This document shows positions 1 through 49,142 of a stretch of 49,142 nt of DNA, one piece after another. The notes beneath the pieces were generated by a model. That model was not told the DNA's origin. It saw only the letters and a list, made by a program, of their open reading frames with translations, and did not search any database. Position numbers and translations under genes: made by a program. Positions within the stretch are counted from its first letter, which is position 1. Every line of letters begins with the position of its first letter. Origin of the DNA: a virus; the IMG/VR virus record IMGVR_UViG_3300025030_000005, positions 64,001 to 113,142 of that record; one strand, 5' to 3'.

Positions 1-3000
1 AACCGTTCTTATTTCCACCCTGTATTCCTTAAGCCAGCTATCAGAAGTAGAGACTCCTAAGGGGGTATCTACTGCATAGTCATTTAGGTTAAAGTTAATA
101 GTTGCGGGTTTTCTCCAAGTAAACTTAGCATCTCTACCAACAAAGTTGGTATCATTAGCCTGCCCCACTAGCTGCAATCCAGTTATGCCCTTCATGAATT
201 CAGTGTTGTCTACATACGGAGTTATAAATAGTGAGTAATAGGGATTATTAACTGTATCATCTAAGACTTCATTTATAGTTTGAGTAGTTCCGTCTGTATA
301 TTTAGACACACATAAGAACAAGTAATCCCCTTCTTCCGTTATCTCAGGAATAAATACTACCCCAGTAGTGTCTATAGGAGCCTGTGAGTATACTCCACCC
401 TTCCCATAAAATACTGTAACTCCTAACCAGAAAAGGTTATTAGAAGGCGGGGTATAGTAGACAGTAGCCCCAGTTTTCAATACTCCAGAACTATCAGTGT
501 AAATATAAGGCTCTGCCTTAACGTTCTTCACAGACCTATCTGGAGTTAGATTAAGCTGAGAGTAGTTAGGTATGGCTGTGGTAATGGGCAGGTCGGTTAG
601 ATCATCAGAGTATACCGACTCATCATATTCTACACAAGTTAGCTGCACTACCTCATCTTTATCTCTAGCTACAGATACTATCTTAAAAGGCTTTAGTACT
701 TTGGTATACTCGCCTAATACATATACGTCATCTGCGGTAGGAGCGGTGCTAGGAGTACTAGTTAAAGTAAAGGTAGAATACGTGCCCGCAGGTACAGACT
801 CAAGCGCCAATTCTTCAGATACTATACCAGAAGTAACCAACTGTATTGCGTAAGTTTTGCCGTTTTCCACAGTAATATCTTCATACACTTCTATCTCTAA
901 GGTGGTTGGATTGTAACTTTTTATCCTACCACCAAACCCCCATAGAGGAGTATCGTGCTGAACACCTACAATATCACCTACAGTGGAAAGAAGTCCGTAA
1001 GTAGAAGTCTTAAAAGTTACAGTCTTAGTTAATAGCCTAGAAACATTCAATGTATATTTAGCAAGAGCCTTAGCCTGCTCCTCACTAGTAACCCCAACTA
1101 GCTGCAAGGTATTTTTATATTCCTCTGCAGATTGATTTAGTTTGTATACAGGGTCCTCTACTAAAATAGTATCAGAGTCATAATCATTAGCATAGTTGTT
1201 AAACTGAACTTCATAAGCATTAGGAAGCTGCTTTATAGATGAGCCTGTCTCCGTGAAGTCATTTAAATTACTCATGTTAAAAATCTGAGTAATAGGCTTA
1301 TTCGGCCTATCTATGTCTAAAAATATACAACCTTCTGTATAATACAGAGAGCCTCTCATAGTAGCACATATAGCAGTAAGCCACTCTATAGCTGTTTTCG
1401 ATTGATCTATTACCAGATTGAGGCTAAACCTAGGCCTAGCCGCCTCAAAGTCTATAGAGGTAGAATCTGTTACAACTTCACCAGAGGGCAACACTCTCTC
1501 GTCACAATACTGCGCCATGATGTAAAAGTTAGCTAGCATTATTCCAAGCTTAGCATCTGAGATCTTAAAGTAATCTTTAAGGCCGTATCTACTATTAGTT
1601 ATAAGGTCGTACAAACACCAAACTGGGTTGTCAGTCCACTCTTTAGTAGATTTTAATTCACCAGTATAGCTGCCTTGCATAATGCGTCTAGCACTGTTAT
1701 AGTTCTCCGGTACACTTACCTTAGTCCCTTTCACAATAGACGTTACTGTAGGAAGCCCTCCAGATATATGCTCAGTTGCTTTTATGCTTATACCAAGTAG
1801 CGCTGTGTGCGGGTATATAAGCTTATCCTGTATTATCTCTACAATATCTTTAAGGTACACCCTATCAGTAATTAGAAGGTTGTCCTCATTACTTTCGGTG
1901 ACCCTGACAATTTTTATATCATATATACCAGCCTGTGCCACAGGTAGCATTAAAGAGTACTCTACCTCTGACTTTGTTTTACCTTTTATAGTGGCGGTCG
2001 TCGAGTCATCTTCTGTGTATAGGCTACTGCCTTCTAGTTTCCAGTATATTTTCACAGTTACTGCTGTCTCATTTAGATTTCCATTCGCACTCTTGTATAG
2101 CACAGGAGCAGATAAATTTACCTTTATTGAATCCACTATTTCTGAGGTAGTTACTACAACGCCGGGGGAATCCACAGACACAGTACCAGAAGGATCATTA
2201 TTTATTTGTAGATTATAAGAAATAGAATTTTCTATTTTATTAAAAAATTCCATAGCGCTATGGTCATCAGTATTTTGTACCCCTGAGTTATGGATCACAT
2301 ATTTAACTACGTAAGGGTCTAATACCGACATAGCTCCTTCAGGCAGAGGAGGAATACCTTCTATCGACGGAGGAGTAACAGGCCTAGCACACCCATATAC
2401 ATCTAAGTTAGTAGAAGTAAGCGGAACTATTTTTATTTTATACATCCCAGTTGCAGGAAATACAACCGTAGAAATAGTAGGTGGAATGGCCACTGTGTCT
2501 TGATTATCATAGATAGGCTTCGGACCCCAGAATGGCCCAGACACATTAGAGTAGTCTCCCAGATCGCTGGCTTCTTTCCAATATACTGTGAACTTCACCG
2601 GCCAGAAGATGCTCCAATAAGCTGACATGTAGATATCCACACTAGTGGCTGGAGTTTCTAACGTGTACTCCACTGAGTAGTGTCTATCATAAGTATTCCC
2701 ATTTTGGTAGATGGGAAAGTTTCTAACGTTAGGGACGATGGTACTTGTAGCATCTTCAGCCACGATTACAGGACTGTCCGGAGGTAACTGCGCGGAGTCC
2801 CCGTACCTGAGTAAAACTCCAATATCGGACTTGGGGTAAGCAGAGGCTCTACGACCATTTATTTCAATAGAAGAAGGCTCAACTTGACTTATCTCTCCCT
2901 CACACAAACCTATCTGCATACGCAGCCAGCTTGAGTTACCTACAGTGTCTTCTCCAATTACATCGTTGTAGGCATTAATAATATGCCCACCGACTCTATG

Positions 3001-3513
3001 AGTTCCATACACTATACCGATAGGAGTACCAATGACTGTGGTATTCTTTATACCAGAAAAGGTATATGTTGCCGATGTACTTGTTCCAGAATCAAAAGTA
3101 GGAAGTTGAGGTTGCCCCATTACTAGCTCTGAAACTCCACCTAGAGCTAAAGAAGCTGCGAATGCGTACACGTAAGGGTTGTTAGCCGTCATAGCATTAA
3201 CGGCGGCTATTACTGCGGCAGCAGCTATCTTAAATACTGCACTTTCGCCTTGTGGTATATCTCTACCAACAAATACAACATCAGACTCAACTACTTTAGT
3301 GTGCAGCTCTTTAGTATCTATAATGTAAATATCATTTAATTTGAAGGATGTCTTAGAAGCCTCTTCCCATCCATTTTCTGCCAAAAATACGTACAACTGA
3401 GGATATTCAAGCATAAGTTGCTCGAAGGATTGAATAAGCGTAGGCTTCTTTATTTCAATCGTATCCTGAAATTTTACATATTTTATTAAATCTTTATGAA
3501 AAGAAAATATCAT
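1..3513 (-). CDS. Central tail tip / host-specificity protein J-like, C-terminus beyond window
   Basis: The frame is open on the minus strand from an ATG at 3513 to the window edge, giving at least 1170 residues. The N-terminus starts MIFSFHKDLIKYVKF; residues around 115-200 carry GTPIGIVYGTHRVGG and QIGLCEGEISQVEPSSIEING, typical of the N-terminal ring domains of lambda gpJ-type proteins (HDII/TipJ family). Later segments (NPVWCLYDLITNSRYGL and LNLVIDQSKTAIEWLTAICA) match the conserved core of this family. It forms the distal tail tip and contacts the host receptor. The start overlaps the end of the NlpC gene by 20 bp. It is last in the M-JAMM-L-NlpC-J order, as J is in lambda. The receptor-binding end is not in the window. 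Confidence 0.9.
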   Translation of the reverse strand, partial: MIFSFHKDLIKYVKFQDTIEIKKPTLIQSFEQLMLEYPQLYVFLAENGWEEASKTSFKLNDIYIIDTKELHTKVVESDVVFVGRDIPQGESAVFKIAAAAVIAAVNAMTANNPYVYAFAASLALGGVSELVMGQPQLPTFDSGTSTSATYTFSGIKNTTVIGTPIGIVYGTHRVGGHIINAYNDVIGEDTVGNSSWLRMQIGLCEGEISQVEPSSIEINGRRASAYPKSDIGVLLRYGDSAQLPPDSPVIVAEDATSTIVPNVRNFPIYQNGNTYDRHYSVEYTLETPATSVDIYMSAYWSIFWPVKFTVYWKEASDLGDYSNVSGPFWGPKPIYDNQDTVAIPPTISTVVFPATGMYKIKIVPLTSTNLDVYGCARPVTPPSIEGIPPLPEGAMSVLDPYVVKYVIHNSGVQNTDDHSAMEFFNKIENSISYNLQINNDPSGTVSVDSPGVVVTTSEIVDSIKVNLSAPVLYKSANGNLNETAVTVKIYWKLEGSSLYTEDDSTTATIKGKTKSEVEYSLMLPVAQAGIYDIKIVRVTESNEDNLLITDRVYLKDIVEIIQDKLIYPHTALLGISIKATEHISGGLPTVTSIVKGTKVSVPENYNSARRIMQGSYTGELKSTKEWTDNPVWCLYDLITNSRYGLKDYFKISDAKLGIMLANFYIMAQYCDERVLPSGEVVTDSTSIDFEAARPRFSLNLVIDQSKTAIEWLTAICATMRGSLYYTEGCIFLDIDRPNKPITQIFNMSNLNDFTETGSSIKQLPNAYEVQFNNYANDYDSDTILVEDPVYKLNQSAEEYKNTLQLVGVTSEEQAKALAKYTLNVSRLLTKTVTFKTSTYGLLSTVGDIVGVQHDTPLWGFGGRIKSYNPTTLEIEVYEDITVENGKTYAIQLVTSGIVSEELALESVPAGTYSTFTLTSTPSTAPTADDVYVLGEYTKVLKPFKIVSVARDKDEVVQLTCVEYDESVYSDDLTDLPITTAIPNYSQLNLTPDRSVKNVKAEPYIYTDSSGVLKTGATVYYTPPSNNLFWLGVTVFYGKGGVYSQAPIDTTGVVFIPEITEEGDYLFLCVSKYTDGTTQTINEVLDDTVNNPYYSLFITPYVDNTEFMKGITGLQLVGQANDTNFVGRDAKFTWRKPATINFNLNDYAVDTPLGVSTSDSWLKEYRVEIRTV

Positions 3514-3892
3514 TTAGAACACCCTTATGCCGTAATTTTATAGCTACCCTAGACAACCATTTTCCAGAAGTAATGCTATGGACAGCTACTCCATTTTTAG
3601 TACTATGCAGAAAGTAATTTGACTTAATCATTATACCCAAATGTCTTGGAACGTTGTTCACATAGAAAACTACCACATCTCCATATGATGAATCATTAGC
3701 ACATTCGGTAAATCCATAAGACTTGTAATTCTCTATGATAAGATTTGGAGTATCATTGTACCAATCTTCTGGATAATCTAAATTAGGTATGGATATTCCA
3801 AATTCTCTTTCATAAAATAATCTTACTAACTGAAAGCAATCAACCCGGCCTGCGCCTTTACCGTAAGCTAATGAAAGATAGTCTAGATACAT
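3494..3892 (-). CDS. NlpC/P60-family tail tip cysteine peptidase (C-terminal half of lambda K)
   Basis: This is a 132-residue protein starting MYLDYLSLAYGKG. I chose the ATG at 3892 because it follows the L stop codon by one base; the longer frame only re-reads the end of L. It carries the NlpC/P60 catalytic pattern: Cys in GRVDCFQLVRLF, His in VPRHLGIMI, and a further His in FLHSTKNG. In lambda K this domain is fused to a JAMM peptidase. Here the two halves are separate genes with L between them. The expected role is processing of tail-tip components or cell-wall cleavage during entry. Confidence 0.88.
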   Translation of the reverse strand: MYLDYLSLAYGKGAGRVDCFQLVRLFYEREFGISIPNLDYPEDWYNDTPNLIIENYKSYGFTECANDSSYGDVVVFYVNNVPRHLGIMIKSNYFLHSTKNGVAVHSITSGKWLSRVAIKLRHKGVLNDIFFS

Positions 3893-3893
3893 A

Positions 3894-4535
3894 TTAAAAA
3901 TTAACCCTTCTGGCTTGCCTTGGAATTCCAGGGAACCCACCAAACCTAGATTCATTGGCATGTGCTCTACAGTCTGATAAATCTTTATTACATGTAGCCA
4001 GTTCTCCTGCATACATACAGGTATCTGGATCTTTGTATTTCCAATAGCATAGGTTGCCATACCTGCGCCTAGGAACTTTTATGTTGAAGTCACATACTGG
4101 ATCTAGAGAAAACTGAATAACAGTATCGGTAGAAGAATAAGAGTCTATGATAAACTCATCTTCCACATAAGCATCTAAATCTGGGCTATCACCATTGTCT
4201 GTAAATTTTTCATATACAGTAATTATTTTTACTCTTATACCCCTAAGCCCATTATACTTATTTATAAGGTCCTGAAATATTCTACCTGGGTTAGCCACTA
4301 GGATAGATGCTTTATTTATTTCCCCGGAGCTGGTCATATCAACCCCATTAAACATGACTGGGAATTTTATATATGTGACCCCTTGATAAGTAGCAGTATC
4401 ATTAGAATCAACTACATTTATAGTAGTTGCAGTTGGAGTAGTAGGTATATCTATGAAAGATATCAGATGTAGCAGCTGAGACTGCTCTCTAAGCAGTGTT
4501 TCTTCTTTAAAAAGGCCACTTATTTCTCTAGACAT
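3894..4535 (-). CDS. Minor tail protein L-like (Fe-S tail tip protein)
   Basis: The protein has 213 residues from MSREISGLFKEETLL. The ATG at 4535 overlaps the JAMM gene by 16 bp and is preferred over an upstream ATG at 4649 that would run deep inside that gene. The C-terminal third has the lambda gpL signature: Cys residues in DPVCDFNIKVP, GNLCYWKYKDPDTCMYAG, ATCNKDLSDCRAH and the ending SRFGGFPGIPRQARR. In lambda gpL such cysteines bind a 4Fe-4S cluster at the tail tip. Length is close to lambda L (232 residues). Confidence 0.87.
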   Translation of the reverse strand: MSREISGLFKEETLLREQSQLLHLISFIDIPTTPTATTINVVDSNDTATYQGVTYIKFPVMFNGVDMTSSGEINKASILVANPGRIFQDLINKYNGLRGIRVKIITVYEKFTDNGDSPDLDAYVEDEFIIDSYSSTDTVIQFSLDPVCDFNIKVPRRRYGNLCYWKYKDPDTCMYAGELATCNKDLSDCRAHANESRFGGFPGIPRQARRVNF

Positions 4536-4837
4536 TCTATATATCTCCAAGATGAACTGGACACAATAAGTGAGTCGTATTGTACTGTTCTCATAAATTC
4601 TAGGTCTGCTTCGGATGGGTCGGAAGTTCCGTTGACATGAGTGTGCCAAATAACTTTTATGTTTATCTTCTGGTTAAGCAAGGAGCACCATTCTTTTCTA
4701 CTGAAAAGAAACTTGTTAGGATCATTAGATACATTTGTAATTTCTATTAATTCACCTGACTCAGTAATTACTCCGCATCTTTCTGCTTTTCCATTGGCCA
4801 TAGTCTTAATAGTGTTTATCAAATGATCTTCTACCAC
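4520..4837 (-). CDS. JAMM/MPN-domain tail protein (N-terminal half of lambda K)
   Basis: This is a 105-residue protein with a GTG start directly abutting the TAG of the M gene. It contains IWHTHVNGTSDPSEADLEF, the His-x-His-x7-Ser-x2-Asp zinc motif of JAB1/MPN/Mov34 metalloproteases, with a likely catalytic Glu near the N-terminus. Lambda gpK carries this domain fused to NlpC/P60. Here it stands alone, upstream of L rather than downstream. It is probably a tail-tip assembly peptidase, and its activity is inferred from the intact motif. Confidence 0.83.
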   Translation of the reverse strand: MVEDHLINTIKTMANGKAERCGVITESGELIEITNVSNDPNKFLFSRKEWCSLLNQKINIKVIWHTHVNGTSDPSEADLEFMRTVQYDSLIVSSSSWRYIECLEK

Positions 4838-5212
4838 CTACAGCACCTCTTCCAATTTTATTTCTACAGAGTACAAAGGAGTGGCGGTGTTATGCCCAAA
4901 GTTTTTTCCTATGAACTCTTCATTTGAAAATCTTACTACGTACTGAGTTTTGTCTACAGGATCTACCCAGTAAAAAGATTCGTGAGTTCCTTTTCTAGCT
5001 ATGTAGAAATCCCTGATGGCTTTATACTGAATAGCGTTTAATGCTACATATGAAAAAGAAAATGTATTCTTAAGTCTACCTCTGGGCCTAATATCAGTTA
5101 TACCACTGTCCGAGGTAAATGTGATGTTGTTACTCTTTATGCCATAGTCTATTGGCATGGAAGGATTTGGTATCCTTTTTCCATCCGAGCCTACTGTGGG
5201 ATATGTTTCCAT
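4838..5212 (-). CDS. Minor tail protein M-like
   Basis: A 124-residue protein beginning METYPTVGSDGKRIPNP, with RARLKNTFSFSYVALN-like and FYWVDPVDKTQYVVRFSNEEF stretches typical of the lambda M / phage minor tail protein family. It sits first in the tail-tip block, after the tape measure gene, exactly where M sits in lambda. It has a strong AGGAGGAG ribosome site and its own upstream promoter and terminator pair, so the tip block may be a separate transcript. Confidence 0.75.
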   Translation of the reverse strand: METYPTVGSDGKRIPNPSMPIDYGIKSNNITFTSDSGITDIRPRGRLKNTFSFSYVALNAIQYKAIRDFYIARKGTHESFYWVDPVDKTQYVVRFSNEEFIGKNFGHNTATPLYSVEIKLEEVL

Positions 5213-5227
5213 AATCTCCTCCTATAC

Positions 5228-5260
5228 TATTATATACATTACACCGGCAAAAAATATTAA
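5228..5260 (-). promoter_or_regulatory. Phage-type late promoter before tail-tip operon
   Basis: On the minus strand the upstream block TTAATATTT is followed by 14 bp and then GTATATAATA. Spacing equals that of the other four copies (17943, 23296, 27869, 29015). It lies 15-48 bp upstream of the M start, just after a terminator. The upstream block is the least conserved of the five. Confidence 0.65.
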
Positions 5261-5261
5261 T

Positions 5262-5289
5262 ACCCCGCCCATTTAATACTGAGCGGGGT
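5262..5289 (-). terminator. Terminator after tape measure gene
   Basis: ACCCCGC pairs with GCGGGGT across a 14-base loop, 8 bp past the tape measure stop. A T-rich run follows on the minus strand. Confidence 0.65.
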
Positions 5290-5296
5290 ATTTTTA

Positions 5297-8200
5297 TTAC
5301 TGCTGAGTAGCTAGTTTTACAGACTTGTACGTTGCCCCTCTTTTGGCGATGTCCATGTTTATAACATTAATTATCTGCGTATCGCTGGTAGTCGGCAAAT
5401 CTTTAGGGTCCACTATGTTAACGACCTGTAAGTTTATCACTCCAGAGTCTGCGCCTGCTACAGACCTACTAACACCTCCTACAAGACCTCCTTCAGCAAA
5501 CTTCTTAGCATTATGCTTTAGGAAGTAGTCTGCCCCATACATATCCACTGCTGGCTTATTTATAACCACTTCTCCTGGGGTGAGCCAAGCAGCAACCGAG
5601 TCCGTATTTGCTACCCCTGCATTCAAAGGAACCTGACCTCCTTCAGCAAACTTAGCAGCGCTAAGCCCGTTAGCTCCTAGAGTAAAATTACCCGCAGATG
5701 TGGAAGAAGACATTTGAGCACCCTTACCGCTTCCACCGCTACTAAATATCCCTACCAGTTGCTCAACAGACCACACCACAAATAATTTTACTAAGTACTT
5801 TTGTAGCTCTTTAACTATATCTTGCATAACACTGCCTAGAGTTGTTGCAAATGACTTCCAGCTCCATTCTAGCTTTGCAAGCTTAGTTATTGACTCATCA
5901 AGTAAGGTGTTCATACCTGTTAGGGTAGTGTTGGTTATGTCAGCTCCTAACTGTTGGGTGTTAGACTTTACATCTCCTTGAGCTTTTAGCGCAGAGTAAG
6001 ATCCTTTTCCAAAGTTAGAGAAGAATCCTGTATCCTCACTTTCTGCTTTCTTTCTCTTGATGGACTCTACTAAATCTTCTATAGTATAAAGCTTTTCCAC
6101 CATGAGTTCGTACTGCTGTAATTCGTCTGCGGTGAGATCTCTGCTTAACGACCTAGTGTTCAATGTAGCAATATCTTTCTCAAATGCTTCTTTCTTCTTA
6201 GCATTTATTTCTATCTCCATAGTTAGTACATCTATGTCGATATTGCGTACTTCATTAGCTGTCCTTGCTTCTTCTTTTTTAAGATCGGCAGTTTGTTTAA
6301 GAACTGAAAGTTCTTTATCTAACTGCTTTTCTACTCCTGCCGAAGTAAGCTTATTTCCAGCCTCAGGGCTAAAGCCGGGAATTTTTATTTCCGTAAGATT
6401 CATACCAGAGGCGGTAGTAAAGCCTTTTTCTGCAGTCACTTTGGAGATACTATCCATAAAAGCAGTGGGATTATCTTTGACATACTGAGTGTAGTTCTTG
6501 TAGTTTAGATTTCCAACATCAGTGTTAGGAAACTGAAAAGGCTTCTTTTTGCTAGGATCGTATTCAGCCCCCACTGCGCCTGCCATCTTAGTAATTTGAT
6601 CTTCTGTGAAGGCTTTTAAAGTTTGTGTCTCTAAGGTTTTAATGTAACCTTCAATAGCTTTCTTCTTTTCAGCATAAACCTCTGGGTCTTTTTCTCCTTT
6701 AATATCCTCTATAGCTGCTTTTAGGTCATTTTCAGTTCCACTAAGCATTAGCTGGCTGAGTAGTTTAGAGTTATCATTGGCAAATTTTCTAGCAGCATCT
6801 GCCATATCTATGCCGGTGATGGTATCTCCGCTGGTGGGTTTTTCACCTATACCCGGAGTAGGGTATGGATTAGTATCTGGGCCACCTTTAAGCTCTGGCT
6901 TTGCTTTTACGTACTTAGATACGTTGAGAGCTTCAGGGTCATTCTTAAGCGGATCTATTGGGTTACCGTATGAGATGGAAGACTGTTTAATAAGAAGCAT
7001 GTCAACTATTTTTCTAACCGTGGGATCAGCTTTAAAGTCAACTTCTAAAGTTGCCCTAGCTTCTTCTGCAGCAGATTTTGCTGCAGCTATTTTATCCTTG
7101 TTACCGCTGGCATTGGCTATAGAAGCTCTCTCCACAGAATCTATTTGAGCTAATTTGTCATTATAACTCATGGTGAATCCGCCCCATCCGCGATGGGACT
7201 TAGATTTTTCAAGTTGGTCTACCAGCTTATTGTAAGCATTTAAGTTATTATCAGACAAGGATTCCATCTGGTTATTAACGTTTTTTATAGACCTAGCCAA
7301 CTCCCCATACTTAGTTACGGATGTATCTATAACTCCATGAAGGGAGGGAGTGGTTCTTACTAGTTTCTCTATTTCTTCTTTGTGTTCTCTAGTTATATTT
7401 TTGTTAAGATTTCCTGCTTTAGTAGCCTCGCCGTAGATGCTAGTAAGGGATTGGAATGCTCGCTGAGTTGCCCCCATATCTTTAGCTAGCTTGTCATGTT
7501 CTCTACCTAAAGCCTGCACTTCTGAAGACACTCTACCAAAATAAGCTATAAGTCCTGATAAAAGTACCCCTAACCCAACCAGCCAAATAGTCAAAGGATT
7601 AGCTGCACTAAAAGCTATTATAGCAGTTCTAAATGAATATATAGCAGCTACTATCCCAGTCAATGCTGCGCCTGCAGCTAAGAATTTTCCCTCTACTGTA
7701 GATAGCCCCCTAGTAAGACTAAGTGCTAAGTCATACGCTAGCCCAAGCACTCCGTTAAAAGAAGTTATAGACCCAAACAATTGCACAAATGTTTGTCTTA
7801 ATACATTAAGCTTAGCTCCAACTCCTTCTAACGTTTTACTATAGGCTACAAGAGAGGCATTACCTAGAGAAACATTTTTTTCCATTTCCTCGAAGAAATC
7901 CGCATCGGCAGATACAGCCGCAGAAACAGATCTACCAGCGATCTGCCCAAACCCTCTTAGCAAGTCTTGGACAGGAATTGCTTTACCTCCGTCAGCAGTT
8001 TGGAGTGTACGTATAATCTCACTAAACTTATGCAATCTAGGGTTAAGCTGATCTAGCTCTAGGTTGTATGCTTTAGCTAAATCTTTAACACCCTTGGTGG
8101 GAGCCATCAGCCTAGTCAGCAACTGACCTGTACCAGTACCGATAGTAGAGGCTTTAACCCCCATCTGCGACATGGTTGCTATAATGGCAGTAGTCTGCTG

Positions 8201-10507
8201 TATAGAGAATCCTGCCTGCCTAGCCATAGGGGCTAAGTAGTTGAACACAGTAGAAAGTTCGTTTACCTCTAGCTTTGCAGAGTTAAGACCTGCGGTTAAG
8301 GTATCTGCTACTATAGCAGATTTACTAGCCTCAATATTCCACACGTTCAGCGCAGTAGTCATAACTCGGACTGCATTCTCTGCGCTAGAGCCAGTACCAG
8401 TAGCAAACATAGCAGTAACTCTAGAAACCAGCGGAACGTCTGTAGCGTTAACACCAGACTGGGCTAGAAGATTCATTAACTTCATGACATCTTCTAGGTT
8501 CATCTTAGAATTCCTAGCTATCATCATAGCGGCTAGGCCAAATTTATTTACATTTTCTGCTGAGGCGTTGGATATAGCCGCTGTATCTGCAAGAGCCTGA
8601 TTAAACTTTAACAGATCAGATATGGCGCTGTTTATCTGGTTGGATATGGCGAAGAAAGTACCTCTGATAAGGTAGAATTCTGCCATAGTTTTTGCCATCT
8701 CTTTGAACTTTATAGCAAAATTGTGGGTGCCCTTTCTAGCGTGGTCAAACGCTTCGTTCATCTTATAGGCTTCTGCTGTTACCCTTCTCATAGCGTCTAA
8801 GTTAGAAGGGTCAACTACTTCTACAGAATTTTTTACATAGCCTCCACCAGCCGCTTTATACTTAACTCCAGAGGTACCAGCTTGTTTATTCCAGTCAGCC
8901 TGCAATAGAGTCTCAGCCGACTTCGTGGATTTGTCAGCCTTTCTACGCTCTGCTGCAATTTCAGCTCGCCACTCACTTCCCATGGCTCTGAGTTCTCTGA
9001 TTCTAGTAGCTTGAGCTTTTCTAGCGTTATCTATTTCTAGCTTGAACTGATCTCCTAGAGTGGAAAGCTCTGACTGCCTAGACTTAACCGCAGCGTTAGC
9101 CTTTGTTTTAGCCGCGTTTATTTCAGCTTTCCAATCATCCCCCATATTTCTTAGAGCACGAATGCGGTCGGCTTGAGCTTTTCTGGCATTTGATATTTCT
9201 AGCTTGAACTGATCTCCTAGCGCAGAAAGTTCAGATTCTCTGCTTTTTGTAGCAGCGTTAGCCTTAGCTTTTGCTCTATTTATCTCGGTTACCCATTCAT
9301 CGCCCATAGTTCTAAGGGCATCGTTGCGGGCTTTAGCCTTTGCTTTCTCCCTAGATATCTCGGTAGCAAAGGTATCTCCAAGAGTAGAAAGTTCTTTTTT
9401 TCTAGCTGCTGCAGCTATTGCGTCTTCTTTAGACCTCAAAGAAGCTAGGTTATTTGATACTCCGTCTCCTACCTTTAAATCACTAAATCTTTTCTGAAGG
9501 GTCTTAAGTTCTGCATTTATTTCAGCTAGCTTAGTCGGGGTAAGTTTGGGATCTGATAGCGAAGATATTAACGCATCAAGTTGCTTGCGCATGTTGACTG
9601 TCTGCTCCACCGTGCTGGTAGACGAACTGGCAGAAAACAACGGGCTTACTTTATCATCCGGATGTTTGGTATATACAGGTAGACCGCTAGCATCTCTCGT
9701 TTTAGTAGTAGGTGCATAAGTATCTACCCTAAGAGGTACGCTTTTCATACCAAGCTGCATAGCAGCTATTATGCGATGATTACCTTCTTCTATCTCATAG
9801 TTAGCTTCGCCTGCCTTTTTGCGAACCCAAATAGCATCTTTTATACCATTTTTGCGTATGTTCTCTTTAAATGCTTCCCATTCTGCTTTGGAGTACTTAC
9901 CAGAATCCGGAGTGCCACCAGAAGATATAGCTTTATCCCTAAAGATAGAATCTTCTCCATTGGCCCCCTTTAGGCCCAGCAGTACTTTGGGGTCAACTCT
10001 ACCATGGTCACTTCTGGTCCTTGAATCAGGATAGTCTGTACGCTCATATACATTGTTGGGAACCTTTTTAGATAGTATTACTGAAAGGTCAAGAGCATTT
10101 TTCTTTGCCTTGGCAGAATAGTTCTCTAGGTCTGAATAGAATTTTTTTATTCTTTCAGATGATTTATCTGCATTTCTAGCCACAATAGCGGGCGCAAAAA
10201 TTTCTCCGGTAACGTCTTTAGCGACTTTGCCGAAGTTTTTGATATGATCTTCTGCTTTAACTATTTTCTCGTTAACATCTGAGGTATCTAGGGTTGCCTT
10301 CATATCAATTGCGTTAACGTGCTTGAGGGCAGCCATTTCTTTAGCGACTTTACTTATCTTCGCTTCTACACCAGTTAGCTTTTGTTCAAACCCTTTAATA
10401 TCCACCTTGCTAAAGGCGGATTCTATTTGAGCAAGTAAATCCTTAAACTTACCTTCTTCAAGAGTAAGAGATAGCTCAATTCCTAATCTCTGTTTTTTGT
10501 CTGCCAT
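5297..10507 (-). CDS. Tape measure protein with ParB-like insertion
   Basis: The protein has 1736 residues from MADKKQRLGIELSL; I chose the ATG at 10507 because GTAGGAG lies 10 bp upstream. It sets tail length and is ejected with the DNA. Order: N-terminal coiled coil (1-150); a ParB/sulfiredoxin-like segment (about 165-265) with EEGNHRIIAAMQLGMKSVPL; a charged repeat region (about 380-560) with recurring MGDEW-EI / LGDQFKLEI units; the TP901-type tape measure core (about 580-900, DVMKLMNLLAQSGV and TAIIATMSQMGV); hydrophobic segments near 960-1010; and a C-terminus with GGQVPLNAG/SVAAWLTPGEVVINKPA, common at tape measure C-termini. The ParB-like part is not usual for this family. Confidence 0.93.
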   Translation of the reverse strand: MADKKQRLGIELSLTLEEGKFKDLLAQIESAFSKVDIKGFEQKLTGVEAKISKVAKEMAALKHVNAIDMKATLDTSDVNEKIVKAEDHIKNFGKVAKDVTGEIFAPAIVARNADKSSERIKKFYSDLENYSAKAKKNALDLSVILSKKVPNNVYERTDYPDSRTRSDHGRVDPKVLLGLKGANGEDSIFRDKAISSGGTPDSGKYSKAEWEAFKENIRKNGIKDAIWVRKKAGEANYEIEEGNHRIIAAMQLGMKSVPLRVDTYAPTTKTRDASGLPVYTKHPDDKVSPLFSASSSTSTVEQTVNMRKQLDALISSLSDPKLTPTKLAEINAELKTLQKRFSDLKVGDGVSNNLASLRSKEDAIAAAARKKELSTLGDTFATEISREKAKAKARNDALRTMGDEWVTEINRAKAKANAATKSRESELSALGDQFKLEISNARKAQADRIRALRNMGDDWKAEINAAKTKANAAVKSRQSELSTLGDQFKLEIDNARKAQATRIRELRAMGSEWRAEIAAERRKADKSTKSAETLLQADWNKQAGTSGVKYKAAGGGYVKNSVEVVDPSNLDAMRRVTAEAYKMNEAFDHARKGTHNFAIKFKEMAKTMAEFYLIRGTFFAISNQINSAISDLLKFNQALADTAAISNASAENVNKFGLAAMMIARNSKMNLEDVMKLMNLLAQSGVNATDVPLVSRVTAMFATGTGSSAENAVRVMTTALNVWNIEASKSAIVADTLTAGLNSAKLEVNELSTVFNYLAPMARQAGFSIQQTTAIIATMSQMGVKASTIGTGTGQLLTRLMAPTKGVKDLAKAYNLELDQLNPRLHKFSEIIRTLQTADGGKAIPVQDLLRGFGQIAGRSVSAAVSADADFFEEMEKNVSLGNASLVAYSKTLEGVGAKLNVLRQTFVQLFGSITSFNGVLGLAYDLALSLTRGLSTVEGKFLAAGAALTGIVAAIYSFRTAIIAFSAANPLTIWLVGLGVLLSGLIAYFGRVSSEVQALGREHDKLAKDMGATQRAFQSLTSIYGEATKAGNLNKNITREHKEEIEKLVRTTPSLHGVIDTSVTKYGELARSIKNVNNQMESLSDNNLNAYNKLVDQLEKSKSHRGWGGFTMSYNDKLAQIDSVERASIANASGNKDKIAAAKSAAEEARATLEVDFKADPTVRKIVDMLLIKQSSISYGNPIDPLKNDPEALNVSKYVKAKPELKGGPDTNPYPTPGIGEKPTSGDTITGIDMADAARKFANDNSKLLSQLMLSGTENDLKAAIEDIKGEKDPEVYAEKKKAIEGYIKTLETQTLKAFTEDQITKMAGAVGAEYDPSKKKPFQFPNTDVGNLNYKNYTQYVKDNPTAFMDSISKVTAEKGFTTASGMNLTEIKIPGFSPEAGNKLTSAGVEKQLDKELSVLKQTADLKKEEARTANEVRNIDIDVLTMEIEINAKKKEAFEKDIATLNTRSLSRDLTADELQQYELMVEKLYTIEDLVESIKRKKAESEDTGFFSNFGKGSYSALKAQGDVKSNTQQLGADITNTTLTGMNTLLDESITKLAKLEWSWKSFATTLGSVMQDIVKELQKYLVKLFVVWSVEQLVGIFSSGGSGKGAQMSSSTSAGNFTLGANGLSAAKFAEGGQVPLNAGVANTDSVAAWLTPGEVVINKPAVDMYGADYFLKHNAKKFAEGGLVGGVSRSVAGADSGVINLQVVNIVDPKDLPTTSDTQIINVINMDIAKRGATYKSVKLATQQ

Positions 10508-10530
10508 AAATAAATATCTCCTACCCTTAA

Positions 10531-10547
10531 TTCCGATGTGTCGGAAG
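10531..10547. repeat. Dispersed palindrome copy 1
   Basis: TTCCGA-TGTG-TCGGAA. It lies 24 bp upstream of the tape measure start, just past the chaperone terminator and next to a TATAGT hexamer. It is the only copy inside the late block. Confidence 0.85.
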
Positions 10548-10561
10548 TCACTATACAACAA

Positions 10562-10607
10562 AAAGGCAGATAACCCCTTGGGGTACACCCCGACGTTATC
10601 TGCCTTT
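10562..10607 (-). terminator. Terminator between tail chaperone and tape measure genes
   Basis: AAAGGCAGATAAC pairs perfectly with GTTATCTGCCTTT (13 bp), with an inner GGGGT/ACCCC stem. On the minus strand it ends in TTTTTG. This may lower tape measure transcription relative to the tube gene. Confidence 0.8.
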
Positions 10608-10610
10608 AAA

Positions 10611-10940
10611 TTAATTACCCATTACTTTGTCAAAGTCATCGCCTAAGGCTCTACGAAGTGCTTCTTCTTGCTCCTCATCCATTTCATCTAGTCCTTCACC
10701 AGAGTCAATAGAAATTTCGCCGTCAGATTTCTTTCCACCAAGACATGCAGTAGCAAGTTCCACAAGGAAATCAAAGTCAGCTTTTTTGCGCTCTACGTAG
10801 ATCTTCTGTTTCCTAGTGTAGAACTTTAGTATTTCCTTCCAAGAAAACATCCATTTATACCTGAGGTAGCTATCTACGTTCCACTCTGACAGCTCTAGTA
10901 TTAGCTCGTCTACTGTTAAGCTTTCGGAGTCTTCTTGGCT
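10611..10940 (-). CDS. Tail assembly chaperone, frameshift extension (T part of GT)
   Basis: This is the -1 frame of the chaperone gene. After a slip on the A6 run at 10945-10940 it reads SQEDSESLTVDELILELSEW and continues into KWMFSWKEILKFYTRKQK and an acidic C-terminus. The fusion would have 126 + 109 = 235 residues. Conserved placement directly before the tape measure gene and a shared frame with no stop are the evidence. As in lambda gpGT, the extension should recruit tube and tape measure proteins. Independent initiation at the internal ATG near 10850 is possible but has no clear ribosome site. Confidence 0.8.
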   Translation of the reverse strand, partial: SQEDSESLTVDELILELSEWNVDSYLRYKWMFSWKEILKFYTRKQKIYVERKKADFDFLVELATACLGGKKSDGEISIDSGEGLDEMDEEQEEALRRALGDDFDKVMGN

Positions 10941-11317
10941 TTTTTGTCGTCTTCTGCCACTGGCTCCGCCTGCGGACTCTGCGCTTGAGTAATGGCTTGT
11001 ATAAAATCTGAAACAATCTCAGAAGCCATCTGGAAAAGTTCAATAGCCTCGCCTGTAGAAAGTTCACTACAATCCCCCTGCTCAACTACTGCCCCTTTAG
11101 CCCCATATTTGCTTAGAAGAATATCTCCTACAGTGCCAAAGCTTCTTACCATAGACATAACGTCGTTCTTGACATTTCCTTCCGAGTCGATCACACCTCC
11201 GGAGCCTACAAAAGCCTCGAAAAGAGCCTGTGATTTTCCGTAAGGCACGTCGATGTCGGTTAGGTTTCCGTCGATACGAATTGAGTATTTTTTATCATTA
11301 ATCTTTTGAAAAGACAT
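10916..11317 (-). CDS. Tail assembly chaperone, short form (G-like)
   Basis: A 133-residue protein, MSFQKINDKKYSIRIDG..., ending in a lysine-rich tail KKAKKTPKA. Its position between tube and tape measure genes and the overlapping -1 frame identify it as the G-type chaperone. It binds the tape measure protein during tail assembly and is absent from the mature tail. The HNH gene stops 3 bp before this ATG. Confidence 0.82.
   Translation of the reverse strand: MSFQKINDKKYSIRIDGNLTDIDVPYGKSQALFEAFVGSGGVIDSEGNVKNDVMSMVRSFGTVGDILLSKYGAKGAVVEQGDCSELSTGEAIELFQMASEIVSDFIQAITQAQSPQAEPVAEDDKKAKKTPKA
10939..10945 (-). promoter_or_regulatory. Programmed -1 frameshift site
   Basis: The minus strand reads GAC AAA AAA GCC in the zero frame. 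A lysyl-tRNA on the second AAA can slip one base back and continue with AGC CAA in the open -1 frame. It is not the classical X-XXY-YYZ heptamer in phase, so slippage would be mainly a single-tRNA event on the A6 run. Confidence 0.7.
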
Positions 11318-11320
11318 TTA

Positions 11321-12010
11321 TTAGTTTCTCCAGTGTTTTAGTAATTTGCTAGAATCTTCATTGTAACAATTTATGCGGTTATTCATGTACGCAAGATACT
11401 CTTCATGGTTCATATTATGTTTACTAGAGTTACAACTCTTGCATAATAGTTGAATGTTATACGCAAAATCAGAAGATCCTTCCCGCGTTATTGGAATAAT
11501 ATGGTCTACTGTGTAATGATCTTTTAGCGATTTTCCACAATATACGCATTTTCCGAGTTGTTCAATAAAAGTCTCTTCTATATCGTGTTCAGTATGGTAA
11601 CCTTTTAGATTACGTTTTAAGCACCTTCGGTGTCTTTCCCTATTATTATACTTGTCTCTATTTTTAGCTCGCCAATCCGCATTATACTTTAACATCTTTT
11701 CTCGGTTAGCTTTAATATACTCTCTACTGCTCTTATTTAATTTTTCTTTGTTTGCCAATCTATATTTTTTGGCTGCAGCGCGCTGTACCTCTGGATTCTC
11801 TTGTTGGTATCTAGAAGTCCTAGCAATTACTGTTTCTTTATTTTTAGAATAATAATTTTTATGATAATTTTTTGTTTTATCCTTATTATTATTTCTCCAA
11901 ATTAAGTTGTACTCTTTAGTACAGTCTTTGCACCATTTGTATGGTTTACCTTTAGACGTATAAAATTCGCTCAATGATTTTTCTTCGTTACATTTAGTAC
12001 ACTTTATCAT
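11321..12010 (-). CDS. HNH homing-type endonuclease
   Basis: The protein has 229 residues. The N-terminal zinc motif CTKCNEEKSLSEFY ... WCKDC (residues 4-30) precedes a long basic linker. The C-terminal HNH core (about 155-197) has KCVYCGK, TVDHIIPITREG and LLCKSCNSSK: the DH pair, the Asn and four zinc cysteines are all present. It lies between the tube and chaperone genes, a common site for free-standing phage homing endonucleases. It is AT-richer than neighbours and shows no intron splice signals nearby. It is probably a selfish insertion. Confidence 0.9.
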   Translation of the reverse strand: MIKCTKCNEEKSLSEFYTSKGKPYKWCKDCTKEYNLIWRNNNKDKTKNYHKNYYSKNKETVIARTSRYQQENPEVQRAAAKKYRLANKEKLNKSSREYIKANREKMLKYNADWRAKNRDKYNNRERHRRCLKRNLKGYHTEHDIEETFIEQLGKCVYCGKSLKDHYTVDHIIPITREGSSDFAYNIQLLCKSCNSSKHNMNHEEYLAYMNNRINCYNEDSSKLLKHWRN

Positions 12011-12048
12011 ATACCCCCTAGGTCACTGGATAGTCTTAACGTACTAAT

Positions 12049-12095
12049 GAGGCTGGGCGGCGACCAACCGCCCAGAGTTGCAATCTCTTTGCCTC
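12049..12095. other. Stable stem-loop between tube gene and HNH gene
   Basis: CTGGGCGG pairs with CCGCCCAG around a 7-base loop, enclosed by GAGGC/GCCTC. There is no U-run on either side, so it looks like a structure protecting or attenuating the tube-gene message rather than a full terminator. Confidence 0.55.
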
Positions 12096-12128
12096 AAAAC
12101 AAAAATGTTAATAAAAACAAGCACTTAG

Positions 12129-13121
12129 CTAGTGTATGTAAGAAAGTTCAGTGTAGATAGAGGCATTCTTAAGCCAGACGTTGTACTCTGCGCTTTCGCC
12201 AGTAATCTCAGTCTGCTTAGACGCACCCATCTCCCAAGTAAGGCTGGAGTAGTCATTTTGCGGAGCTACCTCAGGGAACTGGGTAAGACCTGCATTCGGA
12301 ATCCAGAAGGTTACGAGAGTGTTACCACGAGTACGGCAGACAACTTCTACCGGGATAGACGACATCTTCGCATCATTAATAACTTTAGAAACCATCTCAC
12401 GAAGATACGCAATATTAGCGTTCGTATACTCTTGCGACTCGAACTTAACATCGACAGAGGTTTTCTCAACGATGCGATCCTGAACCTCAGCAGGGAAGCC
12501 GGACTCAAGAGTCTTAAGGCTATCGAGTTTAGGCGTAAAAGAGGCTGACTTTAGGCCTCCAACTGACTCAGCGGAGCTAGCGAACATACTGTAAGGAGAT
12601 ACAATGCCAGTCTGAACTTTATCCACCGCAGACCCCGCCCATACCGGTACGATCCAGGTCATCCCAGCAGTAACAGTAGTAGCAGGAACTCCGGTGATAG
12701 TAGCTCCAGAGGTAGCAGCTGACGCAGTTTTCATATCGTATGCTTCGATATCAAAGGCAGTAAGTAGTACTCCTGCGTCTTTATACCCGTTAGGTGCAAA
12801 GATATCTACCGAAGTAGCATCTACAGCCCTAATAATAAAGCAACCATCGTATGCTCCAGTATATGTACCTGCAGAAGTAAGAGTGCATCCAGTCGGAAGG
12901 GTACCTCCAGTGGACATGTCTAGCGGTTTAATGTAATCAATAGAAGCACCAGTAGAAGTGTCAGTTTTCTTCTCACTAGTACCTACGAACTGGACTGCTT
13001 TAATAGCGGCAGTGCCAGCATCGCGAACAGAAGGACGTCCAACACGAACCTGCGCCACGCCGACAAGAACGCCGTTAACATTTTTTACCATCGGCTGGTA
13101 TTCTTTTCCCAAAGTTGCCAT
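12129..13121 (-). CDS. Major tail tube protein
   Basis: The protein has 330 residues, MATLGKEYQPMVKNVNGV. The C-terminal half (FESQEYTNANIAYLREMVSK ... SSLTWEMGASKQTEITGES) has the beta-rich pattern of siphoviral tube subunits. The position between the tail terminator and the chaperones supports the call. An N-terminal or central Ala/Thr/Ser-rich stretch with TATTVTAGMTWIVPV may be an added decoration domain, as the protein is longer than the lambda tube subunit (246). It should be one of the most highly expressed genes. Confidence 0.82.
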   Translation of the reverse strand: MATLGKEYQPMVKNVNGVLVGVAQVRVGRPSVRDAGTAAIKAVQFVGTSEKKTDTSTGASIDYIKPLDMSTGGTLPTGCTLTSAGTYTGAYDGCFIIRAVDATSVDIFAPNGYKDAGVLLTAFDIEAYDMKTASAATSGATITGVPATTVTAGMTWIVPVWAGSAVDKVQTGIVSPYSMFASSAESVGGLKSASFTPKLDSLKTLESGFPAEVQDRIVEKTSVDVKFESQEYTNANIAYLREMVSKVINDAKMSSIPVEVVCRTRGNTLVTFWIPNAGLTQFPEVAPQNDYSSLTWEMGASKQTEITGESAEYNVWLKNASIYTELSYIH

Positions 13122-13153
13122 TTTTATTTTCTCCTAATCTAAATTGTTAAATG

Positions 13154-13567
13154 TTAAGCCACATATACTGCACTAACAGCTAATGATCTCATCATTCCCC
13201 CGGCGCTATGTTGCAGCACAGGGCTCATACTAAAATCGCTAACTGTCATGTATCCTAATAATTCTCCTGTAGAGTAACTGTATAAAGATATCTCTGTTCC
13301 TAAATTAATAACCTCTTCTACTTTATCCACCAACACGTTAAGCTTATGCTTAGCGTTAGGTGCTCCATTTTTTATTGCTGCATGTATATAATAATGTTGG
13401 ACTGGCTCAGCTCCCATAGGGTTACCTAAAGAGTCAATTACAACCCACTCATCATATAATTCAAAGTCCTGTGAAACAATATCTTCATATACTTTAATTC
13501 CGTGTGCTACTTGTAGCTGTTCGTAAAGGTGGCGCATCATGCTAGCTTCTATGTCTTGTAGCTTCAT
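13154..13567 (-). CDS. Tail terminator-like protein
   Basis: A 137-residue protein, MKLQDIEASMMRHLYEQL, ending SMSPVLQHSAGGMMRSLAVSAVYVA. Size, acidic N-terminal helix and order (connector, neck, terminator, tube) fit the lambda U / HK97 gp10-type terminators that cap the tube. It overlaps the preceding gene by one base. Identity is mainly by synteny. Confidence 0.6.
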   Translation of the reverse strand: MKLQDIEASMMRHLYEQLQVAHGIKVYEDIVSQDFELYDEWVVIDSLGNPMGAEPVQHYYIHAAIKNGAPNAKHKLNVLVDKVEEVINLGTEISLYSYSTGELLGYMTVSDFSMSPVLQHSAGGMMRSLAVSAVYVA

Positions 13568-14136
13568 TAGCTCCCCCAGTGCTTGTTTATTATTTCTTTA
13601 AGCTGCTTTTCTATATTAGCAACTATCTTAGGAGTGCTGCTACTGAATACAGCATTTAGCAAAGTAAATAAAGCCCTTCCTTTATACTCTCTATCTCCAG
13701 GAACAGAAACAGCACCAAACTCTGTGTTTATAGCATGAGAATATGCCTCAGGGTCATCTGCTTTATCCAACCCTGAAAATATCTCTTTTGAATTTGTGCT
13801 CTTTATTTCTGCTACCTTAACTGCTCTTTCAACAGCTCCTGAAGCTTTCCATATAGTTAAGCTCCAATAGTTTTTCTTCTTTAATGCTAAAGTTGCCTTA
13901 GCATTTTTCTTCCAATTAACTGTTTGAGGTTCACCCAAAAAGCTCTTTAAAGTAAGAACTCCATCAAAGGTTTTACCTATGCCACTAAGTACTGCCTCTT
14001 TATACTCATTGCCTATGGTAAGCATATAGGAGTATATAGGCCCCTCAGTAGAGGTAAGCTCAGCTTCAATCTTAGCTGCATTTTTATATAGCTTCTCTAA
14101 ATCTTTACTATTTAGCTTCAAAGTTATCTTGGCCAT
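13567..14136 (-). CDS. Tail completion / neck protein (HK97 gp10-like)
   Basis: A 189-residue protein, MAKITLKLNSKDLEKLYKNA. It contains AYSHAINTEFGAVSVPGDREYKGRALFTLL: the E(F/Y)G ... RPFL-like pattern near the C-terminus is typical of HK97 gp10/lambda Z-type tail completion proteins. It overlaps both neighbours by one base, so it is translationally coupled within the head-tail connector block. Confidence 0.62.
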   Translation of the reverse strand: MAKITLKLNSKDLEKLYKNAAKIEAELTSTEGPIYSYMLTIGNEYKEAVLSGIGKTFDGVLTLKSFLGEPQTVNWKKNAKATLALKKKNYWSLTIWKASGAVERAVKVAEIKSTNSKEIFSGLDKADDPEAYSHAINTEFGAVSVPGDREYKGRALFTLLNAVFSSSTPKIVANIEKQLKEIINKHWGS

Positions 14137-14750
14137 TATCTAGTATCCGGTACTACGTATACCATTAAGAGTCCCTCAATTTCTGCCCGGCTGTACGCTA
14201 CTACTTTAAAGTTTTCGCCAGAAGACGTAACAAACCTATCATTTACTGCAACAGATACGCTAGATTGAATAGCGAATTTAATCTTATCTTTGTCTATAAC
14301 TCGGTCTGCTCTCTCTTCTACATCTATAGTAAGAGGGTTCACCATAGTCCAGATATCTGTAGCTATAGTCACGGGAGTGGCAGTAGAAACTCTACCAAAT
14401 GAATCTAAATTCGAGCTAAACCTAGTAAGGCTACATATTTCGTTAACCTTAAATAAAGTGGCATCCTTGAAAGCTACAAGCCCACCCGCATACTCAGCTT
14501 TAATACTCATGACTAAGTACTTATTGTCGTCTACTCTATCAATTATTCTGGTACCGTTAGTTATGTCAGCAGTTCCTGAGAACCATCCCTTATGAGTCTT
14601 GGTTCTGGAAAATGCGGTGGTAGCCATCACATTTATTTGAGTGTACCCTACTTCATAAGTATTGAGGTCAACATTTAGAATTCTAGGAAGTCCTTCAAAC
14701 ACTCCAACTATCTTTAACATCCTATTAGCTGCGAATGTAGCTCCCTTCAT
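14136..14750 (-). CDS. Head closure (stopper)-like protein
   Basis: A 204-residue protein, MKGATFAANRMLKIVGVF. The C-terminal SGENFKVVAYSRAEIEGLLMVYVV resembles head-closure proteins, and it lies between the connector and completion genes. The sequence is otherwise not distinctive and is longer than the usual 110-130 residues, so the call rests largely on order. Confidence 0.5.
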   Translation of the reverse strand: MKGATFAANRMLKIVGVFEGLPRILNVDLNTYEVGYTQINVMATTAFSRTKTHKGWFSGTADITNGTRIIDRVDDNKYLVMSIKAEYAGGLVAFKDATLFKVNEICSLTRFSSNLDSFGRVSTATPVTIATDIWTMVNPLTIDVEERADRVIDKDKIKFAIQSSVSVAVNDRFVTSSGENFKVVAYSRAEIEGLLMVYVVPDTR

Positions 14751-14759
14751 ACTAGACTC

Positions 14760-15311
14760 CTAAAAAATACCTATCTGCCTGTATCTATCCAGAACATGCT
14801 TAACCATTACTGGGATGTCAGTTCTATCGTACTCCACATGAACATCCTGAAACTGTTCTTTAGTAATTCCTATACTCTCTTGAGTAATCCTATTAAAGTT
14901 AATAGCTACCAACCAAGAAGCAGCATAAGCTAAATCATTTGGCACAGCCAAATATCCTGCATTATAAGTTACTTCTATGTTATCTGTTCCAGAGGTAAAA
15001 GATAATCCTGAGTCTGTAGAAAAGGATAAGATTCCATCATCTGTGCTGATAGTAACATCTGCGGTGTAATCAGTATCATCAAATACTAGGCTATCGACTG
15101 AGTTTACTGGAGCTTGCTTTAGATATAGAGTAGCGGTGCCATCGCCACTAAGTGTATATGTGTAGTCCTTAGCTAGAATCTCCCACCCACAATAGTTCTT
15201 TATAACCCCATCAACCATATCTAGCAGCATATCAATAGTAGCAGCCTCTCCTAAAAGAAGGGAGGTCTTGTTTAGAAACATTGCTACTTTTTCTGAGGTT
15301 GTAAAGTTCAT
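14760..15311 (-). CDS. Head-tail connector (gp6/gp15-like adaptor)
   Basis: A 183-residue protein, MNFTTSEKVAMFLNKTSLLL. The helical N-terminus with MLLDMVDGVIKNYCGW, the beta-rich middle and VEVTYNAGYLAVPNDLAYAA (AGY..VP.DL motif) are hallmarks of HK97 gp6/SPP1 gp15 adaptors that dock under the portal. Confidence 0.8.
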   Translation of the reverse strand: MNFTTSEKVAMFLNKTSLLLGEAATIDMLLDMVDGVIKNYCGWEILAKDYTYTLSGDGTATLYLKQAPVNSVDSLVFDDTDYTADVTISTDDGILSFSTDSGLSFTSGTDNIEVTYNAGYLAVPNDLAYAASWLVAINFNRITQESIGITKEQFQDVHVEYDRTDIPVMVKHVLDRYRQIGIF

Positions 15312-15319
15312 GGCTACCT

Positions 15320-15547
15320 CTATTTCTTAGTCAGCTTAACTTTTTGAGTTTCTACTTTAGGAACCTTAGTCTCAATAACTAGACCTTCATCTGAGTCTTT
15401 CTTTCCTACTCTCTCGAACTTTTCAGGATAATCGGCAATAAGCTGAGCAATCTCCTCATCAGTAAGGTATGAAACCTTTGAGGTAGAATCCCCAACTTCT
15501 AAAGTAAATCTGATGTCATTATATTTTTCTACACAAATCAATTCCAT
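15320..15547 (-). CDS. Small protein of the head block, unknown
   Basis: A 75-residue protein, MELICVEKYNDIRFTLEVG, ending in a Lys/Val-rich tail. It lies between capsid and connector genes. Similar small proteins with a LTDEEIAQLIADYPEKFE-type helix occur at this position in many HK97-like phages. No function is assigned. Confidence 0.6.
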   Translation of the reverse strand: MELICVEKYNDIRFTLEVGDSTSKVSYLTDEEIAQLIADYPEKFERVGKKDSDEGLVIETKVPKVETQKVKLTKK

Positions 15548-15554
15548 AAGGAAT

Positions 15555-15592
15555 CTCCAAGTTAACTTGGAGGGGCCGTTTCCAGCCCCTCC
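15555..15592. other. Two overlapping stem-loops after the capsid gene
   Basis: CTCCAAG/CTTGGAG (15555-15572) and GGAGGGGC/GCCCCTCC (15569-15592) share GGAG, so only one can form at a time. They separate the capsid stop from the next gene. No U-run is visible on the minus strand. Confidence 0.55.
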
Positions 15593-15603
15593 AATATTAC
15601 AGA

Positions 15604-16926
15604 TTAGTAGTTGATACCAAACACAGCAGTCGGATCGCCAGAAGAAAGAACTTTCTGGAAGTCAAGACGCTGCGAACCGATGAGCGAGGTCATCTGGTTG
15701 TAGGGGTTGCGGAAAGTCTCAAGACCAAATGCTTTACGATCGCCCCACATGTATGCATTCTTGTTCACAAGACCACAGATGTTTTTTACGTTGTTAGCTG
15801 CAGTAGCATTTACGATACCAGTAGAGTCAACACCGGTGGTAGCAGTACCATCCGAAGAGGGCAGCAGCTCGGTGACGATGATCGGAATACCGTCGATGCG
15901 ACCAAGTTCGCCGTTCATGATTACAGCACCCGGACCATACTGATACAGGGTCTGGTAGTTATCGAAACCAAGGATCTTGTTGTAGTCATTGATAGTGACA
16001 ATGTAGCAAAGATCGGAAGGATTCTTGCCATATTTACCCATCTTGGTACGAAGCAGGCGCATGTTATCAGCAGAGAAACCACCAGATGCGATGGAGTAGC
16101 TGTGGGATGCTTTTGCGTGCTTACGCAGACCATTCACAGTCAGACGAACATCTTCTGCAGTGGCATCAAGGTCGCCGTTAACGTTGGTAGCACCCGAGGT
16201 TACATCGCCGTTAAGTACAATCTGCTCCTGACCGATTGCAAAGCTCTCGATGAGTTTCTGACGAACGAGGGGAAGGATTGCGATGATAGAATCCTGCTCG
16301 ATTTCGTCGGTAAAGTCAACGTTGGCCATGATTTTCTTCGCGGTGAATATAATCTGGTCAGTTGCAAAGCGGTCTTTAGTGATAGCGGCTGCCTCAGTAC
16401 CTTTACGAGCTACGAGCCTGTCAGGTGCAAACGGGAAGGTGAAGGTAGGAGAAGTCATGTTAAACCGCTTAAACAGACTAGCTACTTCAAGCTTGAGCCA
16501 GATTTCTTCAAGCAGAGTGGAAGAGAAGCCCGGCGGAATAAAGTCCCCACCTACAGCATCTCCAGTGTTCTGCGAAGAACCAAGACCCTGAGTAAGCCCA
16601 GCGTCCTTAACTACATCGCGATAATCAGCTGAGCCAGTTACTTCAGCGTAGGCTTCAGCATCAAGACGACCGTCTTTACGGGTAAGCAGAGCAGAGGCAA
16701 TGAACAGCTCGTCCATTTTGCGCTCAGCCTCTTTAGTCATTACACCAGACTTTGCAGCCTGTGACCCATCAGAAAACTGAATTTTCTTGTCTTTAACTTC
16801 TTTCTGCAACTCTACAAGTTTTTCAGAAAGTTCTTTGACTTCCGCCTCTCGGGATGCTTTAGCAGAGTCAGCCATTTTTTGAGTAAGCTCAATTACTTCT
16901 TTAAGCTGTGCAATCTCTTCTTTCAT
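15604..16926 (-). CDS. HK97-family major capsid protein
   Basis: The protein has 440 residues. The N-terminal coiled-coil delta domain (about 1-60, MKEEIAQLKEVIELTQKM) is the part normally removed by the prohead protease. The mature body starts near residue 110-125 (GDAVGGDFIPPGFSSTLLEE). E-loop, P-domain and A-domain follow, with GIPIIVTELLP and YMWGDRKAFGLETFRNP near the C-terminus, both characteristic of this fold. It directly follows the protease/scaffold gene. Codon use is GC-richer than in neighbours, as expected for high expression. Confidence 0.94.
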   Translation of the reverse strand: MKEEIAQLKEVIELTQKMADSAKASREAEVKELSEKLVELQKEVKDKKIQFSDGSQAAKSGVMTKEAERKMDELFIASALLTRKDGRLDAEAYAEVTGSADYRDVVKDAGLTQGLGSSQNTGDAVGGDFIPPGFSSTLLEEIWLKLEVASLFKRFNMTSPTFTFPFAPDRLVARKGTEAAAITKDRFATDQIIFTAKKIMANVDFTDEIEQDSIIAILPLVRQKLIESFAIGQEQIVLNGDVTSGATNVNGDLDATAEDVRLTVNGLRKHAKASHSYSIASGGFSADNMRLLRTKMGKYGKNPSDLCYIVTINDYNKILGFDNYQTLYQYGPGAVIMNGELGRIDGIPIIVTELLPSSDGTATTGVDSTGIVNATAANNVKNICGLVNKNAYMWGDRKAFGLETFRNPYNQMTSLIGSQRLDFQKVLSSGDPTAVFGINY

Positions 16927-16949
16927 CTTATTCTCCTAGGAATTTATAA

Positions 16950-17318
16950 TTATTTCTCTTCCGCAGCAAGGGCGGTTTTGAGAGTTTCGACGAGAGACTT
17001 TACTTCAGCCAGCTCATCAGCCAGTTGTTTTTCTTCTTCGAGTTTAGCCTTGTCGGCAGCTTCCTGTTCTGCGGCTTCTTTTTCAGCAAGCTCAGCAGCT
17101 TCCTTTTCTTTAAGTTCTTGAGCCTCTTTTTCTTGGAGTTCTTTGGATTCTTTTTCTTTAGCCTCAAGAGCGGAAGCAACTTCCTGTGCCACAAGATTCT
17201 TAAGAAAAGTAGCCACAGAAATCTCGACCTCTTCTGCCTCATTTCCGCCGAGAGACTTGAAAGCCTCAAGGTCTTTTACGGAGAGCAGATCGGCCCTCTT
17301 CACTTTGATGTTTGTCAT
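16950..17318 (-). CDS. Nested scaffold protein (internal start in protease gene)
   Basis: An in-frame ATG at 17318 is preceded by TGAGGAAATAATA, a good ribosome site at normal spacing and unusual inside a gene. It starts exactly where the protease domain ends (MTNIKVKRADLL) and would give a 122-residue, coiled-coil scaffold alone. Lambda C/Nu3 has the same design. Whether both forms are made is inference. Confidence 0.65.
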   Translation of the reverse strand: MTNIKVKRADLLSVKDLEAFKSLGGNEAEEVEISVATFLKNLVAQEVASALEAKEKESKELQEKEAQELKEKEAAELAEKEAAEQEAADKAKLEEEKQLADELAEVKSLVETLKTALAAEEK

Positions 17319-17864
17319 TATTATTTCCTCATTAGTTTCTTTATCTGTTAGCTCTTTGATGCGCTCAAAAGAGGACATAGAGTTTGCTGGAATATTTACA
17401 CAAGAGCATTCAAGTAGCAAGGACTTGGTAATGAAATATACTTCTTTTCCATCCACTTCTTTAAACATAGCATCTTGCGTGCGAAACCCAATGCTGTAGT
17501 GACAAGTAAGCCCAGACTTAAGCCTGTACCAATCTTTTTCGTCCATAGCACTTCGGTGCAATTCACATTCAATGAAAAGCCCATCTGCTCGTTTTTCTAC
17601 CCTAGTACCTTTTCCTATAACCTGATCTCTATTGTGCCCAAGCAGTATAACTGGATTAGAGGCCCATACAGACAAGTCAATACCATCTACAGACAATAGA
17701 TCTCCAACGATGTCTATATAAGTCTTCCCACTAGCATCAAGGCCTGTGTAGTTCGCGTAGCCTGCGATAGTGATTACGTTTTCGTCTCCTACTATCGTGG
17801 CATCCTTTTCTGTCAGCGAGAAAGGAGCCATCATATTAAATTCTTTAGTCTCTACCTTCATCAA
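16950..17864 (-). CDS. Prohead protease (S78) fused to scaffold domain
   Basis: The protein has 304 residues. The protease part (about 1-170) has ILLGHNRDQVIG (catalytic His77), TCHYSIGFR (catalytic Ser124) and an acidic/Cys-rich LLLECSCVNIPAN where the third member of the catalytic set is expected. From about 183 on it is a highly charged scaffold-like coiled coil rich in Glu, Lys and Ala. It would assemble the prohead and cut the capsid delta domain and itself. The start may be ATG 17864 or the adjacent ATG 17861. Confidence 0.92.
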   Translation of the reverse strand: MMKVETKEFNMMAPFSLTEKDATIVGDENVITIAGYANYTGLDASGKTYIDIVGDLLSVDGIDLSVWASNPVILLGHNRDQVIGKGTRVEKRADGLFIECELHRSAMDEKDWYRLKSGLTCHYSIGFRTQDAMFKEVDGKEVYFITKSLLLECSCVNIPANSMSSFERIKELTDKETNEEIIMTNIKVKRADLLSVKDLEAFKSLGGNEAEEVEISVATFLKNLVAQEVASALEAKEKESKELQEKEAQELKEKEAAELAEKEAAEQEAADKAKLEEEKQLADELAEVKSLVETLKTALAAEEK

Positions 17865-17942
17865 CCGACTCCTTATATAACGAAACCTACTGTATCATCC
17901 ACGCAAAAGTAAGGCACAATTTGGTTAAGTTATCATTCATAT

Positions 17943-17975
17943 TATTATATACTGATTTGCAGTATATTTTATTAA
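17943..17975 (-). promoter_or_regulatory. Phage-type late promoter before capsid operon
   Basis: The minus strand has TTAATAAAA, 14 bp, then GTATATAATA. It lies about 80 bp upstream of the protease start, downstream of a strong terminator. It therefore isolates capsid expression from the fibre cassette. Confidence 0.75.
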
Positions 17976-18074
17976 TACATTTTACAAATACTTTATTTTT
18001 TAATAAATTCCCACAGTACCTTAACATTAACAGTACTTATTCTAGAAGGCAGTTCACCAGAGTCATGATTAATG

Positions 18075-18108
18075 CTAGACCCTGTTTCTAGGGCTAGTAT
18101 TTTTTTTT
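18075..18108 (+). terminator. Possible rightward terminator
   Basis: CTAG-a-CCCT / AGGG-CTAG stem followed on the plus strand by TATTTTTTTTT. It faces away from the leftward genes and would stop antisense transcripts from entering the fibre cassette. The rest of 17976-18148 is AT-rich and otherwise featureless. Confidence 0.5.
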
Positions 18109-18148
18109 GGTAACAGTATAAGAACATCCTGTAGTTATAAATTGTAAA

Positions 18149-18180
18149 ATAGATACGCCTAGGTTACTAGGCGTATCTAT
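18149..18180 (-). terminator. Strong terminator after fibre cassette
   Basis: A perfect 14-bp stem, ATAGATACGCCTAG with CTAGGCGTATCTAT, and a GTTA loop, 19 bp past the stop of the last fibre-cassette gene. T-rich on the minus-strand 3' side, and nearly symmetric so it may work both ways. Confidence 0.85.
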
Positions 18181-18198
18181 TTGGTTTAACTTATCAGG

Positions 18199-18576
18199 TT
18201 AGGTGGGCTGGTTAATGGTCAGGGTGCAGGTTGCCAAATCATAAAGCTGGCCCGAGGTGACCGCCGTGCCACCAGTAGTACCATCGGTGGAACCAGCGCA
18301 GTAGTCGCACAGGTACTCGATGGTGGAACCATTGGTCAGCGCGAACGCCCTCACAGTACCAGAGGTGCTGATGCTGATGCTGGTGATCGAAGGGACAGTC
18401 AGCACCCCGTTGGCTACAGTCCAGCCAGTAGCGTTGATGGTTTTGGTAGCCAGCGTCTTGGCCGCAAGACCGGCATAAGTGCTTTCCGAGGAAGACAGCA
18501 GGAGCAAAGTGGTAGCTCCAGATTTTATTACTGCATGAGCAGCGGCGGTTACAGATGCGTCGAGATATTTAGCCAT
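18199..18576 (-). CDS. Small Ser/Thr-rich protein at end of fibre cassette
   Basis: A 125-residue protein, MAKYLDASVTAAAHAVIKSG, rich in Thr, Ser, Ala and Gly with predicted beta strands. The SD is AAGGAG. It is not recognised as a family. It follows the SGNH-hydrolase gene and ends at a strong terminator, so it is probably an accessory fibre or head-surface protein. Confidence 0.7.
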   Translation of the reverse strand: MAKYLDASVTAAAHAVIKSGATTLLLLSSSESTYAGLAAKTLATKTINATGWTVANGVLTVPSITSISISTSGTVRAFALTNGSTIEYLCDYCAGSTDGTTGGTAVTSGQLYDLATCTLTINQPT

Positions 18577-18594
18577 GATGTTTCTCCTTGATGT

Positions 18595-20148
18595 TTACAG
18601 GCGTTGACCTGTCAATGTATATAATTCTACTGGTGAACCGTCCAGTTTTCTCAGGTTTGTAGTAGTCGGGGACCGTGAAGGGGATAGAATAAGCTCTGAC
18701 AGGGTGTATTCTACCTCTATACCCTCAGCTAAGAGGACTCCATTAACTGCTTGAACTATTTCAGGCTCTGTGACTGAGGTTGAAACTGTGCAAAGTTCTA
18801 CGCTCAAAGTACCATTACTTATCTGGGTGAGGGCAGGTGCCTCAATTATAGTGGCAGCAGCCATAGGTTCTGCTAATAGTGATCCTATGAAGGTTACTGG
18901 TTGCCCTTGAAACAACTCGGATACGTTGTTATCTTCGTCCTTTGCCCAGGCATACAGGGTTATCTCTCCTGGCTGGGAAACTGTATAGGCGGTAGGAGGG
19001 GAGAAAACAATCCATGATCCCGTGGGTAGGGGCGGTTCTGGTGTCTCAGTTACTTTCCAAGCTAACACCCCAACATTATCAGAGCTTTCAATTTCAATGG
19101 TTGCTTCTAACCCAGTAACTCCAGTAACCTCAAATCTGGTTATTACAGGTTTAGCATACTCAAGTGCAGGCTCCGTGAACGTGGGGGGAGAGGTTAAGGA
19201 GGTACTGGCAAGAGTTCCATTTGTTATCTGAGTTATTGCTGGTGCGGTAAAGACTGATGTAACAGTCATATTCTGGTTAGTTAAAACTAAACTGCCAAAT
19301 GAGTCAAAAAAGGATATTGCAGCTGAGGCCATTAAATCATGCCCAGCCTGATTTGGATGTATAGGATAGTTAGGTGAGCCATCAGCCATCAATCCGGTAT
19401 TGTAAAGCTTGGTTCCATAATCAGCACCGGTAGCTGCCTTTGCTAAAGTATCCAATCCAGTATTTAAATCCATTATGGCCAAACTACGACTTTGAGCCAT
19501 GGATCTAGCAGAATCATAAAAATATTTACCACCTGATTCGTTTACAATGTCAACATTGTAGTTACTCGGATTGGTTGTGACTTGACTTCTATTATATACA
19601 GGGCTTTCGATAACCACTACGATAGCCGCATTGGGAAGTCCTGCTATCAGGGTATCAAGTATTTGGGCATAATGAGTATTAAACCACGTCAAGCCTAAGC
19701 CGTGCCCCCAGTCGTTTACTTGCAAAGGCACTAAAACAATGTCTGGCTTTACGGTATATGTATTGACAATCTTGTTGATGGTATTTTCTGGAATGGTGCC
19801 AAAAGAATTGGGGGAGATTCCACCCAAATGATCCCCTGTATCCCATCCCGACCCTGACTCATTTATTAAGATGCTATTTGTATTTTTACTTTTGAGATAG
19901 GTATATAGCTGGTTAATCCATCCTTTTGCGGGCCAAGTGCCATTAAAATTGGGATTTACGGCACCTGTGGTAGTTGTTCCAATCAATTTCTTCATCATGG
20001 AACCACTTGCAATTTGGGTCCCACCTGGATTTACAGGATTGCCATTGATGTCATTTGCAGTTTGGGCACAGCCTATGGAGTTTCCGATCACTACTAATTT
20101 GACCGAAGTACCATTTACTACCCTAGCTAATATATCGGAATAAGCCAT
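18595..20148 (-). CDS. Fibre-associated SGNH/GDSL hydrolase
   Basis: The protein has 517 residues. The SGNH hydrolase domain (about 15-290) has GNSIG with nucleophile Ser24, QVND (Asn145) and IHPNQAGH with His264 as catalytic base; the order and spacing fit the family. Such domains on phage fibres usually deacetylate surface polysaccharide. The C-terminal 220 residues carry at least three copies of the TEPxITQxxNG-type repeat found in the neighbouring long fibre and a Pro-rich linker. The shared repeats suggest module exchange between the two genes. Confidence 0.85.
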   Translation of the reverse strand: MAYSDILARVVNGTSVKLVVIGNSIGCAQTANDINGNPVNPGGTQIASGSMMKKLIGTTTTGAVNPNFNGTWPAKGWINQLYTYLKSKNTNSILINESGSGWDTGDHLGGISPNSFGTIPENTINKIVNTYTVKPDIVLVPLQVNDWGHGLGLTWFNTHYAQILDTLIAGLPNAAIVVVIESPVYNRSQVTTNPSNYNVDIVNESGGKYFYDSARSMAQSRSLAIMDLNTGLDTLAKAATGADYGTKLYNTGLMADGSPNYPIHPNQAGHDLMASAAISFFDSFGSLVLTNQNMTVTSVFTAPAITQITNGTLASTSLTSPPTFTEPALEYAKPVITRFEVTGVTGLEATIEIESSDNVGVLAWKVTETPEPPLPTGSWIVFSPPTAYTVSQPGEITLYAWAKDEDNNVSELFQGQPVTFIGSLLAEPMAAATIIEAPALTQISNGTLSVELCTVSTSVTEPEIVQAVNGVLLAEGIEVEYTLSELILSPSRSPTTTNLRKLDGSPVELYTLTGQRL

Positions 20149-20157
20149 AATATCTAC

Positions 20158-22701
20158 CTATTGCCTAATCTTAAACGTGAAAGTAGCCGTGTAATCAGTT
20201 AAATAATCACCAATCCCAGCATAATCTGTACCTGACCCATTACGAACTGATGCTATTGCGATGGTACCTGTTTTTACTGTGGTACCATCACCATTCTTCA
20301 ACGTGATAATATAGTTAGTAGCATCCTTCTGTATACTAACTCGTTGGTTCCCAGTAAAAGAACTTAATGGGAAGGTATACGAAGAAGTGCTCCAGCTACC
20401 ATTTGACTGTAAGAAGGTAGCAGTACCTCCAGTGCTGATATAGTATACTGCGACTCCTGTGTTACCTGATACATTGTAGAAACCTGCAATGATCTTGCGA
20501 CTATTGCTAAAGTTGGTTGAACTCCAGTTTGATAGCGGTGCCGTATCATGCAAAGCAAACCACATAATATTGGTGGCATCAACTGCACCTCGTGCTGTAA
20601 TCTCTATTTCATGGGTAAATGTAGTCCCTGCTGTAAATTTTAATGCCGCGTTTTTGGCCGTGGTAGTATCAGTAATCTGGAAAGTATCAGAAGCGGTTTG
20701 AGACAGTGAACCACTACTATATACCAAAGCAGTTAAGGGGTTAATAGGTGCTGTAGTGACTACGGTTCCGTCAGTAAGAGCAATAGGATATGCTCCTGGT
20801 ACTCCTGTACCTGTATTACTTACACCAGACTCTCCTGATACCTTAACTGCGGTGACTACATACTTGTAAGTGGTCCCATTAGTTAAGCCTGAATGCACAT
20901 GAGGTGACGTGACTCCAGTGATCTTGTTACTGGCTAAAGTTGGAGTGGACCCGTCATCAGTCCAATAGATGTTCCAAGAGTTGGCAGCGGCGCCTGTAAA
21001 TGCAATTGTATTCTGATTATTAGCAGGTGTCACACTTGAAAGTGTAGGTGCAGCAGGCAGTGTATACATCGTGACCATATTGCTATATACCGTAGTAAGG
21101 TCACCTGTTAAAGGTGTAATCTTGAGTCTTACATCATAGTAGGCCCCAGCAGTAAGTCCCGAGAATGTAGCAGATTTTCCCTCTCCTGGAGTTTCATCCT
21201 CAACTGTTCCGTCATACCAAGTTGCACCGCCATTAGAACTAGCTTCTCGTTTGTAATGGTCCCCATCAACATCACTTGTACCGTATGAAATTGTGATGGT
21301 AGTATTAGTTGCTGATACAAACGTAGGTTGTTGGGTAAACGTAGGCGAGCTATTCACCCCACCAAGGGCAGGCTCTGTCACCTGGGTAGCAGAAGTCATA
21401 GCCTCAGAGGTCATCGTCCCATTGCTTATCTGGGTAATTACAGGTGCAGTCACATCCGTGGATGCAGTCATATTTTCTGCGGTAAGCTCAGTAGTACCAC
21501 TTACAAGATCAGGCTCACTTAAGGCGGCAGCAGAAGTCATCCCTTCAGATGCTATGATTCCGTTAGAGTCCTGGGATATTGCGGGGGCCGTCAACGAACT
21601 CTCTAAAGTCATGTTTTCGGAAACAAGATTTCCATTGATACCCTGAGTAATACTAGGTTCAGCATAGCTCACGGAAATATTGGAAGATGCCCCAGTAAGT
21701 TCGCCATTGGAAAGCTGTACTATCTCAGGCTCAACATACGTGACTTGTACCGTAGTAGCTACTCCGGTCAGCTCACCATTGGATACCTGATTGATGCTCG
21801 GCTCTGTTATGTCTGTGAGACTTTCCGCATTCTCTGCTAGGAGAATACCTCCAGTGCAAGTAATGTCAGGTTCAGTGAGGGAACTAGCAACTGTCATGGA
21901 CTCAGCATCCATAATAACTGCATTGGTGTCATGTAAGGATGGTTCTTCTATTGCAACAGAAGCTTCCATGTTCTCAGAGGCCAGTTCCCCGTTACTTACT
22001 TGAACTACATCTGGGGAAGAAAGTACAGTAGCTACAGCCATTTCCTCAGAAATAAACGTCCCATTGATGATTTGGGATATCTCAAGACTGTCAATCACTA
22101 CTAAGGCTTGGAGATTCTCAGATGCAAATGTTCCGTTACTTACCTGGGTCAGCAGGGGTTCGGTTATCACACAGGCCACAGTTAAATCTTGTGCCGCCAT
22201 AGCTTCCCCTACCAGAGTGATGAGAGGTTCTGTGAGAGTAACTACGGATATTAAATTATCGGCGGAAAGAACTATGTTTTCATTAACCTCTCCGAGTATA
22301 TTCCATAGAATATAGTCGGAAGGTATTCCCAGAGATATAAGATGATCTACCTTTCCTTGTGTGGTGGAAGCCCTTTGAGGAGGGTCTGTACCCGCAATCT
22401 TTGGGCCTACTACTATAGCAGCTTGACCCAATGAATACAAATCTGTAGCCAACTGAGCTGCTCGTTCTTCTACAGACAAAACAGGTGCATCGGCACCTTT
22501 TAAAGACTGTAGCCACTCTTCCTCCGTACCAATGAATCCACTCAAGACCGCGACCTCGTAAGCTGACTTTCCTTTTACGAGGTTATACGCCATACGCTGG
22601 ATCACATCATTCTTTATGGACACCAAGTAGGTTTCATCGACTGGTACAAGTTCTTCAGGTGCAGTTTGAAATAGCTGCTGTATGGAAATTGAGTCTGCCA
22701 T
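20158..22701 (-). CDS. Repeat-built tail/head fibre with FN3-like domains
   Basis: The protein has 847 residues. The N-terminus (1-95) contains AYEVAVLSGFIGTEEEWLQSLKG, the short collagen-associated fibre motif. Residues about 155-445 are roughly a dozen repeats of 22-26 residues built on SLTEPxIxQxSNGxLxSENM. Two FN3-like domains follow (about 450-635, TISYGTSDVDGDHYKREA and AAPTLSSVTPANNQNTIAF). The C-terminal 200 residues are beta-rich (GTTFTHEIEITARG ... YTATFTFKIRQ), resembling a lectin-like tip. It probably binds surface glycans. It is unusually located between portal and protease genes. Confidence 0.83.
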   Translation of the reverse strand: MADSISIQQLFQTAPEELVPVDETYLVSIKNDVIQRMAYNLVKGKSAYEVAVLSGFIGTEEEWLQSLKGADAPVLSVEERAAQLATDLYSLGQAAIVVGPKIAGTDPPQRASTTQGKVDHLISLGIPSDYILWNILGEVNENIVLSADNLISVVTLTEPLITLVGEAMAAQDLTVACVITEPLLTQVSNGTFASENLQALVVIDSLEISQIINGTFISEEMAVATVLSSPDVVQVSNGELASENMEASVAIEEPSLHDTNAVIMDAESMTVASSLTEPDITCTGGILLAENAESLTDITEPSINQVSNGELTGVATTVQVTYVEPEIVQLSNGELTGASSNISVSYAEPSITQGINGNLVSENMTLESSLTAPAISQDSNGIIASEGMTSAAALSEPDLVSGTTELTAENMTASTDVTAPVITQISNGTMTSEAMTSATQVTEPALGGVNSSPTFTQQPTFVSATNTTITISYGTSDVDGDHYKREASSNGGATWYDGTVEDETPGEGKSATFSGLTAGAYYDVRLKITPLTGDLTTVYSNMVTMYTLPAAPTLSSVTPANNQNTIAFTGAAANSWNIYWTDDGSTPTLASNKITGVTSPHVHSGLTNGTTYKYVVTAVKVSGESGVSNTGTGVPGAYPIALTDGTVVTTAPINPLTALVYSSGSLSQTASDTFQITDTTTAKNAALKFTAGTTFTHEIEITARGAVDATNIMWFALHDTAPLSNWSSTNFSNSRKIIAGFYNVSGNTGVAVYYISTGGTATFLQSNGSWSTSSYTFPLSSFTGNQRVSIQKDATNYIITLKNGDGTTVKTGTIAIASVRNGSGTDYAGIGDYLTDYTATFTFKIRQ

Positions 22702-22709
22702 TAGTACCT

Positions 22710-22934
22710 CTATGCCACCAACGGTCTACCTGTAACCGCGTCGTAAAGAAATGCACCCGTAACTGCGTCGTAAAGAATTCCCTCTGCAGAAACAGCGGCC
22801 TGCTCAACAGATACCGTAACAAATACTTCGTGTGGTTTAGTTGTAGTAGCAAAAATAGGAAAAGATACAACAGTTGAGCTAATAAAAGCTGAAACTGCTG
22901 TGTATAACACACTTTTAGCAACTGATGCCCACAT
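22710..22934 (-). CDS. Small protein with duplicated YDAVTG motif
   Basis: A 74-residue protein from MWASVAKSVLYTAVSAF; the ATG at 22934 is one base past the previous stop. It has a hydrophobic N-terminal stretch and ends with a tandem duplication LYDAVTGAF-LYDAVTGRP. No family is recognised. It is coupled to the gene before it and precedes the long fibre. Confidence 0.6.
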   Translation of the reverse strand: MWASVAKSVLYTAVSAFISSTVVSFPIFATTTKPHEVFVTVSVEQAAVSAEGILYDAVTGAFLYDAVTGRPLVA

Positions 22935-22935
22935 A

Positions 22936-23271
22936 TTATAGTACCTGTCCAGCCCTAACTGTAATTTGCCCACTCAGAGCACGATCCGTAGTTACTCCGT
23001 CTGCGTCATCTAAGTCTATATTAAACAAGTATTGCCTATTAGCTTCTAACGTTGCAGTTATGCTTCTAGGCATAGACCATGCTATAGTTCCTCCTGCCGC
23101 GCTAATGATAGCACAGCTGAAGTCCTGAACATGCTGACCAGAAGGCAGCATCAAAGTAGATCTAGGAGTCTTATCAGTAAGATCAACCACAACAGTATTC
23201 GTTGAGTTAGAGTAAACAGTAACTACTCTATAAAACGTTGCGCCTTGATCTATAATATCATTATGTGCCAT
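22936..23271 (-). CDS. Fibre-cassette N-terminal-type protein (BppU-N-like)
   Basis: A 111-residue protein, MAHNDIIDQGATFYRVVTVYS, with DLTDKTPRSTLMLPSG and a C-terminal DGVTTDRALSGQITVRAGQVL. The QGATF...DLTxxTxR pattern is typical of the short beta-sandwich proteins found next to phage fibres and baseplates. It is the first gene after a late promoter. Confidence 0.6.
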   Translation of the reverse strand: MAHNDIIDQGATFYRVVTVYSNSTNTVVVDLTDKTPRSTLMLPSGQHVQDFSCAIISAAGGTIAWSMPRSITATLEANRQYLFNIDLDDADGVTTDRALSGQITVRAGQVL

Positions 23272-23295
23272 TGGGTTAACCTCTATTAACTACTA

Positions 23296-23328
23296 TATTA
23301 TATACGGCGTTGTCGATAATTTTATTAA
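23296..23328 (-). promoter_or_regulatory. Phage-type late promoter before fibre cassette
   Basis: The minus strand has TTAATAAAA, 14 bp, then GTATATAATA, and lies between the portal stop and the first fibre-cassette gene (ATG 23271). It has the same spacing as the copies at 5228, 17943, 27869 and 29015. Confidence 0.75.
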
Positions 23329-23330
23329 TA

Positions 23331-24707
23331 TTATTTTTTAGGTTTTGCTGCTGGCTTCTCAGCGGTGCTTCCAGCCCCACCTGATCCAGCCGCTGCTATT
23401 TCAACAGGCATCAATTGGTTACCGAAGAAACTATTACTCACCAGAAGCTTATCGGCATACTCATCTTCCATCCTAGGAAGTCCTCTTACCATCCTAGCCT
23501 CATTAGGAGTCATAATAGAAGAGGCTACTAGCTCTTGCAGATACTTAGCTTGTTCTGCACGATCTTCCTGTAGAGCTTCAACATTTTTAAGGTTGAACTC
23601 AAACACAAAAGTTCCATTACCAAATACCTGTACAAACAGACCTCTATTAAGAGCGCTTTCTATACGTCGGAGCCTAGGAACAATGCTTCCTCTCCAAAAG
23701 GTAGTAAGGGCCGCTTGTCCTTCGCTGCTACCAGTACCAGCTTGGTTACCTAGAATTGATTCAGGAACTTTAAAGATGGTAAGAATATCTTCTTTGGTTA
23801 AGTTCTTGAGCATATCAAAATCAAGATCTTTAAGCGGGCTAGCGATGGCCTTGTACTTAAGCCCCCCTTGCAGAACTGCAACATTATGACTATTGGTAAG
23901 TCCTCTGTGCAAAGAGTACCAGTCCCTGCGAAGTTTCTTAAGTAAAGCCTCTCCTAAGTTTCCGTCAGTCTCCAGCACTCCGCTGGGTATAGCGTTGTTA
24001 GTAAAGAACTGATTAGCGTATGCAAGTCTAGCTTTCTCGAACTTAAGCACTTCCGTAGCCGCATTAAGAGGAGGCATCCCGTAGTAAGGGTCATCAATAT
24101 GGCTGTACTTAATATGAATTATCTCTTCTGGTTTATACTTGACAACGTTTCCATTGATGTAGTACCTATACTCTTTAACCTTAATTTTAGGGTCTGGTAT
24201 AAGAGCCACATACTTAGGATCTAGAATGTATAGCTCTATGCCTGTAGGAGTACCGGGGCCTTTCTCAATTGCTATAAACACGTTACCCATTATATCCAAG
24301 TTCTGCTGCATTTCCTCTAGAAACTCATAGCTACCTTGATAAGGATTTGGCTTAGAGAACAAGCTATAAAAAGGATGGTCTAATGCTTCGATCTTTTCTC
24401 CACCTTTGACCTGATATACCTTAATATCTAGAGACGCTATAGCCTCACTGATAGCATTAACACACCCGTATACAATAGGGTATGCCTGAATTGCTTTAAT
24501 AGCATTATCATAAATAACTGGAGGCTGTCCTGACCCATAAGTAGTGGACCCTATTCCTCTATAGTTAACAACATCAGCCCTGCTAGCCTTAGCAGAATAA
24601 TCTACGGGGGGCCTATCTGTAACAGAGAACAGGCAGTCAGATTTAGTGCCTGCTGCCTCGCCCTGCTTACTTTCTTTTCCAAGCATTTTGGATAACAATT
24701 CCATCAT
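23331..24707 (-). CDS. HK97-family portal protein
   Basis: The protein has 458 residues. Characteristic stretches: YPIVYGCVNAISEAIASL near the N-terminus, LYILDPKYVAL, IIHIKYSHIDDPYYGMPPLNAA, LTKEDILTIFKVPESILGN and SSIMTPNEARMVRGLPRMED. It forms the dodecameric DNA gate at the capsid vertex. The Ala/Lys-rich C-terminus is probably disordered. The start ATG at 24707 has AGGAGA upstream, 6 bp past the terminase stop. Confidence 0.95.
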   Translation of the reverse strand: MMELLSKMLGKESKQGEAAGTKSDCLFSVTDRPPVDYSAKASRADVVNYRGIGSTTYGSGQPPVIYDNAIKAIQAYPIVYGCVNAISEAIASLDIKVYQVKGGEKIEALDHPFYSLFSKPNPYQGSYEFLEEMQQNLDIMGNVFIAIEKGPGTPTGIELYILDPKYVALIPDPKIKVKEYRYYINGNVVKYKPEEIIHIKYSHIDDPYYGMPPLNAATEVLKFEKARLAYANQFFTNNAIPSGVLETDGNLGEALLKKLRRDWYSLHRGLTNSHNVAVLQGGLKYKAIASPLKDLDFDMLKNLTKEDILTIFKVPESILGNQAGTGSSEGQAALTTFWRGSIVPRLRRIESALNRGLFVQVFGNGTFVFEFNLKNVEALQEDRAEQAKYLQELVASSIMTPNEARMVRGLPRMEDEYADKLLVSNSFFGNQLMPVEIAAAGSGGAGSTAEKPAAKPKK

Positions 24708-24713
24708 TATCTC

Positions 24714-26273
24714 CTAATATTCATAGTCATCACTGTAAGTAGAAATTCTAAACATACCCTGATGAGCCATTTCTCGTTCTAATGAATAAGCATCACTAGA
24801 CTCATCTTCGTCTAGGTCGTAATCTACCCCTACTTCATCTACTACAGTTATGTCTATCTTTCCTGCTTTTAGATAACTGAACACTCCGTACCTAAAGGCG
24901 TCTATCAAGTCCCAGTCAGTATTATTGTCATCATGAGCAAAAGGCTTTGAGCTACCATTACTATTCTCACGAGCCATATTGTCACTATCTTCTTTCCACT
25001 GAATCTGGTTTAACTGCCTGATCAATTCTCCGCAACTATTATGAACCAACATCTTCTTTCTCTTGGTTCTTTTGCTAGCTTGGTAGAACAACGTGTTAAG
25101 TGTGTTTATAGACTCTCTAAGGTTCTTTGCAGACAGGTTAAAATATAGGTCGTATTCGGTCAAATCTGCGATCTGCTGGGCTCCAGCAGGATCTGCATAC
25201 CTAACGTAGGGCTCTATGTGATTAAGCCGTTCATACTTATGTATATTCTCTGCATGTAAAGGAGTTACAGTCTTGTTCTGCTGGTATTCTCCAAATACAA
25301 AGTAAGTATCCATATCCTCAACATACATGCAGTAAATTCCAGCGAAGTAGTGAGTATAACCACTGTCGATAGAATGAAAAAGTGGATGCGCCCCACTCCG
25401 AACCATGTCCCAGAACCTTGGAAAATCTTCATCAGAAAATACGTTGGCCTTACGATCAAACTCTTTAAATACTTTACCAGAGGTAGATACGAACTTACCC
25501 TCGTACTCCTGTTCCCAAATATCAGGTGGAGTACGTGCCTTTATCCTTGCCAAGAAGTCTTTGGATATTGTAGGATTTGTTGAAGTAGGTAGGGACATTG
25601 CCCAGTAGTCAGCGAACTTTATGTCCTCTGATTTACCGCGCTCGTAGTATTCCTCTAACCACCCCTCTTTAGGGGAGCTGATAAGAATCGTCCTTGAATA
25701 CGGCGCATAGTCGGCCAACTGCGGCTCAAGGAACATCTCGTAAAGCTCTCGACGGAACAGCTTCGCCTCGTCGATGATTAGCAACGAAACGGAGTTACCA
25801 AGTCGGCTCTCCACGTTATCATTTGAGGCGACACAAAGATTGGCTCCATTGATTAACTCAAGCTCCAACTCTTTCTGCCGGTCAGCTACGATTTCTATCC
25901 CTAGACTCTTGATTATTTCTCGAACCTGCCTAAAAATAACTTTGCAGTTTTCTAGCCGATACGAGCAAATCAATACTCTAGCGTTAGGATATAGCATTTC
26001 TTCTGCTGCTAGATTAGATACGATGAAAGATTTGCCAAAACGTCGCCCACATGCCGCTACAAAGGTCTTATACTTATAATCAAAAGTAAGCCCCAAAGCG
26101 GCAGTTTCTTCGCTTGGGGCTACTTTTTCTAGATAAGCATCCAGCAACATACGCTGCCCGTCATGAGGCACATTTCCTGCGTGCTCCAAGAATGCATAGG
26201 AATCTATGTTTCCTTTAAGCTTAAGATAGTCTAGTACTTTGGCACTACGTTTAGCTGGTTGTTTGTTTGACAT
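24714..26273 (-). CDS. terL: Terminase large subunit
   Basis: The protein has 519 residues. Walker A GRRFGKS (76-82), Walker B LLIIDEA (164-170) and the coupling ILISSPKEGW define the packaging ATPase. The nuclease half has HSIDSGYTHYFAG, RYADPAGAQQIADL and the closing acidic NNTDWDLIDAFRYG. It cuts concatemeric DNA and drives packaging with the portal. The order TerS, two membrane proteins, TerL is unusual. Confidence 0.95.
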   Translation of the reverse strand: MSNKQPAKRSAKVLDYLKLKGNIDSYAFLEHAGNVPHDGQRMLLDAYLEKVAPSEETAALGLTFDYKYKTFVAACGRRFGKSFIVSNLAAEEMLYPNARVLICSYRLENCKVIFRQVREIIKSLGIEIVADRQKELELELINGANLCVASNDNVESRLGNSVSLLIIDEAKLFRRELYEMFLEPQLADYAPYSRTILISSPKEGWLEEYYERGKSEDIKFADYWAMSLPTSTNPTISKDFLARIKARTPPDIWEQEYEGKFVSTSGKVFKEFDRKANVFSDEDFPRFWDMVRSGAHPLFHSIDSGYTHYFAGIYCMYVEDMDTYFVFGEYQQNKTVTPLHAENIHKYERLNHIEPYVRYADPAGAQQIADLTEYDLYFNLSAKNLRESINTLNTLFYQASKRTKRKKMLVHNSCGELIRQLNQIQWKEDSDNMARENSNGSSKPFAHDDNNTDWDLIDAFRYGVFSYLKAGKIDITVVDEVGVDYDLDEDESSDAYSLEREMAHQGMFRISTYSDDYEY

Positions 26274-26288
26274 AAATTAATTGAATTC

Positions 26289-26555
26289 CTATTTTTTGAT
26301 AAAGAATTCTACTCCTATAGTTACTGCGGCACCTGCGGCAGTAGAGCTAAGAAACATAATCAAACCATTAATCTTAGCGTCTACTTTATCAATTTTCTTT
26401 TCTAGTGCTTCTATTGCTACTGCAATGTATCCAGTAGAAGGGTGCGTGATTTCGTTAATGCTGTCCTTTGCCTCTGAAACTTCTGTGTCAAGTGTCTTAT
26501 GTTTTAGATCACAAATTTCATGCCTGACAAAGTTATCTTCCTTTAATACGTCCAT
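26289..26555 (-). CDS. Small coiled-coil protein with C-terminal membrane segment (holin-like)
   Basis: An 88-residue protein, MDVLKEDNFVRHEICDLKHK, then a heptad-rich IEALEKKIDKVDAKING and one C-terminal membrane span LIMFLSSTAAGAAVTIGVEFF. The layout resembles XhlA-type haemolysin/holin partners. GAGGGA precedes the ATG. It overlaps the four-span protein gene by 23 bp. It may be a lysis protein or an entry-exclusion factor. Confidence 0.65.
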   Translation of the reverse strand: MDVLKEDNFVRHEICDLKHKTLDTEVSEAKDSINEITHPSTGYIAVAIEALEKKIDKVDAKINGLIMFLSSTAAGAAVTIGVEFFIKK

Positions 26556-26964
26556 ACAAAATCCCTCCGAGGAAAACCACAGCAGTTGCGGCTAAAATAC
26601 CACCAGTATGAACGGGCGGTTTAGTAGTAATAAAGTCGTAACTAAGCAGGGCTAACGAAGAGATCGCTGAAAGATAACCTGCAACTAACACTCCAATGCT
26701 ACCCTTAATATACTTTTCAAATGTTAGACTACAAGCTCCAAATAGTCCTAGAAGTCCCCACCAAAAATGGGCTGAGGAGCATATATTCTCCACCATAGGA
26801 ACATCTTGGATTGCATTATGCGTACCGACACTCACCAAACTTAGAAAGGCAAATTGTATCAGCACAGTAGAAATAAATAGCTTGAATACTGAAGAAGGAC
26901 TAGTTAAATGAAATTCCTTTGCCTCCACCAAAATATCCTTAGCTCTAACAAATAAATTAATCAC
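26533..26964 (-). CDS. Four-span membrane protein, holin candidate
   Basis: 143 residues from a GTG at 26964, chosen because GAGGGAGG lies 7 bp upstream; a TTG at 26982 has no such site. Four hydrophobic segments are visible, including VLIQFAFLSLVSVG, WWGLLGLFGACSL, IGVLVAGYLSAISSLALL and GGILAATAVVFLGGILYG. It is coupled to the small terminase gene by overlap. No endolysin lies beside it. A role as holin is inferred from size and topology only. Confidence 0.68.
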   Translation of the reverse strand: MINLFVRAKDILVEAKEFHLTSPSSVFKLFISTVLIQFAFLSLVSVGTHNAIQDVPMVENICSSAHFWWGLLGLFGACSLTFEKYIKGSIGVLVAGYLSAISSLALLSYDFITTKPPVHTGGILAATAVVFLGGILYGRIKGR

Positions 26965-27457
26965 CTTTAGTGCCTCCCTCAATCTGAACTACAACAGGCT
27001 TGGAGGATTTTACCAGTAGTGCCTCAATAGTTTTCATGTACTGTGATTGCTCACTTTCATCACGCTTCTCAGAATCTTTTCTCATTGAATCCATAATATC
27101 TAGAGTGTCCTTAGAAGACAACATACTGTAATCCCCAAGTTCTTCTACCTTCCTAACCCTAGACTCTATCATCTGCATACACAACCCAAGACGATACGCA
27201 CGCATATCGTCTACTTTCTCTAGGATCATGTCTCTAACCAACTTAGCAAAGTCTGGATGTTTCTTCCATCTTTTTATAGCTGAAATAGGTATGCCAGTTT
27301 CTTCACTTGCTTGAGTTACTGTATATCCTTTTAGGGCTATTAGCTCAGCCACAACGTGCTTCTGTACTGACATGACCATAGGTTTTACCTCTTTTACTTC
27401 AAGAGGTGTTTCAAATTCTTCTAGGTCGGTTGCCAAAATAAGATCTGTGTCATTCAC
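26957..27457 (-). CDS. terS: Terminase small subunit
   Basis: A 166-residue protein from a GTG with GAGG upstream. An HTH at about 40-75 (LIALKGYTVTQASEETGIPISAIKRWKKHP) and a helical oligomerisation region fit the small terminase. It binds the packaging site and presents DNA to TerL. Its position at the head of the late block supports the call. Confidence 0.82.
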   Translation of the reverse strand: MNDTDLILATDLEEFETPLEVKEVKPMVMSVQKHVVAELIALKGYTVTQASEETGIPISAIKRWKKHPDFAKLVRDMILEKVDDMRAYRLGLCMQMIESRVRKVEELGDYSMLSSKDTLDIMDSMRKDSEKRDESEQSQYMKTIEALLVKSSKPVVVQIEGGTKGD

Positions 27458-27459
27458 TG

Positions 27460-27849
27460 TTAGTCCTCACCATAGAAATCTTTAAATTGATCTCTAAGTC
27501 GCTTTAGCTTAATGCTTATTAAGGGCTGGCTGCATCCTACTTCTGCCGCTATGTCCTCTTGCTTCATTCCTAATAGCAGTAGGTTGAATAATTCTCTGTC
27601 CTGCTTACTAAGTTTCTTTTTGAATTTCTCTAAGTCCATACTAAGATCTACACCATCGTAAGGTGACACAAGTTCTATTTCCCCCAGAGCTTCTTTATAA
27701 GCTATGTATGCTTCAGGTATTGCCTTAGAGAAATTCTCTTTCCTAAGTTCAGACTGAAGGTGAGTACTATACCTCCAGATGTTTGAGTTGTCCTTTCTAA
27801 CTTTCTCTGGGGTAATTCTCTTTGCAGAATTGGATATATTAAACTTCAT
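27460..27849 (-). CDS. Sigma-region-4-like HTH protein, candidate late regulator
   Basis: A 129-residue protein. The C-terminal 45 residues (LSKQDRELFNLLLLGMKQEDIA and GCSQPLISIKLKRLRDQF) match the HTH of sigma-70 region 4 / LuxR-type proteins, while the N-terminal part has no recognisable sigma region 2. It is the first leftward gene, behind tandem consensus and phage-type promoters. It could be the activator that lets host polymerase use the TTAATAAAA-N14-GTATATAATA promoters, or another small-terminase-like DNA binder. Confidence 0.72.
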   Translation of the reverse strand: MKFNISNSAKRITPEKVRKDNSNIWRYSTHLQSELRKENFSKAIPEAYIAYKEALGEIELVSPYDGVDLSMDLEKFKKKLSKQDRELFNLLLLGMKQEDIAAEVGCSQPLISIKLKRLRDQFKDFYGED

Positions 27850-27868
27850 GTAAAACTCCTATCAATAG

Positions 27869-27901
27869 TATTATATACAGGTTAAGATCAATTTTTATTA
27901 G
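27869..27901 (-). promoter_or_regulatory. Phage-type late promoter of late block
   Basis: The minus strand has CTAATAAAA, 14 bp, then GTATATAATA, just upstream of the sigma-like gene. It is placed downstream of the consensus sigma-70 promoter at 27920-27948, so early and late initiation can serve the same genes. Confidence 0.75.
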
Positions 27902-27911
27902 CACTTTTTAT

Positions 27912-27954
27912 ATGAATGCATTATACCACACTTTTGATGATTTGTCAAGTAAAA
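27912..27954 (-). repeat. Left arm of 43-bp perfect inverted repeat
   Basis: The reverse complement is identical to 28328-28370. Each arm contains a complete consensus promoter pointing outward. Confidence 0.92.
27920..27948 (-). promoter_or_regulatory. Consensus sigma-70 promoter, leftward
   Basis: TTGACA, 17-bp spacer, TATAAT on the minus strand, followed by GCATTCAT. Perfect match at both hexamers. Drives the sigma-like gene and probably the first late genes. Confidence 0.92.
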
Positions 27955-28017
27955 TCTTAAGTGATATTCATTTTTATTAGTGTTAGGTATTGGAGGTGGT
28001 GTGAGGGTAATTGGTAA

Positions 28018-28034
28018 TTCCGATGTATCGGAAG
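28018..28034. repeat. Dispersed palindrome copy 2
   Basis: TTCCGA-TGTA-TCGGAA. It lies in the leader of the leftward promoter at 28086-28114, about 45 bp past its start site. Confidence 0.85.
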
Positions 28035-28062
28035 TCTAAGCCTGTGGGTACTATAGTATATA

Positions 28063-28080
28063 CCGTTCCTAGCGGAACGG
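28063..28080 (-). promoter_or_regulatory. Start-site hairpin of leftward promoter
   Basis: CCGTTCC-TAGC-GGAACGG begins 5 bp past the -10 box, so the RNA would start with the stem. It could serve as operator or as 5'-end protection. Confidence 0.7.
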
Positions 28081-28085
28081 TTGTT

Positions 28086-28114
28086 ATTATACCACACTTT
28101 TTGTGTTTTGTCAA
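28086..28114 (-). promoter_or_regulatory. Second consensus sigma-70 promoter, leftward
   Basis: TTGACA, 17 bp, TATAAT on the minus strand. It lies 166 bp upstream of the promoter at 27920 and has the same AAAAGTGTGG-type spacer end. Confidence 0.9.
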
Positions 28115-28166
28115 GTAAAAATTCATCCGATGTTAAAATATATTTTGTTTATATAAAAGATTTTAC

Positions 28167-28195
28167 TTGACAAATTTGAATTTATATGGTATAAT
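28167..28195 (+). promoter_or_regulatory. Consensus sigma-70 promoter, rightward
   Basis: TTGACA, 17 bp, TATAAT. It is followed at 28201 by a perfect hairpin and then ATACCTATAACCTAG, a module repeated in reverse at 42.35 kb. Confidence 0.92.
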
Positions 28196-28200
28196 AACTT

Positions 28201-28219
28201 CGTTCCGCTGGTCGGAACG
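28201..28219 (+). promoter_or_regulatory. Start-site hairpin of rightward promoter
   Basis: CGTTCCG-CTGGT-CGGAACG, starting 5 bp past the -10 box. Identical (inverted) to 42355-42373. Confidence 0.72.
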
Positions 28220-28327
28220 ATATACCTATAACCTAGAAGGTACACTAGCACCACTTACCAACCCACAACAGATAGCTCTATTGCCAATTACCCCTGTACT
28301 TTAAAATTATTTTTAATGTTATGCATT

Positions 28328-28370
28328 TTTTACTTGACAAATCATCAAAAGTGTGGTATAATGCATTCAT
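28328..28370 (+). repeat. Right arm of 43-bp perfect inverted repeat
   Basis: This is an exact inverted copy of 27912-27954, 373 bp away. Between the arms lie two further divergent promoters and palindromes but no gene. Confidence 0.92.
28334..28362 (+). promoter_or_regulatory. Consensus sigma-70 promoter, rightward, proximal
   Basis: TTGACA, 17 bp, TATAAT, with start about 20 bp before the first rightward ATG. It drives the 28.4-29.8 kb genes. Confidence 0.92.
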
Positions 28371-28389
28371 TAATAATTGAGGAGTGATA

Positions 28390-28626
28390 ATGATAGATTA
28401 CATTAAACTTGCTAATGAAATAAATAAACAACCTGACATTGTAATATCTCTAAGTAAAACTGATAAGCAGACCTATGATATCAGTGAGGTTTCAGTTATG
28501 ATATCTGTAGCTGCCTCTTTAGCAATAGAGGGTGTTTTGAAAGATATGTCTGATAACTTTAGATGTCACCCTATGATGATTGAAATTTATAATAGTAAAG
28601 TAAAAGTAGAAATTGATAAGGAGTAA
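28390..28626 (+). CDS. First rightward gene, hypothetical
   Basis: 78 residues, MIDYIKLANEINKQPDIV. The ATG at 28390 is 6 bp past GGAG and is preferred to an in-frame GTG at 28384. It is helical and not recognised. As the first gene behind tandem consensus promoters, it should be among the earliest and most expressed. Confidence 0.75.
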   Translation: MIDYIKLANEINKQPDIVISLSKTDKQTYDISEVSVMISVAASLAIEGVLKDMSDNFRCHPMMIEIYNSKVKVEIDKE

Positions 28627-28629
28627 CTG

Positions 28630-28797
28630 ATGCAAGAAATTATAGATAGACTAACCAACGAAGTTGCTAGGCTTAGGGTTGAATTAGAATTTTATAAAGC
28701 TTCCAATGCACGCAAAGATAGAATCGTTAAAGGTGCCAAGCAGTTTGTAGATGATGTCATCGAAGACGAACTTAAACGAAAGGAGTATTGGTTTTAA
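28630..28797 (+). CDS. Small coiled-coil protein
   Basis: 55 residues, MQEIIDRLTNEVARLRVELEF, with heptads over the first half, then a charged C-terminus. It starts 3 bp after the previous stop and shares TAATG with the next gene, so it is translationally coupled. No family is recognised. Confidence 0.72.
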   Translation: MQEIIDRLTNEVARLRVELEFYKASNARKDRIVKGAKQFVDDVIEDELKRKEYWF

Positions 28798-29018
28798 TGC
28801 CGCTTTATCCGTACAAATGCAAAGAATGTGGTCATGAGTTTGAAGTAATTAGGAAGTCTACTGACGATGGCAATGAAATTTGCCCTGAGTGCAAATGTGA
28901 GCTGACCATTGAAGATAGGACTGTAGGTAAGACTTCATTTAAGCTTGAAGGTAGTGGATGGTTTAAAGATGCGTATGGTAGCAAGCAGGCTGCAAAGTAT
29001 TCTTACCAAAATGATTAA
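28797..29018 (+). CDS. FmdB-family zinc ribbon protein
   Basis: 73 residues, MPLYPYKCKECGHEFEVIRKS. CKEC at 8-11 and CPEC at about 30-33 form a zinc ribbon of the FmdB type, with a C-terminal SGWFKDAYGS typical of that family. The ATG at 28797 overlaps the previous stop; a longer in-frame start lies inside that gene. Possible transcription or RNA-binding role. Confidence 0.82.
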   Translation: MPLYPYKCKECGHEFEVIRKSTDDGNEICPECKCELTIEDRTVGKTSFKLEGSGWFKDAYGSKQAAKYSYQND

Positions 29019-29047
29019 TAAATATTTAAATTAAACTGCATATAATT
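29015..29047 (+). promoter_or_regulatory. Phage-type promoter before tRNA-Ser
   Basis: TTAATAAAT, 14 bp, then GCATATAATT, 8 bp before the mature tRNA-Ser. It is the only plus-strand member of the late class. Confidence 0.65.
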
Positions 29048-29055
29048 TAGTATTA

Positions 29056-29143
29056 GGAGGGTTAACCAGACAAGCGCGCTGGCTTAGACTTGAAATCTAA
29101 AGGAACCTAACGGTTTGGGGATCAAGACCTCAACCCTCCTCCA
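29056..29143 (+). tRNA. tRNA-Ser(TGA)
   Basis: Acceptor GGAGGGT pairs with ACCCTCC. The anticodon stem TTAGA/TCTAA holds loop CTTGAAA, reading UCA codons. It has a class II long variable arm and an encoded CCA at 29141-29143. Confidence 0.88.
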
Positions 29144-29163
29144 ACTTACACTAAGGAGAACAA

Positions 29164-29352
29164 ATGAAATTCACGTTGAAGGTAACAGAAAAAGATGTTG
29201 AAATTATTGGCTCTGCGCTCGCAGAGCTTCCTTTCAAATCAGTAGCTAGTCTTGTAGGCAAGTTACAGACTCAAATCAACGAACAGCAGAATGGCATTGG
29301 CGACATGCCAACGGAAGAGGGTTCTGAATCAAAACCTAAAGTTAAAAAATAA
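29164..29352 (+). CDS. Small acidic/basic protein, unknown
   Basis: 62 residues, MKFTLKVTEKDVEIIGSALA, ending in a Lys/Ser-rich tail. Strong AAGGAG. It lies between tRNA-Ser and a lipoprotein gene whose ATG overlaps its stop. Similar short proteins with an ALAELPFK helix occur widely in phages without known function. Confidence 0.72.
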   Translation: MKFTLKVTEKDVEIIGSALAELPFKSVASLVGKLQTQINEQQNGIGDMPTEEGSESKPKVKK

Positions 29353-29516
29353 TGAGACTTCTACTTTCTTTAGTATGCTTATCTTTAGTAGGATGTAGTA
29401 CTATCACAGTTAATAACACTGCCATAGGCGGCTTCATTAGCTGTTCTCCTACTTTAGACAAGCCAGTTAACGTTGATACACTTAGAGCTGCACAGGCTAC
29501 TGTGCCTCTAAAATAA
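29352..29516 (+). CDS. Small lipoprotein
   Basis: 54 residues. Signal peptide MRLLLSLVCLSLVGC with a lipobox (LVGC, lipidated Cys15), then a short hydrophilic tail. It starts on the stop codon of the previous gene. Size fits an outer-membrane spanin or an exclusion lipoprotein; no inner-membrane partner is adjacent. Confidence 0.7.
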   Translation: MRLLLSLVCLSLVGCSTITVNNTAIGGFISCSPTLDKPVNVDTLRAAQATVPLK

Positions 29517-29522
29517 TTAAAT

Positions 29523-29596
29523 GCGGGTATCGTATATTGGTATTACCTCAGCCTTCCAAGCTGAAGAAGTGGGTCCGATTCCCACTACCCGCTCCA
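29523..29596 (+). tRNA. tRNA-Gly(TCC)
   Basis: GCGGGTA pairs with TACCCGC. The anticodon stem TCAGC/GCTGA has loop CTTCCAA. T-arm GTGGG/CCCAC. CCA is encoded. Confidence 0.92.
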
Positions 29597-29604
29597 ATTG
29601 ATTA

Positions 29605-29689
29605 GCCCGCTTGGTGGAATTGCTAGACACGTCTGATTTAGGGTCAGATGGCTTAGGTCGTGTAGGTTGGAGTCCTACAGCGGGCACCA
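29605..29689 (+). tRNA. tRNA-Leu(TAG)
   Basis: GCCCGCT pairs with AGCGGGC. The anticodon stem TCTGA/TCAGA has loop TTTAGGG, reading CUA. Class II variable arm, CCA encoded. It begins 9 bp after tRNA-Gly. Confidence 0.92.
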
Positions 29690-29701
29690 TAGGAGACGCA
29701 A

Positions 29702-29830
29702 ATGGAAATTTGTAAAGCTAGTGGCACAGAAAGGTGCAAGGTTTGTGGCATAGGAACATACAGACCGTACAGAGAAAAAGAAGAAAGATGTGACTTTTGT
29801 TCACATACTAGAGAAGCTGAAGTTAAGTAA
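29702..29830 (+). CDS. Tiny two-CxxC zinc protein
   Basis: 42 residues with CKVCG and CDFC pairs, MEICKASGTERCKVCG. It starts 13 bp after tRNA-Leu and ends at a terminator. It is probably a small zinc knuckle; function unknown. Confidence 0.65.
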   Translation: MEICKASGTERCKVCGIGTYRPYREKEERCDFCSHTREAEVK

Positions 29831-29837
29831 CACTTGA

Positions 29838-29875
29838 GGCTGAGAGATTTTTTTAGTCTCTCAGCCATTATTTTT
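29838..29875 (+). terminator. Terminator after tRNA cluster
   Basis: GGCTGAGAGA pairs with TCTCTCAGCC (10 bp) across a T-rich loop, then ATTATTTTT. Confidence 0.85.
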
Positions 29876-29891
29876 AATTACCGGAGAACGA

Positions 29892-31070
29892 ATGAACTAT
29901 TCATCTGAAAGACTTACAGAAGTAGACACCACTATTGTAGTGGATACAAACATTTTGATTTACAATCCTGAGGTGTTAGATAGGCCAAATATAAAAATTC
30001 CATTTGTAGTTCTTCAGGAATTGGATAAGCTAAAAACAGATGAACGTATTGGGTTTGAAGCTAGAAGGGCCATCAGAGCCATTAAAGAAAAAGATCCAAA
30101 TATTGATATAGAATTTTCCTCTGAAAGGTATAGTAATAACGATGATTTAATTCTGGAATGCGCTCTAAAAAATAATGCGGGGCTTCTGACTAAAGACATT
30201 TCGCTAACCAACAAAGCAAAGTCGAGAGGGGTACTTGTAAGTGATCCATACGATGACCATGAGAATACTTACAAAGGGGTCAAGACTGCTATTCTTTCAG
30301 AAGCTGCTATGGCAGACATGTACCAAAATCCATATGATAATGTATTTGATCTTTGTCAAAATCAATACCTTATAGTAAAAAATGATAGTGGCATTACAGT
30401 TGACAAACTAAAGTGGTCCAAAGATAAAATGGTTCAGATTAAATTGCCGCCTTCTAAGGTGGTTAAGCCCCTTAATGATCTACAAGCTTGTGCCTTAGAC
30501 TTGTTAAACGATAAAGACATACCCATCAAGATACTAGCAGGCACCTATGGTAGCGGCAAGACTCTACTTAATATTAGGATGGCACTCTACCATGTAATGC
30601 AAAGAGGAACCTATTCCAAAATAATGTTGGTAAGAAATCCCATAGGTAGTGGGCAGGAAATTGGATTTATAAAGGGAGACAAAGATACCAAAATAGAGCC
30701 TTTCTATAAACCCATCGAACAAAATCTAGAAGGAGGAGAATTTCAGCTGCGTCAGATGTTAATTTCAAAACAGTTGGAGTTCGAGATTCCATACTATATA
30801 AAAGGCCAGTCTCTAGCTTATACGTGGACACTCGTTGACGAAGCAGAAGACCTAGATAAAAAATTGATTAAGCTTATAGGAACTCGGCTAGCAGAAGGGT
30901 CTTGTATCACTTTTTCTGGGGACTGGAAACAAGCAGAGCCTAAATACGCTAGGGATAACGGACTTATATATTTACTCAACCAGACTAAAAATAATCCTCT
31001 TACTGGTGCGGTAGTTCTTGATGATGATGTGCGGTCAGATGCCTCCAAAGTATTTGCAGAACTGGATTAA
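29892..31070 (+). CDS. PIN-PhoH2 RNA helicase/ribonuclease
   Basis: The protein has 392 residues. The N-terminal PIN nuclease (about 12-115) starts VVDTNILIYNP with Asp18 and has ILECALKNNAGLLTKD carrying further acidic residues. The PhoH ATPase follows: Walker A GTYGSGKT (217-224), MLVRNPIGSGQEIGFIKGD and Walker B TLVDEAED (313-320). PhoH2 proteins unwind and cut RNA, and are toxin-like in some bacteria. Here it is in a region rich in RNA hairpins and tRNAs. It lies between two terminator/promoter signals, so it has its own unit. Confidence 0.93.
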   Translation: MNYSSERLTEVDTTIVVDTNILIYNPEVLDRPNIKIPFVVLQELDKLKTDERIGFEARRAIRAIKEKDPNIDIEFSSERYSNNDDLILECALKNNAGLLTKDISLTNKAKSRGVLVSDPYDDHENTYKGVKTAILSEAAMADMYQNPYDNVFDLCQNQYLIVKNDSGITVDKLKWSKDKMVQIKLPPSKVVKPLNDLQACALDLLNDKDIPIKILAGTYGSGKTLLNIRMALYHVMQRGTYSKIMLVRNPIGSGQEIGFIKGDKDTKIEPFYKPIEQNLEGGEFQLRQMLISKQLEFEIPYYIKGQSLAYTWTLVDEAEDLDKKLIKLIGTRLAEGSCITFSGDWKQAEPKYARDNGLIYLLNQTKNNPLTGAVVLDDDVRSDASKVFAELD

Positions 31071-31100
31071 AATTTATTTTCTTTATATAAAAGATTTTAC

Positions 31101-31129
31101 TTGACAAATTAACAAAAGTGTGGTATAAT
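31101..31129 (+). promoter_or_regulatory. Consensus sigma-70 promoter before 3D-domain gene
   Basis: TTGACA, 17 bp, TATAAT, with the AAAAGTGTGG spacer end seen in the divergent region. Confidence 0.92.
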
Positions 31130-31147
31130 GCAAGCATAAATAATGAG

Positions 31148-31218
31148 AGAGCGCTTTAAGCAGTGGTACTAGGGTTTCCCTCCTTTTCCCGACGTACTGT
31201 GTACTCTTAAGGCGCTCT
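31148..31218 (+). ncRNA. Structured leader, about 71 nt
   Basis: AGAGCGCTTTAAG pairs with CTTAAGGCGCTCT (13 bp, one G-U). The interior holds AGGG/CCCT and GTAC/GTAC elements and CT-rich ccctccttttccc. Transcription should begin about 10 bp before the outer stem. It is followed by TTTAATT and then the SD of the next gene. It may be an attenuator, a stabilising leader or an excised small RNA. Confidence 0.6.
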
Positions 31219-31236
31219 TTAATTCAAAGGAAAATA

Positions 31237-31725
31237 ATGTTTCATAAAATACTAAACATAAAACTTTCACTATTATCTGTAGTATTAATTGTAATGTTAA
31301 CATCAGCACATGGTGTAATTAAACTCAAAGACTATCAGCTACAGGAATCACTACAGAAACTAGAACAATACAAGCAGGTTTCTGACAAAGTGCTCGGAGT
31401 TGACCTGTCAAATCTATCTAGCATAAAGGTCACCGTCACTTCATACAATCCTGTACCAGCTCAGACTGACAATACTCCTCTATATGGCAGTGACGGGGAA
31501 CTAGTTGTTCCCGGCATTCTGGCTGTATCGAAGGACCTAAGAAAGAAATACCATCTTAAAGATGGAGACAAAGTCATACTAGAAAACTACGGAACGTTTC
31601 TAGTAAAAGATAGTATGCACCCTCGGTGGAAAAATAGAGTAGACATAATTTCATTTTCTAAAAAGTGGTCTAAGAAGTTTGGGACTAAGAAAAACGTAAC
31701 GTTGTATTTTAATAAGGAGAAGTAA
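31237..31725 (+). CDS. 3D-domain (YuiC-like) secreted protein, candidate cell-wall enzyme
   Basis: 162 residues. The N-terminal membrane anchor or signal (about 8-27, IKLSLLSVVLIVMLTSAHGV) and a coiled linker are followed by the 3D domain: VTVTSYNPVPAQTDNTPLYG, VPGILAVSKDLRKKYHLKDG, and FLVKDSMHPRWKNRVDIISF. The three conserved aspartates are present. 3D domains occur in lytic transglycosylase-like Sps/YuiC proteins. It is the best lysis-enzyme candidate in the window, though without a recognised endolysin fold. Confidence 0.82.
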   Translation: MFHKILNIKLSLLSVVLIVMLTSAHGVIKLKDYQLQESLQKLEQYKQVSDKVLGVDLSNLSSIKVTVTSYNPVPAQTDNTPLYGSDGELVVPGILAVSKDLRKKYHLKDGDKVILENYGTFLVKDSMHPRWKNRVDIISFSKKWSKKFGTKKNVTLYFNKEK

Positions 31726-31727
31726 AA

Positions 31728-32012
31728 ATGATTCGTCAATACATTTATCGTAACAGGAAAGGTCAGCGAAGGAAGGTAGGAATGCTCGTTGCAACAACCA
31801 TTAGGGATGAGATCGTAGTAGGTTACTCCCTTTGCTGCCCTCAAGATGAGTTCGACCGAGAGAAGGCTTTTGGTATTGCTATCGGCAGGGCACTTAGCCC
31901 CCACGTTAGTCCCTGCCCTCCAAGCATCTACAAGGATGCCATTGCTTTCGCAGAAAGATGTGAAAGGTATTTTAAAGATGCACATCTGATCTACGTTGAG
32001 GAAACTAACTAA
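31728..32012 (+). CDS. Hypothetical protein, 94 residues
   Basis: MIRQYIYRNRKGQRRKVGML, with IVVGYSLCCPQDEFDREKA. AAGGAG lies upstream, 3 bp after the previous stop, and its stop overlaps the next ATG. Widespread in phages as a short protein of unknown role; the basic N-terminus suggests nucleic-acid contact. Confidence 0.75.
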   Translation: MIRQYIYRNRKGQRRKVGMLVATTIRDEIVVGYSLCCPQDEFDREKAFGIAIGRALSPHVSPCPPSIYKDAIAFAERCERYFKDAHLIYVEETN

Positions 32013-32245
32013 TGAATAAAAGCACGATGTGGCATATACTGGCATGGGTAACAGCACTGTTCTTTCTAGTTATTAGTACTCCGTTCATGCTTATAGATTT
32101 TATCTACGGGCTATACGCGCTAGTTAAAACGGCATGGTACAATGCTGTAGCAGAAAACTACCTTAGCATGTATCTTATTAACAAGAAGAATGAAGCTGTG
32201 GAAAAAGAAGCAAACACTTCCTCACCCAATATAGAGGTACTGTAA
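32012..32245 (+). CDS. Single-span membrane protein
   Basis: 77 residues, MNKSTMWHILAWVTALFF. A long hydrophobic segment (about 8-35) is followed by an amphipathic region and a charged tail. It is coupled on both sides by overlapping start/stop codons. Unknown role. Confidence 0.68.
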   Translation: MNKSTMWHILAWVTALFFLVISTPFMLIDFIYGLYALVKTAWYNAVAENYLSMYLINKKNEAVEKEANTSSPNIEVL

Positions 32246-32550
32246 TGTCAACGAAATACTACTGTCCCTGTTGTGGCAGTGAAGTTAAAGTAACTAAGGT
32301 AAAAGACTACGATAAAGTAACTGTGATAGAAGTAATAGTTACTTGCAACACATGCTACATAAACGCTAGAGGATTTAATGAACAGGTGCTTAATCTTTTT
32401 CATGATGAGGTTGACTTGATCAAAGCAGACTGCAGGGTAAGGTTTGTTAAATCATTCTCCGACACGCAGGAACAACTTGCTCTTGCCTTTGCAGACGGAC
32501 TAAGGGCGGCTAAGGATGAAGACTACAAGCAGGCGAGGTTTGATTTCTAA
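32245..32550 (+). CDS. Zinc ribbon protein
   Basis: 101 residues. CPCCG (8-12) and CNTC (about 37-40) make a zinc ribbon (Lar-like layout, restriction-alleviation proteins share it), then a helical, acidic C-terminus. Coupled to neighbours. The Lar comparison is by layout only. Confidence 0.72.
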   Translation: MSTKYYCPCCGSEVKVTKVKDYDKVTVIEVIVTCNTCYINARGFNEQVLNLFHDEVDLIKADCRVRFVKSFSDTQEQLALAFADGLRAAKDEDYKQARFDF

Positions 32551-32702
32551 TGACACCAAACGCACGATCTGTAAAGAAACATTTTTGTAGTTGTAAAAGT
32601 GACAAAGGCTGCCCAGAATGCAGATGTGAAAACTGTGGACGCTGGCTACTGATGTATGAAGAAACCTATTGCATAATTTGCAAAGACCTAATAGAAGACT
32701 AA
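32550..32702 (+). CDS. Cys-rich small protein
   Basis: 50 residues with ten cysteines, among them HFCSCKSDKGCPECRCENCG and CIICKD, enough for two zinc sites. The start overlaps the previous stop. Unknown function. Confidence 0.68.
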   Translation: MTPNARSVKKHFCSCKSDKGCPECRCENCGRWLLMYEETYCIICKDLIED

Positions 32703-32714
32703 AAGGAAACTAAA

Positions 32715-32864
32715 ATGACTGTAACTGAACTGACGCTTAGGACTGCTCTCGAAGAGCAGCTCACTGATATTGTAAATGACTTCCAGCTTAAGACTGGACT
32801 TATTGTAGATGACCTTTTCCTTGATTTTGAGGGTGTACGCGTAGAACTTATTGAGGAAGCGTAG
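32715..32864 (+). CDS. Hypothetical acidic protein, 49 residues
   Basis: MTVTELTLRTALEEQLTDIV. AAGGAAAC is a moderate ribosome site. Strongly acidic; no recognised family. Confidence 0.62.
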   Translation: MTVTELTLRTALEEQLTDIVNDFQLKTGLIVDDLFLDFEGVRVELIEEA

Positions 32865-32869
32865 TTAAC

Positions 32870-32962
32870 ATGTACTACTTCAAACGTTTCATAGATGGTC
32901 TTATCGTGCTAATCATAGTGAACATAAGTGCTATAGTGCTGCTAAGACTACTGGAAAAGTAA
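32870..32962 (+). CDS. Tiny membrane protein, 30 residues
   Basis: MYYFKRFIDGLIVLIIVNIS has a single hydrophobic span over residues 10-25 with basic ends. It is too short for a safe call but ends directly before a terminator. Confidence 0.45.
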   Translation: MYYFKRFIDGLIVLIIVNISAIVLLRLLEK

Positions 32963-32969
32963 CCAAAAA

Positions 32970-33001
32970 GGTCCATTTCTAAGCAAATGGCCCTTTATTT
33001 T
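32970..33001 (+). terminator. Terminator
   Basis: GG-t-CCATTT pairs with AAATGG-c-CC (one internal mismatch), then TTTATTTTT. Ends the 31.1-32.96 kb unit. Confidence 0.8.
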
Positions 33002-33011
33002 TAGAAGATTT

Positions 33012-33116
33012 ATGCTGAGATTTACGATACTTTGCTTCTTATTATTACTAATTATAGGCTTCGGAGCAGCATTTTGGGCGTATATTGGAGCTAATGGAGG
33101 TCAAAATGGCAGATAA
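33012..33116 (+). CDS. Tiny membrane protein, 34 residues
   Basis: MLRFTILCFLLLLIIGFGAAF is one strong hydrophobic segment followed by GANGGQNGR. Its ribosome site is weak, and its end overlaps the next gene by 11 bp. Confidence 0.42.
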   Translation: MLRFTILCFLLLLIIGFGAAFWAYIGANGGQNGR

Positions 33117-33288
33117 TTATGAAAATGGTCAAAGCGTGGTCTACGGCTGGCATATTGGTGAATACTTCGGATACTCCTCCGAAGTATGTATTTACCGTGG
33201 TATGACTAGCTTAGGCGACTACATACTTGAGAATCCTATTACTAATGCAGTGTTTCTGGCCAAACATATAATGGCTTGGGAGGGGTAA
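33106..33288 (+). CDS. Hypothetical protein, 60 residues
   Basis: MADNYENGQSVVYGWHIGEY. The ATG at 33106 has GGAGG 6 bp upstream and is preferred to an in-frame ATG at 33085. Rich in Tyr and Gly; unknown. Confidence 0.65.
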   Translation: MADNYENGQSVVYGWHIGEYFGYSSEVCIYRGMTSLGDYILENPITNAVFLAKHIMAWEG

Positions 33289-33291
33289 TTA

Positions 33292-33693
33292 ATGAATATG
33301 TTGGTATTTCATGCAGCGCTAGATCTATTACTTGAACTTAATAAAGAAAATTGTAAGAGGTTTTCATCAGACCGTATAGGCAAACTACATTATTTGCTTG
33401 AATTTGCTACAGTTAGAGTCAATATTGGTAGGCAGGCTGGGGTAACCTCATATATCAGGAGTCGAGTTCAGGACAACGGTGTAGTGGTTGTTCCAAGGTT
33501 TAATGTAAATAACCTTAAAAATGCAGTAACACCAGATGAGCTTATGCAAGGACTTGCTGAGTTACCTGAAAAGATAGGTACTGTGTGGATAGATTGCCCT
33601 TCTGCAGTATTTAGACAGATTGATAGAGTTAACTTATATAGAACTTTAATTAACCTAGGTGATCCCGATAGGATTGTTCTTCTTGGGGACTAG
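33292..33693 (+). CDS. Degenerate P-loop-like protein
   Basis: 133 residues. VRVNIGRQAGVTSYIRSRV followed by VVVVPRFNVNNL resembles the small phage P-loop proteins with GRxxGKT then VVVPN. The Walker lysine is replaced by Val. A later TVWIDCPS stands where Walker B is usually found. It is likely a non-hydrolysing relative. Ends at a terminator. Confidence 0.65.
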   Translation: MNMLVFHAALDLLLELNKENCKRFSSDRIGKLHYLLEFATVRVNIGRQAGVTSYIRSRVQDNGVVVVPRFNVNNLKNAVTPDELMQGLAELPEKIGTVWIDCPSAVFRQIDRVNLYRTLINLGDPDRIVLLGD

Positions 33694-33732
33694 GTTATAT
33701 AAACTTTGAAAAATTATTTTATAGAAAAATTT

Positions 33733-33770
33733 CGCCTATTCCTGAAAAGGGGTAGGCGTTTTTGTTTTTA
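33733..33770 (+). terminator. Terminator closing early block
   Basis: CGCCTATTCC pairs with GGGGTAGGCG (G-U allowed) across TGAAAA, then TTTTTGTTTTT. Ends the first rightward block before the non-coding region. Confidence 0.85.
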
Positions 33771-33818
33771 GCTATCTGGTGGGAGGTATTTAATGTGGTT
33801 ATTAAAGTAATCTTTAGG

Positions 33819-33958
33819 GTGTTGTTTATATAATGTTTATGGCGGCTGCGTGGTTATGGTTAGGTAATATTTAAAGTTGTTGTTATATAATGGTTAAAGT
33901 TGGTGTTTATAGTAGTGGTTAGAGTAACCTTTCAAGTTGTTGTTATATAATGGTTAAA
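33819..33958 (+). repeat. Three 60-bp-spaced direct repeats
   Basis: Copies of GTTATATAATGG(TTAAA) with a TTGTTG lead at 33819, 33876 and 33936. The last two are 60 bp apart and nearly identical over 23 bp. Each contains a TATAAT box. They open the 1.5-kb gene-free region 33694-35233. Confidence 0.75.
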
Positions 33959-33994
33959 ATAATTTTTAAGGTGGAACTGATAGGGTTAGGCCAA

Positions 33995-34077
33995 TTGATA
34001 ATGACTTTCAATATCAATACCGCCCCCACCTGATAATGACTTTCAATATCACTCTGAAAATGAAAGTCATTATCATC
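33995..34077. repeat. TGATAATGACTTTCA repeats, direct and inverted
   Basis: TGATAATGACTTTCAATATC occurs at 33996 and 34031, with its inverse GAAAGTCATTATCA at 34062. Related half-sites continue at 34330-34510. Confidence 0.8.
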
Positions 34078-34170
34078 TCACTCATTGTCCCAGGTTAATT
34101 AACAAAGTTTAACTATTCCGCTCTAGCAATCAAACATTGTTCTATGGTACAATAAATGAAAAAACAAAAA

Positions 34171-34234
34171 CCGTGCCATATTAAAGGAGGTTAACATTAT
34201 GATCTTGTAATTAAACATAACAAATGAGGCACGG
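34171..34234 (+). other. Stem enclosing a three-codon ORF with a strong SD
   Basis: CCGTGCC (34171-34177) pairs with GGCACGG (34228-34234). Inside, AAAGGAGG (34183-34190) precedes ATG ATC TTG TAA at 34199-34210 by 8 bp. This is one of the best ribosome sites in the window, yet the ORF has three codons. It resembles a lambda bar-type minigene. Confidence 0.6.
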
Positions 34235-34313
34235 AATATGCTAATGCAAGATCCGTGCCCTAGCAAGTATCGTGCCAGATTATCGGAAATTAATATTAGA
34301 CCAGGCTCATTAA

Positions 34314-34330
34314 TTCTGACGTGTCGGAAG
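34314..34330. repeat. Dispersed palindrome copy 3 (degenerate)
   Basis: TTCTGA-CGTG-TCGGAA: the one arm change (C to T) still pairs as U-G in RNA. Confidence 0.6.
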
Positions 34331-34510
34331 ATGATATTGAATATCACTTTCAAATGATATTGAAAGTGAATATCAAAACTAATTGATAATGATAATGAAA
34401 GTCATTTGCAAGTGTACTGAATTTCATTATCAATTGTATTGAAAATGAATATCAGAATCAGGCTTATTGAATATCAAAGTCAATTCAGTGTGAATATGAT
34501 ATTCAGTATC
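34330..34510. repeat. Cluster of GATATTGAA / GATAATGAAAGTCAT half-sites
   Basis: At least ten overlapping direct and inverted copies of GATATTGAA, GAATATCA and GATAATGA occur in 180 bp. This is a multi-site binding region or origin-type array. No ORF is credible here. Confidence 0.7.
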
Positions 34511-34542
34511 ACCGATAAACAACGGTAATACGGATACTTACA

Positions 34543-34672
34543 GACTTGGCACGGTATGTGCTACATGTGCGTTACTTTTAAAGTAGGTATGTAGGTGTTA
34601 TGCCAGGTAGAACGATGATCTATCTAGTAGAACGCGCCCGATCGGGCGCTATTGCAGGTAATGTGCCAAGTC
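34543..34672. repeat. Inverted pair of GACTTGGCAC around a GC-rich palindrome
   Basis: GACTTGGCAC at 34543-34552 and its reverse complement at 34663-34672. Between them lies the perfect palindrome GCGCCCGATCGGGCGC (34634-34649). The same decamer forms the tandem array at 37184. Confidence 0.75.
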
Positions 34673-34707
34673 AAATAGCGCAGTAACTACAGCATGTTAC
34701 AGCATAT

Positions 34708-34888
34708 CGTCACTATATTGACGGTTTGCATTACGGCAAAAGCCCAACAAATACAGCAGGTTACGCATTTATAGAACACCGTTTCCAAAAAGCGACAGTA
34801 GATTGACGGTGGCACTTTTTAGCTAAGTAGCTGTATTTACTACAGATTATAATTTACTAACTAAATAAACCGCCACTATATTGACGGT
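34708..34888 (+). repeat. Three iteron-like repeats ending in TTGACGGT
   Basis: CGTCACTATATTGACGGT (34708), CGACAGTAGATTGACGGT (34793) and CGCCACTATATTGACGGT (34871), spaced 85 and 78 bp. Each is a short inverted repeat. A second pair, TACAGCA-n-GTTAC, lies at 34688 and 34752. Confidence 0.78.
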
Positions 34889-35128
34889 CGTGGTATAGAA
34901 ATACTAAACAAGGGGTATAGTAGTTGATTCTAACAAAGTTTTTTCTCTTGTAATTACAGTAACTTAGCAAGTAATTTTCCAGGTTGGCATAAACTGGCAC
35001 CCGTCATGCAGTATAGAGTCTGTCAAGCGGGCTTCCCGCATTGAGTCGTTCTTTGTATCTTCTAATGTAGTGGAAAGTCCAAGGCCAGAGGTGCGCCTGG
35101 AATTCAGCATATATGAATTCCTGCATAC

Positions 35129-35143
35129 TTCCGAGCCTCGGAA
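35129..35143. repeat. Dispersed palindrome copy 4 (three-base centre)
   Basis: TTCCGA-GCC-TCGGAA, preceded by a GGAATTCA/TGAATTCC hairpin at 35099-35121. Confidence 0.75.
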
Positions 35144-35180
35144 CTCCAAACCCTGCCAATGGGGCACATTGGGATCAAAC

Positions 35181-35197
35181 TTCCGATAGCTCGGAAG
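35181..35197. repeat. Dispersed palindrome copy 5
   Basis: TTCCGA-TAGC-TCGGAA, 37 bp upstream of the 35234 start, followed by a GGC-GAAAA-GCC stem and AAGGAG. Confidence 0.85.
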
Positions 35198-35233
35198 TCA
35201 CCCGGCGAAAAGCCAAGTCAAGGAGATTAAGCC

Positions 35234-36025
35234 ATGTCGAAAAAAGCCAATGTAGCAGAAGAGTTGAAAGTTCAGGCACCGGCCGCACAGGTAGTCGCGG
35301 AAGCCAAGAAACCGACCACGCCGGCAAAAACCTTCGCAGACAAACTCAAGGCGCTTGCTCTTGAGGCTACCGTGAAAGACGGCCACGAAATTCGGGAAAA
35401 AGTGACCCCGGAACAACTGCTCGAAATGAGCCGCGTGAACGCCCCCCGCTTCGAGTTGATCGGCAAGAATGACGAAGAGGGGCGAAAATCCAGCGCTGAA
35501 CTCTACGCGGCTTATGCAAGGGTTTTCCCCATTCACCTGTCGATCACCGGCAAGGCCGACATCAACACCTTCATGCAAAGCGTTTACGCCTCGCTGGAAG
35601 ATCAATACAAGACCCCTGCCACCGGAAAACCGGGCTTCATGTCCTGCCAGTCGGCAGCGAAAGAGCGTAACCACGTGGCTATCGGTATCGTTAGCATGGG
35701 CCGCTGGGTCAGCAACAACAAAGGCGAACTCCTCAAGCATCTGGGGATTCGCGGACTCGATGACGATACAAAAGCGCTCAAGGCGGCCGAAAAGGGCCTT
35801 GCCGCTGCCACCCCGTTCCTGCGGCCGATCACCCGGAAATTCGTTGAAGTTGATGACAACGGCGAGCCGGTGGCAGAAGCCAAGACCATCGTGGACATCA
35901 TGACCGCGCTTTTCGCTGAATTTGTGGCTCCCAAACTCAAGGCGATGGATGTCGAACTCGACACCTACAAGCGGGAGATGAAAGCTAAGCTGGAAAAAGA
36001 AGCGGCTGAGGCTGAAAAGGCTTAG
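35234..36025 (+). CDS. GC-rich protein of unknown function, 263 residues
   Basis: MSKKANVAEELKVQAPAAQV. An Ala/Lys-rich N-terminus, then a compact region with FPIHLSITGKADINTFMQSVY and SCQSAAKERNHVAIGIVSMG, and a Lys/Glu/Ala-rich helical C-terminus. Third codon positions are strongly G/C, unlike all flanking genes, suggesting recent acquisition or selection for high expression. No family recognised. It is the largest gene of the right arm apart from the CCA enzyme. Confidence 0.85.
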   Translation: MSKKANVAEELKVQAPAAQVVAEAKKPTTPAKTFADKLKALALEATVKDGHEIREKVTPEQLLEMSRVNAPRFELIGKNDEEGRKSSAELYAAYARVFPIHLSITGKADINTFMQSVYASLEDQYKTPATGKPGFMSCQSAAKERNHVAIGIVSMGRWVSNNKGELLKHLGIRGLDDDTKALKAAEKGLAAATPFLRPITRKFVEVDDNGEPVAEAKTIVDIMTALFAEFVAPKLKAMDVELDTYKREMKAKLEKEAAEAEKA

Positions 36026-36109
36026 GCCGGACATATGGCGAGGGGGCTTAATGTCCCCTCGCTACACTCATTTCAAGCAAGCCGCGAAAGAGAGCGGCAA
36101 GGGGGCATT

Positions 36110-36448
36110 ATGCCGGTATCTGATTTTTTAATTAATCTTGAGCGCACCATTACTGATGAATTCGCAGTTGGTATGCTCTCCACCATTTACACTGATTTAG
36201 ACGTTCTGGAAAAGGTGCAAAAGGTAGTGGCTGACGCTATAGCTACCATTAAACCGGAAGCGGCTCCGCTTCCAGTAGCGGTCGAAAATCACCGTCTGCG
36301 TGAAAAATTCCGCGCCTTACAGATGGACCTTTCGGCCAGTCTCGAAGAGATAGACTATATCAACGCAGACACCCCGCCAGAGTTCGCGCTTGACTTGCTT
36401 AAACAGATTAGGCGCAAATTGGAGCCTACTATGGAAGCTAAGATTTAG
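36110..36448 (+). CDS. Hypothetical helical protein, 112 residues
   Basis: MPVSDFLINLERTITDEFAV. The ATG at 36110 is chosen because GGCAAGGGGG lies just upstream next to a GCCGC/GCGGC stem; an in-frame ATG at 36035 would translate through that stem. All-helical with a C-terminal FALDLLKQIRRKLEP. Unknown. Confidence 0.72.
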   Translation: MPVSDFLINLERTITDEFAVGMLSTIYTDLDVLEKVQKVVADAIATIKPEAAPLPVAVENHRLREKFRALQMDLSASLEEIDYINADTPPEFALDLLKQIRRKLEPTMEAKI

Positions 36449-36460
36449 CCGCTTCTACTC

Positions 36461-36523
36461 TAATTAAAACATTTCAATGCTAGGCGCTTTCATTAGCGTT
36501 CTGGCATTGGTGTATTTTAATTA
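36461..36523 (+). terminator. Long stem-loop after 36448, probable terminator
   Basis: TAATTAAAA/TTTTAATTA, CAATGC/GCATTG and CGCT/AGCG stack into one 63-nt hairpin. The A/T ends could act as a bidirectional terminator. Confidence 0.65.
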
Positions 36524-36557
36524 ATCTAGAAACGCATATATAGCACTTCTTGCATAC

Positions 36558-36574
36558 TTCCGATACATCGGAAG
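36558..36574. repeat. Dispersed palindrome copy 6
   Basis: TTCCGA-TACA-TCGGAA. Lies 23 bp before copy 7, forming a tandem pair. Confidence 0.88.
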
Positions 36575-36597
36575 TTTGAAAGGGGGCTAGGCCAAAC

Positions 36598-36614
36598 TTC
36601 CGACACATCGGAAG
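36598..36614. repeat. Dispersed palindrome copy 7
   Basis: TTCCGA-CACA-TCGGAA, followed by the GCCAC/GTGGC stem and AAGGGGG of the next gene. Confidence 0.88.
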
Positions 36615-36657
36615 TTACATCAAAGCAAGCCACAAGGTAGAGTGGCAAGGGGGCAAC

Positions 36658-36786
36658 ATGGTATCAATGAAGATAGACAAGGGGCTGCTTGAATTGACAA
36701 TCTTTTATACTACCTTTGCAGACGATGAAAAGGACCTTGTGTGGCAGTTTGAAACTGTACCTTGCGAGTTACTTTCAAGGTGCTAG
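36658..36786 (+). CDS. Small protein, 42 residues
   Basis: MVSMKIDKGLLELTIFYTTF. It is supported mainly by its leader: palindrome, GCCAC/GTGGC stem, AAGGGGG and ATG at 5 bp. No family. Confidence 0.62.
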   Translation: MVSMKIDKGLLELTIFYTTFADDEKDLVWQFETVPCELLSRC

Positions 36787-36795
36787 CAACGTAAC

Positions 36796-36812
36796 TTCCG
36801 ATACATCGGAAG
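36796..36812. repeat. Dispersed palindrome copy 8
   Basis: TTCCGA-TACA-TCGGAA, 9 bp past a stop codon; heads the two-codon ORF unit. Confidence 0.88.
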
Positions 36813-36860
36813 TATGACCTTAAAAGTCACGTAGCAAGTAACCTTGAAAGTTACCTTCTA

Positions 36861-36881
36861 AGAGGAGTGAATATGATTTAG
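36861..36881 (+). other. Two-codon ORF with strong SD (minigene candidate)
   Basis: AGAGGAG (36861-36867), 5 bp, then ATG ATT TAG (36873-36881). Upstream lie a palindrome and a GTAAC/GTTAC stem, as for real genes here; 21 bp downstream the next palindrome begins, leaving no room for a longer gene. Region 36787-37409 otherwise holds only repeats. Confidence 0.6.
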
Positions 36882-36902
36882 AATACTACAGGCTATATAA
36901 AC

Positions 36903-36919
36903 TTCCGATGCATCGGAAG
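36903..36919. repeat. Dispersed palindrome copy 9
   Basis: TTCCGA-TGCA-TCGGAA, directly after the two-codon ORF. Confidence 0.88.
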
Positions 36920-37183
36920 TCTTGTTTAAGACAATTTAGCAGGTAATTTTGAAAGTTATCTGCTATTTTTGTATCTAATGTCCGACGGCGTGAACCCGCA
37001 TGAAACCTGGGTTTTGGACCTGGGTAGGTAAATTGAATAATTGTTTTGGGTTTTTTGGTTGAAATGAGGAGGAATTACCACCCATAAACTTGTTAAAGTT
37101 GTATAAGGTCGGCTTCAATGTGAGGGTGACGATAATTTGGGGGTTTAGCTACTTCCAATGTCACCTTCAAAATTACCCTACGC

Positions 37184-37242
37184 ATGACTTGGCACATGAC
37201 TTGGCACATGACTTGGCACATGACTTGGCACATGACTTGGCA
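37184..37242 (+). repeat. 12-bp tandem repeat, nearly five copies
   Basis: ATGACTTGGCAC repeated four times plus an 11-bp fifth copy. It contains GACTTGGCAC, also found as an inverted pair at 34543/34663. It is not coding: the only frame through it also crosses a dispersed palindrome and lacks a ribosome site. Confidence 0.93.
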
Positions 37243-37349
37243 GGTTACTTTCAATGTGATCTTCACTATAGCCTTGTCCGCCGCCCAGAACCAAAGCTAC
37301 TTTGCAAATCATCTTCAGGGTGCTTTTCAATGTTGCTTTGTACCACAAC

Positions 37350-37365
37350 TTCCGATTGTCGGAAG
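37350..37365. repeat. Dispersed palindrome copy 10 (three-base centre)
   Basis: TTCCGA-TTG-TCGGAA: one base shorter than the usual centre, arms intact. Confidence 0.82.
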
Positions 37366-37376
37366 TCTGATAAGCA

Positions 37377-37402
37377 GCCTGCAACCGAGAGCAGGCAGGG
37401 AG
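37377..37402 (+). promoter_or_regulatory. SD-adjacent stem-loop
   Basis: GCCTGC/GCAGGC with the 3' arm running straight into AGGGAG of the 37410 gene. Confidence 0.75.
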
Positions 37403-37409
37403 AACAAAA

Positions 37410-37724
37410 ATGAGCTTGCCTTTAGCTTGTGGTATTTCACCTGAAACAGTAATAGGGACTTTCTTCAAAAACGATGATGGCGATGAGTTCCTAGCCATTA
37501 ACTTTGAAGGACGCCGGAACTACATAGAAAAAGTCCACCTAATCCGCTGGCCTGAAGGTGGCAAAGTCTACTACTGCGACTACACACACCACAAACAGCC
37601 TCACACGAGAGCAGAGGCGGATTACTACGCTACTGGTCAGAGACTTTTCTCTGCCCTTATAGCCTCATGTTTCAAGACCACAAAAGGAGAATACAGGTGT
37701 AATCCGTCTGCTTTACGGTTCTAA
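37410..37724 (+). CDS. Hypothetical protein, 104 residues
   Basis: MSLPLACGISPETVIGTFFK. Its middle has NYIEKVHLIRWPEGGKVYYC and YTHHKQPHTRAEADYYATG. The stop TAA is joined to the next palindrome. Not recognised. Confidence 0.75.
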   Translation: MSLPLACGISPETVIGTFFKNDDGDEFLAINFEGRRNYIEKVHLIRWPEGGKVYYCDYTHHKQPHTRAEADYYATGQRLFSALIASCFKTTKGEYRCNPSALRF

Positions 37725-37725
37725 C

Positions 37726-37742
37726 TTCCGATATGTCGGAAG
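37726..37742. repeat. Dispersed palindrome copy 11
   Basis: TTCCGA-TATG-TCGGAA, starting 1 bp after the stop codon of the gene before it. Confidence 0.88.
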
Positions 37743-37765
37743 TATGCAGCAACCACTATAAAGAC

Positions 37766-37794
37766 GCCTGCCAGATTGAGGGAGCAGGCAGGGG
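37766..37794 (+). promoter_or_regulatory. SD-adjacent stem-loop
   Basis: GCCTGC/GCAGGC then AGGGG of the 37803 gene; loop differs from the copy at 37377. Confidence 0.75.
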
Positions 37795-37802
37795 ATACAG
37801 CC

Positions 37803-38207
37803 ATGGAAGATGAAATAATAGGGCTTATCATATCATCTAAGGATGAGCGTGTTACCATCGCCCTTGAGGCTGCCCTTGCGTTCTACCAAGGCAAGATAAA
37901 GCAGGGCAACTGGAGGCTTTTAAGGTTACTCGGCGAAGAGCATCAACATTTGACAGCAGCGCCTACACAAGGCCAGTCTGCTAGACTTTACAAAGAGTGG
38001 TCTGAAAAGATTTCTTTGGAAAAGAATAGGGATGGAACGCCTAACATCAAGAAGTTTGGGGATGACATTTGGAGGTCATACCCTGATAATCTTAAGGATA
38101 AGTCCGACCGGAAAGTATTCTTAACAGTGCAAACTTCGGCTAGGTTTGGTAACTTAGCTGCTAAGGAAATCGTTTCTATGATGCGCTATCTTAAAAACAA
38201 CCTGTAG
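37803..38207 (+). CDS. Hypothetical protein, 134 residues
   Basis: MEDEIIGLIISSKDERVTIA. ATG 37803 sits behind the stem and AGGGG; an in-frame upstream ATG at 37776 would cross the stem. Helical; contains EHQHLTAAPTQGQSARLYKE. Unknown. Confidence 0.75.
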   Translation: MEDEIIGLIISSKDERVTIALEAALAFYQGKIKQGNWRLLRLLGEEHQHLTAAPTQGQSARLYKEWSEKISLEKNRDGTPNIKKFGDDIWRSYPDNLKDKSDRKVFLTVQTSARFGNLAAKEIVSMMRYLKNNL

Positions 38208-38211
38208 CAAC

Positions 38212-38228
38212 TTCCGACATATCGGAAG
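38212..38228. repeat. Dispersed palindrome copy 12
   Basis: TTCCGA-CATA-TCGGAA, 4 bp after a stop codon. Confidence 0.88.
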
Positions 38229-38243
38229 TACAAACTCAAAGAC

Positions 38244-38286
38244 GCCTGACAGTCAACACGAGAGCAGGCAGGGAGGTATCAAATGA
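38244..38286 (+). promoter_or_regulatory. SD-adjacent stem-loop
   Basis: GCCTG/CAGGC (38244-38248 with 38275-38279), then AGGGAGG of the 38283 gene; larger loop than the others. Confidence 0.65.
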
Positions 38287-38684
38287 AACTCTTACTTGAA
38301 AGCCGTACCATCAACAAACAAGCCTTTGGCAAGTTCCTTTTAGTGCATCACAGGCTAATTCCTGGAGAGCACTATCACAACACCATGACAGTCTTTACTG
38401 ATGTCATCGGCCGCGTAGTAACCCTCCCTATGAAAACTAGAGCCGGAAGGCTCATGGATTCTTCTGATGTCATAGTGTTCAATGACACCTTACAGGCTGC
38501 CGTTGAGTTCCTTTCTGAGGAGTTTCCGCAGATAGATTTCACGGATACGAGAACAGCCATGGATTGGGATTTAGGGGATATCTACGTTGTGTTTCCTAAT
38601 GACGCCTGGATGATCTTCAAAGCAACCGGAGAACTCCAGTTCTCACTGAAAGGCGGTCCTCTCAAAGAATGGAGGGCGGCATGA
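38283..38684 (+). CDS. Hypothetical protein, 133 residues
   Basis: MKLLLESRTINKQAFGKFLL. Mixed alpha/beta; DWDLGDIYVVFPNDAWMIFK near the end. Its end overlaps the next ATG by 4 bp. Not recognised. Confidence 0.74.
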   Translation: MKLLLESRTINKQAFGKFLLVHHRLIPGEHYHNTMTVFTDVIGRVVTLPMKTRAGRLMDSSDVIVFNDTLQAAVEFLSEEFPQIDFTDTRTAMDWDLGDIYVVFPNDAWMIFKATGELQFSLKGGPLKEWRAA

Positions 38685-38764
38685 AAGCTATACTTGCAGC
38701 ATTACTTTTACTGTTACTCGCAACATCGGCTAATGAAGAACGCGAAGAGAGGTATACAGCCTGA
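38681..38764 (+). CDS. Tiny secreted peptide, 27 residues
   Basis: MKAILAALLLLLLATSANEE is a signal-peptide-like sequence with an Ala-x-Ser-Ala end, leaving a charged tail of about ten residues. GGAGGG precedes the ATG. Confidence 0.5.
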   Translation: MKAILAALLLLLLATSANEEREERYTA

Positions 38765-38820
38765 ATATGACAGGTTAAACCCCAAAGCTAGCCTTGTAAC
38801 TTTAACCTTCTCGTTCTAAC

Positions 38821-38837
38821 TTCCGATGTATCGGAAG
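38821..38837. repeat. Dispersed palindrome copy 13
   Basis: TTCCGA-TGTA-TCGGAA, 12 bp before the 38850 start. Confidence 0.88.
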
Positions 38838-38849
38838 TAGAGGTGCATT

Positions 38850-38951
38850 ATGATCTTTCTTCAATTGCTCGGAATGCTGGCGGTTAGCTACTTGGTTGCT
38901 TGGGTAACCTTGAGAGTGATACTTAAGAAGTATCCTAAATTGGAAGACTAA
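38850..38951 (+). CDS. Tiny membrane protein, 33 residues
   Basis: MIFLQLLGMLAVSYLVAWVT is a single span with a basic C-terminal end. GAGG lies upstream, right after the palindrome. Unknown. Confidence 0.52.
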   Translation: MIFLQLLGMLAVSYLVAWVTLRVILKKYPKLED

Positions 38952-38953
38952 CA

Positions 38954-38980
38954 GCCTGCACAAGAGAGCAGGCAAGGAGA
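38954..38980 (+). promoter_or_regulatory. SD-adjacent stem-loop
   Basis: GCCTGC/GCAGGC then AAGGAGA of the 38986 gene. Confidence 0.72.
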
Positions 38981-38985
38981 CTAAC

Positions 38986-39162
38986 ATGATCGTTAGAAAG
39001 TGGTATAACCGTGTATTTGGTGTTGTAGCATTGCCGGTGCTGCCTTTACTGGTAGCGCTTGACCAGTGCACCATACGAGTGTATGGCCTACGGAGAGCCT
39101 CGTGGAAAACCTCCACAGTGCAGACCTTCGCTATCTGGAGAGACATTTTCCAGTGGAACTAA
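38986..39162 (+). CDS. Hypothetical protein, 58 residues
   Basis: MIVRKWYNRVFGVVALPVLP: an N-terminal basic-hydrophobic stretch that may anchor in the membrane, then RRASWKTSTVQTFAIW. Supported by its stem-loop leader. Ends 8 bp before a terminator. Confidence 0.6.
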   Translation: MIVRKWYNRVFGVVALPVLPLLVALDQCTIRVYGLRRASWKTSTVQTFAIWRDIFQWN

Positions 39163-39169
39163 CAATTTG

Positions 39170-39208
39170 CCCGCGGTCAATTACCCTCCTTCGGCTGCGG
39201 GACTTTTT
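39170..39208 (+). terminator. Probable terminator
   Basis: CCCGC pairs with GCGGG over a 22-base loop, then ACTTTTTAA. Short stem, so moderate strength. Confidence 0.5.
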
Positions 39209-39216
39209 AAATCAAC

Positions 39217-39233
39217 TTCCGACACATCGGAAG
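39217..39233. repeat. Dispersed palindrome copy 14
   Basis: TTCCGA-CACA-TCGGAA, directly followed by TTAAGGAG of the lipoprotein gene. Confidence 0.88.
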
Positions 39234-39247
39234 TTAAGGAGCATAAG

Positions 39248-39382
39248 ATGAAAGCAATAGCCTTGATGCTGCTGTTAGTATTCCTAGCAGGTTGCGGTGA
39301 TCCTAACTACCAAGAACAGTACGGAGACGGAGACAAGAATCTTCCTGGCCGCCCTGTTCCTAACTCTGAGGTGATAAAATGA
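39248..39382 (+). CDS. Small lipoprotein, 44 residues
   Basis: MKAIALMLLLVFLAGC with lipobox LAGC (Cys16) and a short Pro-containing tail NLPGRPVPNSEVIK. Size and Pro content resemble Rz1-type outer-membrane spanins, but no Rz partner overlaps it. Coupled to the next gene by ATGA. Confidence 0.68.
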   Translation: MKAIALMLLLVFLAGCGDPNYQEQYGDGDKNLPGRPVPNSEVIK

Positions 39383-39540
39383 ACAGGTACTTCATGGTTG
39401 ACCAAACCAGCAACAAAAAGAAAATGAAGCGCATCAAGAATGGTGGGGCCTGCGAATTCTTCACGTTCCCGAACGGCATCATACGTACAGGAACTCAGTT
39501 CCTTACTGATAAGATGTTGGGCGGTGCGGCTCACTTCTAA
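39379..39540 (+). CDS. Hypothetical protein, 53 residues
   Basis: MNRYFMVDQTSNKKKMKRIK, basic N-terminal half. Starts within the stop of the lipoprotein gene. Unknown. Confidence 0.6.
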   Translation: MNRYFMVDQTSNKKKMKRIKNGGACEFFTFPNGIIRTGTQFLTDKMLGGAAHF

Positions 39541-39559
39541 TTACTAGGTGTAATGTCTT

Positions 39560-39700
39560 CCCTAGAGGTACACGATGCCTCTAGGGTTGCTCTCAACACT
39601 CCAGATCAAATACTACCTTCTCAGGCGTTCCCGTTGGGTCGGCCAAAGCCTAGGAGTATACACCCAGTGATCTTGAGTGTTGATAGGAACCCTAACAGGA
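39560..39700 (+). ncRNA. Structured leader, candidate cis-regulatory RNA
   Basis: CCCTAGAGG/CCTCTAGGG (39560-39586) forms a 9-bp hairpin. A second arm is TCAACACTC (39593-39601) with GAGTGTTGA (39675-39683), extended by GATC/GATC and an inner ATACT/AGTAT and AGGC/GCCT. AGGGTT at 39583 can instead pair with AACCCT at 39688, beside the SD AGGAG, competing with the first hairpin. That gives a two-state arrangement just upstream of the ATG at 39709. Confidence 0.62.
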
Positions 39701-39708
39701 GAACAGAC

Positions 39709-39816
39709 ATGCTTTGCAAGACTTGCGAATACCGTAAAGGTTGCAGGTTTATTACCTCAAACACTAAAATAAGAAAATGCCCTTGCTACAAACACATGCA
39801 GCAAACTCCAAAGTAA
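39709..39816 (+). CDS. Cys-rich zinc peptide, 35 residues
   Basis: MLCKTCEYRKGCRFITSNTK ... CPCYKHMQ: CxxC, C and CxC could bind zinc. The ATG at 39709 has AGGAG at 8 bp; the longer frame from 39553 would translate the structured leader and is rejected. Confidence 0.62.
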   Translation: MLCKTCEYRKGCRFITSNTKIRKCPCYKHMQQTPK

Positions 39817-39830
39817 ACTAGGAGGTTGTC

Positions 39831-40055
39831 ATGATGACTAAGATCGTAGCTAATGTGGTGATAGAGCTTAAATTAAAGGCAGGGACAAATGGAAAATACT
39901 TCCCGATGATGGTAGTCACCAAAGACGGAAGCGAGGTTGAATCTGCTTTGTCTTTGACCGGATTCAAATACAAAGACGATGCTCAAAAGGTGTTGGACAA
40001 AACCCTTGAAATACTGAACCTGATCCTTGTCGATGAAGAGGGAAGTGATGTTTAA
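39831..40055 (+). CDS. Hypothetical protein, 74 residues
   Basis: MMTKIVANVVIELKLKAGTN: beta-strand-rich start, then a helix DAQKVLDKTLEILNLI. Strong AGGAGG. Unknown. Confidence 0.7.
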   Translation: MMTKIVANVVIELKLKAGTNGKYFPMMVVTKDGSEVESALSLTGFKYKDDAQKVLDKTLEILNLILVDEEGSDV

Positions 40056-40171
40056 TTTCAGGTTTATATAACTGGAACCGTCCGGGAGAGGAGCAGACCT
40101 AAAACTAGCTAAAAAATGCTCTAAAATTGCGTCTAATTACCACCCATAATTTTGTTAAAGTGAAATGTTAC

Positions 40172-40188
40172 TTCCGGCACATCGGAAG
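40172..40188. repeat. Dispersed palindrome copy 15
   Basis: TTCCGG-CACA-TCGGAA: the A-to-G arm change still pairs (G-U) in RNA. Followed by AAGGAGG of the 40207 gene. Confidence 0.82.
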
Positions 40189-40206
40189 TTTGAAGGAGGA
40201 CATAAA

Positions 40207-40542
40207 ATGACAGTAAACAGTAACCGACCATACCCCAAAGCAGTGTGTCTTCCCTGCGGGTTGAGGCTCGGATTTAGAAGTGTGGGCAAGGACACTCCCT
40301 GGGTTGAAGGGCAATGTGGTGTGTGCGCTGGTAAGTGCAATGTCACCCATCCTGCTAACTTCGGACATCTCAGAGGTTCCTGGAACTACTCAGGCATGGC
40401 TAGCACCAAAAACCTCCCGGCAGTTATCGAAACGGAAGCAAAAGAGGTTACCAAGGCAGTTGTGCCTATCAAAAACTATCGTTCTGCGGTCAAGGCGGGT
40501 GATTATATGGCCGCCGATGAGGTGGCTGGTAGGGTAGCCTAG
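40207..40542 (+). CDS. Zinc-binding hypothetical protein, 111 residues
   Basis: MTVNSNRPYPKAVCLPCGLR. CLPC (14-17) and CGVCAGKC (about 38-45) can form a zinc site; the C-terminal half is Lys/Val-rich and helical. The ATG at 40207 has AAGGAGG; an in-frame upstream start would cross the palindrome. Confidence 0.72.
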   Translation: MTVNSNRPYPKAVCLPCGLRLGFRSVGKDTPWVEGQCGVCAGKCNVTHPANFGHLRGSWNYSGMASTKNLPAVIETEAKEVTKAVVPIKNYRSAVKAGDYMAADEVAGRVA

Positions 40543-40558
40543 GTTAAACAGAGAAAGT

Positions 40559-40687
40559 GCCTTTAAAAGGCAAATACGGAGCTTCTAAGGTTCCGCCCCA
40601 ATGTGTAAGAGGATCAAAGGGGTGAAGTGCGGTTATCCCGTTCCGCGAGTGCTTGCGCCATAAGCGAGACTAAACAAAAACGGGACC
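40559..40687 (+). ncRNA. Structured intergenic RNA candidate
   Basis: TGCCT/AGGCA at about 40559-40573 is followed by a larger domain in which TCCCGTT (40636-40642) pairs with AACGGGA (40679-40685) around a GCTT/AAGC hairpin. It ends 8 bp before palindrome copy 16. No ORF with an SD lies inside. Confidence 0.5.
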
Positions 40688-40694
40688 ATCAAAC

Positions 40695-40711
40695 TTCCGA
40701 CACATCGGAAG
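40695..40711. repeat. Dispersed palindrome copy 16
   Basis: TTCCGA-CACA-TCGGAA. Confidence 0.88.
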
Positions 40712-40717
40712 TCAACC

Positions 40718-40737
40718 CCAGTCGCTGGAAGGAGGAG
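40718..40737 (+). promoter_or_regulatory. SD-adjacent stem-loop
   Basis: CCAG-TCG-CTGG running into AAGGAGGAG of the 40743 gene. Stem sequence differs from all other copies but its position is the same. Confidence 0.65.
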
Positions 40738-40742
40738 CGGAC

Positions 40743-41111
40743 ATGAAAAAGAAAGAAGAAAAAGAGCTAACGCCCGAAGAAAAAGAGAAGTTGTGGCGCA
40801 AGCATCTTCAGCACGTCAGAAAGACTGTGAAAGACGGAGATGAGACAGTAGTTGTAGTGGTCGAAAAGCTGGACTTATCGACACTCTACAAACCAACTGA
40901 AGTGTCTGATACTCAAGGCGCGGCCAAGGTTCATTTCAAAAGTTACGCTAAAGGTGAAATAACCAGCGACGAGTTAGCCTATCGGCTAACCAAGCTGAAC
41001 ATGAACCCTGCATACGCCCAAAACAAGGTGTGGCTCAAGAAAATCATTAGCCAATTCTTTTACGGCAAAGATTTCGTGAAGCTCATTCGGTGGATAAACG
41101 AAGCTAAATAA
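40743..41111 (+). CDS. Hypothetical protein, 122 residues
   Basis: MKKKEEKELTPEEKEKLWRK: highly charged helical start, then VVVVVEKLDLSTLYKP and a helical C-terminus with WLKKIISQFFYGKDFVKLIRW. Perhaps nucleic-acid binding; not recognised. Confidence 0.75.
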   Translation: MKKKEEKELTPEEKEKLWRKHLQHVRKTVKDGDETVVVVVEKLDLSTLYKPTEVSDTQGAAKVHFKSYAKGEITSDELAYRLTKLNMNPAYAQNKVWLKKIISQFFYGKDFVKLIRWINEAK

Positions 41112-41139
41112 CCAAACACTCAGATTTAAGGAGATAGCC

Positions 41140-41604
41140 ATGAAAATGCAACGTCACATCAACTACTATGAAGCTCTGCTTCTCGCAGGATTCAAGGTCA
41201 CCGGAAAACTTTCCATGACAGCAGGCACAGAGAAGGCCAAAGGGCGCATGTGGGAAGCTAGCGCTAGATTGAGCCGTAAAGGCTTTGATGTGTACCTCCA
41301 AGCCAACTTCCACGGCGGCTTGGCAGAAACCGAAGAGACGGCTAAGGCTAACCTCAACGTTGCACGCGTGCGTATGTACGTGGAGGGAGGTAAAGCTCCC
41401 GACCACATCGACTTTCCGCGATCGGGCCTGAAAGCCATCATGCTCAGTGACGGCATCTACATCATGCCGGAAAAGAATCCCGATGCCCTCATAGAGGCTA
41501 GGAAGATGATTACCTACAACACCAACCTGTACTCTGGCATCCCTGAAGATGGAGAGCTGACAGTACTCAAAGGCCTGGGATATAAGAAGGTGATTGACCT
41601 GTAA
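41140..41604 (+). CDS. Hypothetical protein, 154 residues
   Basis: MKMQRHINYYEALLLAGFKV. Mixed fold with GFDVYLQANFHGGLAETEET. AAGGAG upstream. The stop codon TAA runs directly into the next palindrome. Not recognised. Confidence 0.77.
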   Translation: MKMQRHINYYEALLLAGFKVTGKLSMTAGTEKAKGRMWEASARLSRKGFDVYLQANFHGGLAETEETAKANLNVARVRMYVEGGKAPDHIDFPRSGLKAIMLSDGIYIMPEKNPDALIEARKMITYNTNLYSGIPEDGELTVLKGLGYKKVIDL

Positions 41605-41605
41605 C

Positions 41606-41621
41606 TTCCGACACATCGGAA
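41606..41621. repeat. Dispersed palindrome copy 17
   Basis: TTCCGA-CACA-TCGGAA, with CT instead of GT after it; shares this with copies 18 and 19. Confidence 0.85.
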
Positions 41622-41630
41622 CTCAAAGCA

Positions 41631-41660
41631 GCTAGCAAGCACTAGGAAGCTAGCGAGGAG
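41631..41660 (+). promoter_or_regulatory. SD-adjacent stem-loop
   Basis: GCTAGC (41631-41636) pairs with GCTAGC (41649-41654), then GAGGAG of the 41668 gene. Confidence 0.7.
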
Positions 41661-41667
41661 ACTGAAA

Positions 41668-41958
41668 ATGAAATCTAAAATAGTAGTTAAGGATCTTTAC
41701 GTGCTATCGCTTCCAGGTTGGGAGCCTGTAGCATACCATGATTTCGGTTTAGTCTACGTACTTGCCAGCCTTTACCTCAGGATGGAGGGGCTATCGCCAG
41801 AAAGGAACCCTAAAGAAATCTTGCAAATACTGCAAGGGCCTATGAGGGAGTGCCTGCTGTTCGGTGCTTATCACGGCATAAAGAGTGGCGTCTTCATCAA
41901 AATCTACCGCATGAGCCTCGTAGAGGTTATGGAGGTGGGAAATGAAGAGGACATCTAA
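41668..41958 (+). CDS. Hypothetical protein, 96 residues
   Basis: MKSKIVVKDLYVLSLPGWEP. Contains YHDFGLVYVLASLYLRMEGL; helical. Overlaps the next gene by 17 bp. Unknown. Confidence 0.72.
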   Translation: MKSKIVVKDLYVLSLPGWEPVAYHDFGLVYVLASLYLRMEGLSPERNPKEILQILQGPMRECLLFGAYHGIKSGVFIKIYRMSLVEVMEVGNEEDI

Positions 41959-42232
41959 CCACTCGCATAAAGCTATAGGAAAGTGTCGTCGTTGTGGAAA
42001 GTACATCTGGCTTCCTGAGTCCTTAGCGGCTCAGATGGGAAAGGTGTGCAGAGAGAAAGGAGGCATGGATGAAGCGGAGGTTGAAAAACTACAAGCGGAG
42101 TTCAAGAAAGAAGCCTCTCGAATCCTCAATGAGCAGAAGTACGGGCATAGAAAGAAAGTTAAAAGCTCTCAGTGGCTTTGGAAGAAGAATCAAAGATTAC
42201 TTTCTGAGTCTATTTGGAGGAAGGGTAAGTGA
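41942..42232 (+). CDS. Basic zinc-site protein, 96 residues
   Basis: MKRTSNHSHKAIGKCRRCGK. CRRC (15-18) plus VCREKG may bind metal; basic helical remainder. A GGAGG-type site lies inside the previous gene. The C-terminus is rich in Lys, Trp and Ser. Confidence 0.7.
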   Translation: MKRTSNHSHKAIGKCRRCGKYIWLPESLAAQMGKVCREKGGMDEAEVEKLQAEFKKEASRILNEQKYGHRKKVKSSQWLWKKNQRLLSESIWRKGK

Positions 42233-42348
42233 AGGTTAACAAGTACATCTTCTGGGTAGGGGTAATTGATATCCTTCTGGCATTGGTAATCCTATTCCTC
42301 TGGTGTCATCCTAACATCATCGAGGGTAAGGACATACCTAGGTTATAG
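42229..42348 (+). CDS. Tiny membrane protein, 39 residues
   Basis: GTG start overlapping the previous TGA (GTGA), with GGAGGAAGG upstream. MKVNKYIFWVGVIDILLALV is one span. Its last codons lie in the promoter module read from the other strand. Confidence 0.58.
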   Translation: MKVNKYIFWVGVIDILLALVILFLWCHPNIIEGKDIPRL

Positions 42349-42354
42349 GTATAT

Positions 42355-42373
42355 CGTTCCGACCAGCGGAACG
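42355..42373 (-). promoter_or_regulatory. Start-site hairpin of antisense promoter
   Basis: Inverted copy of 28201-28219 (CGTTCCG arms, five-base loop), starting 6 bp past the -10 box. Confidence 0.72.
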
Positions 42374-42379
42374 ATTCAC

Positions 42380-42408
42380 ATTATACCACACTTTTTGCAT
42401 TTTGTCAA
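42380..42408 (-). promoter_or_regulatory. Consensus sigma-70 promoter pointing against local genes
   Basis: TTGACA, 17 bp, TATAAT on the minus strand, in a region where every gene is on the plus strand. About 90 bp here match the rightward promoter module at 28150-28245. Confidence 0.88.
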
Positions 42409-42454
42409 GTAAAATCTTTTATATAATGAAAATAATTTTGGAGGGTTGTAAGTT

Positions 42455-42613
42455 ATGGAAAAGAAAGAGAAGTTTGCCGGCTACACCACAGTCGCGTGCT
42501 GTTTTACCTGCACTCACGCCAAAAGAAAGCTTTCTGGGATGATTTGCCAGGAGCATGATGACGTGGAAGTGGAGTGCTGCGGGCATTGCTCGAAGTTCTA
42601 TCCCAACAAGTAA
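42455..42613 (+). CDS. Cys-rich zinc protein, 52 residues
   Basis: MEKKEKFAGYTTVACCFTCT. CCFTC and CCGHC plus further Cys/His make one or two metal sites. GGAGGG upstream. Unknown. Confidence 0.68.
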   Translation: MEKKEKFAGYTTVACCFTCTHAKRKLSGMICQEHDDVEVECCGHCSKFYPNK

Positions 42614-42615
42614 AC

Positions 42616-42631
42616 TTCCGATGCATCGGAA
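42616..42631. repeat. Dispersed palindrome copy 18
   Basis: TTCCGA-TGCA-TCGGAA, 3 bp after a stop and 4 bp before tRNA-Glu copy 1. Confidence 0.85.
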
Positions 42632-42635
42632 CTAC

Positions 42636-42710
42636 GTCCCCTTCGTCTAGTGATTAGGACACTCACCCTTCAAGTGAGAAACGCAAGTTTAAGTCTTGCA
42701 GGGGACGCCA
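42636..42710 (+). tRNA. tRNA-Glu(TTC), copy 1 of 3
   Basis: GTCCCCT pairs with AGGGGAC. Anticodon stem CTCAC/GTGAG with loop CCTTCAA. T-arm GCAAG/CTTGC with loop TTTAAGT, where position 56 is T instead of C. CCA encoded. Identical to 43305-43379 and 44962-45036. Confidence 0.92.
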
Positions 42711-42726
42711 ATAAAGGAGAAAGGTC

Positions 42727-43074
42727 ATGGTAGACTTCACAGACGATCTTCCAGCTCGACCGGAACATAAAATAGTACACTTCACCTGGTATGACATCGT
42801 GAACGACGACAAGCCGGTGCTGTGCTCAATCTGCAACAGGGTTACGAAGGTTGCTAACTGCGTCTATGTAACCAGAGACGATGGAGACGTCGATGCCATT
42901 GCAGAGAAGTCTTGTCTTGGCGAAACTTTCCTTCAGCGCCAGAAAAAAGGAGAAGGGATGAAGCAGAGAAATGCTGCCCGTCTCTGGCACATCAAGAAGC
43001 CGGTGCTGAAACTGGTGCATTCCACTGCCAAGAAGAAAAGTAGGAAAGTGGTGAGGAGAACCGTCAAAGACTAG
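42727..43074 (+). CDS. Hypothetical protein, 115 residues
   Basis: MVDFTDDLPARPEHKIVHFT. LCSICNRVTKVANC may bind zinc; very basic C-terminus KKKSRKVVRRTVKD. The start region is shared with the gene at 45053 through duplication of the tRNA and leader. Confidence 0.72.
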   Translation: MVDFTDDLPARPEHKIVHFTWYDIVNDDKPVLCSICNRVTKVANCVYVTRDDGDVDAIAEKSCLGETFLQRQKKGEGMKQRNAARLWHIKKPVLKLVHSTAKKKSRKVVRRTVKD

Positions 43075-43084
43075 GAGGTGTACC

Positions 43085-43300
43085 ATGTCTTTTGAGTTCA
43101 CTAACACGATCATATTAAGGTACTATCGCCCAGAAACACGTGATTTTACTTACAAATTGGTTGTTGTGGGCGAGGGACTGGTTCCTTACACTTCGTTGTT
43201 CTTAGCTGTTAGCGCGGCTGAAGAAATGCACTTAAGGCTGCGGAGAAGCGGAAAGATAATAGTTCGAACGATTTATCCGAAAGAGGAGAAAATAAAATAG
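43085..43300 (+). CDS. Hypothetical protein, 71 residues
   Basis: MSFEFTNTIILRYYRPETRD, beta-rich then helical. AGGAGG upstream. Unknown. Confidence 0.7.
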   Translation: MSFEFTNTIILRYYRPETRDFTYKLVVVGEGLVPYTSLFLAVSAAEEMHLRLRRSGKIIVRTIYPKEEKIK

Positions 43301-43304
43301 TTCA

Positions 43305-43379
43305 GTCCCCTTCGTCTAGTGATTAGGACACTCACCCTTCAAGTGAGAAACGCAAGTTTAAGTCTTGCAGGGGACGCCA
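43305..43379 (+). tRNA. tRNA-Glu(TTC), copy 2 of 3
   Basis: Identical to copy 1 over 75 nt, 4 bp after a stop codon. Confidence 0.92.
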
Positions 43380-43393
43380 AATAAGGACAAGTT

Positions 43394-43573
43394 ATGAATA
43401 ACTACATAGTTACGTCATACCATTGCTACGGAGCCAAAGAGACACCTTGTAACACCGAAGAGGAGGTATTGACCGCAATAAAAGATGCCGAACTAGGACT
43501 TATTTACCAAGTAACCAGCCCTACTGGTAAAGACGTATCTAGGTTTGTCATGAAAGAAAAAGTTAATGTATAA
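43394..43573 (+). CDS. Hypothetical protein, 59 residues
   Basis: MNNYIVTSYHCYGAKETPCN. Lies between tRNA-Glu copy 2 and tRNA-Ile; AAGGAC is a modest ribosome site. Compact alpha/beta; unknown. Confidence 0.62.
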   Translation: MNNYIVTSYHCYGAKETPCNTEEEVLTAIKDAELGLIYQVTSPTGKDVSRFVMKEKVNV

Positions 43574-43576
43574 TTC

Positions 43577-43656
43577 AGGGGAGTAGCTCAGTCTTGGTGC
43601 AGAGCAATCGCCTTATAAGCGATAGGTCGTGGGTTCGATTCCCACCTCTCCTACCA
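43577..43656 (+). tRNA. tRNA-Ile(TAT)
   Basis: AGGGGAG pairs with CTCTCCT (one G-U). Anticodon stem ATCGC/GCGAT with loop CTTATAA. T-arm GTGGG/CCCAC. CCA encoded. Reads AUA directly without lysidine. Confidence 0.9.
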
Positions 43657-43660
43657 AACT

Positions 43661-43916
43661 GACTCATAGCTGCGTTAGTACAGTTAGCAACCACATTCTT
43701 GGAAAAATTCCTACGTTAAGAGAGGTTGAGAGTGGAAGGCACTATAGCCGGAGTTGTGTGTTTCTACGTAGCTTTTGAGTCACAGGCCGGTCACGTACAG
43801 GCTGCCTAACTTAGACCTGGTGGTTTTGTACGTGATTGGCCGATCTTTCCAGATTTACCAGATAGGTATTAAGAGCCTCTTTGAGGTCGCCTGTCGAAGT
43901 CACTTATTAGTGACTG
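43661..43916 (+). ncRNA. Multi-stem structured RNA after tRNA-Ile
   Basis: Stem 1: GACTCA and AGCTGCGT (43661-43675) pair with ACGTAGCT and TGAGTC (43766-43781), 14 bp. Stem 2: GGCCG and GTCACGTACA (43785-43799) with TGTACGTGAT and TGGCC (43827-43841), 15 bp with two G-U. Stem 3: AGTCACT/AGTGACT near 43899-43916. It starts 4 nt after the tRNA, so it is probably co-transcribed and processed with it. No ORF; no known RNA family recognised. Confidence 0.65.
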
Positions 43917-43950
43917 TTGCAATTTATTAAACACCTAGGAGGCTTCACCA

Positions 43951-44172
43951 ATGCTTACTTCCAACATTCGCAAGCAAGATTTCCTCCATACGCTTAAAAC
44001 CCTCAGCAAAAAGAAAAAGTTCCTTCCCAAGCCACTTTTTCTCTTCAAATTGAAGCTCCTCATCACAGCACAGTTCCTCGCAGCAATTCCTACCAAAGCA
44101 GCAATCCTCATCAAAGGCATCGCCTTCTTGAATTCCAATTTCTACATATCCACCCACCTCACTACCGCTTAG
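43951..44172 (+). CDS. Basic hydrophobic protein, 73 residues
   Basis: MLTSNIRKQDFLHTLKTLSK, then a Lys-rich and hydrophobic region LITAQFLAAIPTKAAILIK. AGGAGG lies 8 bp upstream. Opposite-strand frames of similar length lack ribosome sites. Possibly membrane-active. Confidence 0.5.
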   Translation: MLTSNIRKQDFLHTLKTLSKKKKFLPKPLFLFKLKLLITAQFLAAIPTKAAILIKGIAFLNSNFYISTHLTTA

Positions 44173-44195
44173 CCTTCAGCACAGAGTTATCCAAC

Positions 44196-44211
44196 TTCCG
44201 ATACATCGGAA
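44196..44211. repeat. Dispersed palindrome copy 19
   Basis: TTCCGA-TACA-TCGGAA. The stretch 44212-44440 after it has no supported gene. Confidence 0.85.
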
Positions 44212-44440
44212 CTTGTGCTGATTTTACATCTTAGAGTTGAGCTATAGGCAGGTGCAAAATAGCGCTTAATCAACTATTTACACACCAATCTCTATCTTAC
44301 CTTCTAAATTTCATCTCGTAAATTCATCTCATTTTCCACAATACGCTTGCTGCGTGGTGCCTAGCTGCGCCTGTATACCAAGTTGCGCCCAAATTACGTC
44401 CAAAATTTTCGACATAACTCAATGCTGGATTGAGGGCAAC

Positions 44441-44457
44441 TTCCGGCGTATCGGAAG
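44441..44457. repeat. Dispersed palindrome copy 20
   Basis: TTCCGG-CGTA-TCGGAA, G-U-compatible change as in copy 15; 20 bp before the next ATG. Confidence 0.82.
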
Positions 44458-44477
44458 TCAGCCAAAGGAGAACACCC

Positions 44478-49142: not shown

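Follow-up and report, generated by a model that had tools for sequence, protein, structure and literature searches.

Members of the ParB-CTPase fold were surveyed in 2025, and binders of ATP, CTP and GTP were found, with GxxR Arg-to-Ala mutants serving as non-binding controls for NTP binding in family members other than the one described here; orphan proteins of the fold often lack Box III, and fusion to a tape measure or tail protein is not reported in the main text of the survey (PMC12704722). The DdrB-like ParB clade of polyvalent proteins, a different clade, has been proposed to serve early in infection as a DNase regulated by NTP or as a sensor of NTP, in a study in which tape measure proteins go unmentioned (PMC5512222). 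In phage 80alpha, the three tape measure copies have their N-termini at the neck, just under the end of the DNA, and their C-termini at the tip (PMC11661146), and the tape measure protein has been linked to the entry-blocking defence SNIPE (PMC13190303). Effectors can be linked to a tape measure scaffold, as indicated by tape-measure-derived contractile-injection effectors (PMC13277306) and by a DNase effector with an N-terminus resembling tape measure proteins (PMC10240207).

A ParB/sulfiredoxin-type domain in a phage tape measure protein

The window analysed here is a stretch of 49,142 nucleotides that spans bases 64001-113142 of a viral record of 113 kb. Its head and tail genes, including a portal, a T5-type terminase (~31% identity to T5-like phages), a major head protein and a J-like protein, indicate a siphovirus-like phage. 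The intact gene P0001 (5297..10507, minus strand; start ATG at 10507, within a longer GTG ORF 5297-10588) encodes a 1736 aa protein that matches TIGR01760 (E=6.3e-31, score 107.7 against a cut-off of 28.8, residues 619-910), PF10145 (E=1.2e-30, 107.3 against 33.2, residues 666-838) and PHROG tape measure families (down to 6e-24). It is followed by a minor tail gene (phrog_30, window 3494-4060) and the J-like gene (phrog_31, 2-3513). With a core above the curated cut-offs and a position in the tail module, P0001 is a tape measure protein, as a sequence-only reading of this DNA had claimed. An Endonuclease VII/HNH-type gene (window 11321-12010, minus strand) lies in the tail module shortly upstream of P0001, and the window holds seven tRNA genes, with three tRNA-Glu(ttc) within 2.4 kb (window 42636-45036).

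The same reading had noticed ParB-like motifs at 9700-10030, which corresponds to residues ~160-269 of this protein, and the strings it quoted are present on the minus strand: KAEWEAF, NGIKDAI, EEGNHR and LGMKSVP start at residues 207, 220, 240 and 252. They fall in a domain at residues ~157-269 (9701..10039, minus strand), in which a helix-loop segment (9830..9889, minus strand) with a predicted helix at residues 207-220 aligns with the helix-loop of ParB and Noc, and Box II, or P motif (EEGNHR, residues 240-245; 9773..9790, minus strand), supplies the GxxR arginine of the fold (PMC12704722) as GNHR. Across 16 aligned homologues, E-G-N-H-R (and with it the GxxR), the G of NGI, one Ala and one Pro are invariant. 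A Pfam scan of the isolated segment (E<=1) returned PF02195 (ParB_N) alone, at 28.4 bits against a cut-off of 26.3, while the whole protein scored below the cut-off (23.2). A held-out profile, built from 14 phage homologues with both of the tape measure proteins discussed here left out, matched residues 157-269 at E=4.2e-22, compared with 0.9 for the best of 2000 shuffles, and the match lies well outside chance. Searched against the PDB, the alignment profile found Noc (3e-8), ParB (1e-6), sulfiredoxin (3e-4) and SerK (5e-3); PDB matches by phmmer to designed filaments and to VNAR antibodies were set aside as chance.

AlphaFold2 modelled the domain as alpha/beta (mean pLDDT 76, core >90), neither an unrelated fold nor a pure coiled coil. 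The top Foldseek matches of the model all belong to the ParB/Srx superfamily (Srx, ParB, Noc, KorB and SerK; best E 1e-3, probability 1.0), VIA-align gave a moderate best Z of 6.5, and the best match in the BFVD viral library was gp284 of phage G (1e-8). Because sequence and structure agree, a ParB/sulfiredoxin fold is well supported for the domain, in line with the fold proposed from the letters alone. It is the only ParB-like match in the 113-kb record and lies within the N-terminal coiled-coil region of P0001.

No Box III ENLQR-type motif was found downstream of EGNHR in P0001, and no Pfam match to the ParB HTH or dimerisation domains, so canonical partition ParB/Noc is ruled out. The sulfiredoxin motif GGCHR holds the catalytic Cys; all 16 homologues have Asn at that position (EGNHR), and sulfiredoxin identity is ruled out as well. 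The SerK alignment begins at SerK residue 34, past the catalytic Glu30, and the family is without a conserved acid at the expected place. By its retained phosphate-binding GxxR, we infer that the domain is of the NTP-binding type, and NTP binding is predicted. Since P0001 carries one extra domain only, it is not a polyvalent protein in the sense of one with several effector-type domains.

Distribution of the domain among relatives and other phage proteins

The closest comparison is provided by three viral contigs (L004-L006) in which the tape measure core is 80% identical to that of P0001. Their profile aligns residues 1-59, a conserved tape measure N-terminus (10331..10507, minus strand; i-E 1e-6; 31% identity over residues 1-92 by BLAST), and then residues 355-1733, with nothing between. 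The segment missing or unalignable in the relatives (residues 60-354; 9446..10330, minus strand) contains the ParB-like domain. On its C-terminal side follow coiled-coil tandem repeats visible in the sequence (residues 376-570; 8798..9382, minus strand), which differ at the same place in the three relatives, the TIGR01760 core (residues 619-910; 7778..8653, minus strand) inside the region of 80% identity, and hydrophobic segments found by a Kyte-Doolittle scan, which are candidate membrane-spanning segments (residues 938-990; 7538..7696, minus strand). The records of the three relatives, which are fragments, contain no ParB-like match. The existence of three relatives with so similar a core and without the domain indicates that the module was gained or lost, and a separate parB gene in the relatives that became fused here was rejected on the same fragmentary records.

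In more distant tape measure proteins (L059-L061) GxHR was not found. When viral contigs were searched with the domain as a single sequence, only weak ParB-like matches appeared, none in tape measure proteins, and tblastn of the domain against isolate phages gave no tape measure gene among the matches listed. Genome-contig scans yielded no relatives confirmed under a strict tblastn check, which does not imply absence from bacterial genomes, and a search with a degenerate EEGNHR DNA pattern returned one contig.

A second candidate capture was found on contig L015/L067, where a 2368-aa protein carries the domain at residues ~350-441 (held-out profile E 3e-20) and the domain model is again ParB/Srx (best Foldseek E 1.5e-5). 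The gene comes after one with a weak tube-like match (PF18906, E=0.0013) and two small ORFs at the position of tail chaperones, the protein matches PF10145 weakly but repeatedly, and two further tail-like genes follow; on the basis of this gene order and the weak PF10145 and tube matches, it is probably the tape measure protein of an unrelated phage. Profile comparison of its core with that of P0001 gave no usable signal. A GIY-YIG-type ORF (4277-4858 of the contig, identified by eye) stands immediately before the gene. In the domain tree, the L015 domain groups with those of L069, L070 and L076 (support 0.82), and among 60 other domains that of P0001 is the farthest from it. Nearest to the P0001 domain is a family of mostly stand-alone proteins that share an extended N-terminal segment (clade support 0.95). 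As the two domains sit on different branches, they are read as two independent captures of the EGNHR domain, each N-terminal to the core. The survey of tape measure proteins for the same insertion suggested in the sequence-only reading has thus, within a limited contig set, produced one probable further case, with no ParB-like match in the three close relatives and no GxHR in the three distant ones.

Most members of the wider EGNHR family are either small or giant phage proteins, and polyvalent domains occur in some of them. The last scan added 74 loci, with 22 ORFs of <=250 aa, one of 251-599 aa and 51 of >=600 aa. One giant (L105; 7821-13157, 1779 aa) combines the EGNHR ParB-like domain with an ADP-ribosyltransferase-exoenzyme-like domain (ART), ArdC-N and MPTase-PolyVal, and so is polyvalent by the measure of several effector-type domains; partner domains occur also in L039 and L069. 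Those of other giants are a weak ART-PolyVal (L069), Zeta toxin (L084) and LPD38 (L039). A conserved family of ~2900-aa phage proteins (L078-L081, L087-L094), mostly starting MPVGMETDIQIKA..., has the EGNHR domain around residue 635. The gene of phage G gp284 belongs to a cluster of nucleotide/NAD genes and not to a virion module.

Proposed role and rival explanations

The best reading, which we judge about as likely to be right as wrong, is that the domain is an NTP-binding cargo or effector module that is delivered alongside the tape measure protein and acts at the entry site. The module, which keeps its phosphate-binding GxxR loop, would ride in the tail lumen on the side of the head, probably as three copies next to the leading end of the DNA; ejection would deliver it together with the tape measure protein, and in the new host it would act at the entry site in the manner of the ParB-type modules found in polyvalent proteins, with nucleotide bound or hydrolysed and DNA possibly nicked or held. 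If the phage is built like 80alpha (PMC11661146), the domain, at residues 157-269 out of 1736, should lie in the head-proximal tail and exit last, just before or with the DNA end. The statement that tape measure proteins are threaded into the cell ahead of the DNA, made in the sequence-only reading, is to this extent qualified. A cargo role is plausible because the family recurs as a module in giant phage proteins of many domains, including some of polyvalent type. Counted in its favour are the fold and homology, the relatives without the domain, the giant polyvalent-type kin, the L015 capture, the invariant EGNHR, the place of the tape measure N-terminus in 80alpha (PMC11661146) and the existence of tape-measure-derived injected effectors (PMC13277306); counted against it are that the residues point to no activity, with Box III, HTH and the Srx Cys all absent, that the closest kin stand alone and that gp284 lies outside any virion module. 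Of the enzymatic or DNA-binding cargo acting at entry that had been suggested from the letters, the cargo part is plausible through the giant kin; the residues speak for neither activity.

The domain may instead work within the virion, binding either the end of the DNA or a protein of the neck at the head-proximal end of the tail, or acting as a nucleotide-dependent assembly switch, with no host role. This is unlikely, even though the head-proximal position expected from 80alpha (PMC11661146) and the placement of both captures N-terminal to the core would suit it, as three close relatives make a like tape measure protein without the domain and the EGNHR family is widespread outside tails. Neutral or near-neutral capture, in which the coiled-coil part tolerates inserts and the domain contributes mainly length or nothing that is selected, is more unlikely still: the flanking repeats vary freely among the relatives and TP901-1 tolerates duplication of an N-terminal region (PMC5099701), but all the family-invariant residues (E-G-N-H-R and NG-I) are retained, the same family was captured twice independently, and the frame is intact with a composition like that of the rest of the gene.

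That the ParB-like segment is a chance match in coiled coil, or an assembly chimera, is very improbable. The whole-protein ParB_N score below the cut-off speaks for such an artefact, but it is set against the separation of the held-out profile from the shuffles, the confident core of the alpha/beta model, a reading frame that runs uninterrupted through the domain, and GC and GC3 in line with those of the rest of the gene; a chance or coiled-coil match was rejected on the AlphaFold2 model, the Foldseek matches and the held-out profile.

More broadly, and only tentatively, tape measure proteins could be a recurrent docking place for ParB/Srx modules that are ejected beside the leading genome end as NTP-dependent effectors or DNA-end handlers, in which case the tail ruler would double as an injected effector of polyvalent type. 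Elsewhere the domain stands by itself or belongs to giant phage proteins of many domains, so the tail ruler may in addition bring a functional component into the cell under infection. The tape measure protein is one of the earliest phage proteins to arrive at the inner membrane, and a conserved NTP-binding-type domain gained independently at least twice would place an early effector or DNA-end handler at the entry site. As close relatives without the domain exist, its role is open to simple presence/absence or deletion tests.

Comparison with known systems

The closest stand-alone counterparts, Bacillus phage G gp284 and like proteins, have in common with P0001 a GANGE-type N-terminal segment, a KYS..W..F helix, NGI, EGNHR, QLG and VP; they are free proteins of 142-186 aa, whereas the P0001 domain sits within a tape measure protein. 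With the ParB-CTPase fold proteins ParB, Noc, SerK and sulfiredoxin (PMC12704722) the domain shares the fold, the Box I helix-loop and the Box II GxxR, and differs from them in that Box III, the HTH and the dimerisation domain were not found in P0001 and the Srx Cys is missing. In the ParB modules of polyvalent proteins (Iyer et al. 2017, PMC5512222), the ParB/Srx fold is likewise a building block of large phage proteins that are putatively delivered, and relatives of the P0001 domain share proteins with ART, ArdC-N, MPTase-PolyVal and LPD38. The polyvalent family described there is DdrB-like ParB, whereas the Pfam scan gave no match to such a model in P0001, which has no other polyvalent domain. 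The tape measure protein of mycobacteriophage TM4, as cited in PMC13277306, and the tape-measure-derived contractile-injection effectors Sle1 and Tme (PMC13277306) are scaffolds with an extra functional domain that is ejected, as is proposed for P0001; their extras consist of peptidoglycan hydrolase motifs or of effector domains at the C-terminus, whereas that of P0001 is a ParB/Srx fold on the N-terminal side. P0001 combines two known kinds of protein, the tape measure protein with an extra domain and the ParB/Srx module of large phage proteins.
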